The notes beneath the pieces are model-generated. The model was not told the origin of the DNA, searched no databases, and saw only the letters and a program-made list of their open reading frames with translations. A stretch of 64,000 bases of DNA from Longimicrobiaceae bacterium (lineage in GTDB: Bacteria > Gemmatimonadota > Gemmatimonadetes > Longimicrobiales > Longimicrobiaceae), in assembly GCA_036375715.1 (NCBI GenBank), contig DASVBS010000053.1:62001-126000 (forward strand). Reading direction: 5' to 3'. Of this stretch, positions 1-64,000 are shown in pieces; position 1 is the first letter of the stretch, and every line of letters starts with the position of its first letter. Both the position numbers and the translations under genes were made by a program.

Positions 1-154
1 CGAGGTACAGCGCGACCGAGGGATGCTCTTCCGCGACCTGCGGCTCGAAGAAGAAGCGCGCCTCGCCCTGCTGGACGCGGCCGATCACTTCGCCCGCCTC
101 GGCGCCGATGACGAAGCTCGCGCCGCACGCCAGGCCGCAGGCGAACAGGAGTAG
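1..154 (+). CDS. C-terminal end of an unidentified protein (5' truncated)
   Basis: The frame starting at base 2 is open from the window edge to a TAG at 152-154 and encodes about 50 residues rich in Ala, Arg, Glu and Leu, with a helical pattern such as LRLEEEARLALLDAADHFAR. That composition resembles the last repeat of a tetratricopeptide or other all-helical protein. The bulk of the gene lies outside the window, so no function can be given. Codon use is GC-rich at third positions, as in the neighbours, which supports it being real coding sequence. Confidence 0.5.
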   Translation, partial: EVQRDRGMLFRDLRLEEEARLALLDAADHFARLGADDEARAARQAAGEQE

Positions 155-473
155 CCCCTTCCTCGAAGCCTCTTCCGCTCACCCTCGCACGCCTCGCCCG
201 AGGTCCCTACCCGGAGCCCCCCGGGCCACGTGGCCCCCGATCCAGTCGAAGTGTACCGCAGCGAGACACCTCCAGGTCGACGGCGCTCTCGGATCCGGAT
301 TTCTAAACCATTACGGCACAACGAGTAAGAAGACACTTCACGGTCTCGGCAACGACGGAATGGGGGATGCCCTTCACAGGGCGACCCCGCCCCGACTGCC
401 CGCCGTACTGCCCGCTCGCAATGCGGGAGCGGTAGCAGCGCGGGGCCTCCGCGCCAATGTCGAAGGAGAGACC
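155..473. other. Non-coding stretch upstream of the cupredoxin operon
   Basis: About 320 bases between the first partial gene and the cupredoxin lipoprotein. A 14-bp perfect palindrome GGGCCACGTGGCCC lies at 223-236. A short A/T-richer stretch lies around 300-345 (ggatttctaaaccattacgg), where a promoter for the downstream operon could sit, but no clear -35/-10 pair is visible. Long open frames cross this area on both strands, but they extend known genes without a ribosome binding site, so I see no gene here. Confidence 0.4.
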
Positions 474-1133
474 ATGATGTCGAGACCATTCGTGATTTCG
501 CTGGCGGCCGCACTCCTGCTCTCCCTCGGGTGCAGCGGCGATGGCGGCTACGGTGGTGACGGTGGAGACGGTGGCAACGGCGGCCCTACCGGCCCGCAAA
601 ACAACGGTCGGCTGGAAGGGGAGGTCACCGGACCCGGCGGCGGAATCCCCGGTGCCGAGGTGGCCATCGAAGGAGGCGGTAGCACGGAAACCGACGAGGA
701 CGGCTCCTACTCCATTTCCAACGTGGCGCCCGGCACGAAGACGGTCACTGTAACTCCGCCGGATGGCTTCACTCTGGCTCCCGGTGAGACCGCGTCGAAG
801 ACGGTGAACGTGGTCGCGAACGCCGCCGCCACGCTGAACTGGAGCCTTCGCCTCGAGGACACCAACCCGACCGCCGTGGAAATCGGGCTCACCGCCAACC
901 GATTCAGCCCGGACGACGTGGTCATCCCCGTCGGCAGCACGGTCACCTGGGTGAACGAGACCTCCACCACTCACACGATCAGCCCCAACGACCCCGGGCA
1001 GTCCGGGACCTGGCCGGAACAGACGATCAGCGGCGAAGGAACAGAGTACCAGCACACCTTCAGCACCGCCGGGACGTTCGACTACGTGTGCAAACTGCAC
1101 GCAGGCATGACCGGCGTCGTGCGGGTGCACTGA
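474..1133 (+). CDS. Lipoprotein with carboxypeptidase-regulatory-like domain and C-terminal plastocyanin-like (cupredoxin) domain
   Basis: 219 residues. An N-terminal signal with a lipobox ending LSLGC (Cys20) predicts an outer-membrane or periplasm-facing lipoprotein. A Gly/Asp-rich linker follows. Residues about 48-125 resemble a carboxypeptidase regulatory-like beta-sandwich (GEVTGPGGGIPGAEVAIEGG, then DEDGSYSISNVAPG). Residues about 135-219 are a type-1 copper domain with ligands His167, Cys206, His209 and Met212 in a C-x2-H-x2-M arrangement. Such proteins carry electrons or store copper; the partner is unknown. The ATG at 474 was chosen over an in-frame start at 108 because GGAGAG lies just upstream and the signal peptide begins here. 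Its stop overlaps the next start (TGATG), so the two are translationally coupled. Confidence 0.85.
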   Translation: MMSRPFVISLAAALLLSLGCSGDGGYGGDGGDGGNGGPTGPQNNGRLEGEVTGPGGGIPGAEVAIEGGGSTETDEDGSYSISNVAPGTKTVTVTPPDGFTLAPGETASKTVNVVANAAATLNWSLRLEDTNPTAVEIGLTANRFSPDDVVIPVGSTVTWVNETSTTHTISPNDPGQSGTWPEQTISGEGTEYQHTFSTAGTFDYVCKLHAGMTGVVRVH

Positions 1134-2176
1134 TGAGGGCGGTCCTCACAGTCGCCCTGCTGCTTTCTCTGGTCAGTGGGGTTTCCGCTCAATCGGTGCT
1201 GGAACGCTCTCCCAATCTTCACGGGGTGTGGTCGTTGCCGCAGGGACAGGCCGTGTTCGTCTTCGCGCACCGCTTCGAGCTGATCGATGGCGCCGACGAG
1301 CTACGCAACATCCCGACGCTCACCGTGGGCGCGGGCCTTCCGCTCGGGCTCACTGTCGGACTCGACTACACCTCGAACAGTGAGATCAGTCCCGGGAGCT
1401 CGGGCGCCAACGAGGTCGAATACTGGCTGAAGCGGTCGTTCCTTCCCACCAGCGACCTCGGCTTCTCTGCGCTATTGGGCTACAACTCGGTCGCGGAGAG
1501 CGTCGACGGAGCACTCGACGCCCGCATCGGCATGGGACCATTAGCGGTGCTGGGCGAAGTCCGGGCGTTCAGCGACGCCTTCGGCGCTGGCGAAGGGGGA
1601 GCTGCGGCCACGGTGGGGGCTCTGCTCCGCCTCACCCCTTACCTGGCGCTCACGGGGGATGTCGGGCGCATGCTCAACACCGACACGCTCGGCACCGTCT
1701 GGAGTACGTCGGTATCGGTCGCCATCCCGGGTACCCCCCACAGCTTCTCGCTGCAGGCGGCGAACAATGGAGCCGCAACCCTGCACGGCGTGTCGCGCGA
1801 GCCGGAGGGTGCTCTCAAGTCCGTGCGCTACGGCTTCACCTTCACGGTACCCCTCGGGACTGCCTCACAGTGGGCCCGGATCTTCCGTCCCCCTCCCGTC
1901 TCCCAAGGTGCGGCCGCCGACACCAATGTGGTTCGCGTGGACATGCGGCAGATCGCCTTCGCGCCCGCGGAGATCCGCATCCGCCGGGGACAGAAGGTGG
2001 AGTGGATCAACAGTGACCCGACAGTGCACACGGTCACCGCGGACGACGAGAGCTGGGGAAGCGAGCTGATCCCGGAAGGGGGACGCTATTCGCGCGTCTT
2101 CGAGGAGATCGGGAGGTTTCCGTACCACTGCCTCCCACATCCCATGATGCGGGGCGTCGTGATTGTCGAGGAATGA
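1133..2176 (+). CDS. DUF5777-like outer-membrane barrel protein fused to a cupredoxin domain
   Basis: 347 residues. A Sec signal peptide (VALLLSLVSGVSAQ) is followed by roughly 230 residues of alternating beta-strand character resembling the DUF5777 family of outer-membrane-like proteins (NLHGVWSLPQGQ, FAHRFELIDG, YGFTFTVPLG). Residues about 262-347 form a second blue-copper domain with His299, Cys333, His336 and Met339, the same ligand spacing as the upstream lipoprotein. The start overlaps the preceding stop by one base, so the pair forms an operon and may act together in copper or electron handling at the envelope. The barrel assignment is by resemblance and is less certain than the cupredoxin domain. 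Confidence 0.75.
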   Translation: MRAVLTVALLLSLVSGVSAQSVLERSPNLHGVWSLPQGQAVFVFAHRFELIDGADELRNIPTLTVGAGLPLGLTVGLDYTSNSEISPGSSGANEVEYWLKRSFLPTSDLGFSALLGYNSVAESVDGALDARIGMGPLAVLGEVRAFSDAFGAGEGGAAATVGALLRLTPYLALTGDVGRMLNTDTLGTVWSTSVSVAIPGTPHSFSLQAANNGAATLHGVSREPEGALKSVRYGFTFTVPLGTASQWARIFRPPPVSQGAAADTNVVRVDMRQIAFAPAEIRIRRGQKVEWINSDPTVHTVTADDESWGSELIPEGGRYSRVFEEIGRFPYHCLPHPMMRGVVIVEE

Positions 2177-2242
2177 AGCTGTTGCCAGGGCGTTCGCCTG
2201 GGATGCGACGCCTGGTCGAACCCCGAGCCGAGGAAAACCACC

Positions 2243-2755
2243 ATGCTCAAGACAGTCCGCTACGCAGCCCTGGCGCTGCTCCTGCCGCTGGCGCTCACGG
2301 CCTGCGATGACGACGATGACGACGGCGCGATCGTCTACCGAGCAGAGCTGAGCGGCGCCAGCGAGGTGCCTCCGCGCACCACCTCCGCCACCGGTGTCGC
2401 GGAGTTCCGCCTGAGCGACAACGACGTCATTACCTACACGGTGGACGTTACCGGCCTGAGCAACATCGCCGCTGGCCACATTCACGGCCCTGCCAGCACC
2501 ACCACGAATGCCGGAGTGATCATCGGCCTCTTCTCCACCCCGCCCAGCACGAGCCCCTTCACCGGACGCCTCGCGGAAGGGACCATCAACCGATCCTCGA
2601 CCCTCAACGGGGTAGACTTTGACGGGCTCGTCAATCTGCTGGAGACGGGTCAGGCCTATGTGAACATCCACACCAACGACGGTGTGGATCCGCCGGATAC
2701 CGGACCGGGTGATTTCCCCGGTGGGGAGATTCGCGGGCAGATCCTCAGGCGGTAG
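2243..2755 (+). CDS. CHRD domain lipoprotein
   Basis: 170 residues. The lipobox LALTAC is followed by a run of six Asp, then a CHRD domain: the opening AELSGASEVPP, a central GHIHGP and the ending GGEIRGQILRR are hallmarks of this family, first described in chordin. The biochemical role of bacterial CHRD proteins is not established; they are exported and often lipid-anchored. A GAGGA ribosome binding site precedes the ATG by about 8 bases. The gene lies 66 bases after the cupredoxin pair on the same strand and ends just before a strong hairpin, so it is probably the last gene of that operon. Confidence 0.85.
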   Translation: MLKTVRYAALALLLPLALTACDDDDDDGAIVYRAELSGASEVPPRTTSATGVAEFRLSDNDVITYTVDVTGLSNIAAGHIHGPASTTTNAGVIIGLFSTPPSTSPFTGRLAEGTINRSSTLNGVDFDGLVNLLETGQAYVNIHTNDGVDPPDTGPGDFPGGEIRGQILRR

Positions 2756-2786
2756 GGCAGGATCTTCTTCCTGAGGTAGCACGTAA

Positions 2787-2816
2787 AGAGCCGGCGCCAG
2801 GTACGGCGCCGGCTCT
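2787..2816. terminator. Perfect 12-bp hairpin between convergent genes
   Basis: AGAGCCGGCGCC at 2787-2798 and its exact complement GGCGCCGGCTCT at 2805-2816 enclose a 6-base loop. It lies 31 bases after the CHRD lipoprotein and 83 bases from the end of mreB, which converges from the other side. There is no U tract on either side, so if it terminates transcription it does so as a GC-rich, possibly bidirectional stem. Confidence 0.65.
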
Positions 2817-2899
2817 CTGCACGGATTTCGGGACACTGCAAGAATCCGTCGCGGTGCGTCTGCCCTCCGGGCGCGGCGTGACAAGCGCGCCCGTAGCCC

Positions 2900-3898
2900 C
2901 TACGGGGTCACCACCCCCTGATACGTCTCCCAGTCCTCCAGTACCGCCCCGGCACCGCGGACGACACAGGTAAGCGGTTCCTCGTCGACGTGGATGGGGA
3001 GCGAGACCTCGTGGCCGAGCAGGATATCGAGGCCGCGGAGTTGAGCTCCTCCGCCCGTCATCACGATCCCCTCGTCCACGATGTCGGACGCGAGCTCGGG
3101 CGGAGTGACCTCCAGCGCTCGCCGCACGGCCTCGACGACCGCCTGGATCGGCTCCTGGATCGCTTCCCGAATCTCCGACGAGCCGATCCTCACCGTCTTC
3201 GGAATGCCGCTGACCAGGTCGCGACCCTTCACCTCCATCTCCCGCTCAGGGCCATCCGGGTAGGCGGAGCCGATCTGGATCTTGATCATCTCGGCGGTGG
3301 CGTCGCCGATCAGCAGGTTGAATCCCTTCCGCACGAAGGCGGTGATGGCATCGTCGATCTCGTTGCCCCCGACACGGATGGAGGCGTCCGCCACGATGCC
3401 CGAGAGCGCGATCACCCCGATCTCCGTAGTTCCTCCGCCGATGTTGACGACCATGGAGCCGCGCGGGGTGATGACCGGTAGGCCCACCCCGATCGCCGCG
3501 GCCATCGGCTCGGAGATGAGGTGGACCTCCTTCGCGCCCGCCGCGATGGCCGCGGAGCGAACCGCTCGTCGCTCCATCTCGGTGATGCCGGAGGGAACCC
3601 CGATCACCACCTTCGGGCGAGCGCGAAAGAGTCCCTTCGGCAACACCAGTTGAAGGAAGTGGCGGAGCATGATCTCCGCCATGTCGACATCAGCAATGAC
3701 GCCGTCGCGCATGGGCCGCACGGCCACGATCGCCTCCGGAGTCCTGCCGAGCATCCGCTTCGCCTCGAGGCCGATCGCGCGGACCCGCCCGGTTCCCCGC
3801 TCGACCGCCACGACGGAAGGTTCGTTCAGCACGACCCCTTCCCCCTTCACCTGGATCAGGGTGTTGGCCGTACCCAGATCGATCGCAATGTCTGCCAC
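2900..3898 (-). CDS. mreB: Rod shape-determining protein MreB
   Basis: 332 residues, full length for MreB, the bacterial actin that guides elongation-phase peptidoglycan synthesis at the inner membrane. Visible actin-fold motifs are phosphate-1 (AIDLGTANT), the central SEPMAAAIG segment, phosphate-2 (VVNIGGGTTEIGVI) and the adenosine motif MTGGGAQLRGL. The start is GTG at 3898 with GGATGGA upstream; an ATG at 3909 is out of frame. The usual partners mreC, mreD, pbp2 and rodA are not beside it. Instead it follows a polyprenol kinase-like gene and a lytic transglycosylase on the same strand, so it may be a solitary mreB or a second copy. Confidence 0.95.
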   Translation of the reverse strand: MADIAIDLGTANTLIQVKGEGVVLNEPSVVAVERGTGRVRAIGLEAKRMLGRTPEAIVAVRPMRDGVIADVDMAEIMLRHFLQLVLPKGLFRARPKVVIGVPSGITEMERRAVRSAAIAAGAKEVHLISEPMAAAIGVGLPVITPRGSMVVNIGGGTTEIGVIALSGIVADASIRVGGNEIDDAITAFVRKGFNLLIGDATAEMIKIQIGSAYPDGPEREMEVKGRDLVSGIPKTVRIGSSEIREAIQEPIQAVVEAVRRALEVTPPELASDIVDEGIVMTGGGAQLRGLDILLGHEVSLPIHVDEEPLTCVVRGAGAVLEDWETYQGVVTP

Positions 3899-3930
3899 GC
3901 GCTATCCATCCGCAGGAGCCTGATAAAGTT

Positions 3931-3979
3931 ACCCGCCGATGGGCGGGGCGCCCGGAAGATACCCGCCCGATGACGGGCG
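3931..3979. promoter_or_regulatory. Two tandem small hairpins in the mreB leader
   Basis: Two 6-bp stems with 4-base loops lie 30 bases apart ahead of mreB: CCCGCC-GATG-GGCGGG at 3932-3947 and CGCCCG-ATGA-CGGGCG at 3964-3979. Both are preceded by the same TACCCGCC context, so they look like a duplicated unit. They fall in the 114-base gap between the upstream gene and mreB on the minus strand and could act in termination, attenuation or as a repeated binding site. No function is demonstrated. Confidence 0.35.
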
Positions 3980-4012
3980 CGACAAGGTTGGACTGGACCC
4001 GGGAGGGGTGGC

Positions 4013-4633
4013 TCAGCCGAGCATTGTACCCAGCCAGAGGGCGAGCCCGCCCCCGAGGGTGATCCGGAGATTGTCGTCCAGCGGTAGCGGCAGGAACTCC
4101 AGAGCGGCGGCACCGATGCCGCCCATGACCACCGCGATTGGTGAGATGTCTGGCATCGCCGCACCGATGGCCAGGTTCACGGCCAGCACGGCGCCGGCTC
4201 CTTCCCAGCTCTTCCCCCAGGAGGTCCGGCGGCGACCCCATCGACGCCCAACAACCGCCCCGGCGGCGTCGCCGAGGGCGTTGTAGAGCATGGCAGTCAC
4301 CGCCACGACTCGGGGGAAGAGTACCGCGGCGAGCAGGTACGCCAGGGCCATGTGGGTGGCCCCCGCGAACCGCCTGCGTTCGTGATCACGCAGCATGACC
4401 CGGGTTCCCCGCAGGAACCGGTATCGGACCCAGCGAACCCTGCGACGGGCCAGCTCCACGGCGAAGGCGAGGACCACGCCGGCCACGAGGAGCAGGAGTG
4501 ACGCGCTCCGAGGCAGGAACCAGACGGCCGCGGGAACGACCGCGGTGGCTATGTGGATTCGCTTGCGGAGCAGCTCGCGCCGGAGGCCGCTCCAGCCGTT
4601 TCCCCCGACTCGCTCGGCGCTCCCCGTCCGCAT
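4013..4633 (-). CDS. Diacylglycerol/polyprenol kinase-like membrane protein (CTP-dependent family)
   Basis: About 206 residues from the chosen start, with several hydrophobic segments. It begins RRELLRKRIHI, like dolichol kinase and phosphatidate cytidylyltransferase relatives. The signature ALGDAAGAVVGRRWG followed by SWGKSWEGAGAV fits the CTP-binding motif of that superfamily (GD..A...G...G, then K.WEG). The likely role is phosphorylation of a polyprenol or diacylglycerol with CTP at the inner membrane; the substrate cannot be told. An in-frame start at 4714 would overlap the upstream gene by 53 bases and lacks a ribosome site, so I prefer ATG 4633. It sits between the transglycosylase and mreB genes, which suggests a cell-wall lipid-carrier role. 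Confidence 0.7.
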   Translation of the reverse strand: MRTGSAERVGGNGWSGLRRELLRKRIHIATAVVPAAVWFLPRSASLLLLVAGVVLAFAVELARRRVRWVRYRFLRGTRVMLRDHERRRFAGATHMALAYLLAAVLFPRVVAVTAMLYNALGDAAGAVVGRRWGRRRTSWGKSWEGAGAVLAVNLAIGAAMPDISPIAVVMGGIGAAALEFLPLPLDDNLRITLGGGLALWLGTMLG

Positions 4634-4661
4634 CGGCTCGATTCCGGATCGGGTCACCGGA

Positions 4662-7079
4662 TCAGGCGCCAGCAGGGCGATCGACCGCTCCGCTCGCGAC
4701 TTCGGCGTCCCCATAAAGCCCGCGATAGATGGCGATGTTCCGCGTGAGAATCTTCACGTAGTCTCTCGTCTCGCGGTAGGGAATCCGCTCGGTGAACAGC
4801 TCCTCCTCGCCGTATTCCGGGAAGCGCTGCCACGCCTCGACCCGGTGCGGACCGGCGTTGTAGGCGGAGAAGACGGACGGCAGCGAACCGTTCCAACGCT
4901 TCATCTGCTCGGCGAGGAAGATCGTGCCCAGGTGAGCATTGATCTCGGGCTGGAAGAGCAGCTCGGGGTCCCAGTCGTCGATCCCGACCCCGCGGGCCAG
5001 ACCCCGACCGGTCTCGGGCATCACTTGCATCAGGCCTCGCGCACCCACGGGGGAGGAGATCCGGGCCTTGAAGAGGGATTCCTGACGCACCAGCGCCGCC
5101 ACCACATACGGGTCGAGCCCCTTCTCCTTCGCCTCTGCCTCGATCATCGGTCGATAGGGGAAGGGATAGACGATGCGCATCAGGCGTGGGTTGGCCGGTT
5201 CCTTCTGCTGCAGGCGCAATCCGATGCGGATTCCCCGCACCGTGAGGCCGCGGGCATTCAGTGCTTCGGCGAGCGGATAGAGCAGCACCGGATCGTCTCC
5301 GGCCGCGGCAATCCAACGATCGGCCTCCGCTTCGGCTTCGCCGTACAGCCCCGCGGCGAGGAGCAGGTCCACTCCCCGTAACCACCCCTCTACCCGCGCG
5401 ACGGCTGCCGAATCATCCGCGGGCGAAGGTCCCATCGGAATAGGCCAGAACGGCTCACCCAGCCTGCGGCCGGACTGAAGCGCATAGTAGGAGAGGGGAT
5501 CCCTCTCACGCGCGGCGCGGTAGAGCGCGAACGCGGTCGCGCTGTCCTCCATCGCTTCGTGTGCGCGACCCGCCCAGTAGGTGGACTCGAGCCACCGCTC
5601 CCCGCTGGGGTAGGTGGATCGGTACTCCTGCCAGAGCTGCGCGGCCCGTTCGTAATCGCGGCTCTGGAAGGCGGCGCCGGCGAGGCGCATCAGCGACAGG
5701 CCCGCACGGTCGTGGCCGTGAAACTCATCCGCGACGCGGCGGTAGATCGGGACAGCCTCCTCCAGGTCCTGGTCATCGTGCGCGAGGTCCGCGATCAGGA
5801 AAAGAGCCTCCGACGCCTGCCGGCTACCCGGATGCTCGCGCGCGAGACGGAGAAATATTTCCCGGCCACGGCTCTCGTTGCCCCGGCGGTATTCGGCGCG
5901 CCCGGTGAGGTAGAGAGCGGCGGCCGTATCGAGAGGGCGCAGCGCGGCTATCGCGTCGCCGTACTTACCTGCGTCGAACAGGGCCTGGCCCAGCGCCTGG
6001 CGCACGTTCCCGCGCTCCGACGCGGTCCCGGCGCCCGCCTCGAGCCACGCCTGGTAGTGGCCCGCCGCGCGGGCATTGTCTCCCCTCGCGTCGTAGACCC
6101 GCGCCAGCGTGAGCCGGTCGGACACGCTCAATCCGCCGATCTCCTCCAGCAGCCTGGCGGCGCCCGCCGCTGCCGCCGAGCTGGGGGCGGAGCTCGCCGC
6201 GACGCGTAGCTCGGCCCGGGCGTCCTCGTCGTTACCGAGCTCGTGCGCCATACGGCCCGCTACCAACGCGTAATCGGCGCGCTGCGACGCGCTCCTCGCC
6301 GCCTCCCGGTAGGAGCGGGCGAGGACGTAGGCGCCGGCGTAGTCCTCGACCTCCTCGTAAGCGCGCAGGAGCGCCTTGCGGCCCCGCTCCGCCAGCGAGC
6401 CGTCCTCCGGCACCGCTCCAATTCGCCGCCGCACGCCCGCCGTATCTCCTGTGGTGGCGAGCGCCTCGGCCGCGAGAATGTCAATACGGGCGCTGATATC
6501 GGGGAGCTCGGACCGCATTCCGGCGAGCAGCTCGGCAGCCTCCTCGGGACGTTCAAGTCGCAGTAGGACCAGACCCTGGCGGAGCTTCGCCACCGCTCTC
6601 AGCGAGGGATCACCCTCGGCCGAGGCGGTGTCGAGATAGCGGTCGTATGCATCCCAGGCTTCCCGCCAGGCTTCGTCCTCCTCGAACGCCCGGGCCAGCC
6701 AGTACCAGCCCTGCCCTTCGCCCGCCTCATTCAACCACTCCTTGCCCTCGAGGTAGCTGCGTACGCGCGACCACCCGCCCCATCCCGCCTCCGCACGCGC
6801 TGCCAGCAGCAGCGCGTCCGCATCCGGATCTGGCGTTACCCGCAGATACTCCCGCATCACCAGTGCGGCGCGCCAGGCCTGCCCGTTCTCCAGGAATACC
6901 CCGACCTCCTCGGGCACACCCGGCAGGCGCAGCGAATCCGGCGCCCGGCCGGGAGGCGCTTGGAGATCGGGAGGGTACTGCTCTGGCATTTCGGGGGCGC
7001 GACCGAATAGGAGAGCCACGGCCGCCACGACGATGGTGGTGGAGACGAGCAAGAGAATTCCCCGTTTGATGGACGTCAT
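4662..7079 (-). CDS. Soluble-type lytic transglycosylase with long helical repeat region (Slt70-like)
   Basis: 805 residues. An N-terminal membrane anchor or signal (residues 8-27) is followed by about 580 residues of tetratricopeptide-like helical repeats, then an SLT catalytic domain over roughly the last 160 residues. Catalytic Glu lies in LVRQESLF, followed by the family motifs GARGLMQVMPETG and FSAYNAGPHRVEAW. The enzyme cleaves the MurNAc-GlcNAc bond in peptidoglycan to give 1,6-anhydro ends. This architecture matches the U-shaped Slt70 family but is longer than E. coli Slt. It is followed 28 bases later by the polyprenol kinase-like gene and then mreB, a plausible cell-wall operon. Confidence 0.9.
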   Translation of the reverse strand: MTSIKRGILLLVSTTIVVAAVALLFGRAPEMPEQYPPDLQAPPGRAPDSLRLPGVPEEVGVFLENGQAWRAALVMREYLRVTPDPDADALLLAARAEAGWGGWSRVRSYLEGKEWLNEAGEGQGWYWLARAFEEDEAWREAWDAYDRYLDTASAEGDPSLRAVAKLRQGLVLLRLERPEEAAELLAGMRSELPDISARIDILAAEALATTGDTAGVRRRIGAVPEDGSLAERGRKALLRAYEEVEDYAGAYVLARSYREAARSASQRADYALVAGRMAHELGNDEDARAELRVAASSAPSSAAAAGAARLLEEIGGLSVSDRLTLARVYDARGDNARAAGHYQAWLEAGAGTASERGNVRQALGQALFDAGKYGDAIAALRPLDTAAALYLTGRAEYRRGNESRGREIFLRLAREHPGSRQASEALFLIADLAHDDQDLEEAVPIYRRVADEFHGHDRAGLSLMRLAGAAFQSRDYERAAQLWQEYRSTYPSGERWLESTYWAGRAHEAMEDSATAFALYRAARERDPLSYYALQSGRRLGEPFWPIPMGPSPADDSAAVARVEGWLRGVDLLLAAGLYGEAEAEADRWIAAAGDDPVLLYPLAEALNARGLTVRGIRIGLRLQQKEPANPRLMRIVYPFPYRPMIEAEAKEKGLDPYVVAALVRQESLFKARISSPVGARGLMQVMPETGRGLARGVGIDDWDPELLFQPEINAHLGTIFLAEQMKRWNGSLPSVFSAYNAGPHRVEAWQRFPEYGEEELFTERIPYRETRDYVKILTRNIAIYRGLYGDAEVASGAVDRPAGA

Positions 7080-7235
7080 GGAGAGCGCCGCGCAGGTCCT
7101 CTAAGAGAGTCCCCGGCTCCTACCCGGGCCGCCGGGAGCAGGGTCCGACGGAGAAGGGGCAGGATGTGCGCCGACGCGGAGTGAAAAGGCCGCCCGAGGG
7201 GGCGGCCGAGATCAACCTCTAAGCCTGAAAGGGCT

Positions 7236-7868
7236 TCAGACGGCGGCCGTCCGGCGAACCGCCCGATCGTGCAGGTGATCGATGGTGCGCTGGGCCGACT
7301 CTTCCATATCCAGAACGAGCCGGTCGATACGACTCACGAAATAATTGTGGGCGATGTTGACGGGGATCGCGATCACCAGCCCCGCGGCGGTGGTGATCAG
7401 CGCGACCTTGATCCCCGCCGCCACCATGGTCGCCTCCACCTCCCCCGCCAGCTCGATTGCCTGGAAGGCCAGGATCATCCCCACCACCGTGCCAAGGAAC
7501 CCCAGCAAAGGGGCGACGGTGGACACCGTTGCGAGCACGACCAGGCCCCGCTCCAGCTTGGCCATCTCGATCATGCCGGCGTTCTCGATGGCCTTGACCA
7601 CCCGCTCCGTTCCCTCGTCGGCGCGGCGCAGCCCCTGCGCCAGAATCCGCCCCGCCGGCGTGCCGGAGGCTTCAGCGGTCCCGATCGCCTCGGCATACCG
7701 CCCTTCAGCCACGAGGGCGTCGACCTCCCGCAGAACCCGCTTCGTGCGCGCGCCCTTGGAGGTGAGGTCGTAGAGCTTCCAGACGATGACGAGCCCGCCG
7801 ATCACCGCGCAGGCCAGCAGCGGCCACATCATCCACCCGCCGCCCTCCCAGATGTCCATGAAGGTCAT
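7236..7868 (-). CDS. MotA/TolQ/ExbB-family proton channel protein
   Basis: 210 residues with three expected membrane segments: residues about 12-32 (MMWPLLACAVIGGLVIVWKL), 105-135 (LATVSTVAPLLGFLGTVVGM) and 148-175 (ALITTAAGLVIAIPVNIAHN). The segment APLLGFLGTVVGMI is the family signature. Such proteins form the proton-conducting stator that energises outer-membrane transport or envelope integrity with an ExbD/TolR partner. No ExbD/TolR-like gene adjoins it, which is unusual. The start is uncertain: an upstream in-frame ATG at 8045 adds 59 residues without membrane-protein character, so I use the ATG at 7868. Confidence 0.85.
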   Translation of the reverse strand: MTFMDIWEGGGWMMWPLLACAVIGGLVIVWKLYDLTSKGARTKRVLREVDALVAEGRYAEAIGTAEASGTPAGRILAQGLRRADEGTERVVKAIENAGMIEMAKLERGLVVLATVSTVAPLLGFLGTVVGMILAFQAIELAGEVEATMVAAGIKVALITTAAGLVIAIPVNIAHNYFVSRIDRLVLDMEESAQRTIDHLHDRAVRRTAAV

Positions 7869-8087
7869 CTCGGGCGTTTCCACCCCGGAAAGCTGTATCC
7901 GAGCGAAGGCAAGCGCACAACTCACGGGTTCGCCTCCTGGGAGATGATCGGCACGGTGCAATTCGCGGGGTGATGCCGCCACGGAATCAGGCGTCGTTTC
8001 CGAGAAGGACCGATTGATCTTGGTTACGATAGAAACCGGCGACAAGCACTGTCAACGCCTGCAGGTTGCCTGCCATCCGCTCGTCTT

Positions 8088-9241
8088 TCAGTCCCGGTCG
8101 CCCGCGCCCAACGGCACCTTGATGCACGCGGCGAAGTGCCCACCTCCTTTGTCCGCCAGGGGCGGCACGATCCGCGCGCAGTCCGCGTCCTTGAGCGGGT
8201 GCTGGCAACGGGGATGAAAGGGGCAGCCCGGCGGCGGATTGGCGGGCGAAGGGACGTCACCCTGCAGCACGATCCGCTGCGCCTTGCGGCCGGGCTCCGG
8301 TACGGGCACGGCGGACAGCAGCGCCTTCGTGTACGGCATCAACGGATTGCGATAGAGCTCGTCGGCATCGGCGAGCTCGACGATACGGCCCAGGTACATC
8401 ACCGCCACCCGGTCGCTGATGTGCTCCACCACCGAGAGGTCGTGCGCGATGAACAGGTAGGTGAGCCCCAGCTCCTGCTGGAGATCCTGTAGCAGGTTGA
8501 TGACCTGGGCCTGCACCGATACGTCGAGCGCCGACACCGGCTCGTCGCAGACGATGAGGTCCGGCTCGACCGCCAGCGCCCGAGCAATCCCGATGCGCTG
8601 GCGCTGCCCGCCCGAAAACTCGTGCGGATAGCGGACGGCGTGTTCCGGCCGCAACCCGACCACCTTCAGCAACTCGGCAATCCGCTCGTCCTCGCGACCC
8701 ACCGCCAGCCGGTGGATCTTCAGCACCTCCCGCAGCGCGTCGCCGACGGTCAGGCGCGGGTTTAGCGAAGAGAACGGATCCTGGAACACGTACTGGGCCT
8801 TCCGGCGGAAGCGTCGCAGCTCCTCCGGATCCATCTCGAAGACGTTCTTGTCGCGGAAGGTAACCGTCCCTCCGGTAGGGTTCTCCATCCGCAGGAGGGT
8901 GCGTCCCGTGGTGGTCTTCCCACACCCCGATTCCCCCACCAGGCCGAGGGTCTCCCCCTCCCGCATGTAGAAGGACACTCCATCCACGGCCTTTATGTCA
9001 CCTACGTGGCGTTGAAGGAAGCCCTTCCGGATGGGAAAGTACTTCCGCAACTGCTTGACGATCAGCAGCGCATCCCGCGGCGGCTCGAGGTCGTCCGGCG
9101 TCTGCCCTCGCAGATCGGAATCTCCCTTGGCCGGCGGCAGTGCGCGGGAACCCACCGGGGTCTCCTCGCGGTCGACCTCCGGCAGAGTGTCGATTCCGGG
9201 CCGCGTGCCGATGCTCTCGCGCCCTTCCGGGTTCGTCGCCA

Positions 9242-9242
<1 letters not shown>
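8088..9242 (-). CDS. Peptide/nickel ABC importer ATP-binding protein (OppF/DppF type)
   Basis: 384 residues. Walker [11 protein letters not shown]-loop [12 protein letters not shown], signature SGGQRQR, Walker B LIVCDEP and a switch His in [11 protein letters not shown] are all present, so it should be an active ATPase. The C-terminal oligopeptide-transporter extension carries the Cys-rich motif [11 protein letters not shown]. The N-terminal 55 residues before the ABC fold are longer than usual and of low complexity. Its ATG overlaps the stop of the partner ATPase gene by one base (TGATG). It is the last gene of the transporter cluster and should form a heterodimer with that partner on the cytoplasmic face of the permeases. 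Confidence 0.93.
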
Positions 9243-10372
<1,130 letters not shown>

Positions 10373-10381
10373 AGGAAGTGG

Positions 10382-10527
10382 TAATTACGAATTACGAATT
10401 ACGAATTACGGGGCGCCATCCTGCCAGCGGAGCAGTGCCTGGAGATTCGAACTCTCGCAGTCCGTGGTCCAAGATCCGTAGATCGCAGCTCATAATTCGG
10501 AGTTTCGTAATTCGTAATTCGTAATTC
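10382..10527. repeat. Heptad inverted-repeat element A (GAATTAC/GTAATTC arms)
   Basis: The left arm 10382-10409 is four 7-base units (one TAATTAC, three GAATTAC). The right arm 10507-10527 is three GTAATTC units, the exact complement, preceded by degenerate units from about 10492. The arms enclose about 85-95 bases of unrelated GC-rich sequence. A transcript from either strand could fold into a long A/U-rich stem. The right arm ends 3 bases from the stop codon of the upstream minus-strand permease gene. There is no open frame in the core and no target-site duplication that I can see. Confidence 0.85.
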
Positions 10528-10530
10528 CTG

Positions 10531-11748
10531 CTACGTCCTCAGCCTCGGATCCAGCGCATCCCTCAGCCCGTCCCCCAGCAGGTTGAAGGCAGTAACCGTC
10601 AGGACGATGGCGAGGCCAGGGAAGGTGGCGATCCACCAAGCGGTCACCAGGGCGTCGCGGCCGTCGGCGATCATGTTCCCCCAGCTCGGGGTGGGTGGCT
10701 GTACGCCCAGTCCCAGAAACGAGAGGGACGCCTCCACCAGGATCGTGTTGCCTATGCCCAGAGTGGTGTAGACGATGACGGGCGCGAGGGTATTGGGGAT
10801 GATGTGACGGAAGATGATCCGCCAGTCCGTCATCCCCAGGACCCGCGCAGCCTGGACGAACTCACGCTCGCGCAGCGACAACACCTCGCCGCGGACGATA
10901 CGCGCGACGCTCATCCACCCGGTCAGGCCGAGCACCAGCACCACCAGCCAGATCGACGGCTCGAACAGCGCGATCACCACGATCAGCAGCACCAGGCGCG
11001 GGAACGACAGCATCATGTCGGTGAAGCGCATGAGCACCGCGTCGGTCCACTTGCCGAAGTAGCCGGCGAGCGCGCCGATGAGCGTGCCGAAGGTGACGCT
11101 GATCGCCACCGCCACGAAGCCGATGGTCAGCGAGATCCGGGCGCCGTAGAGGACGCGGGAGAAGATGTCGCGTCCGAACTTGTCGGTCCCCATCGGATGC
11201 TCGAGCGAGGGCTCGAGATAGCGGGTGAGGACGATGTCACCCTGCGCGGTGGGATCGAAGGGGGCGATCAGCGGCGCGAGGAGCGTGATGGCGTAGAGGA
11301 CGACCATGGTGATCAGCCCCGCCATCGCCAGGTGGTTGCGACGGAAATGACGCGCGGCGATCGCCCACTGTGAGTCGCCCTGCAGCCGCGGAACGCGTCG
11401 CGATCGGACGATCAGATCGTATAGGCCCCATCCCCAGATCCCCACCAACAGTGCGACCAGCGTCACCACCGCCACGATCATGTCCACCGGTCGCCGCCGC
11501 GCCTCAATCAAGGCGGAGATCTCCTGCCCCGAGAGATAGGCGAGCCCCAGCAACGCCCCCCAACCGAGCAGCAGGCACATTCCCATCAGCCATTCCCCGC
11601 GCAGCAGGTGCCCGCTCCCGGGAAGCACGACCGACAGCCCGACCTGCCCCGGAGTCGCCGGCGCACGCCGACCCACGACCGGCGCCGCCGCCGCCGCCGA
11701 GAGCGGCTCGGGAGGGGAAGACTCGAGGGCTGGGGGAGGTTGGGGCAT
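10531..11748 (-). CDS. Peptide/nickel ABC importer permease (DppC type) with extra N-terminal membrane domain
   Basis: 405 residues, about 100 more than usual DppC/OppC. Residues about 140-405 are the standard permease: the OppC N-terminal segment FRRNHLAMAG, MGTDKFGRDIFSRVLYGARI and the EAA loop (EFVQAARVLGMTDWRIIFRH) that docks the ATPases. The extra residues 30-120 hold about three hydrophobic segments starting VVLPGSGHLLRGEWLMG, similar in look to small TM2/DUF5683-like membrane modules with a PGxG..Y/L.G motif. It forms the inner-membrane channel with the DppB-type permease. It is flanked on both sides by heptad inverted-repeat elements. Confidence 0.9.
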   Translation of the reverse strand: MPQPPPALESSPPEPLSAAAAAPVVGRRAPATPGQVGLSVVLPGSGHLLRGEWLMGMCLLLGWGALLGLAYLSGQEISALIEARRRPVDMIVAVVTLVALLVGIWGWGLYDLIVRSRRVPRLQGDSQWAIAARHFRRNHLAMAGLITMVVLYAITLLAPLIAPFDPTAQGDIVLTRYLEPSLEHPMGTDKFGRDIFSRVLYGARISLTIGFVAVAISVTFGTLIGALAGYFGKWTDAVLMRFTDMMLSFPRLVLLIVVIALFEPSIWLVVLVLGLTGWMSVARIVRGEVLSLREREFVQAARVLGMTDWRIIFRHIIPNTLAPVIVYTTLGIGNTILVEASLSFLGLGVQPPTPSWGNMIADGRDALVTAWWIATFPGLAIVLTVTAFNLLGDGLRDALDPRLRT

Positions 11749-11759
11749 ATGTCGAATAC

Positions 11760-11917
11760 GAATTACGAATTACAAATTACGGATTGCGGATTGCGAATTA
11801 CGGATAATCACTACGAACAACGTTTCGTTTTACCGCGGCTGCCGTAGGGATCGTGTCTTGAATTCCGGCGCTCGAGCCCGCGACAAGCCATAATTCGTAA
11901 TTCGCAATTGCGCATTC
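11760..11917. repeat. Heptad inverted-repeat element B (GAATTAC-type arms)
   Basis: The left arm 11760-11808 has about seven 7-base units (GAATTAC, GAATTAC, AAATTAC, GGATTGC, GGATTGC, GAATTAC, GGATAAT). The right arm 11890-11917 has four (ATAATTC, GTAATTC, GCAATTG, CGCATTC). Variant units on the left are partly matched by complementary variants on the right (GGATTGC versus GCAATTG), which suggests a conserved stem. The core is about 81 bases and unlike that of element A. The right arm ends 3 bases from the stop of the DppB-type permease gene. Confidence 0.8.
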
Positions 11918-11920
11918 GCC

Positions 11921-12904
11921 TCATTCGACGCGAATGCGCGGGTCCACCACGGCGTACAGCACGTCCGCCAGCAGATTCCCGATCACCACCATGGCGGCGG
12001 CGACGAAGCTGGTGGCCATCACCAGCGGGTAGTCGCGCTGGAAGATGGCGTCCACGATCAGGCGGCCCATGCCGGGCCAGGCGAAGATCGTCTCCACCAG
12101 CACCGAGCCGGAGAGCAGCACGGGAAGGTAGAGGCCCAGCAGCGTGATGATGGGAATGAGCGCGTTGCGCAGGGCGTGCTTGAAGATGACCGCGCGCTCG
12201 GAGAGACCCTTGGCACGCGCGGTACGGATGTAGTCCTGGTGAATGACCTCGAGCATCGAACCGCGCATGTAGCGCGCGACGCCGGCCGCGTTCCCGATGC
12301 CCAGCGCCGTCACTGGCAGGATCAGGTGCTCGATCCGATCCCACATCTTCTCGCCGAAGGACATGAACTCATAGCCGACGCTGGTCATGCCGGTGGCGGG
12401 GAACTGCAGCGGCCAGTCCCACTGGTTCGCCTTCCAACTGAAGAGCAGCACCAGCATCAGCGCGAACCAGAAGGAGGGCATCGAATAGAAGAAGAGTGCC
12501 AAAAAGGTCAGCACGTTGTCCGCCGCCGAGTACTGGCGCACCGCCTGGACGATGCCGACCAGCATCCCCAGCACGAAGATCACCACCAGCGACGCCAGCA
12601 TCAGTTGGACGGTGTTCCACAGTACTTCCGGCAGGATGTCGCCGATGGGGCGCATCTGCCCGAACGAGTAGCCGAAGTCGCCCCGCAGGAAGGCGGTCAG
12701 CCACTTGAAATACTGCACGTGAAGCGGCCGATCGAGCCCGAAGTTGCGCCGCATCTGCTCGATCACTTCCGGCGCTACATTCGGGTTGAAGTACCGGGCG
12801 GTAGGGTCGCCCGGGGCCAGATTGATGATGAAGAAGATGAGGGTGAGGATTCCCAGCAGGAGCGGAATCGCCCCGACCAGCCGACGCAGAAGGTAAGCGA
12901 TCAC
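11921..12904 (-). CDS. Peptide/nickel ABC importer permease (DppB type)
   Basis: 327 residues with six predicted membrane segments. The start MIAYLLRRLVGAIPLLLGIL and the periplasmic NLAPGDPTARYF are typical of DppB/OppB proteins. The EAA loop is in IRTARAKGLSERAVIFKHAL, followed by NALIPIITLLG. It should pair with the DppC-type permease to form the inner-membrane pore. It lies 153 bases downstream of the first substrate-binding protein gene, with a hairpin in the gap that could lower permease expression relative to the binding proteins. Confidence 0.93.
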   Translation of the reverse strand: MIAYLLRRLVGAIPLLLGILTLIFFIINLAPGDPTARYFNPNVAPEVIEQMRRNFGLDRPLHVQYFKWLTAFLRGDFGYSFGQMRPIGDILPEVLWNTVQLMLASLVVIFVLGMLVGIVQAVRQYSAADNVLTFLALFFYSMPSFWFALMLVLLFSWKANQWDWPLQFPATGMTSVGYEFMSFGEKMWDRIEHLILPVTALGIGNAAGVARYMRGSMLEVIHQDYIRTARAKGLSERAVIFKHALRNALIPIITLLGLYLPVLLSGSVLVETIFAWPGMGRLIVDAIFQRDYPLVMATSFVAAAMVVIGNLLADVLYAVVDPRIRVE

Positions 12905-12999
12905 GGATCGTGGCTCCGGTGGTCGCGATCGGGTGAGACAGGGGTCATGAGCACCGTCGCAGCAGGGCTGGGCGTTTCGGTCGAAAAATGCTCCCGCGG

Positions 13000-13027
13000 G
13001 GCCGCTCTCGCACGGCGGGGAGCGGCC
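13000..13027. terminator. Hairpin between binding-protein and permease genes, possible partial terminator
   Basis: GGCCGCTC at 13000-13007 pairs with GAGCGGCC at 13020-13027 around a 12-base loop. Read on the minus strand, a TTTTT run follows about 10 bases further on (plus-strand 12984-12988). The position after the binding-protein genes and ahead of the permease gene is where ABC operons often carry a leaky terminator or mRNA-stabilising stem. The T run is not directly adjacent, so this is tentative. Confidence 0.35.
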
Positions 13028-13057
13028 GCAAGGGACAGGCCAGGTTGAAGTTAGGTC

Positions 13058-14749
13058 TTACTCGGTCGTGTCCGTGGTGGCGGGCGCGAAGCCCCCGCGC
13101 TGCTGGTCCTCGGGAATCCACCACTCCCAGGCATTCTGGTAGGGACCGAAGGTGTTCACTTTCACCCCGCGAACCCGCTCGTTGATCCCGTTCACCTGGT
13201 CCATGTAGAAGAGCCAGGTGTAGGGCTGGTCCTCCACGAGCTTGGCGGCTGCCTGCTTCCAGTAGGGGATGGCCGCCTCCTCCGTCGGCTGCGCCAGTGC
13301 CAGCTCGAAGAGCCGCTGAGCCTCGGGGTTAGCATAGGAGACGATGTTGAACGGCGACTCCGGGCTCCACATCCCGGTGAGGTCAGCCGAGAGCGGCACG
13401 CCCCATCCGCCCAGCGCTGCCTCGTAATCCTCTCTCACCAGCGCGTCCATGAAGGTGTTGAACTCGAGGGAGCGGAGCTGAGCATCCACGCCGATCTGCC
13501 GCCACTGCTGCTGTACGATCTGTGAGACGTCGGCGCGACGCTGATTTCCCGAGTTGGTTACCAGCGTGAAACGGAACGGCTTACCGTCCTTCTCGACGAT
13601 GCCATCGCCGTTGTTGTCCACCCATCCCTTGCGGGACAGGATCTCCCGTGCCTGATCGGGATCGTACGGGAGCAGCGGCGTCATCTGCGGATCATAGAGA
13701 TCCGCGAAGATCGGAGGGTACGGCCCGCTGGCCCGGACCGCGAACTCCGTCATCTGCAGCGCCTCGAGGATCCCCTCGACGTTGATTGCCATTCCCAGCG
13801 CCCGTCGGATCTCCGGGTCGGCGAATGCCTCGAACGAGTTGGGGTTGTAGGCGATGTAGTCGTAGAATCGCTTCTCCTCCATTTCGAAGCGAATCTGCGG
13901 AGCCTGCTGGCGGAGCATAGGCACATGCTCGAAGCCCACCCCGTTCACCCAGTCAATGGTGCCGGTCTGCAGTTCCACGATCCGGGTCGTGGCGTCCGGA
14001 ATCACACGGAAAACGATCTGGTCGAGATACCCGGCCGGCTGGAAGTGCGGATTGCGCGAGAGAACCACCTGCTGCCCTCGGGACCAGCTGGCGATCTGAT
14101 AGGGTCCGCTGACCACCAGACCGCCGTTCTCCGGATTGCGAACGCTCGGGTGCGTCGCCAGCTCGGACGGCGGCACCGACTCGTACACATGCCGGGGGAC
14201 GATGCCGTGCGTCGAGTGGAACAGCATCTCCGGATAGCGGCGCCGGAAGCGGAAAAGCACGGTGGAATCGTCCTCGGCCACCACTTCCTCGATGTGCTCC
14301 GTATAATCCTGGCGCGGAGACGCGACCATGGGGTCGCGGAGCATGTGGTAGGTAAAGACGACATCGTGCGCGGTGATGGGTGTGCCGTCCGACCAGCGCA
14401 CATCCGACCGCATGTGGAAGCGGATGCCGGTTGAATCGGGTGCGACGTACTCGTAGGAGCGCGCCAGGGCCATGGGGCTCTCGTCCGCGGTGACGTACCG
14501 CACGCGACCGTCCGCCCACTCGCCTCGCAGCAGGCCCATGTACAACACATCCTGCAGGGTCGCGTCGAGGCCGCCCTGGGAAAGGGTGGCCAGCGGTTGA
14601 GCCATGTCGGAGTTCTGGGCGATGACGACCGTGCCGCCAGAGACCGGATCTCCATCCCCTCCGGAACCGCCACTCGCCGCATCCCTTCCACAACCGGCCC
14701 ATATCAACAAGACCGTGGCGGCCAACAATCCCCTGGCGGTGCGTGGCAT
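13058..14749 (-). CDS. Extracellular solute-binding protein family 5 (peptide/nickel), lipoprotein 1 of 3
   Basis: 563 residues. A signal with AGC as the probable lipidation site (the -3 residue is Trp, off consensus) precedes a family-5 fold: the domain I segment VRFH-like IRFHMRSDVRWSDGTPITAHD, then GPYQIASWSRGQQVVLSRNP and the characteristic DPDQAREILSRKGWVDNNGDG. Family members capture oligopeptides, nickel-chelates or sugars in the periplasm and deliver them to the DppBC permeases. ATG 14749 was chosen over 14806 because GGAGAGGAAG lies just ahead. It is nearest of the three to the permease genes. Confidence 0.9.
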   Translation of the reverse strand: MPRTARGLLAATVLLIWAGCGRDAASGGSGGDGDPVSGGTVVIAQNSDMAQPLATLSQGGLDATLQDVLYMGLLRGEWADGRVRYVTADESPMALARSYEYVAPDSTGIRFHMRSDVRWSDGTPITAHDVVFTYHMLRDPMVASPRQDYTEHIEEVVAEDDSTVLFRFRRRYPEMLFHSTHGIVPRHVYESVPPSELATHPSVRNPENGGLVVSGPYQIASWSRGQQVVLSRNPHFQPAGYLDQIVFRVIPDATTRIVELQTGTIDWVNGVGFEHVPMLRQQAPQIRFEMEEKRFYDYIAYNPNSFEAFADPEIRRALGMAINVEGILEALQMTEFAVRASGPYPPIFADLYDPQMTPLLPYDPDQAREILSRKGWVDNNGDGIVEKDGKPFRFTLVTNSGNQRRADVSQIVQQQWRQIGVDAQLRSLEFNTFMDALVREDYEAALGGWGVPLSADLTGMWSPESPFNIVSYANPEAQRLFELALAQPTEEAAIPYWKQAAAKLVEDQPYTWLFYMDQVNGINERVRGVKVNTFGPYQNAWEWWIPEDQQRGGFAPATTDTTE

Positions 14750-14769
14750 CGTCTTCCTCTCCGGTCCGC

Positions 14770-16434
14770 TCAGTTTCCGCGACGCATGCTTGGGAGGATC
14801 CACCATCGGTCGACCCCCACCCAGTCCCCTCGCGCGTCAGGATTCACGTTCCGCAGCCGCTCGTGGACCCCCTCGAGCCGCTCCTGGAAGTACAGGAAGG
14901 TAAACGGTTGATCGTGTGCGATCTTGCGCTGGTACTCTACCCAGAGCGCCCTCGCCTCTTCCCGATCCACTACGGTCGGGAGCTTTTCCAGCACGCGATC
15001 CGTTTCCGGGTCGCAGTAGCCGACCCACTGGAAAGGATCGTCACGCTTGTCGCAGTGGAACAGGTCTGTGTCGTCGATCCGGAACTCGGTCACCCACCCG
15101 ATGATCACCGCGTCGAAATCACGCAGGTCGGGGGTCTGGATCTGGTTCAGCAGGGTCCCCCACTCCACGACCCGCGACTCAGCCGCGATACCGACCCGCC
15201 GCAGATCCGACTGGACCTTCGCCGCGATGTCGGCTCGGAGCTGGTTGCCCTGATTGGTCTTGATCACGAAGCGGAAGGGTTGCCCGGCTTCGTTCTCGAT
15301 GATCCCATCCCCGTTGCGATCCTCCCAGCCGGCCTCCGCGAGGAGCTCGCGAGCCGCCTCGGGATCGTACTTCAGGTCACTCCCCGCTTCCGGATCGTAC
15401 TGCCAGAAGAAAGGCGGTACAGTCGAGTTCGCAAGCTGGCCGTAGCCGTAAACGATTCCGTCGATGATTCCCTGTCGATCGATGGCCATCGTCAGCGCGC
15501 GACGAACGCGCACGTCGTCGAACGGCGGACGGCGCTCGTTCCAGCCGATGACCAGGAAGGCGCGATCGGGGAAGGATACCAGGCGCGTATTCGGGTGGCT
15601 CTCGATTCGCGCGGCCTGGTCCGCGACGGGTGCGATATAATAGTCGATCGATCCCGTGAACAGCTCGGTCAGCAAGCTGGTGGGTTCGGGGATGAACCGA
15701 TACACCAATCGGTCGAGGTACGGGCGCCCCCCGAGCTCCTCAGGGAAGTCCTCGTTCGCCTCGAACACCCAGTTCTGCCCCAGCGTGCGCGAAACGAAGC
15801 GGAACGGACCATTCCCCACCGGCTCTTGCGTGGAGAACGGGTGATTGCGGAGCTCCGCTGGCGGCACTCCCTCCAGGATATGGCGTGGCACCGGGGCGAA
15901 GGAACGCCATGGATCCATGTAGTCCGCATGGGGCTCCATCTCCACCCGAAAAGTGAACGAGTCTACGGCCACCCCTTCCCCGTAATGCGTCCAGAAGGCG
16001 GTATTCGGATAGCCTGTCTCCGGGGTGGTCGCCATCGCGTAGCTGAACTCCAGGTCGTACGCAGTCGTCTTCACCCCATCGTGCCAGTAGACGTCGTCGC
16101 GTAGATGGAAGGTGATGGCCGAGGTGTCTTCGTTCAGCTCCCAGGAACGGGCGAGGTAGGGGACCGGCTCGAAGTTCTCATCATACCGGATCAGCGGCAT
16201 GAACAGGACGAACATGCGCAGCTGAGCCGAGTTGTGGTCGGTTGCGGTAAGCGGGTTGATGTCCGGAATGTCGTTGATGGTGGCGACCACGGCAGTCCCC
16301 CCATAGCGATCCTCCTCCGCCACGGCTGTTTCCAGCTCTGCGAAGGTATCGCCGCCGCCCCCTGGCCCATCTCCACACGCGGCGAGCGACGACAATACCA
16401 TCCCTACCGCCATCAGGTGTCGATAGCGCGCCAA
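14770..16434 (-). CDS. Extracellular solute-binding protein family 5, lipoprotein 2 of 3
   Basis: 554 residues from a TTG start at 16434, chosen because AGGAG stands about 8 bases upstream, whereas the in-frame ATGs at 16413 and 16518 have no ribosome site. The signal ends in the lipobox SLAAC. Family-5 landmarks are FHLRDDVYWHDGVKTTAYD, VGNGPFRFVSRTLGQNWVFE and DPEAARELLAEAGWEDRNGDG. Asp/Asn-rich EDRNGDGI and the similar segment of its neighbours resemble a calcium loop. It follows the third binding-protein gene and precedes the first by 20 bases. The sequence differs enough from its neighbours to suggest different ligands. Confidence 0.88.
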   Translation of the reverse strand: MARYRHLMAVGMVLSSLAACGDGPGGGGDTFAELETAVAEEDRYGGTAVVATINDIPDINPLTATDHNSAQLRMFVLFMPLIRYDENFEPVPYLARSWELNEDTSAITFHLRDDVYWHDGVKTTAYDLEFSYAMATTPETGYPNTAFWTHYGEGVAVDSFTFRVEMEPHADYMDPWRSFAPVPRHILEGVPPAELRNHPFSTQEPVGNGPFRFVSRTLGQNWVFEANEDFPEELGGRPYLDRLVYRFIPEPTSLLTELFTGSIDYYIAPVADQAARIESHPNTRLVSFPDRAFLVIGWNERRPPFDDVRVRRALTMAIDRQGIIDGIVYGYGQLANSTVPPFFWQYDPEAGSDLKYDPEAARELLAEAGWEDRNGDGIIENEAGQPFRFVIKTNQGNQLRADIAAKVQSDLRRVGIAAESRVVEWGTLLNQIQTPDLRDFDAVIIGWVTEFRIDDTDLFHCDKRDDPFQWVGYCDPETDRVLEKLPTVVDREEARALWVEYQRKIAHDQPFTFLYFQERLEGVHERLRNVNPDARGDWVGVDRWWILPSMRRGN

Positions 16435-16532
16435 TCCCGTACTCCTGAAAGGTTTAGTCGAAAGCGAAGTAGACGAAGAGCCCGCCGCGGAGTACCCGTA
16501 CGTACCGGACCCTGCCAATCAGAGTTCCATCC

Positions 16533-18161
16533 TTACTGTCGGGAGGCGGGGATCCACCAGCGATCGATGTTCACGATCTTGCTGCGGACATCGGTCTGAA
16601 TGTTCTGCACGCGTTCTCCCACACCGGCCAGGTCCTCACTCCAGAAGAGGAAGGTGATCGGCTGCAGCTCCTGGAGCCGACCGCTGAACTCGGCCCAGAT
16701 CGGTGCGGCCTGCGCCGGATCGGTGGTGCGCAGTCCCTGCTCGATGAGAGAGTCGACGCCGGGGTCGCAGAAGCCCGCGCGGTTGGGAGATCCCGGCTGA
16801 CGCGCCTGGGCACAGGTAAACAGGGGGGTGGGGTCGACCTTGAAGGTATCCAGCGTCCAGTTGGAGATGACCGCTTCGTACTGGCGGTTGCGGTGCTGCT
16901 GCAGCAGGGTCTGGAACTCGATGGTGCGGAGATCCACGGCAATGCCGAGCGCCCGCAGACCCTGCTGGATGACGGTCGCGAGGTCCTGGTGCATGCGGTT
17001 GGCGGAGTTGACCAGCAGGGTGAAGCGAAAGGCCCTGCCGTCGCGATCGAGCACCTCGTCCCCGTTGCTGTCGCTCCACCCGGCTTCGGCGAGCAGCTGT
17101 GCAGCCGCCTGGGGGTCGTAGGGGAGCGGTTCAAGCCCGGGATCCAGCGGGCTCCATGGCGGAATCATCCCGGAGGCCGGGGCGGCCAGCCCATGCATCA
17201 GAGCCCGGATGAGCTCCGGCCGGTTGATGGCCATGGTGAGGGCCCTCCGCACCCGAGCATCGGAGAACAGCGGATTCTGGTTGTTCCAGCCGATATAGGT
17301 GAACTCACGCGACGGGTAGTGGCGCAGCTCGACCCCCGGCTGGTTTTCGAGCTGGATCGCCTGATCAGGCAACAGGGTGTAGCCGATCATATCGGCCGAG
17401 CCGTTGAGCAGCTCGGTGATCATGGTGGTCGGCTCGGGGATCACGCGGAAGACCACCCGGTCCAGATAGGGCCGCCCGCCAAGGCCCGCAGGGAAAGAGT
17501 CGTTGGCCTCCAGCACGAGGCGCTGGTTGCGTTCCCAGGAGACGAAACGAAACGGGCCGCTGCCCACGGGGCGTTGGTTGAACGGCGCCTGGCTCATCTG
17601 CGCCGGGGCAACGTCCGCCAGCAGGTGCCGCGGGACGGGCGCCCACCAGAAACCGTCCAGCGCCTGGGCATGGGGTGCATCGAAGTCGAAGCGCACCGTG
17701 AACGAGTCGATCACGGTGGCGGACCTCACCTGGTTGAGGTAGGCGGATCCTAGCAGCGAGGCGGTCTCCGGGTTCTTCGCCAGGTCGAAGGTGAACTTCA
17801 CGTCCTCGGCCGTCACGAGCTCGCCATCGTGCCAGCGAACGTCATCCCGGAGGTGAAAGGTCACGCTGCTGTCCGTCAGCTCCCAGGACTCGGCTAGATA
17901 CGGCTGAGGGGACAGAGACTCGTCGTAGCGGATCAGCGGGGTGAAGAGCATCTGCTTGATCACCTCGTCGGTGAGGATGCTCGTGTTCACCACCGGGTTG
18001 AAGGCCTGAAAATCGGTGAGGGTGGCGATGATCGCGGTCCCGCCCGGCTGCGGCTCGCCCGTCACCTCCTCGCGCGGCGCGTCCGCCCCGTTGCAGGCGG
18101 CCAACAAGCCGAGCATCAGCGGGCACATCCGAGCAGGGAGGACACTAGAAATCGAGGGCAT
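16533..18161 (-). CDS. Extracellular solute-binding protein family 5, lipoprotein 3 of 3
   Basis: About 542 residues with a lipobox LLAAC near residue 23. Typical segments are FHLRDDVRWHDGELVTAED, VGSGPFRFVSWERNQRLVLE and DPQAAAQLLAEAGWSDSNGD. It looks more like protein 2 than protein 1, in line with tandem duplication. The start is uncertain: ATGs at 18161 and 18128 both give a signal peptide and neither has a clear ribosome site, while ATG 18230 would overlap the upstream lipoyl-transferase gene. The gene lies 50 bases after that transferase gene on the same strand. Confidence 0.87.
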   Translation of the reverse strand: MPSISSVLPARMCPLMLGLLAACNGADAPREEVTGEPQPGGTAIIATLTDFQAFNPVVNTSILTDEVIKQMLFTPLIRYDESLSPQPYLAESWELTDSSVTFHLRDDVRWHDGELVTAEDVKFTFDLAKNPETASLLGSAYLNQVRSATVIDSFTVRFDFDAPHAQALDGFWWAPVPRHLLADVAPAQMSQAPFNQRPVGSGPFRFVSWERNQRLVLEANDSFPAGLGGRPYLDRVVFRVIPEPTTMITELLNGSADMIGYTLLPDQAIQLENQPGVELRHYPSREFTYIGWNNQNPLFSDARVRRALTMAINRPELIRALMHGLAAPASGMIPPWSPLDPGLEPLPYDPQAAAQLLAEAGWSDSNGDEVLDRDGRAFRFTLLVNSANRMHQDLATVIQQGLRALGIAVDLRTIEFQTLLQQHRNRQYEAVISNWTLDTFKVDPTPLFTCAQARQPGSPNRAGFCDPGVDSLIEQGLRTTDPAQAAPIWAEFSGRLQELQPITFLFWSEDLAGVGERVQNIQTDVRSKIVNIDRWWIPASRQ

Positions 18162-18211
18162 CGGGACGTGTGTGGGGGCGTCAGTGGAGAGTCGCAGCGG
18201 GCTAAGGCCGC

Positions 18212-18985
18212 TCAGCTTCGCCAGATCCATTCCGGATCGCTGTGCTTTGCGACCAGCTCGCGGACTCGTGCCAGCTCCTTAGAGGACAGCTCCGAGGGCT
18301 GCAGATCGGCCCCCAGGACCTCCGTCCACCCGGCCAGGAGCGCGGCCGTCAGCGTCGTCCAATCGGGGAGCTCTGCCAGGTGCTCGGCCAGGGTTGCCGG
18401 AGGGAGTCCTGCCGGCTGGCCATTACGGGTGACGCTCGCCAGCAGTTGCTGGTCGTCCGCCAGCAGAAGGGAGCCGTGCTGGAGGAGCACCCCCGCACGG
18501 CGCCACTGCGCGCTCCCGACGAGCTTGCGATCCGCCACCACCACCTCCCCCTCTGCCGGCTCCTCGAAGCAGGGGTTAGTGGAGGGGACCGCCGCCCGCG
18601 CCACCGCTGAGGCGTGTATCCGCGCATCCAGGCCCAACCGCCGCAGTCCCGCGGCCAGCGCGCGGTTGATCGAGCGATAGCTCTCCCGCGGGCCGCCGAG
18701 GCTGTGATCGCGCACCACCACTGCGTAGGTGAGCTCGCGCGCGTGCACGACCGCCCGCCCACCCGTAGGCCGCCGCACCACGTCCAGCCCCAGCGCGGCT
18801 ATCCGCTCCCGATCGTACCATCCCACCGCCGGCTGATTCCGCCCGAATGAGAGGCAGCGCGGCTCCCACCGATAGAACCGCAGTACCGGCGTCCCCCCCT
18901 CGCGCACCGACTCCATCAGCGCCTCGTCCACGGCCATATTATACGACCCGGGCGCGGGGGGCGTGTCGAGGAAGCGAAGCTTCAA
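18212..18985 (-). CDS. Lipoate-protein ligase A / LipM-type octanoyltransferase family protein
   Basis: 257 residues of the biotin/lipoyl ligase fold. It has the substrate-binding motif RRPTGGRAVVH (71-81) and the conserved lysine Lys154 in DRKLVGSAQ. Cys139 in NPCFEEP matches the position of the catalytic Cys of Bacillus LipM octanoyltransferase, which LplA ligases lack, so transfer of octanoate from acyl carrier protein to GcvH is the favoured role. Cytoplasmic. gcvH lies about 1 kb upstream on the same strand and gcvP a little further, which fits lipoylation of the glycine cleavage H protein. True ligase activity on free lipoate cannot be excluded. Confidence 0.82.
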   Translation of the reverse strand: MKLRFLDTPPAPGSYNMAVDEALMESVREGGTPVLRFYRWEPRCLSFGRNQPAVGWYDRERIAALGLDVVRRPTGGRAVVHARELTYAVVVRDHSLGGPRESYRSINRALAAGLRRLGLDARIHASAVARAAVPSTNPCFEEPAEGEVVVADRKLVGSAQWRRAGVLLQHGSLLLADDQQLLASVTRNGQPAGLPPATLAEHLAELPDWTTLTAALLAGWTEVLGADLQPSELSSKELARVRELVAKHSDPEWIWRS

Positions 18986-19015
18986 TTCTTGATGTAATTT
19001 TGAATTTTGGAGGTT

Positions 19016-19191
19016 GAATTACGAATTACGAATTACGAATTACGAATTACTTGCCCGGCACAGTCATCCTGACCGAAGGGAAGATACCTCGGAAACCCAT
19101 GCCCTGCGGGATTCCTCGCTTCGCTGGGGAAGGGGCTTTGGCTCCCGCGATGACCGCAAGCTCGTAATTCGTAATTCGTAATTTGTAATTC
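19016..19191. repeat. Heptad inverted-repeat element C (perfect GAATTAC x5 arm)
   Basis: The left arm 19016-19050 is five perfect tandem GAATTAC units. The right arm 19164-19191 is GTAATTC, GTAATTC, GTAATTT, GTAATTC. The 113-base core holds CAGTCATCCTGACCGAAGGG, which resembles a GTCATCCTGAGCGAA-type intergenic repeat I recall from other GC-rich genomes. The final GTAATTC runs into the stop codon of the UPF0173 gene (TGA on minus at 19190-19192). The cleanest example of the element in this window. Confidence 0.9.
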
Positions 19192-19879
19192 AAACTTCGT
19201 AACTGTCCCCCGGCTTCAAGACGACGACCTCCGCCCTCTCGCCCACCAACCTGCGGAACTCTTCCGGGTCCTGCGCGATCAGGTCCCAGGTATTGTAGTG
19301 CACGGGAATGACCACGCGCGGCTGGATGAATTCGACGGCCCGGGCCGCGTCGGCGGGGTCCATGGTGTAGTTGTCGCCGATCGGGAGCAGAGCCACGTCG
19401 ACGGAGCCGGAGAGCAGCTCCATATCCTTGATGAGGGCGGTGTCTCCCGAGTAATAGACCCGTTTCCCGCTGTTCAGCTCGAGCAGGAAGCCGCAGCAGT
19501 CGGTGGTGAAGGCGCCGGTATCGTCCCCCGCGATGCTACCGGTATGCAGTGCCGGCGTCAGCTTCACCCGCCCGAAGGGGAACCGATGGCCTCCGCCGAT
19601 GTTCATCCCGTGGACCTTCTCCACGCCCTGATTCGAGCAGAAGGTCACCAGCTCGAAAGTGGAGACGACCGTGGCGCCGGTGCGCTTCGCCAGCGGGATG
19701 CAGTCGATGAAGTGGTCGAAGTGTCCGTGGGAGACGAGGATGTAGTCGAGCCGATCGATGTCGTCCGGCCGGATGTCGGCCGCTGGATTGTCCGTCAGGA
19801 ACGGATCGAAGAGAATGCGCGTCCCCTCGTCCGTCTCCAGCGAGATGCACGCGTGTCCGTGCCAGGTGAGGGTGGCCAT
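19190..19879 (-). CDS. UPF0173 metal-dependent hydrolase (metallo-beta-lactamase fold)
   Basis: 229 residues, the usual length for UPF0173. It starts ATLTWHGHACISLET and carries the metal-binding motif SHGHFDH, then LTPALHTGS, YYSGDTALI and a final His in VIPVHYNTW, enough ligands for a dinuclear zinc site. The family is cytoplasmic and its substrate is unknown. It is flanked by two heptad inverted-repeat elements, one on each side, and lies between gcvH and the lipoyl transferase gene on the same strand, although a role in lipoyl metabolism is only a guess. Confidence 0.9.
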   Translation of the reverse strand: MATLTWHGHACISLETDEGTRILFDPFLTDNPAADIRPDDIDRLDYILVSHGHFDHFIDCIPLAKRTGATVVSTFELVTFCSNQGVEKVHGMNIGGGHRFPFGRVKLTPALHTGSIAGDDTGAFTTDCCGFLLELNSGKRVYYSGDTALIKDMELLSGSVDVALLPIGDNYTMDPADAARAVEFIQPRVVIPVHYNTWDLIAQDPEEFRRLVGERAEVVVLKPGDSYEV

Positions 19880-19923
19880 CTTCGGAATACGCTGAAGGTT
19901 AAAAGGATCGGGACGTTAGAAGG

Positions 19924-20014
19924 GAAGCTAGAATTCAGAAGCTGGAAGCTAGAAGGAATCTCGATACTGCACCAGCGAATTCTGGCTTCCAGCTTCTCGC
20001 TTCTAGCTTCTCTA
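19924..20014. repeat. Heptad inverted-repeat element D (GAAGCTA/TTCTAGC arms)
   Basis: It has the same architecture as elements A-C with a different unit. The left arm 19924-19958 reads GAAGCTA, GAATTCA, GAAGCTG, GAAGCTA, GAAGGAA. The right arm 19980-20014 reads TTCTGGC, TTCCAGC, TTCTCGC, TTCTAGC, TTCTCTA. The core is only about 21 bases. The right arm overlaps the gcvH stop codon at 20012-20014. Seven-base periodicity in both arms is exact over 35 bases each. Confidence 0.85.
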
Positions 20015-20398
20015 ACTGATCTGCTTCTCATACGCCTCCGCGTCCAGCAGCCCGGCGAGCTCGGACTCGTCTTCCACGCGCAGGCGAATCATCCAGCCGT
20101 TGCCGTAGGGATCGGTGTTCACCAGGGCGGGGTCGGCGTCCAGCGCCTCGTTCACTTCGATCACCTCCCCGGAGACGGGGCAGAAGAGCTCCGACACCGC
20201 CTTCACAGCTTCGATCGTCCCGAACACCTCCATCCGCCCGAAGCGGGCCCCCACCTTGGGGAGCTCGACGAAGACCACGTCCCCCAGCTGGTCCTGCGCA
20301 TAGTCGGTGATGCCGACCGCCACCACCCCCTCCTCCTCCGTCCGGCGCACGTACTCGTGCTCGGGCGTATACAGCAGCTCCTGCGGGACCTTCGACAT
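20012..20398 (-). CDS. gcvH: Glycine cleavage system H protein
   Basis: 128 residues, normal length. It starts VPQELLYTPEHEYVRR and has the lipoylation site Lys66 in TIEAVKAVSELFCPVSGEV, then the C-terminal GNGWMIRLRV segment. The lipoyl arm of Lys66 carries the aminomethyl group between the P protein (gcvP, 1.4 kb away on the other strand), the T protein and the L protein; gcvT and a lipoamide dehydrogenase gene are not in the window. Cytoplasmic. The gcvH and gcvP genes are transcribed divergently with a broken serpin gene between them. Confidence 0.96.
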   Translation of the reverse strand: MSKVPQELLYTPEHEYVRRTEEEGVVAVGITDYAQDQLGDVVFVELPKVGARFGRMEVFGTIEAVKAVSELFCPVSGEVIEVNEALDADPALVNTDPYGNGWMIRLRVEDESELAGLLDAEAYEKQIS

Positions 20399-20524
20399 GG
20401 GGCCTCCACCTTGTAGTGCAGAACACGCATCCGTCCATTCCCGCTTCGAACGGCGGCGGGAGAGCAGAGAATAGACGGGTGCGGATGGAGGGTCAAGCGG
20501 CCGGCGGGCATGCCGCCGGCCGCC

Positions 20525-21644
20525 TCAGGAGGGATCCGTCACCTTACCGATGAAGAGAATCGTCCCGGAAAACCGTTCGCGGATCGCGAACCCGAACGGG
20601 CGGTCGACTCGGATAGGGGCAGGAGCCGATCCGATCTTTACCCCCACGCTCGTTGCGGCCGCCGCCTCCGTCCCCTGTTCATTCACATCCACGAAGCTCT
20701 TCTGCAGAACCTCGTCGATGTAGAGCAACCGCCCGTGGGTGGCCGACATTCCGCTGAAATCAGCCGCGCGGAAGACGAACGCCAGCTCCATCCCCAGACC
20801 CTTCAGGGCATCGTTCAGCTTTTGTTCGTACGCGATGCGGAAGCGCGGTAGATGAACCTCGACCTCTTGTTCGGTGAGATTCATCACGGCAGCTTCCCAC
20901 TGGCCGACGTCGAGCGAAGCGACCAGCTCGTCGATCCCGCCCGGCTCGTGCGGCAGCAGGATCGTCATACTGAAGGCTCCTCGACCGTATGGCAGATCGA
21001 TCACCCGATAGTCATCCGTCACTCGGTGCCCGATCTCCACCATGCCCTGCATCGTAGGCACCTGGACGACCGACCCGTCTTCCCCGTGGAAGGGCTCGAG
21101 CCGTGTCCGGGAAGCATCGAACCGCTGCGTCCACGACCCCTTGAAGTACAGGGCGTTGATCAGGAACATCACGTACTCGTCGACGGTGTCGAGGAACGGC
21201 TGATCGAAGGGGAAGGTCTCCCTGTACCAGACCGAGTTGCCGATACGGAATTACACCGACTGATCCAGCTCGAGGAGCAGGCCGATCAGGTCGCGATACG
21301 ATTCGTTGATGGCCTGCAGTTCCAGCTCGCCAAAGCCGAGGACGCGTCGCATTTTCGCGAGCGTCTCACCGCGGGCGCCGTTCATCGTCATTCCCAAAGC
21401 CAGGGATGCGCTGAACGGGGACAGGAAGAGGTTCCGGTCGCCGAACTCGCGGTCGCTCGCGCGGAAGAGGTCGAAGGTGAAGTCGTTCCCGTGGGCGATG
21501 ACCTGCTGCTCGGCCACAGTCAGCTCGCGGGGCAGAGACGCCAACGGTTGCGGGGCCGAAGGAGTCTCGGCGCACGCGGCACCCAGCAGCAAGCCTGGCA
21601 GCGCAAGCTGGTAGGCCCATCGACCGCATGCGAAAGGCTTCCAT
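20525..21644 (-). pseudogene. Serpin (serine protease inhibitor) pseudogene
   Basis: One reading frame carries a serpin from a lipoprotein-like leader (LALPGLLLGAAC) through NLFLSPFSASLALGMTMNGA to the C-terminal hinge and reactive-loop region (QGTEAAAATSVGV) and the ending RPFGFAIRERFSGTILFIGK. It is broken by an in-frame TAA at 21251-21253, between LLELDQSV and FRIGNSVWYRE. About 45 residues normally found between the NSVW helix and the MFLINALYFKG strand are also missing. No start codon lies in frame before the leader; an ATG at 21629 with GGAAG upstream is in another frame, which suggests a further frameshift. Intact serpins trap proteases by a conformational change; this copy should be inactive. 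Confidence 0.8.
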
Positions 21645-21814
21645 CGGTTGGCATGGGATTGCCTCCGGGGTAGGCGCCAACTTCGTTGGTGGTGGGTGTT
21701 TACTTCGAAGAACGCCTTTACCCTCCGGAAGTTGACCTGGCAGGATGGCGACCGCGGCCGACCAGCGATAGATTCTGCGCTCCCAAATCGCCGCCCCGCG
21801 CAGAGATACCCGAC

Positions 21815-24694
<2,880 letters not shown>

Positions 24695-24809
24695 GGCCCT
24701 CGCCCGAGGGCTGCGCCGCTAGAAGTCGAATCGGTGATCAACGAACTCGGAGTCGATCGAGCGGCACAAAAAGTGGAATGAGCGGGAATGGAACGCGGAT
24801 AAACGAAGT

Positions 24810-24835
24810 GGGGCGGCGCGCATCCGTGCCGCCCC
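24810..24835. terminator. GC-rich hairpin between convergent genes
   Basis: GGGGCGGC at 24810-24817 and GCCGCCCC at 24828-24835 form an 8-bp stem with a 10-base loop. It lies between the end of gcvP and the end of the coiled-coil gene, which converge here. The lack of a U tract makes it a probable rather than certain terminator. Confidence 0.5.
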
Positions 24836-24882
24836 GCGCCTTTGAATCTGAGTCTGTTTCCGCCGGGAACGAGGGCCGTACT

Positions 24883-25407
24883 TCAGCGAGGCGTGAGGCC
24901 GTGCTCAACGGCCACCTCTGAAGGCGAGGGGATCGGAATGTACGGCTCCCCCATCTTCGCTCCCACCGTGCGAATGCTATCGGCGATCGCGTTGTAGCGT
25001 TCCACCGCGGCGTGGTTGCGCGACACCACACCGCGCCAGCGCTCATATACCGCGTTACGCTCCCCCACGTGTTGGTTGTAGCGGGCGAGGACGCTGCGAT
25101 ACTCGTCGTAAAGCGTAGGCGGAAGACGGTTGTCCTCCGCGCGCCGCTCCAGCGCCGCGAGCGCTTCGCGCTCCTCGCGGAGCTCGGAATCGGCCGCCTC
25201 GATCACTGCGCGCAGGCTGTCGGCCGCGATCTGCGACCTCATCACCTCGAGCGCGACCGTGTCGACGGACTCCGTCAGCCGGCGCAGCACCTCGCGCTCC
25301 TCCGCGTACGCCACCCAGCGGTAGCCCTGACGCCCCAGGTTGTAGAGGAGCAGGGCCACGGCGGCGAACAGAAGAAAGCGGCTGCGTGCGGTCCAGTGTA
25401 CGCTCAT
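24883..25407 (-). CDS. Hypothetical membrane-anchored coiled-coil protein
   Basis: 174 residues. A single N-terminal hydrophobic segment (residues 10-22, FLLFAAVALLLYN) is followed by an acidic, Arg/Glu/Ala-rich helical region (about 35-150) likely to form a coiled coil, and a short Pro-rich tail (EPYIPIPSPSEVAVEHG). Probably anchored in the inner membrane with the coil in the periplasm. I do not recognise a family. Good third-position GC bias and a clean start (MSVHWTARSR) support it as a real gene. It is divergent from the next gene, about 100 bases away. Confidence 0.7.
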   Translation of the reverse strand: MSVHWTARSRFLLFAAVALLLYNLGRQGYRWVAYAEEREVLRRLTESVDTVALEVMRSQIAADSLRAVIEAADSELREEREALAALERRAEDNRLPPTLYDEYRSVLARYNQHVGERNAVYERWRGVVSRNHAAVERYNAIADSIRTVGAKMGEPYIPIPSPSEVAVEHGLTPR

Positions 25408-25506
25408 CGAGGGTGCCGGCTGGCGGTTAGATCGCCGGGAAGAAGGTGCGGAGATGGTCTGTCTCTTGCGGCCGCCGCGGGAGGATACACCTACCCTGAC
25501 GCGGCT

Positions 25507-26094
25507 ATGAACGATCCCCTCAGGCTCCTGCGCGACCGGCTGACGCGCGTCTCTCCCGGTGCATTCGGGGAGGCTTCGGTCGATCGCGAATCGCCGGACC
25601 CGTTGCAGATGCTGACCGCCGAGCTACTCCTCTTCACCGGGCTCGGCACAGTCGCCGAAGCGCTGCACGACGGCCAGCACTCCCCCGTCGACCCCTATGC
25701 ACCCGAGAGCGGCCCGCGGGGGGCATTTGCCCGCCTTCGGCCCGTCGATTGGGGCCCCGCGCTTCTCGCGGCCGCCGCGGCGATCGCCCACGCGGTGCAC
25801 GCCATTGCCCCGGGAGAACGCAGCCGGCTGGCCACACGCACCTTTGACCTCGCCGTGGTCGGCATCGGTCTCCTCGGCCTGGCCGATACCCTGGCCGGAG
25901 TGCGCCGAGGTGGACGCCCCCTCTCCCCCGCTCCGCTATCACTGGCCTCGGCCGCCCTGCTCGGCATTCTCGTCGACCGCGCAGAAAGGCAGCACGAGGA
26001 CGAACGCAAGCGACTGGAAAAGCGCGCCCGCATCGTGGAGCGCCTCGTCCCCAAACGCCGACCCCGCCTGGACCGCATCGTCGTGCACGTCTAG
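25507..26094 (+). CDS. Hypothetical membrane protein
   Basis: 195 residues. Three moderately hydrophobic stretches occur at about residues 82-98 (ALLAAAAAIAHAVHAI), 108-125 (LAVVGIGLLGLADTLAG) and 136-152, and the tail is highly basic (ERKRLEKRARIVERLVPKRR). It could be a small inner-membrane protein with a cytoplasmic basic tail. The frame is open from 25012, but those upstream residues are antisense to the coiled-coil gene, so I start at ATG 25507. The family is not recognised. It precedes the transglycosylase gene by about 110 bases on the same strand. Confidence 0.65.
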   Translation: MNDPLRLLRDRLTRVSPGAFGEASVDRESPDPLQMLTAELLLFTGLGTVAEALHDGQHSPVDPYAPESGPRGAFARLRPVDWGPALLAAAAAIAHAVHAIAPGERSRLATRTFDLAVVGIGLLGLADTLAGVRRGGRPLSPAPLSLASAALLGILVDRAERQHEDERKRLEKRARIVERLVPKRRPRLDRIVVHV

Positions 26095-26202
26095 CTCGCC
26101 GCGGCCCGTCCGGCCGGGCACGCCAGATGCGTAAACAACTGCCACTATTATCGTTACGCCTATTCAGACGGCAGCCGGCGGACCCACGGACGGAAGGCGA
26201 CG

Positions 26203-27069
26203 ATGTATTCACCTGCAAGCCGCGATCTACCCCCCTGGGACCGGCGTAGTACGTATCCGCGGCACCCGACAGGAAGGGCGCGGCGGCGCTGGCCACGCGC
26301 CTTCGATGGCGAAGAGGCGATCAAGCCACGCTACCGGCGGGCCATGGACCGGGAGCGCCGCCGAGAGCGGCGGCGCTCCCTGCGTGGGCCAGAGTGGCTG
26401 GCGTCGTTGCGACAGCATCCCGTCCGCAGTGGTCTCGTGGGCCTCGCCGTTGTGGGAACGGCCACCCCGATCGCCATCAACCGGTACCAGCAGGCGATGC
26501 GGCTGGATCCGTCGCATGAGCAGCGCCTCGGCCGCGTCCCCGCCACCGGTGTGAGCGATTCGTCGCTGAGCCGTACCTGGCGCGAGCTGGAGGGACGGAG
26601 GAGCGCTACCGCTGCGCAACGCGAGCAGGTCATCCGCGAGAAGATGCAGGAATACGCCTCGTACGACCTGTCTCGCGAGCTGGCGGAGCAGATCTACGAC
26701 TCGGCCATCGAGGCCGGCATCGACCCGGATATCGCCTTCGGCCTGGTTCGGGCGGAGAGCTCATTCCAGAACTCCGCCACCAGCTACGTCGGGGCCGTCG
26801 GGCTTACCCAGCTGATGCCCGCGACCGCCCGCTGGCTCGAGCGGGGCATCACCAACTCCGAGCTGAGAAACCCGACCACGAACCTGCGCATCGGGTTTCG
26901 CTACCTGAAACAGCTCGTGGAGAAATACAACGGCGACACCGACCTCGCTCTGGTAGCGTACAACCGTGGGCCTGGAACGGTGGACCGCATTCTCGAGCGC
27001 GGCGGGGATCCCGACAACGGCTACGCCGACTTCGTACGCACGGGCGAGGTGGGCGAGCACGAGCTCTGA
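26203..27069 (+). CDS. Lytic transglycosylase, SLT domain, membrane-anchored
   Basis: 288 residues. A very basic N-terminus (residues 25-70), a hydrophobic segment (75-92) and then an SLT lysozyme-like domain from about 155. Catalytic Glu185 in LVRAESSFQN is followed by GAVGLTQLMPATA and LALVAYNRGPGTVDRIL, the three family motifs. It would cleave glycan strands in the periplasm while anchored at the membrane. Smaller and simpler than the Slt70-like enzyme at 4.7-7.1 kb, so the two are not duplicates. ATG 26203 has GGAAG about 6 bases upstream; ATG 26344 is an alternative. Confidence 0.88.
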   Translation: MYSPASRDLPPWDRRSTYPRHPTGRARRRWPRAFDGEEAIKPRYRRAMDRERRRERRRSLRGPEWLASLRQHPVRSGLVGLAVVGTATPIAINRYQQAMRLDPSHEQRLGRVPATGVSDSSLSRTWRELEGRRSATAAQREQVIREKMQEYASYDLSRELAEQIYDSAIEAGIDPDIAFGLVRAESSFQNSATSYVGAVGLTQLMPATARWLERGITNSELRNPTTNLRIGFRYLKQLVEKYNGDTDLALVAYNRGPGTVDRILERGGDPDNGYADFVRTGEVGEHEL

Positions 27070-27167
27070 CTATGAGCTCTGTCACCGGTCTGATGGGCGA
27101 GGGCTCCCCCACGTAGCCGGATGAGGCGGGAGGAGCCCCGGCTCTCCTTCGCCCCCGCTCCGCGCCC

Positions 27168-27854
27168 TCAGAAATCGCCCTTTACCAGGAAGAGCCACTC
27201 CCATCGCCCGGTGGCGGCATTACGCTCGAAGCCTAGGCGCAGGCCCTGATAGCCGGGCTGCAGCGCATACGCCTCCGGAGCCACCCAGAAGTCCTTCCCG
27301 ATCTGGACCAGGCCCGCGTCCAGAAGTCGTGGCACCTGATCGAGCTTTCGGTAATTCTCCCGCTGCCAGGCGATGAGCGCGATGCCCCGATCGCGCTGCG
27401 AGGAGAGTCCGAAGGTGAAGTCCTCCACCATCACCACCGACAAAGAGTCGATCCGGCGCCAGGCGGCGGCGTCGCGGATGGCGAGCGCGAATTCCGCCAG
27501 CGATCCCGTGGCTGCCTCGGCCGGCGCGCGTACCTCGTATACCACATCCTCGGGCTGCACGCTGCCGCTCACCCGCCGGGGGCAGTAGGTGCAGGTGACC
27601 AGGAAATGCCCGAGACTGTCACGCCCGATCACATCCAAGCGCGTAAACGGATAGGGCAGCGCGATGGCCGCCGAATCGGTGACCACGGGGACCTCCGGCC
27701 TCGCCGTCCAGACGATCGACGGAGGAGGGGGTGGCGCCGGAGCGGGAGGCGGTGGCGGCGGGGGTGGCGGGGGCGTGCGCGCGCATGCGCCCGCCACAAC
27801 GGGTACCAGGAATACCAGGACGGACCACCGGCAGAAGGCTCGCTTCAGGTGCAT
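27168..27854 (-). CDS. Hypothetical proline-rich lipoprotein
   Basis: 228 residues. The signal ends in the lipobox VVAGAC, then comes an unbroken poly-Pro stretch with a few Ala (about residues 27-45), likely an extended linker from the membrane, and then a mixed alpha/beta domain of about 180 residues ending GRWEWLFLVKGDF. A CTYC pair lies in FLVTCTYCPRR. I do not recognise the domain. The longer frame to 28142 runs over the neighbouring mqnB gene and is not used. The gene is divergent from mqnB, with about 105 bases between their starts. Confidence 0.7.
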   Translation of the reverse strand: MHLKRAFCRWSVLVFLVPVVAGACARTPPPPPPPPPPAPAPPPPPSIVWTARPEVPVVTDSAAIALPYPFTRLDVIGRDSLGHFLVTCTYCPRRVSGSVQPEDVVYEVRAPAEAATGSLAEFALAIRDAAAWRRIDSLSVVMVEDFTFGLSSQRDRGIALIAWQRENYRKLDQVPRLLDAGLVQIGKDFWVAPEAYALQPGYQGLRLGFERNAATGRWEWLFLVKGDF

Positions 27855-27959
27855 GAGCGACCGACGCAGCGCGACGCTTGATCCATGTCGAGGGCGCCGC
27901 ACGAATGGTAAGTTTATGATTTCAGTAATCGACGACTCACTCGGACGCAGACCCAGCCC

Positions 27960-28688
27960 ATGGACGAACCGGGCGATCTCGTACTCATCGCCTCCGTTCC
28001 ACTCGAAGTCGAGCCGGTGCTGCAGCGCCTGCACGATATGCGGAGGACGACGATCGGCCGCAAGCCCGCGGCGGAAGGTACCCTGGCCGGCCGCCACGTG
28101 GTCGTGATTGAAGGTGGGATGGGAAAGGTGAACGCCGCACAAGCCCTGACCGCGGCGCTGGAGCGCGGCCGCGTCGGGGGCATCGTTGCGTTCGGGGTGG
28201 GGGGAGCCTACCCCGGATCGGGACTCGAGGTAGGCGGGTTGGCCCTGGCGAGTGCGGAGATCTACGGCGACGAGGGGGTGGATGCCCCGGGATCGTGGCT
28301 ATCCAGTGCCGACATCGGCATTCCTCTGCTTCACGGGGAGGAGGGCCCGGTCTACAACGAGATTCCGTTGTCTCCGGCGCGACTGGCGACGGCCTCGGGC
28401 GCCCTCACCGATTCGGGGCTCGCGCACGGCGTCGGGCCCTTCGTCACGGTGTCGGCGTGCTCGGGAACGGCCAGGCGCGGCGAGGAGTTGCGCCGCCGGC
28501 ACGCCGCCCTGGTGGAATCGATGGAAGGAGCCGCCTATGCCCACGTAGCCGCGCTCTACGCCGTGCCCTGCGTGGAGGTAAGGGGAGTCAGCAACGCGGT
28601 GGAGGATCGCGATCTTACCCGCTGGCGCCTGGAGGCCGCCGCCGCGGTGGCGGCGCGGGCTGTGGAGCACGTCGTGGCACACTGGTGA
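27960..28688 (+). CDS. mqnB: Futalosine hydrolase (menaquinone biosynthesis)
   Basis: 242 residues of the purine nucleosidase/phosphorylase fold. Motifs are VVIEGGMGKVNAAQALTAAL near the N-terminus, GGIVAFGVGGAYPGSGLEVG in the ribose/phosphate site, and the substrate-binding VESMEGAAYAHVA with Glu and Met as in MTAN-like enzymes, followed by EVRGVSNAVEDRD, which matches futalosine hydrolases. MqnB releases hypoxanthine from futalosine to give dehypoxanthinylfutalosine, so the organism probably makes menaquinone by the futalosine route. The other mqn genes are not in the window. Cytoplasmic. Confidence 0.85.
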   Translation: MDEPGDLVLIASVPLEVEPVLQRLHDMRRTTIGRKPAAEGTLAGRHVVVIEGGMGKVNAAQALTAALERGRVGGIVAFGVGGAYPGSGLEVGGLALASAEIYGDEGVDAPGSWLSSADIGIPLLHGEEGPVYNEIPLSPARLATASGALTDSGLAHGVGPFVTVSACSGTARRGEELRRRHAALVESMEGAAYAHVAALYAVPCVEVRGVSNAVEDRDLTRWRLEAAAAVAARAVEHVVAHW

Positions 28689-28709
28689 GGCGAGCCGCTT
28701 GGCTCGCGC

Positions 28710-28739
28710 TTGCGGCCTCTCGCCGGCAATCACTAGTAT
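28710..28739 (+). promoter_or_regulatory. Possible sigma-70-like promoter upstream of ftsZ
   Basis: TTGCGG at 28710-28715 and TAGTAT at 28734-28739 are separated by 18 bases, in the 289-base gap between mqnB and ftsZ. This would give ftsZ a leader of about 230 bases. The match is only fair and no experimental support is available; the rest of the gap shows no gene. Confidence 0.3.
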
Positions 28740-28977
28740 GCGGTCACGGATCGTCCGTGCCGTGGATGCGCCGACTATGTCCTCTTTGGGGGGCTACGGC
28801 GCGCGGCGTCCCTTCTCCGCGCCCCACCCCTCGCCCAACGGACAGCGCCCTTCTAAAGAGCGGCTTCCGATTCGACGAATCTTAAGCAGGTCACCCGACT
28901 GAAGTTCAGCCCCCTGGCGGGGCATCAATTCACACCACGCCTGAACGGCGGACGTCCCTCGCGAGGAGTCAGCAGGA

Positions 28978-30078
28978 ATGGCCGAGTTCGAGTTCGAACA
29001 GGAGAGCACGCCAGGCGCCCGGATGAAGGTGGTCGGGGTCGGCGGGGGCGGGGGTAATGCCGTGAACCGGATGATCGAAGAAGAGCTCGAGGGGGTCGAG
29101 TTCATCTCGGTCAACACCGACGCTCAGGCACTGAAGCAGAACCGCGCGGAGATCAAGGTCCAGATCGGCCGCAAGCTGACCCGCGGGCTGGGTGCGGGAG
29201 CCCGGCCGGAGATCGGGCGAGCCGCGCTCGAGGAGAACCGCGAGGATGTCGCCAAGGTTATCGAGGGCGCCGATCTCGTTTTCGTGACCGCCGGCATGGG
29301 GGGAGGTACCGGGACGGGGGCCGCGCCCCTCATCGCCGCAATGTCGCGTGACATGGGCGCCCTGACGATCGCCATCGTCACCAAGCCCTTCCTCTTCGAG
29401 GGTAAGAAGAGGATGCGTCAGGCCGAAGAGGGGCTGGCGGAGTTGAAGGAAGCCGTCGACACGGTGATCGTGGTGCCCAACGAGCGTCTCCTTTCCGTGG
29501 TCGGTCGCGGCACCACCTTCAAAGACGCCCTCAAGAAGGCCGACGAAGTCCTGCTGAACGCGACGCGGGGCATCAGCGACCTGATCCGGGTAACCGGCGA
29601 GGTCAACGTCGACTTCGCGGACGTGCGCACGGTCATGAGCAGCCGGGGGACGGCTTTGATGGGGAGCGGCTACGGCCGCGGGCCGAATCGGGCCGTGGAA
29701 GCTGCCCAGGCGGCGATCAGCAGTCCGCTGCTCGACAACATCTCGATCGAAGGGGCGGCAGGGGTTCTGATCAACATCACCGGCGGGATGGACCTCGCGA
29801 TCGACGAGGTCACCACCATCAGCACCCTCATCCAGGAGGCGGCGGGCGAGGAGGCTGAGATCATCTTCGGAGCCGTCCACGACCCGGAGATCCAGGATGA
29901 GCTGCGGGTGACCGTCATCGCGACGGGCATGGACCGACGCCCCCCCGGCCGTACCTTTGCGTCCCGTACGTCGCGCCCGACGCCGGCTCCGTTGACCACA
30001 CTTCCGCAGCCCACCCGGCTCCCGGATCCGAACGACCTCTCCATCCCCACCTTCATCCGGAAGCAGACCCGCGGCTGA
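28978..30078 (+). CDS. ftsZ: Cell division protein FtsZ
   Basis: 366 residues. The tubulin GTP-binding signature [12 protein letters not shown] lies at 107-118 and the T7 loop with catalytic acids in [11 protein letters not shown]; the N-terminal [15 protein letters not shown] binds nucleotide. The C-terminal peptide [14 protein letters not shown] is the tail that binds FtsA, ZipA or SepF-like tethers, joined by a rather short linker of about 40 residues. It polymerises into the Z-ring at midcell. GAGGAG is 8-9 bases ahead of the ATG. No dcw-cluster genes (ftsA, ftsQ, mur genes) adjoin it, so it is a solitary or second ftsZ. Confidence 0.95.
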
Positions 30079-30113
30079 GCTCGCCACGGGGGCCCCGCCG
30101 GCCGCAGGCTGGC

Positions 30114-30965
30114 TCAGCTGGCGATCTTTTGCAGCCGACGGAATTCGTCGGCGAGCTCCTCCAGCCGCTGTGCCAGCGCGTCCGGTCGCGAAGCCAGCTC
30201 AGGGAAGGCATCGCACAGCCAGTGGGCGATCTTCCGCTCGGCATCCTCCCCACACAGCGCCAGCGCCTCCGCAATCGACACCTCGTAGTGCAGCAGGAGC
30301 GCTCCACTCTCCATCTCGATTTCCGGCCGGATGCCCAGCGCCGCGAGACGCATGGAGACGCTGCGGACCTCCGCCTCGCTCCCCGGACGCAGCTCGATGC
30401 GGGTGGTGGCGGGGAAGTGGAAGAAGAGGGTCAGGTGCTCGGCCATCAGCCGATCTTCCAGCGGCAGCCGGCACTGCTCGTCGGACGGCGCGAGGCGAAG
30501 GCCGCCGGCCTCCCTCCGCCGCGCCGTCTCGAGTACCCGGTCGATCGCCCCCAGCAGGTGCTTCTGTTCGACCGGCATCACTAGGGCCCCGCGGAAACCC
30601 TCCTCACGCAGCGTTTCCTCCGCCACCGTGTCCGACGTCAGCGCCAGAATCGGCACGTCCCTGAGGCCGGATCGCTCTGCGAGCTCGGCCGCCAGCGCGA
30701 TCCCTTTGCCGTCTTCCAGCGCCCGGTCGAGCAGGATCACGTCCGGACGCTCGGCACGGATCAGCCGGAGCGCCTGCTCGCGTGAAGCCGCCTCCAGGGT
30801 GCGGTAGCCGTGGTACTGGAGCGTGCGCGATAGTGCGTGGCGAAGGGAGCTGTACCCGTGCACCACCAGGATCGTCTCCAGTGCCACCGATTCCTCCCAG
30901 ATCGAGTCGACGAGCGGCTCCAGCAGCTCGTCCCCGGCCTGACCGTGGCGTTCCTCAGTGGTCAT
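30114..30965 (-). CDS. Degenerate receiver-domain protein, third gene of the NHEJ operon
   Basis: 283 residues. Residues 31-145 are a CheY-like receiver domain (ILVVHGYSSLRHAL, VILLDRALEDGKG). Asp80 is the likely phospho-acceptor and Thr110 is present. The first acidic pocket is altered (VVH instead of VDD) and the conserved Lys is Met130 (ALVMPVEQ), so normal phosphorylation is doubtful. The C-terminal 130 residues (LFFHFPATTRIELRP) match no family I know. It ends convergent to ftsZ and lies 63 bases downstream of ligD on the same strand. Confidence 0.75.
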   Translation of the reverse strand: MTTEERHGQAGDELLEPLVDSIWEESVALETILVVHGYSSLRHALSRTLQYHGYRTLEAASREQALRLIRAERPDVILLDRALEDGKGIALAAELAERSGLRDVPILALTSDTVAEETLREEGFRGALVMPVEQKHLLGAIDRVLETARRREAGGLRLAPSDEQCRLPLEDRLMAEHLTLFFHFPATTRIELRPGSEAEVRSVSMRLAALGIRPEIEMESGALLLHYEVSIAEALALCGEDAERKIAHWLCDAFPELASRPDALAQRLEELADEFRRLQKIAS

Positions 30966-31028
30966 CTCACCCGTGGAAGATGAAGTGAACCTGCTGGCTT
31001 CGTGCTCGTCAGCTCCGGGCGAACGCCC

Positions 31029-33818
31029 TCAGTCACCCCCCGCCAGCAGCGGCTCCAGGGAATTCGGTCGACGCATCGCGGGAGCCCATAGATCCCCCAC
31101 CTCTCGAACCCGGTCCGGTACGGTTTCCAGGGTGAACTCCGCGAGGTCCAGCTCGTCCGTCAGCTCGGACCAATCCAGGGGAGTCGATACTGTCGCGTCG
31201 GGCTTTGCCCGCACCGAGTAGACCCCGGCGATCGTCTTCCCCAGGATGTTCTGCAGGTAGTCCACGTACACCGTGCCGTGGGGCCGCTTCTTGACCATCC
31301 GCTCAACGGTCGCCTCGCGCGGATGCCTGTGCGCCACTCGCGTGGCGATGATCTGCGCCACCAGCGTCGCCGCTTCCAGGGGTGTGTCCGGGGGGAGCGG
31401 GAGGTAGATGTGGAGCCCTTTCGAACCGGAGGTCTTCAGCGCTCCGTGCAGAGAGAAAGCGTCCATCTCTTCTTTTACCCACCGCGCGACCTGGACGACC
31501 TGCTGGAAGTCGGCCCCCGGTCCCGGATCGAGGTCGAGGATCGTATAGTCGGCGCTCTCCAAGTGCCCCACGCGAGAATGCCAGGGGTCGTAGGAGATGG
31601 CGCCGAGCTGGATCGTGTAGAGCAGCGTCGTCAAGTTGCCACCCACCAGGCGCGGCCTGGCTTCCTTTTCACCGTTGAGGGCGACCAGTTCCACCCGGAC
31701 CCCCTCCGGTGGATCCTCCGGCGCCGCCTGCTGATAGAACGCCTCCTCTTCGATGCCGTTGGGATACCGCTTCAGCACCAGCGGTCGATCCTCCATCCAG
31801 GGGAGGATCAGGTCGGCCATCTCAGCATAATACGCGAGCAGGTCGCCCTTGGTTAGCTTCTTCTTCGGGAAGAAGACCTTGCCCGGGTTGGTGATGTCGA
31901 GCCGGTGCGGCCCCAGGGTCAGCGTGCCTCCCCTGCGGGATTCCTGCAGCGCTCGAATCTGGCGGACGACCGCTCCGTCCAGACTTGGGTCGCGATCCGG
32001 CGGCCCGGGATTGCCCTTCCTTGAAGCCCGCGCATTCGACGACCGCCTACGCTTCCGCGTTTTGCCTTCCGAATCCTTCTTCTTTCCCCCCGAATCCTTT
32101 TTTCCCTTCGAGTCTTCGCCAGGCTCCTCGATCCTGGCCGGTGGTTCCCGTACCACCTCGCGTGGATCCTTATCGTCTCTGAAGCCGACGAACACCCCCT
32201 GCCGAACGATTCCGCGCGAGGTCCATTCGTTGAAGCGGATCTGCACGACCACCTTCGGCGACACCCAGTGGGCGCGCTCGTTGGTCTCGGGCTCCTCCCG
32301 GAAAGGCGACGTCTTGCGCTCGAGCGGCTTCAGTCGCCGCTCCATCTCGCGAAGTGTCTGGGCGTTGAAGCCCGTGCCGGTATGGCCCGCGTAGATCAGG
32401 TCGCCGTCCTCATAGTATCCCAGCAGGATCGCTCCGAGGTGCTGGCGACTGCGCCGCGGCTCAGTCCATCCCCCGACCACGAACTCCTGGGTGTTCTCGA
32501 GCTTCACCTTCACCCAGTCGTCAGTCCGCTGACCGGGCCGGTACTTCGACGTTCGCCGCTTGGCGATCAGCCCCTCCCAGCGTCCCTCGCGCGCCCGAGC
32601 CTCCATCGCCTTCCGATCGGAGGACGTGTCGCCGAGGCGGAGGATCGACCCCGTGCGCCCTTCGAGCAGCTCCTCCAGCCGCTCACGGCGGGCGTCCCAG
32701 GGCTCGTCGACGAGGACCTCCTCGCCGGCCAGGATCACGTCGAATACGACCAGGGCAGCGGGCTGCTCCTCGGCCAGCCTCTGGATCCGTCGTGAATCCG
32801 TCACATGCATCCGGCCCTGGAGCGACTCGAAGCGCACGATCTCATCCCCTTGCAGCCCGACGATCTCCCCATCCAGGACCAGGGGCATACCCAGATCATT
32901 GGCCAGGTCAGTCAGCGCTTCCGTCACCTCCGGGAATTGCTTCGCCTTGTCGTTCGCATTGCGGGTGATGAGCGCTGCGCCCACGTCGGTGGCAAAGGCC
33001 AGCACGCGGATGCCGTCGTACTTCGGCTCGAAGGTGAAATCGCGCTCGTTCGGGATGGAAGCGCCGGAGCGCGCCAGCATGGGGAGCAGCCCCGAGAGGT
33101 CAGGCGCCGGAGCATCTTCGCCGGGTGACGATGCCCGCTTTCTGCTCTTGGACTTACCCCCGTCCTTGGTGGCGCCGTCCCCCCGATTCGAATGCCAGAC
33201 TCGCGAGCCACCCTTCCCTCTGGCGATCTCCTCCATCGTGCGTCCGGTCGCGACGGAGGTGGTTACCTCGGCGGTAATGTCGCGCGACCCGTCGGCTTCT
33301 TCGTCCCGGTGCTTGATCAGGAGCCACTGCGGCTTGTTTTCATCCCCGCCTCTGGTGCGCACCAGGGCGAAGGAGCCGCGGAGCCGCTCGCCGTGGAGGG
33401 TGAAGGAGATCTTGCCGGCGTGATATCCCCGTCGGATTGCCTTCGCGTCGCTTTCGCGAGGACCCTTCTCGTCGGCGGTGTAGGTGCCGCGATCCCAGAG
33501 CATCACCGTCCCGCCGCCGTATTCGCCCTGCGGGATGGTCCCCTCGAAGTCGTTGTACTCGATCGGGTGGTCCTCGACCTCCATGGCCAGGCGCTTGACT
33601 GAGGGGTCGAGGCTCGGGCCCTTGGGAACGGCCCAGCTCTTCATCACGCCGTCGAGCTCGAGCCGCAGGTCATAGTGCAGCTGACGGGCGTCGTGCTTCT
33701 GAATCACGAACTCCAGACCGTCGGCCGGCCCACGCCGCTTCTTGCTGCCCCGTGGCTCGGCGGTCTTGCTGAAGTCGCGTTTGCTCCGGTAGGTAGAGAG
33801 GCTGGATTTTGCGGCCAT
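31029..33818 (-). CDS. ligD: Multifunctional DNA ligase D (NHEJ)
   Basis: 929 residues with domains in the order 3'-phosphoesterase, ATP-dependent ligase, polymerase/primase, as in Pseudomonas and unlike mycobacteria. Phosphoesterase: residues about 30-190 with His42 and His48 in KHDARQLHYD. Ligase: nucleophile Lys266 in EPKYDGIRV, then VLDGEIV. Polymerase: roughly residues 640-929 with catalytic DYTILDLDPG. A Lys/Ser/Arg-rich linker separates ligase and polymerase. It trims, fills and seals double-strand breaks held by Ku, whose gene lies 47 bases upstream on the same strand. All key residues look intact. Confidence 0.96.
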   Translation of the reverse strand: MAAKSSLSTYRSKRDFSKTAEPRGSKKRRGPADGLEFVIQKHDARQLHYDLRLELDGVMKSWAVPKGPSLDPSVKRLAMEVEDHPIEYNDFEGTIPQGEYGGGTVMLWDRGTYTADEKGPRESDAKAIRRGYHAGKISFTLHGERLRGSFALVRTRGGDENKPQWLLIKHRDEEADGSRDITAEVTTSVATGRTMEEIARGKGGSRVWHSNRGDGATKDGGKSKSRKRASSPGEDAPAPDLSGLLPMLARSGASIPNERDFTFEPKYDGIRVLAFATDVGAALITRNANDKAKQFPEVTEALTDLANDLGMPLVLDGEIVGLQGDEIVRFESLQGRMHVTDSRRIQRLAEEQPAALVVFDVILAGEEVLVDEPWDARRERLEELLEGRTGSILRLGDTSSDRKAMEARAREGRWEGLIAKRRTSKYRPGQRTDDWVKVKLENTQEFVVGGWTEPRRSRQHLGAILLGYYEDGDLIYAGHTGTGFNAQTLREMERRLKPLERKTSPFREEPETNERAHWVSPKVVVQIRFNEWTSRGIVRQGVFVGFRDDKDPREVVREPPARIEEPGEDSKGKKDSGGKKKDSEGKTRKRRRSSNARASRKGNPGPPDRDPSLDGAVVRQIRALQESRRGGTLTLGPHRLDITNPGKVFFPKKKLTKGDLLAYYAEMADLILPWMEDRPLVLKRYPNGIEEEAFYQQAAPEDPPEGVRVELVALNGEKEARPRLVGGNLTTLLYTIQLGAISYDPWHSRVGHLESADYTILDLDPGPGADFQQVVQVARWVKEEMDAFSLHGALKTSGSKGLHIYLPLPPDTPLEAATLVAQIIATRVAHRHPREATVERMVKKRPHGTVYVDYLQNILGKTIAGVYSVRAKPDATVSTPLDWSELTDELDLAEFTLETVPDRVREVGDLWAPAMRRPNSLEPLLAGGD

Positions 33819-33865
33819 GGGGGCGGGTCAGGACGTCGAGCCGGGGCGGGACGTGACGACCCGCG

Positions 33866-34702
33866 TCACGCCGACTTCCGGCGCTTCGAGGTGCCGCTCT
33901 TCTTCTTGCGGCTTGCAGAGGGCTTCTTCGATTTGCCCTCGAGGCTCTCCTTCAAGCGATCCATGAGGTCGATGACCCCGGTCATCTCAGGCTCGGGCGC
34001 CTCGCGGAGGGTCACCTTCTTACCCTTCATCTTGGCCTGGATGATCTTCTCGAGGTTGTCCCGGTACTCGTCCTTGTACTTCTCCGGCTTGAACTCCTCG
34101 GTGAGGTTGCCGACGAGCTGCTCGGCCATCTGCAGCTCCTGGGGCCGGTAGTCGGCGCCGGGGAAGCGGTACTCGGAGGCGTCGAGAACCTCGTCGGCGA
34201 AGCGCATCAGGTCCAGCACCATGGCATCGTGCAACGGCTTGATCGAAGCCAGATACTGCCGCTTGCGCAAGGTGATCGTTCCGATACCGAGCGTGCCCGT
34301 GTTCTTCATCGCGTCGCGCAGGAGCGCGTAAGCCCGCTCGCCTCCCTTCTGCGGAATCAGGTAATACGGCTTCTCGAAGTAGCGCGGATCGACGTCGTCT
34401 TCCGGTGCAAAGTCCTGGATCTCGAAAGTCTTGTTGGTGGCCAATGCCGCCTTCTCGAAATCCGCATCGGTCAGCACCACGTAGCGTTCCTTCTGGTACT
34501 CGTAGCCTTTGACGATGTCGTCCCAGGCGACCTCCTTGCCATCGTCCTTGCAGACGCGCTCGTACTTCACCGGACAGTAATCGCCCTTCCCTTTCGGGGC
34601 GAGGAGCTTGAACGAGAGGTCGTGGGAGCGCACCGCCGCTTCGAGGCGAACGGGAATGTTCACCAGGCCGAAGGCGATTGCCCCAGTCCATATGCTGGCC
34701 AT
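33866..34702 (-). CDS. ku: Ku protein (NHEJ DNA-end binding)
   Basis: 278 residues, normal for bacterial Ku. It starts MASIWTGAIAFGLVNIPVRL, has the core segment GTLGIGTITLRKRQYLASIKP and the C-terminal region RPQELQMAEQLV that precedes the ligase-interacting tail. The last 25 residues are extremely Lys/Ser/Arg-rich, as in Ku proteins that thread along DNA. It binds broken ends as a homodimer ring and recruits LigD, encoded just downstream. The frame is open to 35053, but the start is ATG 34702, which fits the family and has AAGG upstream. Confidence 0.96.
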   Translation of the reverse strand: MASIWTGAIAFGLVNIPVRLEAAVRSHDLSFKLLAPKGKGDYCPVKYERVCKDDGKEVAWDDIVKGYEYQKERYVVLTDADFEKAALATNKTFEIQDFAPEDDVDPRYFEKPYYLIPQKGGERAYALLRDAMKNTGTLGIGTITLRKRQYLASIKPLHDAMVLDLMRFADEVLDASEYRFPGADYRPQELQMAEQLVGNLTEEFKPEKYKDEYRDNLEKIIQAKMKGKKVTLREAPEPEMTGVIDLMDRLKESLEGKSKKPSASRKKKSGTSKRRKSA

Positions 34703-34880
34703 GCGGACCTTGCCGGTTCGAGAAAAGTCGTCCCCGCCCGAAATCGTGACGTGGAACCGGGTTCGGAACGCAAGCAAAATGCCGGCTGCGAGCCCCGGCA
34801 CGGGCTTCGCATCCTCGCACGAGCGGGTGGGGGTTGGAGGGCCGCCGTGAGCATCGAAACCGAGCCAACCGGAGGAGCAG

Positions 34881-35177
34881 ATGCCCAGAGGATGGAGCAA
34901 CAAGGACGAGCGCAAATACGAGCATATCAAGGAGAGCTCGCAGGAGCGCGGCGCGTCCGAGCGGCGTGCCAAGGAGATTGCCGCCCGCACGGTGAATAAG
35001 GGGCGCCGGCAATCGGGCCGCACTCCGAACCGCACCACCCAAGGAACGGGCAATCCGAACCGCGGCTACGAGGCCCGCACCCGCGACGAGCTGTACAACA
35101 TTGCGAAGGAGCGGAACATCCCGGGCCGCAGCAGCATGAACAAGCAGGAACTCATTCAGGCGCTGCGCAGGCGGTAA
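34881..35177 (+). CDS. Small basic Rho-N-domain protein (often annotated plasmid stabilization protein)
   Basis: 98 residues, very basic. The first half (WSNKDERKYEHIKESSQERG, then RRAKEIAARTVNKGRR) is found in small ku-associated and plasmid stabilization-like proteins. The second half (TRDELYNIAKERNIPGRSSM, then NKQELIQAL) resembles the Rho termination factor N-terminal/SAP-like helix-extended-loop-helix fold that binds nucleic acid. A strong GGAGGAG ribosome site precedes the ATG. Divergent from ku by 178 bases. A role in DNA repair or DNA compaction is an inference from the neighbours. Confidence 0.8.
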   Translation: MPRGWSNKDERKYEHIKESSQERGASERRAKEIAARTVNKGRRQSGRTPNRTTQGTGNPNRGYEARTRDELYNIAKERNIPGRSSMNKQELIQALRRR

Positions 35178-35348
35178 TCGGTGGGCGGCTCCCCGGGAGG
35201 CGGGGAAGCGGAAGCTCGAGGTGCCCCGGGGCCCGCCGCCTCGTCCGAGTCTCGACGGCCATCCGGTTGTCCATGGCCGTCGATCAACGTGCTTCGGGTC
35301 TAGACGGCCCTCGCTACCTGCAGCGGTTTCTCCTCACCATTCAGGCTG

Positions 35349-37211
35349 ATGCGCGCCCTCCCTGCAGCTGACGCCGTGCCGCCCGAGGGCCAGCTCGACC
35401 GCACCGGCTGCCCCCGCGGGCGGCACACCGCGATCATCGATTGGCGTGCCCCCACCGGCCTGAGTGGGCGGCGCATAGTGATCGTCGGTGCGGTCGCGGC
35501 ACTGCTGCTGGGGTGCTCAGCAGAGAGGCGGGAGACTGGCGATGCCCGGTTGCGAGTCGGCTTCGTCGAGCTCGAGGAGGGTGGAGAAAGCGCGCTGCAC
35601 GGTGCGGAAATGGGCGCCGAGGAGGCGCGGCACGCCGGCGAGCTCGTCGGGCGCAGCTTCGAGCTTCTCCTCGAAGAGGCCGAGTCACCGGAGGAGGCCG
35701 TAGCCGCCGCGGAGCGTCTCGCCAACAGCGGGGTCGTTGCCGTCATCGGCGGGTTCGACGCTCCCACCTGCCGGGCTCTCTCCGAGACGGCCGACCGTCT
35801 GCGGATCCTCTTCCTCAACGTCGGCTGCAGGGAGGACGCGCTGCGGACCGACCGTAGCCGCTACACGCTGCACGTCGAGGGGAGCAAGGCGATGTACGAG
35901 GCCGGCCTTGGTCGGTTCGGCCGTGAGGCGGTGCTCTGGCACGGAGAGCTGGAACGGTTCGGGGCGGCCCAGCTCAACGATCGTTTTGAGCAACACATCG
36001 GGAACTCAGCGGACGCTCTTGGCTGGGCCAGCTGGATGGCGGTCAAGATTGTCTGGGAGGCCTTTTCCGCCGCCGGGGCGGCTGAGCCTGATTCGCTGCT
36101 GGCTGTGCTCACCGCGCCGGAGGCGCGGTTCGACGGACACAAGGGCGAGCCGCTGACCTTCGATCACCGTACCCGTCAGCTCCAGCAGCCTCTCTTCGCT
36201 CGACCCCTCGGCCGACAGGTTCGCGGGCAGGGCTCCGCGGCCCTCGCCCGACACGAGGCACTTCCCCACCCGTCCGAGATTGACGTGGGGCCGGGACCCT
36301 TTCTCTACGTGAGCAACGAGGGCTCGGTCGACGTCACCGTAGTGGGGCTGGAGCGCGGCGAGGCCATTGCCCGGCTCCCCGTGGCGCGGCGCCCGCGAGG
36401 ACTCCACCTCGATCCCTCCGGCGAACGCCTCTACGTAGCGCTCAGCGACGACTCGCCGCGCTCCGAAAGCGACCAGGACGGAGTGGCCGTGTTCGACCTG
36501 CGGCATGGCGGGGAGCAGCGGAGCTACGCGGTCGGGAGCGACCCGGAGCAGTTCGTGATCTCGCCCGACGGCGAGCGGCTCTATGCCGCGAACGAGGATG
36601 CGGGGACAGCTACTGCAACCGGGCTCATCACCGGACAGGTGCTGGCCACCGTGGTGGTCGGTATCGAGCCCGAAGGCGTGGCCGTAAGCCCCGACGGGAA
36701 GTGGGTCTACATCACCGCGGAGACCAGCAATACCGTCTCGGTGATCGATACGCGCAGCAACGAGGTGGTTGCCACCTTCCTGGTGGGAGTTCGACCGCGT
36801 GCGGCCGCATTCTCCCCCGGTGGAGATCGGGCCTATGTGACGAACGAGATCAGCGGGACAGTGTCGGTGGTGGCAGTTCCACAGCACGCCGTAATAGAAA
36901 CCCTTTCCCTCCCTGAGGGATCCCGGCCTGTGGGCATCGCTGTCGCGCCCGACGGGCGTCGCGTTTACGTGGCCACCGGGCACCACAACACCGTGGCGGT
37001 GGTGGATCCGGCACGGGGCGAGGTGATCGCCGACGTGCCGGTAGGAAAACGCCCGTGGGGGGTCACTCTGTCGCCGGAGGGGCGCTTTGCCTATACGGCC
37101 AATGGCGTCTCGAACGACGTCACCGAGATCGACACGGAAGCGCTGCGCGCCACGCGCACGATCCCCGTCGGTGAAAGGCCCTGGGGCGTTGCCTTCGCCC
37201 GGGCGCGGTGA
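35349..37211 (+). CDS. Fusion of PQQ-associated ABC substrate-binding-like domain and YVTN beta-propeller
   Basis: 620 residues. The lipobox VAALLLGC is followed by a type-1 periplasmic binding-like domain (about 65-315) with PQQ-dependent-catabolism features (VIGGFDAPTCRALSETAD, LERFGAAQLNDRF, FDGHKGEPLTFDHR); its middle part appears shortened. Residues about 325-620 hold YVTN-type propeller repeats (VGIEPEGVAVSPDGKWVYIT, then TNEISGTVSVV). In other bacteria related propellers and binding proteins are separate genes near PQQ-dependent dehydrogenases. It would be an envelope lipoprotein that binds a small ligand or scaffolds a dehydrogenase. The exact start is uncertain. It runs straight into ctaG, 4 bases downstream. 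Confidence 0.75.
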   Translation: MRALPAADAVPPEGQLDRTGCPRGRHTAIIDWRAPTGLSGRRIVIVGAVAALLLGCSAERRETGDARLRVGFVELEEGGESALHGAEMGAEEARHAGELVGRSFELLLEEAESPEEAVAAAERLANSGVVAVIGGFDAPTCRALSETADRLRILFLNVGCREDALRTDRSRYTLHVEGSKAMYEAGLGRFGREAVLWHGELERFGAAQLNDRFEQHIGNSADALGWASWMAVKIVWEAFSAAGAAEPDSLLAVLTAPEARFDGHKGEPLTFDHRTRQLQQPLFARPLGRQVRGQGSAALARHEALPHPSEIDVGPGPFLYVSNEGSVDVTVVGLERGEAIARLPVARRPRGLHLDPSGERLYVALSDDSPRSESDQDGVAVFDLRHGGEQRSYAVGSDPEQFVISPDGERLYAANEDAGTATATGLITGQVLATVVVGIEPEGVAVSPDGKWVYITAETSNTVSVIDTRSNEVVATFLVGVRPRAAAFSPGGDRAYVTNEISGTVSVVAVPQHAVIETLSLPEGSRPVGIAVAPDGRRVYVATGHHNTVAVVDPARGEVIADVPVGKRPWGVTLSPEGRFAYTANGVSNDVTEIDTEALRATRTIPVGERPWGVAFARAR

Positions 37212-37215
37212 AGCA

Positions 37216-38184
37216 ATGTCGCGCCCGCCGATCTGCGCACGGTGTGCGGCGATTGTCCAAGCGGCCTTCGTGGGGTCGTTGCTGATGAACCTGGCTGCCC
37301 GTCCTGCATGGGCCCACGCGGGCGAGCCGCTGGCGCCGCATGACCTCTGGGGTGCCTGGTTGGAGGATCCCGCGGCCCTGGCTGTAATCGGTTTGGCGAG
37401 CTGGCTGTACGCTCGAGGGTGTGGGGCCCTTTGGGCGCGGGCCGGAATGGGTCGAGGGATCCCGCGCTGGCGACTCTGGAGCTACTCGACCGGCGTCTTG
37501 GTGCTCCTCCTCGCGCTGGTCAGCCCCCTCGATCCGCTGGGAGGTGCACTCTTCAGCGCGCACATGGTGCAGCACGAGCTGCTCATCATGGTTGCCGCGC
37601 CCTTGCTGCTGCTGGGCCATCCACTGCTAGCCTTCACGTGGGCCCTCCCGCGACCGTGGCGGAAGCCACTCGGCCGAAGGATCCGAACGCCGCCCGTGCG
37701 CGCCCTCTGGCGGTGGCTGACCCGACCTGCGGTTGCCTGGACGCTGTATGCCATCGCCCTCTGGCTCTGGCATACTCCACGGCTGTACGAGGCGGCGCTG
37801 ACGAGCGAGCCCGTGCACCTTCTGCAGCACCTCTCCTTCTTCGCGACCGCGCTGCTCTTCTGGTGGCCGGTCCTACATCCCAGCCCGTACCGCCGCCTGG
37901 GGGCGGTCCTCGCCGTCTTTTACCTCTTCGCGACCGCCCTGCATGGAAGCGCCCTGGGAGCGTTCCTCAGCCTGTCCCGGCGCGCCTGGTATCCAGCGTA
38001 CGAGGAGGGAGTGGCCAGGTGGGGGATGACCCTGCTGGAGGACCAGCAGCTCGGCGGTCTGATCATGTGGATTCCCTTCGGCGCGCTCTACCCCGCGATC
38101 GCCCTAGGCTTGCTCGGACACTGGCTTCGACGGCCCAACGAGCAGGCCGGCCACGTCCCCATTGTCCCTGCCTCCAAGGTCTGA
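37216..38184 (+). CDS. ctaG: CtaG (caa3-type) cytochrome c oxidase assembly protein
   Basis: 322 residues with about seven hydrophobic segments. Family motifs are HMVQHELLIMVAAPLLLLG, LWLWHTPRLYEAAL and LLQHLSFFATALLFWWPVL, with several His in the membrane as expected for copper binding. CtaG of the caa3 type helps insert copper into cytochrome oxidase at the inner membrane. The N-terminus (MSRPPICARC) has a Cys pair and a signal-like segment. It starts 4 bases after the preceding stop, so it is co-transcribed with the binding/propeller fusion. The upstream open frame to 37087 overlaps that gene and is not used. Confidence 0.88.
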   Translation: MSRPPICARCAAIVQAAFVGSLLMNLAARPAWAHAGEPLAPHDLWGAWLEDPAALAVIGLASWLYARGCGALWARAGMGRGIPRWRLWSYSTGVLVLLLALVSPLDPLGGALFSAHMVQHELLIMVAAPLLLLGHPLLAFTWALPRPWRKPLGRRIRTPPVRALWRWLTRPAVAWTLYAIALWLWHTPRLYEAALTSEPVHLLQHLSFFATALLFWWPVLHPSPYRRLGAVLAVFYLFATALHGSALGAFLSLSRRAWYPAYEEGVARWGMTLLEDQQLGGLIMWIPFGALYPAIALGLLGHWLRRPNEQAGHVPIVPASKV

Positions 38185-38427
38185 GTCACCAGGGACCCGG
38201 CGTCCAGGGTCCGAGTCAGAGGAGGCCGCTATCTTCTCATCCGGCGGGGGGTGGCACCGAGGGGCGCCGCTCATTGCGCCAGGAAGCTCGCTTCTGCGCG
38301 GCGGTCGACGGCGCGCCGCTGGTGACCATACGCACCTCAAATCGCGCCGGACCACCCGATCATTGCTCGTAGTCGGCCTTCGGCCATAGATTGGCGCTGG
38401 CCGAAAGTTTCCCGAACCTCGCTCGCC

Positions 38428-39717
38428 GTGAAGATCCTCTGCACCGCTGACGTTCACATTGGTCGCCGCCCCACCCGCCTGCCGGGCCGGGTGGACACCT
38501 CGGCGCACTCGTGTGCCCGCGCGTGGTCGAACCTGGTCGATTGCGCTATCGCGGAAGGGGTGCAGCTGGTGCTGGTGGCGGGAGACCTGGTGGATCAGGC
38601 GAATCGCTACTACGAGGCAGCGGGACCGGTGGAGGCAGGGGTGCGGGCGCTCGTTTCGCACGGCATCGGCACCGTGGCGGTTGCCGGCAATCACGACCAC
38701 AACACCCTCCCGTGGGTCGCCAGCCGCTTCCGTCGGGACGAGTTCCGGTTGCTCGGTCAGCAGGGCCGCTGGGAACGGCACACGGTGGAACGCGACGGGC
38801 GGCCGGTGCTGCACATCGACGGCTGGTCCTTCCCGGCGGCGGTATTCCTGGACGACCCACTGCAGCCTTACCCCCGACGGCCTCGCGACGGGGTCCCGGT
38901 GATCGGTCTCCTCCACGCGGACCTGGACCAGCCGAACAGTCGCCACGCGCCCGTGAGTCTCGCCGCGCTGCGCGCCGCGCCAGTCGACTTCTGGCTTCTC
39001 GGCCACATCCACCGGAGTGCCCTCCGGCAGCATGCCGGGGGCGCGGCATTGCTCTACCCAGGATCCCCGCAGGCGATGGACCCGGGGGAGCCGGGAGTTC
39101 ACGGCCCCTGGATCGTCGAGATCGACTCCGGCGGACGCTTTCACGCCCGCATGCTCCCGCTCTCCACGGTGCGGTACGACAGCATCGAGGTGGACGTAGC
39201 TGGAGCGGACGAGGAGGCGGAGGTAGACCGGCGAGTCGTGGCCTCCGTGCACTCGGCGCTGGCGGCGGTGGAGCCCGAGGCGGGTCCGCTCCAGTACCTT
39301 AGCCTGCGGGTGCGGCTCACCGGTAGGACGCCACTGCACCGCAGGCTTCAGCGCCGCAACTGGGAGGAGGTCGGCGACCTCGACGCGCGCTCGGGCGAGA
39401 TGCGCGCCGGAGTGGAGCGCCTGGAAATCGCAACCCGTCCTGCACGAGACCTCGACGAGCTCGCACATGGCCAGGACGCGCCCGCGTTGCTCGCGCGACT
39501 GATCCGCAACCTCGACAAGGGTACCCTGGCTCCGACGGAGGAGGAGCTCGTGCGCACCGCGGTCGCCCAGGTGGAAGAGGTCTGGAAGGCGCGCCAGTAC
39601 CTCCCGCTCCAGGAGGAGGATGACGAACGGCCATCGGAGGCGCGGGTGAGAGAGCTGCTCGGGCAGCAGGCCATGTTCCTTCTGGACGAGCTGCTGGCAT
39701 CGAGGGAGGGAGCATGA
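38428..39717 (+). CDS. SbcD/YhaO-like DNA exonuclease (metallophosphoesterase)
   Basis: 429 residues, GTG start. Calcineurin-like metallophosphoesterase motifs are intact: CTADVHIG (Asp8, His10), VAGDLVD, AGNHDH, LLHADL and GHIHRS. The C-terminal half (about 255-429) is a capping/ATPase-contact region. With the overlapping next gene (ATGA, 4 bases) it forms an SbcCD-like nuclease-ATPase pair; the partner looks more like YhaN than classical SbcC, so this may be the YhaO-type partner. Such complexes open hairpins and trim blocked DNA ends. Confidence 0.85.
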   Translation: MKILCTADVHIGRRPTRLPGRVDTSAHSCARAWSNLVDCAIAEGVQLVLVAGDLVDQANRYYEAAGPVEAGVRALVSHGIGTVAVAGNHDHNTLPWVASRFRRDEFRLLGQQGRWERHTVERDGRPVLHIDGWSFPAAVFLDDPLQPYPRRPRDGVPVIGLLHADLDQPNSRHAPVSLAALRAAPVDFWLLGHIHRSALRQHAGGAALLYPGSPQAMDPGEPGVHGPWIVEIDSGGRFHARMLPLSTVRYDSIEVDVAGADEEAEVDRRVVASVHSALAAVEPEAGPLQYLSLRVRLTGRTPLHRRLQRRNWEEVGDLDARSGEMRAGVERLEIATRPARDLDELAHGQDAPALLARLIRNLDKGTLAPTEEELVRTAVAQVEEVWKARQYLPLQEEDDERPSEARVRELLGQQAMFLLDELLASREGA

Positions 39718-42700
39718 GCGAGGCGTCGCTCCGCTTCGAAGAGCTCCAGGTCAGGCGGGCTCCTGGCTTCGACGCCGAGGGCTTCCGCTTGAGAGAGCTT
39801 TCACCAGGCATCAACATCATCCACGGCCCGAACGGATCGGGGAAGTCGACCACGGCGAGATCGGTAGCGCGTCTCCTCTGGCCGAAATCCGTGGGCGAGT
39901 CACGGGAATCGCTCCGAGGAAGGTTCCGGTTGGGGGAGGAGGAATGGATTGCGGAGGTGGACGGCTCCCGGGTGCGGTACTGGCGAAACGGCGTGGAGGC
40001 CTCCGCGCCCCACCTGCCGCCGGGAGAGGGGCATCAGCGCTATCATCTCTCCCTACACGACCTGCTCCGCGAGCGGGACTCGAGCTTCGCCGCCGTGATC
40101 GCGCGGGAGTCGGCCGGCGGTTTCGACGTGCGGGCGAGCGGAGCGAAGCTGGAGCCTCGCGCGCCGACGAGCCGGCGCAACGCGTTGAACGAGGCGCTGA
40201 ATCGCGCGAGAGAGGAGTACGATGCGGCTGTCGCGCGCCACCGCGAGCTGCGCGCGAAGGAACGGGAGCTTGCGGAGCTTCGAAGCCAGTTTCGCGAAGC
40301 CGATGCTGCTCAGCGGCGCATGGGGCTACTGGAGGCCGCGCTGGAACACGCTCAGGCGCGGGAGCGCGAGGCGGTCACTCGCGCGGCGCTGGCCCGCTTC
40401 CCGGCCGCGATGGAGCATGTGGCGGGCGACGAGTTCGAGCAGCTCTGCCGGCTTCGCGACAGCCTTCGTCGGAACGAGGAGGCGCGCCGGGACGCCGAGA
40501 AGGCGGCCGAGCACAGCCGGATGCGCATGGCCGAGCTGGCGCTTCCGGATGAGGCGCTGCGGGAGGACCTCGTCCCGGCACTCGAGGAGGACTTCGCGAG
40601 GCTGGAAACCGCGCTGCGAGAGGTAGAGCGGGCTTCCGCCGCCCACGCGAGAGCGCTCGCGCGGCGCGATGCCGAGGCGCAGCGCCTCGGAGCATTTGCG
40701 GATCCCGAGCGCCTCTCGGCGGTCGATCTCGCCGGGATCTCGAATGTGGCAGAGTTCGCCCGCCGGGTGAACGCGCTGGCCTCGCGGCGGAATGCCCTGG
40801 AAAGCCAGCTCCGCCTCCTGAACGGATCGCCCCTCGACCAGGATGCCGCCAGGGTCGACGAAGGAATTCGCCTCCTCCGCTGCTGGCTGCGCGAGCCACC
40901 GCCCGCCGCGCCGGAGACCAAGCGAAGCGGGTGGAAGCGGATGGCCGGCGGCGCGGCGGCGGTGGCGCTGGTCGGCGTGGGGGCGATTCTCGCCCTCGGT
41001 CTGCACCCCCCTTATCTGGCTATCCTGCTCCTGGGGCTCACCCTGCTGATGGCGATCTTCTGGCCCTCAGCGTCGCCACCCGCCGGGGCGGATGCGCGCG
41101 AGGTGCACCGGCGGGAGTACGAGAAGCTCGGTCTCGGTGGACCGGCGAGCTGGGACCCACGGGGGGTAGAGACGCTACTGACGAAGCTCGAGGAGCGTGG
41201 CCTCGCCGCGCGACAGGCGGTCATCCAGCAGGCCCGCCGGCGCGAGCTCGAAGAGGATCTTGCGGGGCTCGCCGCGGCCGAGCGGGAAATCGAGGAGGAG
41301 CGAGTCCGTATCGTTTCGCGCCTCGGGGTAGTCCCACCCGACACGGCACCGATCGAGCTTGCCTGGATCACGGAAGCGATCTCCCGCTGGCAGGCCGCGC
41401 ACGCTGAGGTGGTGGCAGAGGAAGGGGTCCTCCGTGCGGCCGAGGAACGCGCCGGGGAGATCGAGGATTCTCTTCGCACCCGCCTCGAGCCGCTCGGCTA
41501 TCACCCGCTCACGACGGTCGGTGAGCTATCCACTGCCATCCGCGCTCTTCAGGAGCGGCGTCAGACACTCCGGAGCGAAAACGAGAGACTGCGGAACGCG
41601 GAGGCCACGCTTCGGCGGCTCGCCGAGGAGCGCCGGACGCGGGAGGAGGAGATCCAGCGTCTGTTCGACTCGCTCGGACTGGAAGCCGGGAGCGACGAGA
41701 CGGTACGTGTCTGGTGCGAACAGCGTCCGCACTACCGGCAGGCCTACGATGCTCACCGTCGGGCGGAGAGCGTGGTCGAAGCGGCGCGTGTTCGCCTGGA
41801 GGGTCTTGGCGTCACCGCGGAGGTGATGTCGCGCCCAGCGCACGAGCTCCGAGCGGAGATCGAGCTGGAGGCGCAGCGTGCGAGCCGGCGTGACCAGTTG
41901 GCCAGCGAGATCACCGCTACCGAAACGCTTATCAATGATGCGAAGCGTTCACACAGCGTGGAGGAAGCGCTCGAGCGGGTGCAACGGGCTGAAGAGGACC
42001 TGCGGCGGGCGAGGGAGAAGGAGGCTCGATCAGCGATTGCGGAGGCGCTCATCGACGCGCTCGAGCGGGCGACGCGAGACCAGCATCTGCCGGCGGTCTT
42101 CCGGCGCGCGCGAGAGCTGTTCTCGCGCATCACCCACGCCCGCTACGAGCTGCGACTGCGTCAGGAGAGAGAGCCTGAATTCACGGCATTCGATCGGATC
42201 GATCGGCAGGAACGGCGGCTGGAAGAGCTGTCGAGCGGCACGCGAGTCCAGCTCCTGCTCTCGGTGCGAGTTGCCTTCGTCGAACAGCAGGAGCAGGGCG
42301 TGAGGCTCCCCCTGCTGCTCGACGAAGTGCTGGGCAACAGCGACGACGAGCGCGCACGCGCCATCATGGAGGCTGCGGTGGAGCTCGCCCGGGAGGGCCG
42401 CCAGATCTTCTACTTCACCGCACAGGGGGACGAGGTGGCGCGCTGGCGAGGCATCGCCAGCGAGGGACTGCTGGCGGGAATCGAGTTCCGGGAGATCGAC
42501 CTAGCCGAGGTGCGCGGAGCGGAGCGCCGGCTGGTGATCCCGCCAGCGATCCCCTTCTCTCGGCGTCTCCCACCTCACCCCGGCGGCGACGATCATGCCC
42601 GCTACGGACGCCGTCTCGGCGTGCCCCGCCTGGATCGGACGCAGGCGGAGGTGACTGCCCTCCACCTCTGGTACCTGCTCGACGATCCGAAGACGCTGCA

Positions 42701-43241
42701 CCGGCTTCTGTCGCTTGGACCCGAGCGCTGGGGTCCGCTGCGGGCCCTGGTGAGGAACGGCGGGCGCGCGCTCGTCGACGAACGACTCGCCCGCGAGTTG
42801 GAGGCGAAAGGACGAGTGGCCGAGGCCTTCCTGGAGGCAGTCGGCGTCGGCGTGGGGCGGCGCGTCGATCGGGTCGCGCTGGAAGAATCGGGCGCGGTGG
42901 GCACGACCTTCCTCGACCGCGTCGACGACCTGGCTCGAAGCCTGGAGGGGAACGCGGCGCGCATCATGGAAGCCCTCGAAGCCGGCGCCGTGCCCCGTTT
43001 TGGCACGAAGCGAAAACAAGCGCTGCGGAGCTTCTTCGAGGAGGGCGGCTACCTGCCGCAGCAGGCGCCGCTGAGTCGCGAAGAAATCCGCCAGTTCGTG
43101 CTCTCCCGAGCGGCCGGCGATCTGGCTCGAGGCACGATCACCATCGACCAGCTCGAAGGGCTGCTCGCGCGCCTCTGGCTCGGCATCGAGGGCGGCGACC
43201 TGATCAGCAGACCTGAGCCGGCTCGCACGGCGCCCGCCTGA
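39714..43241 (+). CDS. YhaN-like AAA/SMC-type ATPase with extra C-terminal domain
   Basis: 1175 residues. Walker A HGPNGSGKST at 37-46. Long coiled-coil regions rich in Glu/Arg/Ala are interrupted by a hydrophobic insertion near residue 407-448 (two segments, VALVGVGAILALG and AILLLGLTLLMAIFWPS), as in YhaN proteins. The ABC-type signature is LEELSSGTRVQLLLSVR and Walker B is LPLLLDEVLGN. After the ATPase domain (about residue 945) come some 230 further residues with no recognised domain (DRTQAEVTALHLWYLLDDP). It likely works with the SbcD-like nuclease on DNA ends. The stop codon lies inside an 80-81 bp tandem repeat, described separately. Confidence 0.85.
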   Translation: MSEASLRFEELQVRRAPGFDAEGFRLRELSPGINIIHGPNGSGKSTTARSVARLLWPKSVGESRESLRGRFRLGEEEWIAEVDGSRVRYWRNGVEASAPHLPPGEGHQRYHLSLHDLLRERDSSFAAVIARESAGGFDVRASGAKLEPRAPTSRRNALNEALNRAREEYDAAVARHRELRAKERELAELRSQFREADAAQRRMGLLEAALEHAQAREREAVTRAALARFPAAMEHVAGDEFEQLCRLRDSLRRNEEARRDAEKAAEHSRMRMAELALPDEALREDLVPALEEDFARLETALREVERASAAHARALARRDAEAQRLGAFADPERLSAVDLAGISNVAEFARRVNALASRRNALESQLRLLNGSPLDQDAARVDEGIRLLRCWLREPPPAAPETKRSGWKRMAGGAAAVALVGVGAILALGLHPPYLAILLLGLTLLMAIFWPSASPPAGADAREVHRREYEKLGLGGPASWDPRGVETLLTKLEERGLAARQAVIQQARRRELEEDLAGLAAAEREIEEERVRIVSRLGVVPPDTAPIELAWITEAISRWQAAHAEVVAEEGVLRAAEERAGEIEDSLRTRLEPLGYHPLTTVGELSTAIRALQERRQTLRSENERLRNAEATLRRLAEERRTREEEIQRLFDSLGLEAGSDETVRVWCEQRPHYRQAYDAHRRAESVVEAARVRLEGLGVTAEVMSRPAHELRAEIELEAQRASRRDQLASEITATETLINDAKRSHSVEEALERVQRAEEDLRRAREKEARSAIAEALIDALERATRDQHLPAVFRRARELFSRITHARYELRLRQEREPEFTAFDRIDRQERRLEELSSGTRVQLLLSVRVAFVEQQEQGVRLPLLLDEVLGNSDDERARAIMEAAVELAREGRQIFYFTAQGDEVARWRGIASEGLLAGIEFREIDLAEVRGAERRLVIPPAIPFSRRLPPHPGGDDHARYGRRLGVPRLDRTQAEVTALHLWYLLDDPKTLHRLLSLGPERWGPLRALVRNGGRALVDERLARELEAKGRVAEAFLEAVGVGVGRRVDRVALEESGAVGTTFLDRVDDLARSLEGNAARIMEALEAGAVPRFGTKRKQALRSFFEEGGYLPQQAPLSREEIRQFVLSRAAGDLARGTITIDQLEGLLARLWLGIEGGDLISRPEPARTAPA

Positions 43242-43402
43242 TCACCTCACGCGCCTCTCGCCAGGATCGAGAACGGCGAGCGAACCTCCACGCTGAGCCG
43301 CCTCACAAGGTGCTCACCTGATCACCTCGTAGGGCTCCAGCTCGGCATCGAGAACGGCGAGCAAACGGCGGCGCCCGACCCGGCTCACAAGCCAAGCATC
43401 CC
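43160..43402. repeat. Imperfect ~80-81 bp tandem repeats spanning the end of the YhaN-like gene
   Basis: Three degenerate copies share ATCGAG-(A/G)(A/G)CGGCGA at 43185, 43266 and 43347 (spacing 81) and TGATCACCTC at 43239 and 43319 (spacing 80). The first copy encodes the end of the protein (LWLGIEGGDL). The next two lie after the stop but keep the same frame and read as similar peptides (ARIENGER, LGIENGEQ). This looks like duplication of the 3' end of the gene followed by drift. The rest of the gap to 43456 shows no other feature. Confidence 0.6.
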
Positions 43403-43456
43403 GGGGTGCCCCACCTGCGGAATTCGGACGCCCCGCCTGCGTGAGCCGCCCGCCGC

Positions 43457-44701
43457 CTACCTCCAGAGGTACTCCGCGAAGTCCAGGAAGCGCATCCAGT
43501 CGTACGGCGTGAGATTGTGGGCACCGCGACGGATGTGGTATCCCAGCCGGCCGAAGTGCACCGGCTGCTCCAGCCCTGGCATCTGGTCCTCCCGCACGAT
43601 CGCATTCCCCCAGAGGGCAAAGACCGGAGAGGCGTGCGCCAGGGAGAGGAACTCTCCGCGAGGGTCCGCCCACAGGTCCTCGTCCGCGCTCGCGACGTAG
43701 ACCGCGCGGGGTGCCATGAGGGCGATCAACATGTGCTGGTCGACCGGCAAGTTGCTTTCGCGATCGGCGTACTCCGCGAAACGGGGCGCGAACCAGTGTG
43801 GGAAGGAGGTGGTGATGCGTTTGACCGTCTCCCCGAAGCGACGGCGGGCGAGCGCCGCGCCGCCTTCTCCCGATTCGTTGGAGATGACCAGCGAAAAGCG
43901 AGGATCTTCCGCACCCGCCCAGAGGGCCGCCTTTCCCCCGCGCGAATGGCCGAGCACAGCTACCCGCGTCGCGTCGACGTCCGGATCGGTCTCGAAGTAG
44001 TCCATTGCGCGGCTGGCTCCCCATCCCCACGCGGCGAGGGCAGCCCAGGCGTCGGTCTCGCGTTCACCCGCGGCCACCCCCTCGAAGAGCTGCATCACCC
44101 CGTTGCGATAGGTCAATGAATCATCCGGTGCGAGCTCGTTGTTCTGGATGGCGGCGATCCCGAATCCTCGGTCGATCACCTCCTCCACCGGCCAGAAGCC
44201 GGAGCGCTCCTGTCGGGTCGGGTCGGTGTTGGTGCGCGGCCGATTGTTGAGCAGCAGAAAGACGGGGGTGCGGCCGAGCACGCCGTTGGGAAGGAAGAGA
44301 AGGAGCTCGAAGGAGTGATGCCTGTCCTCGACCCGACTGTGGACGGCGATCCGACGCAGGGTCGCCGCCCCATCGAGCGCCTGTCGGTCCACCTCCAGCG
44401 TCTCGAACCAGAGGCTGTCGGGCCGCCCCGGCCGACGCCCGTAGACGTTCTCCCGGAAAAGCTCCAGGATCTCCTCGCGCCGAGCCTCCCATTCCTCAGG
44501 TTCGGTGATGCGGCTTCCATCCGACTTGCGGAGCGGATCGGGAAGGGTGTACTCCGGCACCGCTTCCTCGTCGTAGATGAACTCACCGCCTGACAGGCTA
44601 TCCACCAGGGCCGCGTCGGCCCGCCAACCTGACTGGGCGGAAAGAGGGGTCACCATGGCGAGCAGGAGCAGGGGCAGGATCAGCAGCGTGCCAACGTTCA
44701 T
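43457..44701 (-). CDS. Secreted CE15-like esterase (glucuronoyl/acetylxylan esterase-like alpha/beta hydrolase)
   Basis: 414 residues. A signal peptide (LLILPLLLLAMVTPLSAQ) precedes an alpha/beta hydrolase. Nucleophile Ser in VLGHSRGGKAALW corresponds to the GCSRxGKGA motif of CE15; a Glu in SNESGEGGAA and a His in RRGAHNLTPYDW complete the expected triad. PVFLLLNNRPRTNTDPTR is typical of bacterial CE15-like proteins. It would hydrolyse esters on plant glucuronoxylan in the periplasm or outside. The start overlaps the stop of the upstream phosphatase gene (ATGA), although the two functions have no obvious link. Confidence 0.8.
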   Translation of the reverse strand: MNVGTLLILPLLLLAMVTPLSAQSGWRADAALVDSLSGGEFIYDEEAVPEYTLPDPLRKSDGSRITEPEEWEARREEILELFRENVYGRRPGRPDSLWFETLEVDRQALDGAATLRRIAVHSRVEDRHHSFELLLFLPNGVLGRTPVFLLLNNRPRTNTDPTRQERSGFWPVEEVIDRGFGIAAIQNNELAPDDSLTYRNGVMQLFEGVAAGERETDAWAALAAWGWGASRAMDYFETDPDVDATRVAVLGHSRGGKAALWAGAEDPRFSLVISNESGEGGAALARRRFGETVKRITTSFPHWFAPRFAEYADRESNLPVDQHMLIALMAPRAVYVASADEDLWADPRGEFLSLAHASPVFALWGNAIVREDQMPGLEQPVHFGRLGYHIRRGAHNLTPYDWMRFLDFAEYLWR

Positions 44702-46299
44702 CCCGATCGCATCCAGGGGTCAGTGGGGGAAGGGGCGGTCGCTTCCATCCGCGCGACGTGCAGGGGACGAGCGAAAACCCGCTCAAACAGCTTTCCCTTC
44801 TTTTTCAGGGCCCAGAGATCCAACGGGGTCTCGCCCGCCGTCACCACATGGAGATGAACCGCGTCGTCTTGGGCGCGCACAGTCAGCTCCTGCACCTCCT
44901 GGCGGTGCTCGCGGTCGAGCGCGTCCCCCACGCGCAGCAGCGCGACCAGCGTGCGCACGCGTCTCCGGTCCTCGTCGGAGAGCCCTCCGTATTCCTTGTG
45001 CGAGCGCTTTGGCCGGGATCCGCGGTGGTAGCGTGCGACCAGTGCCGCCAGCTTGATCTCCGCGCGGCTCAGACCCGGCAGTTCGGCATGGCGGATCAGA
45101 TACCGGGAGTGTTTGTGATGCTTGCGATTCGCGACGAACTTCCCGATGTCGTGGAGGATCGCGGCCGCCAGCAGAATGCGGCGATCCACCTCGCCCAGTC
45201 CGTGAAGCGCCTGCAGACAATCATAGAGCCGTAGCGAGAGCCGGGCGACTTGCCGGCCATGAGCCTCGTCGAACTGGTGGCGACGGCCCAAGGCGATCGC
45301 ACTTTCTTCCAGCTCGTGGGTGAGTGCGGCTTCGCGAGAGGAGTGAGAGCGTAGCTCGTCGAGCAGGTCGAGCATGACCCCTTCCTTCAGACCCACGCCC
45401 GGCACCAGGATCGTTTCGGTACCCGCGATGAGCGCCAGCCGCTCGTAGACGATCGCGGCCGGCAGGATGACGTCCGCGCGGTCCTCGCGCAGGTTGAAGC
45501 GCGCCATCCGCTCCTGGTAGGAGAGAGGAGCGAGCTGATCGATCAGCTCCACGAGGCGACTGCGGGTAAGCCGCCGTGCGCCCGAGGCGTCAGGGGAAGC
45601 TTGGGCCAGCTCGGCGAGCACATCGGCATTTCCGCCCGTTGCGATCAAGGCTTCGACCCTCGTCCCGTGCGGCAAGGTTCCGATCGCCGAACCGGCATAC
45701 GCCTCGATCAGCGGGCGGAGCTTCTCCGAGGCCGGGCTACCGTTCCCTTCCCCGCCGAGCTCCTCGAGCAAGCGGACCGTACCGAGGGGAAGCGATTCCG
45801 TCCAGCGGCGCGAATGTGACTCGGCGAAGGAGAGCTCCAGGCTGCCACCTCCCAGATCGGCGAGCAACCAGCGTCGCCCGGCCAGCGGCAGACGGGCACG
45901 GATCGCTCGCCAGACCAACCGTCCCTCCTCCGCGCCGGTAATCGGCTCCACCTCGAGACCCGTCTTCTTCCGTGCCCGTTCGATCAACTCGGGCCCGTTC
46001 TCGCTCTCCCGGACCGCGCTGGTGGCTACCGCTCGGTAATGGCGCACACCCGCGGCGTCCATCCGCTCGCGGAATGTCGCCACGGCCGCGACTGCCTGGT
46101 CGATCCGCTCCGGCTCAATACGACGGCTGCGGAAGGCGGCATGGCCGAGGCGCACCGGAACCCGTCGGGATTCCAGCAGCACGAAGGCCTCCGGCGCGGT
46201 GAACTCGGCGATGGCAAAGCGGAGCGCATTCGACCCGATGTCAATCGCCGCCAGGCGGAGGGGGAACTCGACGGAGGCAACGGCGCCGGTGCTCGACAT
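44698..46299 (-). CDS. Ppx/GppA-family phosphatase with HD domain (exopolyphosphatase / pppGpp phosphohydrolase)
   Basis: 533 residues. N-terminal ASKHA fold: AAIDIGSNALRFAIAE, the catalytic segment ATSAVRESENG, TGAEEGRLVWRA and WLLADLGGGSLELSF. The C-terminal third carries an HD-type domain (AILHDIGKFV, followed by HHKHSRYLI) as in long exopolyphosphatases. It hydrolyses polyphosphate or pppGpp in the cytoplasm; which cannot be told. ATG 46299 (MSSTGAVASV) is preferred over 46368, since the extra residues are not family-like. Overlaps the esterase gene by 4 bases. Confidence 0.9.
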   Translation of the reverse strand: MSSTGAVASVEFPLRLAAIDIGSNALRFAIAEFTAPEAFVLLESRRVPVRLGHAAFRSRRIEPERIDQAVAAVATFRERMDAAGVRHYRAVATSAVRESENGPELIERARKKTGLEVEPITGAEEGRLVWRAIRARLPLAGRRWLLADLGGGSLELSFAESHSRRWTESLPLGTVRLLEELGGEGNGSPASEKLRPLIEAYAGSAIGTLPHGTRVEALIATGGNADVLAELAQASPDASGARRLTRSRLVELIDQLAPLSYQERMARFNLREDRADVILPAAIVYERLALIAGTETILVPGVGLKEGVMLDLLDELRSHSSREAALTHELEESAIALGRRHQFDEAHGRQVARLSLRLYDCLQALHGLGEVDRRILLAAAILHDIGKFVANRKHHKHSRYLIRHAELPGLSRAEIKLAALVARYHRGSRPKRSHKEYGGLSDEDRRRVRTLVALLRVGDALDREHRQEVQELTVRAQDDAVHLHVVTAGETPLDLWALKKKGKLFERVFARPLHVARMEATAPSPTDPWMRSG

Positions 46300-46596
46300 G
46301 CGGGCTGAAGATGCGAAGGTGACGGCGAGTGGGCGTGGCTCGGCGAACGGCTTCGCGCGGCCAACCACGCTTAACAGGAGCCTTCTGCCGTGCCAGGAAA
46401 TGAGGATACTGCGCGTAGGACGTTAGAGACAACTCCCTTGACGTCCTCCTGAGGGGACAGCATCGTTCCTGAGCGTGTTCCTTTCCGAGAGGACGACGCG
46501 GCCCTGCGCCCTCTCCGCAGTGCGCCCCCCGTCGCCGACCGCTTGGGTCCCCCTCCCCCCGGACCCGGGATGTCTCCCTCCATGTGCCTCCCCTGT

Positions 46597-49116
46597 ATGC
46601 GGGCCCGATGGGGTCGCCGGCACCCCACTCTACTCCCCGACCGAGTGGCTGCCTGCGCCGCGCTGCTTTTCTCTCTCCTCGCCCCCTCGGTCGCCCACCC
46701 ACAGAAGATCACCCGCGACAACTACTACGAATCGCTCCCGCCCCCTCCCGCCATCATCGCGCAGACGGAGGCAACCCAGCGATTCCACCTCTATGGTGAC
46801 TCGACTGCGCCGGACTACGTAGACCTCGCTCCTCGGGACGGCGTCGACGACCGCCGCGCCGACCGCCTGCTGGAGCTCGCCGAGCATTTCTCCCCGATCC
46901 TCCGCCGCAACACCTTCCTGGTTCCGATGGAGTTCGAAGACGTGCTCGATGAAGAGGTCGTCGTGCACGTGGACGCCTGGCGGGATTACCTGAGGGTGGA
47001 CTCCGGAGCCGTCCGCCTCGGCGCACGCGCCACTCCGGGAGCCGAGGGGAGCTATATCGCAACCGAGCGACCGGTGGTGGCGATCGACGACGACCTGCTG
47101 CAGGATCTGTTGCGCTCGCACGGACCGCGGCGGGTACGTTCCAGCGTGCGCCCCCCCTCTCCCGGCGCAGACACCGTCCTGTTCATCGACGTCCCCGGCG
47201 ACGACGAGCTGTCCTGGCGGCCTCATCACGGTACGCGCCTGCCCGCCCGAACGCGCATCTACGCTCACCCCTTCATCCACGAGGTGGGCGGGACCGACGG
47301 GGCGCCGCTCTACGAGTTCCTGATCCAGTTCTGGTTCTATTACCCCTTCAACGACGGCGGGAACAACCACGAAGGAGACTGGGAGCACATCACCGTCTCA
47401 GTCACCTCCAACAGCCGTTACGACCACCGGCTGGACGAGCGCGGTCTCCTCACCGAAGCAGAGGTCCGCGCCATTCTGGACCCCTTCGCCCCCATCCCAC
47501 TGAATTCGCTGCGCATCCGGAACGTCGCGTACTACTTCCATAACAACGTGATGATCCTGGATTACCTGGGGATCGAGGCGGGCGAGACGATGTGGCGCAG
47601 GGCGGATCATAACGACGGCTCGATCCACATCTGGGAGGACACCCGCTACATGGACCACGCGGTGCGTCGCCGCATGACCATGGCGCAAGGCCGGCTGGCT
47701 ACGCACCCCATCGGCTATATCGGAGGGAACAACAAGGGCACCGACGAGCTCCTCCAGATCTGGCCGCGCTTCCAACGCTCCTACAACCGGGACTCGCACG
47801 GCACCTACCCCTTCCCCGGCACCTGGCGCAAGGTCGGGCCGGTGGATGCGACGGAGAAGATCTTCGGCGACGTGGTGCCGAAGGTGCACCTCACCCCCTC
47901 GGGCGAGGTCGATCTCTCGCGGCCCTGGTACGAGATGATCGACGATGATCGCTACCTCATCTATCGCCGGAACGCGATCATCCTGCTGCCGGACTGGGAG
48001 CGCCTCGAGCCGCTGGTCATGAACCCCGCCGAGAAGGAGGTTCGTCGCCGCTGGGCCTGGTTCCTCCTGCCTCTCCACATGGGATTCCCGGCGGTGCCCT
48101 CTCCCGGAGCGGGCACGCTGAAGCGCGTGGACCTCGGCAACGTGGCCCCCCTGAACCCCGCCTTCAACTCCGCCTGGAATCGCCCGGGCCCGACGGCGGT
48201 TTATCCTCCCTACGAACCGACCGTCCTGCGCGTGGCCCTCGCCCCCATCTCGCCGCTGACGAGCCTGCAGAGCGGTTGGGGCGTGTTGAACGTTCCGATC
48301 GTGCTCTGGAGTCTGCTGCCCGGCGGGAGCGTCGCCGTCAGCCAGCTCCTGCCCTGGATGACGGGCGCGATGCATGTTCTCGGCTCACCCCCCGCCAAGA
48401 CCTTCTACCTGGGTGAGCTCCCGGAGCGTTTCACGAGCGTGAGCGGTGGCACCTACCACCAGTTCGGCGGCGGGGACTTCGCCCGACTCCTGCCGGCCCC
48501 GGACGATCCCGGGATCCTGACCCAGCTCGGAATCGAAGCTGCGGAAGGCCTGCGCATGGTGGAGGCTCACCGCGGGCCCAACTGGGGGACACGCGCCTGG
48601 TTCAACGTCTACTTCGGACCCCGCTTTTCCATCGAGAACACCCTCGATTACGGCGTCACGGACATCTCATACCTGATCCGGAACGAGGCTGGTGCGACAT
48701 ACGGTCGCGTTTCAGGGCGCCTCTACATCCGGGAGGTCACCGGCGGCCTGAACTACCGCCTCACCCCTATCCGCCAGGAATGGCTGCGGATCTACGGGCG
48801 AGCGGGCTACGGTTGGACCTCTTACTCCATAAGCGGCGTGACGGTGAATGGTCAGCCGGCGGGCGCGACCCCGATCCGCGGCGGACATCTTCCCACCATC
48901 TACCCGTCCATCGCATGGTGGCCGAACACCACCTACACGGGCCTGGGGATGGAGGTCTTCACCCCGCCACGCTACTGGCTCTTCAAACGCCTCGGCGTGG
49001 GAGCCCGGGTCGAAGTGGGGGCCTCCTTCCACCGGATGGCCATCGCGGGAGACTGCAACTGCCGGGTCACGACCGAACGCGGGGACGTGGCGATGATGCT
49101 CCTTTTCGGGTGGTAA
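46597..49116 (+). CDS. Secreted protein with Vps62-like domain and C-terminal barrel-like region
   Basis: About 839 residues with a signal peptide (VAACAALLFSLLAPSVAH). Residues about 215-300 contain EFLIQFWFYYPFN followed by NHEGDWEHITVSV, the hallmark HEGDWE motif of Vps62-related proteins. A His/Asp-rich stretch (VAYYFHNNVMI, GRLATHPIGYIG) follows. The last ~200 residues have alternating strands ending in Trp (MMLLFGW), the pattern of an outer-membrane barrel, so it may sit in the outer membrane. Function unknown. The start is uncertain (46543, 46570 or 46597). The CDP-alcohol transferase gene begins 32 bases after its stop. Confidence 0.65.
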   Translation: MRARWGRRHPTLLPDRVAACAALLFSLLAPSVAHPQKITRDNYYESLPPPPAIIAQTEATQRFHLYGDSTAPDYVDLAPRDGVDDRRADRLLELAEHFSPILRRNTFLVPMEFEDVLDEEVVVHVDAWRDYLRVDSGAVRLGARATPGAEGSYIATERPVVAIDDDLLQDLLRSHGPRRVRSSVRPPSPGADTVLFIDVPGDDELSWRPHHGTRLPARTRIYAHPFIHEVGGTDGAPLYEFLIQFWFYYPFNDGGNNHEGDWEHITVSVTSNSRYDHRLDERGLLTEAEVRAILDPFAPIPLNSLRIRNVAYYFHNNVMILDYLGIEAGETMWRRADHNDGSIHIWEDTRYMDHAVRRRMTMAQGRLATHPIGYIGGNNKGTDELLQIWPRFQRSYNRDSHGTYPFPGTWRKVGPVDATEKIFGDVVPKVHLTPSGEVDLSRPWYEMIDDDRYLIYRRNAIILLPDWERLEPLVMNPAEKEVRRRWAWFLLPLHMGFPAVPSPGAGTLKRVDLGNVAPLNPAFNSAWNRPGPTAVYPPYEPTVLRVALAPISPLTSLQSGWGVLNVPIVLWSLLPGGSVAVSQLLPWMTGAMHVLGSPPAKTFYLGELPERFTSVSGGTYHQFGGGDFARLLPAPDDPGILTQLGIEAAEGLRMVEAHRGPNWGTRAWFNVYFGPRFSIENTLDYGVTDISYLIRNEAGATYGRVSGRLYIREVTGGLNYRLTPIRQEWLRIYGRAGYGWTSYSISGVTVNGQPAGATPIRGGHLPTIYPSIAWWPNTTYTGLGMEVFTPPRYWLFKRLGVGARVEVGASFHRMAIAGDCNCRVTTERGDVAMMLLFGW

Positions 49117-49148
49117 GGGGGAAATCGGATCTTCTACCGGATGGAACC

Positions 49149-49799
49149 GTGGCCAATCTGCTGACGGTCGGAAGAGTGCTCCTGATCTTCGCCATCATCG
49201 CCGTGTGGGCGCGAAAGGGCGAGGTCACCTGGTGGTGGCTGGATCTGCTGATGGTGCCGTTGCTGGCCTGGGCGATCTTCATGGACGCCCTCGACGGGTG
49301 GGCCGCCCGGCGATGGAAGGAGGAGAGTGAGTCGGGGGCGCTCTTCGACATTGCGGGGGACCGCATCGTGGAGCTCGCCCTCTGGACCTTCTTTGCAATC
49401 CGGCGCGACCCGAGCGGCGTGCCGTTCGTTCCGCTGTGGGTGCCGCTGGCGATGATCGTGCGAACGGTCACCACCGACTTCTTCCGCACCCTCGCCTTCC
49501 GTCACGGCCGCACGCCGTTCGGCGAACAAGGGATGCAGGACACCGCCTGGGCCAGGGAGCTCACCGCCTCGCGCTGGAGCCGGGCCGCGTACGGTGGGCT
49601 GAAGGCCGCCAGCTTCTGCGGGCTGGCCCTGCTGCTCGCCTGGCCGAGCCTCGCCACCCTCGCCGGCTGGGGCGGGCTGCTGCGCATCGCAGTGGATGCG
49701 CTGGTGGTGATCACCGTCCTTTTCTCCCTGCTGCGCGCGGTCCCCGTCCTCTGGGACGGCCGCCGCTACCTCGGGCGGCTGACGGCGAAGGGGACCTGA
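49149..49799 (+). CDS. CDP-alcohol phosphatidyltransferase family protein
   Basis: 216 residues from a GTG start (ANLLTVGRVLLIFAIIAVWA), with GGATGGAAC ahead. The CDP-alcohol motif D-x2-DG-x2-AR-x8-G-x3-D-x3-D is complete in MDALDGWAARRWKEESESG followed by ALFDIAGD. At least four membrane segments. It transfers a phosphatidyl group from CDP-diacylglycerol to an alcohol such as glycerol phosphate or inositol phosphate in the inner membrane; the length is close to PgsA but the acceptor is not certain. The frame is open further upstream, inside the preceding gene, and that part is not coding. Confidence 0.85.
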   Translation: MANLLTVGRVLLIFAIIAVWARKGEVTWWWLDLLMVPLLAWAIFMDALDGWAARRWKEESESGALFDIAGDRIVELALWTFFAIRRDPSGVPFVPLWVPLAMIVRTVTTDFFRTLAFRHGRTPFGEQGMQDTAWARELTASRWSRAAYGGLKAASFCGLALLLAWPSLATLAGWGGLLRIAVDALVVITVLFSLLRAVPVLWDGRRYLGRLTAKGT

Positions 49800-49893
49800 A
49801 GCTGGAAAACGCCTGCGGCCGGCTTGTACGGAGCGATGTGGCCTCGGCCACGACACTCCGTGGGAATGGTTGGGTGAACGGCGTGTTCCGCCG

Positions 49894-50505
49894 CTACGCC
49901 GAGTCCGGGGGCGCATTCTGGCGCCCGCCACCCCGTCTTAGCCGGACCAGATCGCCCACTTCGATCCCTTTCGACGCGAAGTACCCGGCGTTCACCTCGA
50001 GCGCACCATAGTAAGGCACGCCCGCCGGGTAGGTGGGGCAGCCAGCGGCGTAGGGGCTCTGGCACGGCTCCATAGAGCGGATCGCCACGATGCGACCGTC
50101 CCGATCCAGATACGCGATGTCCAGGGGGATACGGGTGCGGAACATCCAGAAGCCGTGGGTCGAGTCGTACTCTTCATAGGAGAGGAAGAACATCCCCTCG
50201 TTCTCCGGCAGTGCGGTCCGCTCCATCAGGCCGATCTGCCGCTGCTCTGGTGTCTCGGCGATTTCGACGCTGACGGCGAAGGTGTCGCTGTCGGTGTAGA
50301 TGAAGACCGTCCCGGTATCGAGCGGGACGATCGGGTTCTCCCGAGAGACCGGAGGCGGTTCATCTTCCGCGCAGCCGAACAATAACAGGGAGAGTAGCGC
50401 CACGATGACCTGGCCGGCCGCGAGATCCCGGATCCGTCGCGATACGGGCTGGACCTTCGCGCCGTGAATTTCCATACCGCCCGTCGTGTTCATCTCACCC
50501 ATCAT
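49894..50505 (-). CDS. DUF192 domain lipoprotein
   Basis: 203 residues. A hydrophobic leader ends in the lipobox LLLFGC near residue 45, a rather long N-region, so the true start may be an internal ATG (50493 or 50475). Residues about 72-195 are DUF192: VEIAETPEQRQIGLMERTAL, GFWMFRTRIPLDIAYLDRDG, and the ending ALEVNAGYFASKGIEVGD. The family has a small beta fold of unknown function and is usually exported. The start overlaps the stop of the AAA-ATPase gene (ATGA), so the two are translationally coupled. Confidence 0.85.
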   Translation of the reverse strand: MMGEMNTTGGMEIHGAKVQPVSRRIRDLAAGQVIVALLSLLLFGCAEDEPPPVSRENPIVPLDTGTVFIYTDSDTFAVSVEIAETPEQRQIGLMERTALPENEGMFFLSYEEYDSTHGFWMFRTRIPLDIAYLDRDGRIVAIRSMEPCQSPYAAGCPTYPAGVPYYGALEVNAGYFASKGIEVGDLVRLRRGGGRQNAPPDSA

Positions 50506-51683
50506 TCCGGCAGCGCGGCCGGATCGCGGTAGATCCCGAGATCGGGCAGGGTGTGCAGGATCAGCCACCCTCGAACGAACGGGCTGTCGCATTCGTAGAC
50601 TCCCTCGGCCGTACGGATCACGAAACCATCCTCCTCGAACTTCTCCGCTGCTTTGCGCACCGCCGGCGGCGAGGAGAGGGCGAAGCGGCGCTGAGCACCG
50701 CGGCTGGTGAGCTGTCGTTCGCCGGCAGCGATCGCTCGCAGCACGTTCTGCTGTGCGGCGGTGAGCGAATCCCAGTACAGACGCACCGGATCGTCCTCTT
50801 CCATCACCAGTTCGTGGAAGGCGGCGCGCACCACCTCTTCCATCACCTTCCCCGAGCCAACCGCCAGATCGAAGCTCTTGCGCGCGAGCTGCACGATGTC
50901 GCGCGTTCGGGGGCCAGCGAGCGCCACGATGCGGGCTCCCATTCCCTTGGCGCGCACGCCCGCCTCCCGCATACGGCGCTCGATCCATGCGGCCATGTGC
51001 TCGGGATCGATCGGACCGAAGTTCAGGCGATCGGCGAGCTGGTAGAACGCCCGGTTCTTCTCCTGCATCCGCTGGATCAGGCTGGTCCTGGATCCGGCGA
51101 AGACATAGCTCAGATGCTGGTGGTGCTGGGTGACCCCACGTAGCCGCCACTCCGCTCTCTCCCCGCCGAGCGTGTGGATTTCCTGGAATTCGTCGAGCGC
51201 GATGGCAAAGTTCTCGTCACGGTCGGCCATCATCCGCTCGAGCGCATCCAGCACCGCCGCCACCGTCTCGTACTGGTCCTCCGGAGCAGCCTCTCGCAGG
51301 CCGAGGGCGAAGCTGGCCGTTGGCTGGCCGGTGGGATCGGTGCCCAGCGTGATCTCGGGTCGGAGCAGACGGATGAAGTCCATCACCCGGTCCTGCCAGC
51401 GGCGATGGAGCTCGCGGGTGGCCGCGGAGAGGATCCGGTTCCCCAGGTCCACGGGCGTGGAGGCGGTGGAAAAGTCCGCCAGAATGCCCAGTCCCCCCGC
51501 TTCGCGATGCTCTTCCAGCGCCACCACCACGGCTGAGGTCTTGCCCATGCGACGCTCGCCCGACACGATCAGCTTTGCGCCCGGCGTCGCCATCGTCTCC
51601 CGGATCCGCGACACCTCGGCTTCACGATCAGTGAAGTACGGCGGGCGAGCCACCCCCGAGGTGCGAAACGGATTTGCTCTCAT
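50502..51683 (-). CDS. AAA-family ATPase (archaeal-type ATPase with C-terminal winged-helix-like region)
   Basis: 393 residues. Walker A GERRMGKTS (42-50), Walker B in FAIALDEFQEI, a sensor segment LSYVFAGSRTSLI, and a helical lid follow the pattern of STAND-like archaeal ATPases. The C-terminal part (about 305-385) starts with LTAAQQNVLRAIAAGERQLT and looks like a winged helix, so DNA binding is likely. ATG 51683 is preferred over 51755 because the extra residues cross a palindrome and lack family character. No ribosome site is seen. The gene has an AT-rich operator-like palindrome just upstream and is co-transcribed with a DUF192 lipoprotein gene. The cellular role is unknown. Confidence 0.8.
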   Translation of the reverse strand: MRANPFRTSGVARPPYFTDREAEVSRIRETMATPGAKLIVSGERRMGKTSAVVVALEEHREAGGLGILADFSTASTPVDLGNRILSAATRELHRRWQDRVMDFIRLLRPEITLGTDPTGQPTASFALGLREAAPEDQYETVAAVLDALERMMADRDENFAIALDEFQEIHTLGGERAEWRLRGVTQHHQHLSYVFAGSRTSLIQRMQEKNRAFYQLADRLNFGPIDPEHMAAWIERRMREAGVRAKGMGARIVALAGPRTRDIVQLARKSFDLAVGSGKVMEEVVRAAFHELVMEEDDPVRLYWDSLTAAQQNVLRAIAAGERQLTSRGAQRRFALSSPPAVRKAAEKFEEDGFVIRTAEGVYECDSPFVRGWLILHTLPDLGIYRDPAALPE

Positions 51684-51693
51684 GAAGCCATAT

Positions 51694-51718
51694 GGATTTA
51701 AACCAATTGGTTTAATCC
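51694..51718. promoter_or_regulatory. AT-rich operator-like palindrome ahead of the AAA-ATPase gene
   Basis: The core TAAACCAATTGGTTTA (51699-51714) is a perfect 16-bp palindrome. With flanks GGATT and ATCC the dyad extends to 25 bases with one extra base. It is the most AT-rich spot in its neighbourhood, lies 10 bases upstream of the ATG of the ATPase gene on the minus strand, and about 170 bases from the divergent sialidase gene. Position and symmetry fit a repressor operator, possibly autoregulatory because the ATPase ends in a winged-helix-like region. Confidence 0.5.
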
Positions 51719-51889
51719 AGAGTAGCGCATGAGAAGCGAGGACGCAAGGAGCCAAGGATTACCCGCCGTCGGCTCTCGCACTTCCTGCGCCCGGACGGTA
51801 GCTTGGCGCCGGTGCGGCTTTGCCGGCCGTCGTCGATCGCGCCTTTCCCGACCATCGCTCCAGTCGCCGCCCGCAATCTCGGAGCCCCG

Positions 51890-52948
51890 ATGAACGCACG
51901 ATCGTTGCTGAGACCTGTCGCCGCTCTCCTCCTTCTGGACGCCCCTCTCGCTGCACAGGTCGAAGTGTCCGAGTTCATCTATGAGGATCCCCCGACGCCC
52001 CAGTGTCACGCCTCGACCATCGTCGAGACACCTGAGGGGCTGGTCGCCGCCTGGTTCGGCGGCGAGCACGAGCGACATCCCAGCGTGGGGATCTGGGTAG
52101 CCCGTCACGAGAACGGGCAATGGACGCGACCCGCCGAAGTGGCCAACGGGCTCCAGCTCGACGGTACCCGCTACCCGACCTGGAACCCGGTGCTCTTTCA
52201 GCCGGAGGGTGGGCCGCTGATGCTCTTCTACAAGGTCGGGCCGAGTCCGAGTCAATGGTGGGGGATGCGCGTCGTCTCGCACGACGGCGGACGCACCTGG
52301 AGTGAGCCGGAGCGGCTGGGAGAGGGGTTGATCGGGCCGGTGAAGAACAAGCCAGTGGTGCTGCCCAACGGCGACATCCTCGCCGGTTCGAGCACCGAGC
52401 ACGACGGCTGGCGGGTACACTTCGAGCGCTCGACCGACGGCGGGAAGACCTGGACCCGGACGCCGCCGGTGAACGACGGTCGCCAGATCGGCGCCATCCA
52501 GCCCAGCATCCTCTTCCACCCCGATGGACGGCTGCAGGCGATCGGCCGCACCCGCCAGGACCGGCTGTTCACCATCGAGTCCCGCGATGGCGGCCACACC
52601 TGGGGTCCGATGAGTCTGCTGGACGTCCCCAACCCGAGCGCGGGGACGGATGCGATCACCCTCACCGACGGCCGGCACCTGCTCGCCTACAACCCCACCA
52701 CCTCCGCGGACGGCGACAACGACCGGAGCACGCTCAGCGTTGCCCTCTCCGAGGACGGGGTACACTGGCAGCAGGTCCTCGTGCTCGAGAACGAGCCCGG
52801 GAAGGAGTTCTCCTACCCGGCCGTGATCCAGACCTCCGACGGCCTGGTGCACATCACCTATACCTGGGATCGGAAGCGGGTGAAGCACGTGGTGCTCGAT
52901 CCCGCGAAGCTGCAGGCGGCCGCGCCCGACCAGGATCGACCCCGATGA
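51890..52948 (+). CDS. Exo-alpha-sialidase-like BNR/Asp-box repeat protein
   Basis: 352 residues. Signal peptide (LLRPVAALLLLDAPLAAQ), then a sialidase-like six-bladed propeller with three clear Asp boxes (SHDGGRTW, STDGGKTW, SRDGGHTW) and PTPQCHASTIVETPEGLVAA, seen in secreted sialidase-family glycoside hydrolases. The substrate may be a uronic acid or other acidic sugar rather than sialic acid. GGAG precedes ATG 51890; the frame stays open further upstream without a signal. It is followed 49 bases later by an MFS transporter gene, so the two probably serve sugar release and uptake. Confidence 0.82.
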   Translation: MNARSLLRPVAALLLLDAPLAAQVEVSEFIYEDPPTPQCHASTIVETPEGLVAAWFGGEHERHPSVGIWVARHENGQWTRPAEVANGLQLDGTRYPTWNPVLFQPEGGPLMLFYKVGPSPSQWWGMRVVSHDGGRTWSEPERLGEGLIGPVKNKPVVLPNGDILAGSSTEHDGWRVHFERSTDGGKTWTRTPPVNDGRQIGAIQPSILFHPDGRLQAIGRTRQDRLFTIESRDGGHTWGPMSLLDVPNPSAGTDAITLTDGRHLLAYNPTTSADGDNDRSTLSVALSEDGVHWQQVLVLENEPGKEFSYPAVIQTSDGLVHITYTWDRKRVKHVVLDPAKLQAAAPDQDRPR

Positions 52949-52997
52949 AAGGCCACCTCGACCACCTCGAGCAGCGTCATCCGGCACAGGCTGGCCG

Positions 52998-54302
52998 ATG
53001 GGCACGCCCATGAGCACGACAGCGCGGCAGGGACGGTATCCCTGGGCCGTCGTGGGGATGCTCTGGCTGGTCTGCTTCTTCAACTACGCCGACCGCCAGG
53101 CGATCTTCTCCGTCTTTCCCCTCCTGCGGGAGGAGATGGGACTGAGCAACGTGCAGCTTGGGATCGTCGCGGGATCCTTCATGTGGGTGTACGCGGCATT
53201 CGGTCCCATCGCCGGTCTGATCGGCGACCGGTTCAACCGCAAGACGCTGATCCTGGGCGGGTTGCTGTTCTGGTCGCTGATCACGCTGGCGACAGCCCTC
53301 TCTACGGAGTACTGGCACCTGGTCCTCTTCCGCGCGCTCGAGGGGTTGGGTGAGGCGTTCTACTTCCCGGCGGCGATGTCGGTGGTGGCGGACTACCACG
53401 GTCCACGCACCCGCTCGCGGGCAATGTCGATCCACCAGTCGAGCGTCTATGCCGGCACGATTGCCGGCGGCACCTTCGCCGGTCTGATGGGCCAGATCTA
53501 CGGCTGGCGATCGGGCTTCTACCTCTTCGGCACGCTGGGCGTGCTGCTGGCGATCGCGCTCGGCTTCTTCCTGCGCGAGCCGGTGCGGGGAGCGGCGGAG
53601 GAGAACCCTGAGGAAGCTTCAGCGGAAGGTCGGGCGGGGGTGGGGGAGACGCTGCGAACGATCTATTCGGCGCCCATGGTTGTGATCCTCACCCTGGTCT
53701 TCGTGGGCGCCAACTTCGTCGCGATGATCTTCCTCTCCTGGATGCCCTCGTTCCTGTTCGACCGCTTCGGGATGACCCTGGCGATGGCCGGGTTCAGCGC
53801 CACCGCCTACCTGCAGATCGCCTCGGTCCTGGGAGTGCTCTCCGGCGGGATCCTGGCCGACCGGCTCGCCCGCCGTTACCGCGGCGGACGGATGATGACC
53901 CAGGCACTGGGCCTCTTCCTGGGTATGCCCTTCATCTTCCTGAGCGGATGGACTCTGTCGGTGCCGGTGCTGATCCTGGCACTGGCCGGGTTCGGGTACT
54001 TCAAGGGGATGTACGACGCCAACATCTGGGCGTCGCTGTACGACGTGGTCCGGCCGCGCTTCCGTGCCTCCGCTCTGGGCTTGATGAACTCGATCGGATG
54101 GCTGGGCGGAGGCGTGGCGCCGGTGGCCATCGGAGCGATGTCGGAGCGCTACGGAATGGGCGGGAGTATCAGTGCCACGTCGATGATCTATCTTTCCGTC
54201 GGGCTATTGATGGTCTTCGGGATCTGGCGGTACATGCGGGGACCGAAGCCCGCCACCGCCCTGGCCGGAGCCGTCCGGCGGGACTCAGCGGAAGTCCCGT
54301 GA
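52998..54302 (+). CDS. MFS transporter (anion:cation symporter / hexuronate-like)
   Basis: 434 residues with about twelve membrane segments. Motifs are CFFNYADRQAIFSVFPLLRE at helix 1, GLIGDRFNRKTLILGG at the loop 2-3 MFS signature, and RALEGLGEAFYFPAAM at helix 4, as in the anion:cation symporter family that moves hexuronates and related acids. The start is ATG 52998 or ATG 53010 (MSTTARQG). It follows the sialidase-like gene on the same strand and likely imports the released sugar acid. Its 3' end overlaps the dnaE2 gene tail to tail by 18 bases. Confidence 0.88.
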   Translation: MGTPMSTTARQGRYPWAVVGMLWLVCFFNYADRQAIFSVFPLLREEMGLSNVQLGIVAGSFMWVYAAFGPIAGLIGDRFNRKTLILGGLLFWSLITLATALSTEYWHLVLFRALEGLGEAFYFPAAMSVVADYHGPRTRSRAMSIHQSSVYAGTIAGGTFAGLMGQIYGWRSGFYLFGTLGVLLAIALGFFLREPVRGAAEENPEEASAEGRAGVGETLRTIYSAPMVVILTLVFVGANFVAMIFLSWMPSFLFDRFGMTLAMAGFSATAYLQIASVLGVLSGGILADRLARRYRGGRMMTQALGLFLGMPFIFLSGWTLSVPVLILALAGFGYFKGMYDANIWASLYDVVRPRFRASALGLMNSIGWLGGGVAPVAIGAMSERYGMGGSISATSMIYLSVGLLMVFGIWRYMRGPKPATALAGAVRRDSAEVP

Positions 54303-57300
54303 ATGGTAGACCAGCTCCCCGGCGTGGAGCTGCCGGAAGCGAAAGCCCACCACGTTCTTGACCATCCCTTCCGACTCGAAGCGCCCTTCCACCATGAGGA
54401 AGGGGGAGTACTTCACCGTCTCCACGTTCTTCTTGTAGAGCTTGGGAGGGACGATCACGTTGATGAAGCCGAACTCATCCTCCAGCAGGAGGAAGACCGT
54501 GCCCTTGGCGGTTTCGGGGTGCTGGCGCGCCACCACCAGCCCCGCGACCAGCACGCTGCTCCCCTGCTCCCAGTCGTCGAGATCGCGCACCGAGGCCACA
54601 CCGGCCGCTTTCAGGCGCTCGCGCAGGTGCTCGATGGGGTGGCCGTGGGTGCAGATCCCCGTCGCCAGGTAATCGAGAAAGACGAGCTCATCCCCCTCCA
54701 GCTCCGCGGGGTCGAAGGGAAGCCGTCGAGCGGGGGCGAGGGGGAGAACGTCTCCGCTGGCGCGGAGCGCCTCCCACGCCGCCCTGCGTCGCCCCGGCTC
54801 GAAGGCTTCGAACGCCCCGGCGCGCGCCAGGTGCAGCGCTTCCGAGCGGGTGAGCCTGGCGCGCCGGACCACGTCTTCCACCGAACGGAACGGTCCTTCC
54901 TGGCGAGCCTGCTGTAGCCGCTCACGGGTGCGCTCCCCCATCCCCCGCACGTGCCGCCAGCCGATGCGCACCGCGGGCTTGGCGGGGTCGGCCGTCTCCT
55001 CCAGCGTACAATCCCAAGCCCCCACCTTCAGGCAGGGCTGCCGCACCTCCACTCCGTGACGCCGGGCGTCGTGCACCAGGGTGGCGGGAGGATAGAACCC
55101 CATCGGCCAGGCGTTGAGCAGCCCCAGCAGGAACTCCGCGGGATAGTGCGCGTGCAGATAGGCCGTGGCGTAGGCAATGAGAGCGAAGCTCCAGGCGTGG
55201 CTCTCCGGGAAACCGTAATTGGCAAAGGTGCGGAAGTCGTTGACGATCTGCTCCGCCGTCTCCTCTTCCACCCCCCGCTCGATCATCCGTAGCCGGAGCT
55301 TCTCGAGCGCGGCCTGCAGCTTGGGGAGCTTGCGCTGGTGACCCATGGTGCGGCGCAGCTCGTCCGCCTCCGCAGCGGTGAAGCCGCCGAGCGCCATGGC
55401 AATGGCCATCGCCTGCTCCTGGAAGATGGGAATCCCCTGCGTGCGGCGCAGGATCGGCTCCAGCGCCGGGTGACGATACTCCGGCTTCTCCAGCCCGCGC
55501 CGGCGCCGGGTGTAGGGATGGACGAAGTCGGCCTGGATGGGACCGGGACGGATGAGCGCCACCTGCACGACCAGGTCGTAGAGCTTCTCCGGCTTGGTGA
55601 GGACCAGCGACTGGATCTGGGCACGGCTCTCGATCTGGAAGGTCCCGACCGTGTCCCCGCGAGCGATCATCTCGTAGGTCGCGCGGTCCTCCGCGGGGAG
55701 GGAGTACATCTCCAACCTCTTGCCGGTGCGCTGCTCGATGGCGTCGAAGGCCAGCCTTGTCGCGGTGAGCCCCCCGAGGCCCAGGAAGTCGAACTTCGGC
55801 ACCCCCGCGACGTCCAGGTCGTCCTTGTCGAACTGGAGGATCGTCCGGCCCATGGTGGTGCGCTCGATGGCGAGGAATTCGCCGAGGGGTTCGGCGCCGA
55901 GCACGAAGCCCCCAGGATGGGTGGAGCGCATGCGCGGCACGCCATCCAGCGCCCGCATGGCGGCGAGCAGGGCGCGTCCGCGCGGGGTGTCGAGATTCAG
56001 TCCCTGACTTCGGGCCAGCCCGTCGACGAGCATCCGGGCTCCCTCCGAGGGTTCCACCCTGTGCATTCGCTTGGAGAGGCGGAAGGCGAGCTCGGCGGGG
56101 TAACCCAGGGCACGCATCATGTCCTGCAGGGCCCCGGGAGCGTGGAACTCCTGGGTGACGGCGGTGATGGCGGCGTGCTCCCGGGTGTAGCGTCCGTATA
56201 CGTAATCCAGAACCTCCTCGCGCCGGTGCATCTCGAAGTCCACATCGATGTCGGGCGCTTCGGTGAGCCCGTCGGTCCGGGCGGGGGAGAGGAAGCGCTC
56301 GAAGAGAAGCCCATACCGCACCGGATCGACCGCGGTGATCTCCAGGCAGTAAGCGACTGCCGAGTTCGCGGCGCTCCCCCGTCCCTGGCAGAGGATGTTG
56401 TGCTCGCGGGCGAAGCGCACCGCGTCCCACATGATGAGGAAGAAGCCGCAGAAGCCGAGCTGCTCGATGACCTGGAGCTCGTGCTCGATCTGGGCGCGCT
56501 CACGCTCCCTCAGGCGGCCCCAGCGCTTCACCGCCCCGGCATAAGCGAGCTCGCGCAGATAGGCCGCTTCGCTCTGGCCCTCGGGGGTGGGGAAGGCGGG
56601 AAGTGGAGGGCGCAGCCAGCGTAGAGAAAACGAACAGGCGTCGGCAATGCGGAGGCTCTCCTCCAACCCCGCTTCCCGTCCCTTCCAGAGCAGCGCCATC
56701 TCCGCGGGGCTTTTCAGCCGCCACTCACCGTTGGGGAGGAGGAGTCCTCGCCGCAGAGCGGTCTCGTAATCGACGCCCGCGCGCAGCGCGGTGAAGAAGT
56801 CGTGCACGCGCCGGCCGTCCATGTCCAGGTAGCGAGGCTCGTTGCTCGCCACCCAGGGAACACCTGCCTTCGCCGCCAGCTCGATGAGTGCTTCGGCGAG
56901 CTCGGCCTCCTCTCCCGAGACATGGTGGAACTGGACCTCCACGGCGAGACGTTCGCCAAAGACCTCGCGCCAGTGCTCGAGCAGGAGGTGCGCTTCGAGG
57001 ATCCGCCCCTCTCTGACCAGGCTGGCCAGCGGGCCGGAGGCGGGCCCGGTGAGGGCATGCAGTCCCGTGGAGCGAGCGACGAGCTGCTCGAAGGCGATTC
57101 CCGGGCGCCCACGCTCGTTTCCCAGGCGCGCAGCGGTGACCAGCCCCGAAAGGTTGCGGAAGCCCTGTGCGTCGCGAGCGAGAAAGGTGGCGGGCCGCCC
57201 ATCCACCTTCAGCTCCGCGCCCACGATCGGCTTGATCCCGTGGGCCTCCCCCGCCAGGGCAAAGCGGATCACCCCGCCCAGGTCGGTCTCGTCGCAGAGG

Positions 57301-57407
57301 CCCAGCGCCGAATATCCGAGCTCGGCCGCCCGCTCCATGATCCGCTCCGGCGCGGCCGTGCCATCCCCGAAGGAGTAGGCGGAACGGGCTTTCAGCTCCA
57401 CGAACAT
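54285..57407 (-). CDS. dnaE2: Error-prone DNA polymerase III alpha subunit DnaE2 (ImuC)
   Basis: 1040 residues, typical DnaE2 length. N-terminal PHP domain, polymerase palm with catalytic acids in APDIDVDFEMHRREE, then THPGGFVLGAEP, FDKDDLDVAGVPKFDFLGLG, FPESHAWSFALIAY and an OB-fold end at SRDFR, all characteristic of DnaE2. The first PHP motif, normally LHCHS, is LKARS, so metal-dependent proofreading by PHP is unlikely. A GGAGGAGAT ribosome site precedes the ATG. It carries out translesion synthesis during the damage response with ImuA and ImuB, encoded just upstream in the same direction. Confidence 0.96.
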   Translation of the reverse strand: MFVELKARSAYSFGDGTAAPERIMERAAELGYSALGLCDETDLGGVIRFALAGEAHGIKPIVGAELKVDGRPATFLARDAQGFRNLSGLVTAARLGNERGRPGIAFEQLVARSTGLHALTGPASGPLASLVREGRILEAHLLLEHWREVFGERLAVEVQFHHVSGEEAELAEALIELAAKAGVPWVASNEPRYLDMDGRRVHDFFTALRAGVDYETALRRGLLLPNGEWRLKSPAEMALLWKGREAGLEESLRIADACSFSLRWLRPPLPAFPTPEGQSEAAYLRELAYAGAVKRWGRLRERERAQIEHELQVIEQLGFCGFFLIMWDAVRFAREHNILCQGRGSAANSAVAYCLEITAVDPVRYGLLFERFLSPARTDGLTEAPDIDVDFEMHRREEVLDYVYGRYTREHAAITAVTQEFHAPGALQDMMRALGYPAELAFRLSKRMHRVEPSEGARMLVDGLARSQGLNLDTPRGRALLAAMRALDGVPRMRSTHPGGFVLGAEPLGEFLAIERTTMGRTILQFDKDDLDVAGVPKFDFLGLGGLTATRLAFDAIEQRTGKRLEMYSLPAEDRATYEMIARGDTVGTFQIESRAQIQSLVLTKPEKLYDLVVQVALIRPGPIQADFVHPYTRRRRGLEKPEYRHPALEPILRRTQGIPIFQEQAMAIAMALGGFTAAEADELRRTMGHQRKLPKLQAALEKLRLRMIERGVEEETAEQIVNDFRTFANYGFPESHAWSFALIAYATAYLHAHYPAEFLLGLLNAWPMGFYPPATLVHDARRHGVEVRQPCLKVGAWDCTLEETADPAKPAVRIGWRHVRGMGERTRERLQQARQEGPFRSVEDVVRRARLTRSEALHLARAGAFEAFEPGRRRAAWEALRASGDVLPLAPARRLPFDPAELEGDELVFLDYLATGICTHGHPIEHLRERLKAAGVASVRDLDDWEQGSSVLVAGLVVARQHPETAKGTVFLLLEDEFGFINVIVPPKLYKKNVETVKYSPFLMVEGRFESEGMVKNVVGFRFRQLHAGELVYHSRDFR

Positions 57408-57450
57408 GGCGATCTCCTCCCGCAGAACAGCTCAGGAGGGTGGGGGGAGG

Positions 57451-58764
57451 TCAATCCCACCACCCGTGTAGATGCCAGCTCCCGGTGAGCCCGTCGTGGT
57501 ACAACCAGAGCAGCCGTCCATCGGCGGTGACGCAGCGGAAGTACTCGCGGGCAAAGGCCTCACCCGCGTAACCGCCGGAGACCCGGTCGGGACCGGCGGC
57601 CTGGACGATCTCCACCCACTCCCTCCCCTCTCGATACTGAGTGGGGAGGTGATGGTCTCGCCGCGGTCGCGTGCGTACCTCCACTGCGCGCGGCGAAGGA
57701 AGGAGCTGCAACGCGAGCACAGGGGTCTCCGCGCTCGTCTCCTCCGCCGTCCTCATCCCGCTCGCCGCCACCTCCGCCGTCTCGCGCACCTGCCAGCGAG
57801 TGCGCGCCTCCGCCAGCGGGTGCTCGTTCCGCTCCACTTCCATGAAGTGGACCCCTAGCGTGTCCGTGAGACGCGCCACCGCCTCCTCCACCGCGCCGGC
57901 GGTGGCGAAGCCGCGGTCGAAGAGGTCCCCCTGGGTTGCCGAGATCGGCTCCTCCCCCACCGATTCCAGCAGGACCCCGGTGACGGTATCGGGGAGGGAG
58001 ATGCGCTCCAGCTCGTCGCGGATGCGATCGAGCCAGGGGCCGCGCTGCGCCGTGGGGCGGGAGCAGCGTAGCTCCCGCCGCAGTACCGATCCGCTGCCGA
58101 GGAAGAGCGAGAGCCGGAGTGCGCGGGCACGCTCACCCCGCACCCGCAGCGTTTCACAGACGGCCTGGAGCAGGGCGTTGGCAGTGAAGAGGAGACGCCC
58201 GGCCTCCGTCACCTGGTAATCGAGGAACTCGATCGAGGCGTGCGGCCGCTCCGGGGGAATGGGCCGGAAGAGAAGACGCGAGTCGTCCGCCCGCGCGAGC
58301 TTCCAGAGCCGCACCCCCTCCGGACCCAAACGCACTTCCACCGCCTCGCGTGTCAGTGCCGCCAGCTCGCCGCAACGCTCCAGCCCGACCCCTTCCAGGA
58401 GCGGCAGCAGGATCGGATCGGGGCCAAGCAGATGGAGAGGGAGAGGCGCAAGGAAGCGCCGCGCCGCCCCCGCGTCGACCACGGTGAGAGAGCTCTCGCC
58501 GGTGCGGGCGGCCAGCTCAGCGGCGATCGGCACCGCGGAGATGCCGGCGTGGGCTTCGCCTCTCTCCTCCCGGTCGAGGAGGGCGAGCAGCCGGTGCGCC
58601 AGGCGAGGGGCATCCATCCCCCGGCCATCGGCCCAGATCACCCCGCGGCTCTCCTCCAGGGCCACCCGGGGCGCCTCCGTCAGCAGGGATCGGGCGATCT
58701 CAGCGAGCGGCACCTCGCCGATCGACCAGCGAGGGCTCCAGAGACAGACGTAACGCATGGGCAT
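57451..58764 (-). CDS. imuB: ImuB, Y-family polymerase-like mutasome protein
   Basis: 437 residues. It begins RYVCLWSPRWSIGEVPL and lacks the catalytic acids of active Y-family polymerases, as expected for ImuB. The helix-hairpin-helix area is around 115-165 and the little-finger-like region around 200-270. A likely beta-clamp binding motif QGDLF lies at 278-282. The C-terminal ending DGLTGSWHLHGWWD is characteristic. It bridges the sliding clamp and DnaE2. The gene overlaps imuA by 65 bases and is 43 bases upstream of dnaE2. Confidence 0.92.
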   Translation of the reverse strand: MPMRYVCLWSPRWSIGEVPLAEIARSLLTEAPRVALEESRGVIWADGRGMDAPRLAHRLLALLDREERGEAHAGISAVPIAAELAARTGESSLTVVDAGAARRFLAPLPLHLLGPDPILLPLLEGVGLERCGELAALTREAVEVRLGPEGVRLWKLARADDSRLLFRPIPPERPHASIEFLDYQVTEAGRLLFTANALLQAVCETLRVRGERARALRLSLFLGSGSVLRRELRCSRPTAQRGPWLDRIRDELERISLPDTVTGVLLESVGEEPISATQGDLFDRGFATAGAVEEAVARLTDTLGVHFMEVERNEHPLAEARTRWQVRETAEVAASGMRTAEETSAETPVLALQLLPSPRAVEVRTRPRRDHHLPTQYREGREWVEIVQAAGPDRVSGGYAGEAFAREYFRCVTADGRLLWLYHDGLTGSWHLHGWWD

Positions 58765-59389
58765 GAACAGGCAGGACCAGCTCCAGCTCTCGGCTCCACC
58801 CCAGGGCGGAAGCCTGGACCCGCACGGTGACGGCGGCGAGCCGCACCGGCTCGCCCAGGTGATTGCATCTCCACCGCAGCCCTCCCGGGACCAGCGTGGA
58901 ATGGAAGCGGATCGCGGCCATGTGCGTCTCGCGGGAGAGCTCCACCAGCGCCGTTCCCCCCTCGCGCACGCAGCGCGTCAGACGGACCCGCGCGCTTCCC
59001 CGGCTGGTCGCCCCCGCCAGCACCACCAGGGCGAATCCGCCGGAGCGCACCAGCTCCTCTGCGCAGACCAGTGCGCTGATGGGGTTCTCCGGCCGCACCA
59101 GCACCGCGCCCGTGTGAGGGATCTCCCCCGAGACCGTTCCCAGGGCGTCGATCCAGGCGGCGCGCTCCCCTCGCTCCCGCGCCGCCGCACAGGCGCGCCG
59201 CAGCACCGCACCCGCACCCACTCCCGGCTCCCAGACACAGAGCCGCCCCCTGGGCAACCCGCCGTTCGGTAGCGCCGCATCCAGCGTCGCCAGACCGGTG
59301 GGCACCCCCGGAGTCGTCTGGTATACGGAAGGGACCGCGCTCGGGAAGCGCTGTTCGATGACCCCGCGGAGGGCGGCGACCTGCGACAT
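58700..59389 (-). CDS. imuA: ImuA-like RecA-fold mutasome protein
   Basis: 229 residues. RecA-like fold with the opening SVYQTTPGVPTGLATLDAAL and a degenerate P-loop (CVWEPGVGAGAVLRR, no GKT/S), as usual for ImuA proteins. The C-terminal end LELVLPVHAHALRLSL precedes imuB. It belongs to the ImuA-ImuB-DnaE2 translesion complex that causes damage-induced mutation. ATG 59389 is chosen for GAGG upstream and for family length; the frame is open to 59482. The 65-base overlap with imuB ensures coupled translation. No LexA box could be assigned. Confidence 0.82.
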   Translation of the reverse strand: MSQVAALRGVIEQRFPSAVPSVYQTTPGVPTGLATLDAALPNGGLPRGRLCVWEPGVGAGAVLRRACAAARERGERAAWIDALGTVSGEIPHTGAVLVRPENPISALVCAEELVRSGGFALVVLAGATSRGSARVRLTRCVREGGTALVELSRETHMAAIRFHSTLVPGGLRWRCNHLGEPVRLAAVTVRVQASALGWSRELELVLPVHAHALRLSLEPSLVDRRGAAR

Positions 59390-59422
59390 CGGTGGAAGAA
59401 CCTCAACCGTTGGGGACAGCGA

Positions 59423-59444
59423 AGGCTCCCGCGGGGGGGAGCCT
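59423..59444. promoter_or_regulatory. Hairpin in the imuA leader
   Basis: AGGCTCCC at 59423-59430 pairs with GGGAGCCT at 59437-59444 around a 6-base loop, about 34 bases upstream of the imuA start on the minus strand. It could affect translation or transcription of the mutasome operon. No T tract follows on the minus strand, so it is not a clear terminator. Confidence 0.35.
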
Positions 59445-59501
59445 CGCCCACACACATTAACCCGAATAAAAACCGAAAGCAAGCTCCGCGCCGTAGGGAT
59501 G

Positions 59502-59717
59502 AACCGCGGAGGGCACAGAGGAAAACACGGAGGTCACAGAGGAAGGTCGGAGAATCGATTTGTTTGGCTAGAGATCCCGACCGGTCAGAGAAGACCGCAC
59601 CTTACCACAGTCGGGAAACGTAAGCTCAGGTGAGAAGTAAGATTCTGGCTGGGGCTTCCTCTGTGCCTCTCTGTTTTCTCTGTGGTTGCTCTGTGGTTGC
59701 TTGGAACTCTGCGGTTG
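59502..59717. repeat. Long imperfect inverted repeat of CACAGAGG type
   Basis: The left arm 59502-59543 (aaccgcggagggcacagagg, then aaaacacggaggtcacagagg) is the imperfect complement of 59657-59717, which holds repeated CTCTGTGG units at about 11-base spacing. The core is about 110 bases and GC-poorer than the genome. It fills most of the 385-base gap between the divergent imuA and exonuclease genes. CTCTGTGG-rich intergenic repeats of this type occur in various unrelated genomes; the origin here is unknown. Confidence 0.75.
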
Positions 59718-59774
59718 ATCCCTGGGAACTCGCGCCTCCGACGTGGTTCAGCGGTTGCAAGAACTCCGAAACCC

Positions 59775-60827
59775 ATGCTCCTCCGCGTCACCGACCAGGG
59801 CCTCTACTGCGAGGCGGGCGACTTCTACATCGATCCGTGGGAAGCGGTCGACCGGGCGGTCATCACCCACGCCCACGGGGACCACGCCCGCTGGGGCTCG
59901 CGCCTCTACCTCGCCGCGCGGGAGGGAGAGCGCGTCCTGCGCACCCGCCTGGGGGACGACGCCCCCATCCGCACCCTCCCGTACGGCGAGACGATCGAAA
60001 GGAACGGGGTGCGGATCTCCCTCCATCCCGCGGGACACATCCTCGGCTCCGCTCAGGTGCGCATCGAGTATCGCGGGGAGGTCTGGGTGGTGAGCGGTGA
60101 TTACAAGACGGAGCCGGACCCGACCTGTACCCCCTTCGAGCCGATTCGCTGTCACACCTTCGTCACCGAGTCGACCTTCGGCCTCCCCATCTATCGCTGG
60201 GCTCCCCAGGCGAAGACCTTCGCCGAGATCCGCGCCTGGTGGCGCCAGAACCGCGCGGAGGGGCGCGCCTGTGTCCTGCTCGCCTACGCCCTGGGCAAAG
60301 CCCAGCGCCTCCTGGCCGGCCTCGCCGACGCGGGGATCGGCCCCATCTACACGCACGGGGCGGTCGAGCGCCTCAACCAGGCCTACCGGGAGAGCGGCAT
60401 CCCCCTCCCGCACACCACGTACGCACTCCGTCGAGCGCGCGGAGAGTCCTGGGCGGGGGCGCTCATCGTCGCCCCTCCCTCCGCGCTCGGCTCTCCCTGG
60501 CTCCGGCGATTCGGCTCCCCCTCCACCGCCTTCGCCTCGGGGTGGATGCGCATCCGCGGGGCGCGTCGGCGCCGCGCCCTCGACCGCGGCTTCACCCTGT
60601 CTGACCACGTCGACTGGCCTTCGCTTTTGCGGGCGATCGAGGCCACCGGCGCGGAACGGGTCTGGGTCACCCACGGCTATCGTGAGCCGGTCGTACGCTG
60701 GCTGCGCGAGCAGGGGCTGGAGGCGGAGGCGGTCGCCAGCCGCTGGGAGGGAGAGCTGGACACCGAGTCCTCCGCCGCGCCCGGCGTGGACGACGAGGCC
60801 GAAGCGAGCGCGGAGACCGAGGAATGA
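59775..60827 (+). CDS. Ligase-associated DNA exonuclease (metallo-beta-lactamase/beta-CASP-like)
   Basis: 350 residues. Metal-binding motif THAHGDHARWG (HAHGDH at 32-37), LHPAGHILGSAQV, WVVSGDYKTEPDPT, the beta-CASP segment CVLLAYALGKAQR and FTLSDHVDWPSL with a late His. This is the exonuclease of the Exo-Ligase-Lhr(-MPE) gene set found in many bacteria. The acidic C-terminal tail is rich in Glu/Asp/Ala. ATG 59775 fits family length, though no ribosome site is visible. It overlaps the ligase gene by 4 bases (ATGA). Confidence 0.92.
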   Translation: MLLRVTDQGLYCEAGDFYIDPWEAVDRAVITHAHGDHARWGSRLYLAAREGERVLRTRLGDDAPIRTLPYGETIERNGVRISLHPAGHILGSAQVRIEYRGEVWVVSGDYKTEPDPTCTPFEPIRCHTFVTESTFGLPIYRWAPQAKTFAEIRAWWRQNRAEGRACVLLAYALGKAQRLLAGLADAGIGPIYTHGAVERLNQAYRESGIPLPHTTYALRRARGESWAGALIVAPPSALGSPWLRRFGSPSTAFASGWMRIRGARRRRALDRGFTLSDHVDWPSLLRAIEATGAERVWVTHGYREPVVRWLREQGLEAEAVASRWEGELDTESSAAPGVDDEAEASAETEE

Positions 60828-62419
60828 AGCGCTTCGCGCGTCTCTACGCGGAGCTGGACGCCACCACGCGGACGAACGCTAAGGTGGCGTCCATGGTCGA
60901 GTACTTCTCCGAGGCCGATCCGGCGGACGCGGCGTGGGCCGTCCACTTCCTCTGCGGCAACCGCCCCAAGCGCCTCATCCCGGTGCGGCGGCTAGCGGCC
61001 TGGGCGATGGAGGCGGCAGCGATCCCTGACTGGCTCTTCGAGGAGGGCTACCACGCCGTGGGCGACCTGGCGGAGACGATCGCCCTCCTCCTCCCGGATC
61101 CCGATCCGGCGGCGGCCGTCGACCTCCCCCTGCACCACTGGGTCGAGCAGCGCCTCCTCCCGCTGGCCGGTGAGGATGAAGAGACGCAGCGGGCGGTCAT
61201 CCTCGACGCGTGGAGCACGCTGGGGGCGATGGAGCGCTTCGTCTGGAACAAGCTGATCACCGGCGCGTTCCGCGTGGGAGTCTCGCAGAGCCTGGTGATC
61301 CGCGCGCTGGCCAGCGCCGGCAACGCCGACGAGCCGGCGGTGGCCCACCGCCTGATGGGCCGCTGGGAGCCGACCGCCGAGGCCTTCCGCGGCCTTCTCT
61401 CGGCCGAGGCGGGGGATACCGACCTCTCCCGCCCGTACCCCTTCTTCCTGGCCTATGCGCTGGAGGGTGAGGTGGAGGCTCTGGGCGCCGCCGCGGACTG
61501 GCAAATCGAATGGAAGTGGGATGGAATCCGCGCCCAGCTCATCCGGCGCGCCGGGAGCACCTACATCTGGTCGCGCGGGGAGGAGCTGGTCACCGATCGC
61601 TTCCCCGAACTGGCCGAGGCGGCGGCGCTCCTCCCGGAGGGCACGGTACTCGACGGAGAGATCCTGCCCTGGGCGGACGGCTCGCCGCTCCCTTTTGCCC
61701 GGCTCCAGCGCCGCATCGGGCGCAAGAAGCTGGGACCGAAGATCCTCTCCGAGATACCGGTGGTGCTGGTCGCCTATGACCTGCTGGAACAGGGCGGAAT
61801 CGACCTGCGGGATCGCCCCCTGGCCGAGCGCCGCGACCGCCTCGTGCACCTGCTGAACAGCGCCGCGCTCGCTCGTCGCTTCCGGCTCTCCCCCGTGGTG
61901 GAGGCCAGCGATTGGGAGGAGGTCCGAGCGGCGTATTCACGTGCCCGCGAGCGCTCCGCCGAGGGTCTGATGCTGAAGCGACGCGACAGCGCCTACGGGG
62001 TGGGCCGTCGCCGGGGGTCCTGGTGGAAGTGGAAGGTGGAGCCCTTCACCGTAGACGCGGTCATGATCTACGCCCAGCCGGGTCACGGACGGCGCGCTTC
62101 GCTCTTCACCGACTACACCTTCGCCGTCTGGCACGAAGGGGAGCTCGTTCCCTTTGCCAAAGCCTACTCGGGCCTGACCGACGCGGAGATCCGTCGGCTG
62201 GACAGCTGGATCCGACGCCATACGGTGGAACGTTACGGACCCGTGCGCGCGGTAGTCCCCGAGCAGGTGTTCGAGCTCGCCTTCGAGGGGATCCAGCCTT
62301 CGCCGCGACATCGCTCAGGGGTGGCGGTGCGCTTCCCCCGCATCGCGCGCTGGCGCACGGACAAACCGGCCGCCGAGGCAGATACGCTGGAGACCCTGTG
62401 GGAGTTGATGGGGAGATGA
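60824..62419 (+). CDS. ATP-dependent DNA ligase (exonuclease-associated type)
   Basis: 531 residues. N-terminal DNA-binding helices (1-210), then the nucleotidyltransferase domain with adenylated Lys231 in IEWKWDGIRAQL, motif III VLDGEIL, the late lysines in GLMLKRRDS and SWWKWKVEPF, and a C-terminal OB domain. It seals nicks using ATP. Unlike LigD it has no polymerase or phosphoesterase domain. Overlaps of 4 bases with both the exonuclease gene and the helicase gene show tight coupling of the three-gene set. Confidence 0.94.
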   Translation: MKRFARLYAELDATTRTNAKVASMVEYFSEADPADAAWAVHFLCGNRPKRLIPVRRLAAWAMEAAAIPDWLFEEGYHAVGDLAETIALLLPDPDPAAAVDLPLHHWVEQRLLPLAGEDEETQRAVILDAWSTLGAMERFVWNKLITGAFRVGVSQSLVIRALASAGNADEPAVAHRLMGRWEPTAEAFRGLLSAEAGDTDLSRPYPFFLAYALEGEVEALGAAADWQIEWKWDGIRAQLIRRAGSTYIWSRGEELVTDRFPELAEAAALLPEGTVLDGEILPWADGSPLPFARLQRRIGRKKLGPKILSEIPVVLVAYDLLEQGGIDLRDRPLAERRDRLVHLLNSAALARRFRLSPVVEASDWEEVRAAYSRARERSAEGLMLKRRDSAYGVGRRRGSWWKWKVEPFTVDAVMIYAQPGHGRRASLFTDYTFAVWHEGELVPFAKAYSGLTDAEIRRLDSWIRRHTVERYGPVRAVVPEQVFELAFEGIQPSPRHRSGVAVRFPRIARWRTDKPAAEADTLETLWELMGR

Positions 62420-64000
62420 CGCGCTCCGATCCCATCCTTCGCACCGACCGCTGGTTCGCGTCCCTCGGCCGGCGGCCATTCGATTACCAGCGCGAAGTCT
62501 GGTCCGCCTACCGGGCGGGCGAGAGTGGCCTGGTGCACGCCGCCACGGGAACGGGGAAGACGCTGGCGGCCTGGATCGGCCCGCTGCTCGAATGGATGGA
62601 GGAGACGGCGGGAACGGCCGCCCCGCGCAGACGAGGGCGTGCCGGCGCTCCCCCGCTCCGCGTCCTGTGGATCACGCCACTCCGCGCGCTCGCCACCGAT
62701 ACCGCCGAAGCGCTCCAGCGGCCGCTGATCGACCTCGGGATCCCCTGGACGCTCGAGACCCGCACGGGAGACACCCCCGAGAGCGTTCGCGCGCGGCAGC
62801 GACAACGCCTGCCTACCGCTCTGGTCACCACCCCCGAGAGCCTCTCCCTTCTCCTCTCATGGGAGGACTCGGGTCTCCTCTTTCCCGAGCTGCGGCTGGT
62901 GGTGGTGGACGAATGGCACGAGCTCATGGGAACGAAGCGCGGGGTGCTGCTCGAGCTCGCCCTCGCCCGCCTGCGGGCCGTACAGCCGGAGCTGCGCACG
63001 TGGGGCCTGTCCGCCACCATCGGCAATCTGGACGAGGCGGCCGGAACGCTGCTCGGCGCGTATACCCGTCGGCCGTGGCGGATCGTCCGCGGAGTCGACC
63101 CCAAGGAGGTCGTGGTCGACAGCCTCATCCCGCCGACGATCGATCGCTTTCCCTGGGCCGGACACCTGGGAACCCAGATGCTCCCTCAGGTGCTCGAGGC
63201 GATCGAGGAGGGTGAGACCGCGATCGTCTTCACCAACACCCGCTCACAGACGGAGATCTGGTATCAGGCGATCCTCGCCGCGCGGCCGCAGTGGGCTGGC
63301 GTGATTGCGCTGCATCACGGCTCGCTGGAGCGCAAGACACGCGATTGGGTCGAGGACGGGCTGCGGCGAGGCACTCTCCGCTGCGTGGTGGCGACCTCCA
63401 GCCTCGATCTGGGCGTCGACTTCTCTCCGGTCGATCGAGTGCTCCAGATAGGGAGCCCCAAGGGGATCGCACGTCTGCTGCAGCGCGCCGGACGCAGCGG
63501 CCATCGACCGGGGGCGGTGAGTCGTGTCACCTGCGTTCCTACCATGGCGCTGGAGTTGATCGAGGTCGCCGCCGCCCGGGACGGAATCGAGTCCGGGGCC
63601 GTGGAGTCGCGGCTGCCGGTGGAACGGCCGCTGGACGTGCTGGTGCAGCACCTCGTGACGGTGGCGCTGGGCGGCGGCTTCCGGCGCGACGAGATGCTGG
63701 CCGAGGTGCGGACTACCCACGCCTACGCGGACTTGCGGGATGACGAGTGGCAGTGGGCGCTGGACTTCATCACCCGTGGGGGCGCGGCGCTGCAGGCGTA
63801 CCCCGAGTACTCCCGGGTGGTGGAGCGCGACGGACGTTTCGTGGTGGAGGACCGGCAGGTGGCGCGACGGCACCGGATGGCGATCGGGACCATCGTCGCG
63901 GATGCGCACATCACGGTGCAGTACCTCAAAGGACCGCGTCTGGGCACGGTGGAAGAGTCCTTCATCGCGCGCCTCAAGCCGGGTGACCGCTTCATCTTCT
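62416..64000 (+). CDS. Ligase-associated Lhr-like DEAD/DEAH helicase (3' truncated by window end)
   Basis: 528 codons visible, open at the window edge. Helicase motif I ATGTGKT at 43-49, motif II DEWH at 165-168 (VVVDEWHEL, the Lhr variant of DEAH), motif III LSATIG, and motif VI LLQRAGRSGHRPG. A winged-helix domain follows. It belongs to the Lhr group associated with the exonuclease and ligase encoded just upstream (4-base ATGA overlap) and should unwind DNA 3' to 5'. The fourth gene of this set in other bacteria, a metallophosphoesterase, would be expected just beyond the window. Confidence 0.94.
   Translation, partial: MTRSDPILRTDRWFASLGRRPFDYQREVWSAYRAGESGLVHAATGTGKTLAAWIGPLLEWMEETAGTAAPRRRGRAGAPPLRVLWITPLRALATDTAEALQRPLIDLGIPWTLETRTGDTPESVRARQRQRLPTALVTTPESLSLLLSWEDSGLLFPELRLVVVDEWHELMGTKRGVLLELALARLRAVQPELRTWGLSATIGNLDEAAGTLLGAYTRRPWRIVRGVDPKEVVVDSLIPPTIDRFPWAGHLGTQMLPQVLEAIEEGETAIVFTNTRSQTEIWYQAILAARPQWAGVIALHHGSLERKTRDWVEDGLRRGTLRCVVATSSLDLGVDFSPVDRVLQIGSPKGIARLLQRAGRSGHRPGAVSRVTCVPTMALELIEVAAARDGIESGAVESRLPVERPLDVLVQHLVTVALGGGFRRDEMLAEVRTTHAYADLRDDEWQWALDFITRGGAALQAYPEYSRVVERDGRFVVEDRQVARRHRMAIGTIVADAHITVQYLKGPRLGTVEESFIARLKPGDRFIF

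Follow-up and report, generated by a model that had tools for sequence, protein, structure and literature searches.

Inverted arms of 7- and 8-base words directly behind stop codons in a Longimicrobiaceae bacterium: candidate REP-like hairpins whose place may outlast their spelling

A stretch of 64,000 nucleotides from a Longimicrobiaceae bacterium (the window; C53:62001-126000 of a genome that we call G000, 4.37 Mb in 87 contigs, completeness 95.2%) contains four intergenic elements in which tandem 7-base units and their complements bracket an unrelated core. This raises the question as to what such elements are and which of their properties is kept: the sequence, the pairing or the place. 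A first-pass annotation had put them at 10382-10527, 11760-11917, 19016-19191 and 19924-20014, and all four (A to D) are indeed present at these coordinates (Table 1). Allowing up to 2 mismatches, the window has 17 matches to (GAATTAC)x2, where shuffles predict 0.02. Folding relative to shuffled sequences gave z = -5.1 for element A, z = -7.0 (-45.5 kcal/mol) for element D and z = -2.6 for element B; the z of -1.0 for element C is uninformative on the arm stem because the folded piece (19016-19161) omits the right arm. Neither the window nor three loci of Chitinophaga solisilvae, a distant carrier of the same word, gave an Rfam match at the gathering score, so that assignment to a known Rfam family is rejected for these sequences.

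Table 1 Elements A to D and their flanking genes (positions in the window).
Feature	Position	Strand	Remarks
Oligopeptide ABC transporter ATPase, oppD-like	9242..10372	-	5' side of gap A
Element A, left arm	10383..10410	+	(AATTACG)x4
Element A, core	10411..10503		No second genome copy; imperfect heptamer units at end
Element A, right arm	10504..10527	-	TTCGTAA x3.4; 3 nt from oppC stop codon
oppC-like permease	10531..11748	-	Stop codon adjoins element A
Element B, left arm	11757..11799	+	Variant units GAATTAC/GGATTGC
Element B, core	11800..11890		Second genome copy absent
Element B, right arm	11891..11909	-	TAATTCG x2.7, degenerate units to ~11917; oppB stop codon 11 nt off
oppB-like permease	11921..12904	-	Stop codon adjoins element B
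Element C, left arm	19016..19050	+	(GAATTAC)x5
Element C, core	19051..19161		As a whole without second copy; holds CATCCTGACCGAAGGG...CTTCGCTGGGG hairpin-like dispersed motif
Element C, right arm	19162..19190	-	(TCGTAAT)x4; contacts stop codon of the 19190-19879 gene
Metallo-beta-lactamase-fold hydrolase	19190..19879	-	Between elements C and D
Element D, left arm	19924..19955	+	Units GAAGCTA/GAAGCTG
Element D, core	19956..19979		Short; no second copy in G000
Element D, right arm	19980..20012	-	Units TTCTAGC/TTCCAGC; adjoins glycine cleavage H-protein stop codon
Glycine cleavage H protein	20012..20398	-	Stop codon at element D

The four elements belong to a much larger set, as the full-genome scan called for in the first-pass annotation makes clear: the class extends to hundreds of sites, with a periodic excess over controls. 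Our statistics for G000 come from an 845-kb sample and from whole-genome pattern and DNA searches, with the reversed word as control for the whole-genome pattern, third-order Markov sequence for the tract counts in the 845 kb and shuffles for the window. Across the whole of G000, (GAATTAC)x3 with up to 3 mismatches matches 590 times (279 forward, 311 reverse), and the reversed word not once. Tracts of period 7 number 98 in the sample vs. 2 in the Markov control, and tracts of period 8 number 19 vs. 1, the latter reflecting an additional 8-base class with the word GGTGACAA/GGAGACAA. About five word families can be distinguished in the sample, namely GAATTAC, GAATTTT, GAAGCTA/GAAGCCA/GGAGCCA, GTTATCC/GGATAAC and the 8-mer, so that the earlier reading of element D as a different word in the same 7-base register holds and can be widened. 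The arms are inverted and each word has a fixed polarity. Neighbouring tracts are paired in inverted rather than direct orientation in G000 (43 vs. 4), in G001, a bacterium of a related genus (21 vs. 0), and in C. solisilvae (G061; 35 vs. 2), and the single GAATTAC pair of opposite polarity in G000 arises from two adjoining elements.

The cores of G000, which are about 20 to 250 bases long, behave very differently from the arms. When seven cores, the four of the window among them, were joined and searched against the whole genome, they matched only themselves, and what similarity there is between cores of the sample comes down to other repeat words or a dispersed hairpin of the CATCCTGAGCGAAGG type. 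GAATTAC arms, on the other hand, match the partner arm of their own element (mean 0.857) about as well as the arms of other elements (mean 0.849). Since the cores are unique and the arms are equally alike within and between elements, it is the word, and not the element, that is the shared entity in G000. Co-varying arms can be rejected for this genome, as an arm pairs no better with its own partner than with the arms of other elements. The earlier proposal that variant units pair between the two arms consequently does not stand as a rule in G000, and the minimum-energy fold of element B leaves its variant units outside the arm stem; in Chitinophaga elements variant units do pair, in register. 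Words are also found nested within one another's arms. Ring-like growth with the youngest units outermost was considered and rejected: inward fading is clear for G001 and C. solisilvae, whereas GAATTAC in G000 shows no clear trend of this kind.

Where do the elements lie relative to genes? Based on our own gene calls, made with a simple codon-usage gene caller, elements in co-directional gaps of G000 have a median distance of 8.5 nt to the stop codon vs. 59 nt to the next start, and 25 of 30 are nearer the stop codon. A distance of at most 20 nt from the stop is seen for 22 of these 30, where uniform placement would give 10.9 (p < 1e-4). Insertion tolerance alone is insufficient to account for this, because 13/13 elements (counted by hand) stay within 30 nt of the stop codon even in gaps that leave 100-758 nt free towards the promoter. 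Divergent gaps are avoided (3/62 elements vs. 75/461 gaps) and convergent gaps are enriched (19/62 vs. 73/461; gaps >30 nt in both cases). Roughly one in two co-directional elements is inside a probable operon, with the next start less than 40 nt away. Some cores hold clear terminators (L159:674, L178:14058 and in G001), which suggested that the core might be the native terminator of the upstream gene. We reject this idea: a terminator-like site is present in 10% of cores vs. 6% of control 3' regions in G000, and folding z values of -0.34 vs. -0.81 give the cores, taken together, no more structure than those controls.

A comparison with relatives bears directly on what is kept. GAATTAC arrays were found in none of 60 relatives from the family and order, and the same design recurs with other words in the relatives sampled, one genus having GTGCGTGA, CGCGGAGA/TCTCCGCG and others. 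The words of G001 are GTCGTCA, GCTATCA, GGGAACA, GTTGCCA, AATGATG and AGTGCGAA. For G000 and G001 we compared 31 orthologous adjacent gene pairs that are separated by 40 nt or more in either genome, the flanking genes having mostly 55-90% protein identity. Nine gaps are occupied in both genomes, two in G000 only, four in G001 only and 16 in neither (Fisher p = 0.0017); the gaps come from three 20-kb regions picked for element richness, which affects these base rates. The words differ at every shared site. For example, the G001 counterparts of the window elements have GTTGCCA (A) and CAGGGAA (C) where G000 has GAATTAC, CAGTTGC for element B, and GAATGAT where element D has GAAGCTA. Place at gene 3' ends thus appears, as far as the two sequences tell, to be kept while the sequence itself is rewritten between genera; part of the overlap of sites may reflect gaps that tolerate an insertion similarly well in both genera. 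The element is dispensable at oppB-oppC, since several other family members lack it there and have a gap of 1-3 bp. Four features go beyond the first-pass annotation: strict placement behind stop codons, a set polarity, units of 8 bases, and the retention of a site under a changed word.

The word GAATTAC itself is far from confined to this family. Arrays of it were found in a contig scan in, among the matches listed, Cyanobacteria, Bacteroidota, Acidobacteriota, Chloroflexota, Planctomycetota and others, and Chitinophaga, Odoribacteraceae, Prevotellaceae and Acidobacteria have it as inverted pairs of the same polarity. Three-unit matches number 456 + 462 in C. solisilvae and 179 + 216 in a 2-Mb Prevotellaceae MAG. 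The C. solisilvae elements are near-perfect hairpins of 116-161 nt with GAATTAC arms and, except for two with a duplicated left half, stems of 48-68 pairs, 2% of them G-U. An alignment of nine copies shows 12 of 52 stem pairs altered on both sides and still paired; given the low share of G-U pairs, palindrome correction at the level of DNA could mimic such compensation. Of the co-directional elements, 12/12 lie at most 37 nt and 11/12 at most 10 nt from a stop codon. In convergent gaps both ends lie -2 to +18 nt from the two stop codons, and the first two bases of an element often complete a TAA stop.

Whole elements are dispersed in C. solisilvae. A 145-bp element has four further copies with 93-97% identity, 24 whole hairpins lie within 394 kb, half-hairpins are duplicated in tandem, and copies share core and terminal sequence, a MITE trait that is missing from the seven cores of G000. 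Reading the flanks of about 23 elements by eye, we saw no direct repeat that could be a target-site duplication. At one orthologous gap, nine Chitinophaga species have no element and the two genes are about 20 bp apart or less; GAATTAC hairpins whose cores differ are seen in three species, hairpins built from other words in another three, and an unrelated hairpin in two more. The suggestion of a recent repeat-generating or spreading process with swappable words is supported, by hundreds of near-perfect arms that share a word, by other words at orthologous sites and by the dispersal in Chitinophaga.

What machinery might be responsible for this spread? The RAYT transposase domain Y1_Tnp (PF01797) has no match in G000 or G001, while 5 of 14 control genomes match, and the reverse transcriptase domain PF00078 (RVT_1) has none in G000. 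The missing Y1 and PF00078 domains disfavour REPIN/RAYT and reverse transcriptase-based generation in G000, and we reject both RAYT-driven generation, for G001 as well, and, for G000, generators such as retrons, DGRs, group II introns or a telomerase-like enzyme. A phage origin is rejected, element A having no match among phage records, and plasmid matches are of arm length only and for the most part cyanobacterial. Viral contigs, searched for word specificity, gave 30 matches for GAATTAC, with 0 for one shuffled word but 26 for another.

Our favoured reading, to which we give a probability of roughly 0.4, is that these are hairpin elements of gene 3' ends whose spelling turns over but whose place and pairing matter, resembling REP elements at the level of RNA. 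It builds on what can be read from sequence: a class of set polarity that lies at gene 3' ends, words shared around cores unique in G000, sites with exchanged words and the apparently compensated Chitinophaga stems. Under the proposed mechanism, an element would sit directly 3' of a stop codon, with two inverted arms of a genome-specific 7- or 8-base word bracketing a short core, and the arms would fold in the transcript as a long stem past the coding region. Such a stem could shield the upstream mRNA against 3' exonucleases, as REP elements do, set a processing point within operons and limit read-through at convergent ends. Selection would keep structure and place but not spelling, allowing new word families to supplant old ones at the same sites, and spread would probably be non-autonomous, via hairpin-prone DNA and host replication or repair, as the lack of both Y1 transposase and reverse transcriptase in G000 suggests. 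Several points weigh against this reading. A terminator would be harmful inside operons, where about half of the co-directional elements are found, and the equal pairing of own and foreign arms in G000 is not predicted by strict selection on each stem. The low G-U content of the C. solisilvae stems, the missing element at oppB-oppC of several relatives, and the element-rich regions and shared insertion tolerance behind the site comparison count against it as well.

The main rival is a selfish hairpin with a preference for gene 3' ends, i.e. non-autonomous MITE-like units moved by a putative enzyme for which gene 3' ends or hairpins already in place are the target, with successive families of different words colonising the same sites. 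It suits the Chitinophaga data well, given the 93-97% identical copies of the 145-bp element, the local density of whole hairpins, the half-hairpin duplications and the gaps empty in nine species, and the nesting of words in each other's arms also fits. On the whole we consider it somewhat unlikely: target-site duplications were not seen, G000 lacks Y1 transposase and reverse transcriptase, and whole elements do not multiply in G000, as the seven tested cores, the window's four included, have no second copy. Moreover, mobility alone leaves unexplained why elements with more than 100 nt free adhere to the stop codon. The RNA-stabilising and the selfish reading may both apply, at different stages. 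Shared words around unique cores, own arms no more alike than foreign ones, absolute polarity and a constant unit length with swappable words would also be expected if an enzyme acted on a hairpin or nick past the end of a gene and extended both 3' strands with guide-specified copies of a 7-8-nt word, giving shared words, native cores and fixed polarity. This templated writing is nonetheless very unlikely in view of the missing RVT_1 reverse transcriptase in G000, the whole-hairpin copies in C. solisilvae, the presence of several words in one genome, and operon-interior cores of 50-135 bp that are not simply native because some relatives have gaps of 1-3 bp there. A broader possibility, which we judge distinctly improbable, is a dedicated and undescribed system that recognises gene 3' ends or hairpins there and writes arrays of the words then current in the genome, of 7 or 8 bases, on either side with fixed polarity, replacing older words at the same sites, in lineages ranging from the family of G000 to Bacteroidota and cyanobacteria.

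The tandem regular units and their polarity towards the core could also suggest a role at the level of DNA, in which a nucleoid or domain-boundary protein with a preference for the 3' ends of genes binds the arms as arrays of sites. We consider this highly improbable, since words change completely between genera at the same sites, so that the binding protein would need to switch specificity too, and since one genome has several unrelated words. Finally, hairpin-prone intergenic DNA might gain 7-8-nt tandem duplications by neutral slippage, the 3' position merely marking tolerated insertion. As summarised in PMC4679880, Mrazek (2007) reported period 7 as the commonest class of long SSR in most surveyed genomes and proposed polymerase slippage. 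Slippage, however, is local and therefore cannot give one word at hundreds of unlinked sites, nor does it yield absolute polarity or stop-codon proximity in roomy gaps, and it is strongly disfavoured. The class offers clean tests of function, and of origin via a gene that tracks element-rich genomes; with structure and place separable from sequence, it can be found in any genome without knowing the word.

How do these elements relate to known systems? The hairpin form with swappable words had not been recognised in the first-pass annotation, a judgement that needs correcting, because inverted heptamer pairs near the 3' sides of genes are known in Xanthomonas. Rehm et al. (2015) described GGGAATC repeats, mostly of ~4 units, with 70-75 inverted convergent pairs per genome; they are intergenic, avoid divergent gaps, lie on average 28 nt from the upstream and 160 nt from the downstream gene, and occupy sites that are mostly conserved across two species with an identical word in both (PMC4692102). 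That G-rich word was considered for G-quadruplex formation (PMC4692102), and none of the G000 words GAATTAC, GAAGCTA, GTTATCC and GGTGACAA fits the G-tract word GGGANTN. The two systems share period 7, inverted pairs of one word and a location nearer the 3' end of the upstream gene. They differ in that G000 has several non-G4 words plus an 8-base class, nearly always paired, vs. one word in Xanthomonas, and in that orthologous sites change word between G000 and G001. In Beggiatoaceae, TAACTGA repeats precede start codons, with 169 direct sets and one indirect (MacGregor 2015; PMC4679880); heptamer arrays reviewed there also include Bacteroidetes, with words that differ by genome and a mechanism of horizontal spreading given as unknown. 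Like TAACTGA and cyanobacterial STRR, the G000 elements are dispersed intergenic heptamer arrays with genome-specific words, and G000 has the statistical excess of intergenic 7-nt tandem arrays by which LSSR/STRR are recognised, its elements lying in gaps. Those arrays are mainly single and direct, whereas G000 has inverted arm pairs 3' of stop codons.

Other hairpin classes provide partial parallels. REPIN/REP sequences are also numerous, short, dispersed inverted pairs that form hairpins around a variable middle, often 3' of genes, but their arms are REP units of 20-25 bp accompanied by a RAYT, and those of G000 are tandem 7/8-mers without a Y1 transposase. MITE-like palindromes such as Correia/NEMIS and ERIC are 100-160-bp intergenic hairpins in transcribed positions, best matched by C. 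solisilvae; G000 copies differ in having period-7 arms, no conserved core or terminal sequence and no target duplication seen. Intrinsic terminators likewise have an inverted repeat close behind the stop codon and frequently lie between convergent genes, and perfect inverted repeats in general peak shortly past bacterial stop codons (PMC13155455). The G000 elements, however, have a long interrupted stem around a core of 20-250 nt, are frequent in operons and have neither a consistent U tract nor the GC-rich hairpin followed by a T-run. The arm words had no match in the literature searched by sequence, and we found no description of several words per genome with an 8-base class or, above all, of word exchange at conserved sites. 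The G000 elements belong to the same kind as the heptamer repeats of Xanthomonas, Beggiatoaceae and cyanobacteria (STRR). Such repeats have been reported piecemeal for decades without a common role, and the present data suggest a single architecture: inverted arms of 7- or 8-base words past stop codons, at sites that are retained while the words are replaced.

Several element cores, including that of element C, contain a second dispersed hairpin motif, of the CATCCTGAGCGAAGCGAAGGATC ... CTTCGCTTCGCTCAGGATG type. The GAATTAC arms also enclose inverted repeats of the CACAGAGG/CGCAGAGG type, which in one case lie outside the arms instead. A period-11 array in the window, 3.2 units of CTCTGTGGTTG with an ORF starting directly after it, looks like a single arm of a CACAGAGG-type repeat that has no partner. 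Elements A and B are located in gaps of an opp/dpp-type operon, in which three family-5 solute-binding protein genes follow one another in a row. In the relative G007, the 8-mer TTCGTACC forms long arrays of 12 and 15 units, the orientation of which is direct, not inverted.

Table. Locations of the repeats and genes described here (L-numbers, sampled loci).
Feature	Location
CATCCTGAGCGAAGCGAAGGATC ... CTTCGCTTCGCTCAGGATG-type hairpin	window 19051-19161 (element C core)
	L163:2761-2882
	L165:14153-14310
	L176:862-1000
Inverted CACAGAGG/CGCAGAGG-type repeats	L149:18334-18541
	L160:299-463
	L152 about 1190-1245
	L179:11168-11319
CTCTGTGGTTG array	window 59667-59701
Family-5 solute-binding protein genes	window 13058-18230
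TTCGTACC arrays, G007	L188:14453-14767
Left-half duplications, C. solisilvae	L240:9598-9818
	L243:1507-1688

Two loci of Chitinophaga solisilvae carry a tandem duplication of the hairpin's left half in front of a complete hairpin, an arrangement that may record how copies arise. An orthologous gap that holds GAATTAC hairpins in some congeners is occupied in two Chitinophaga species (L222 and L223) by an unrelated long hairpin, TTTAGGGACCTGTTTATTTT ... AAAATAAACAGATCCCTAAA.
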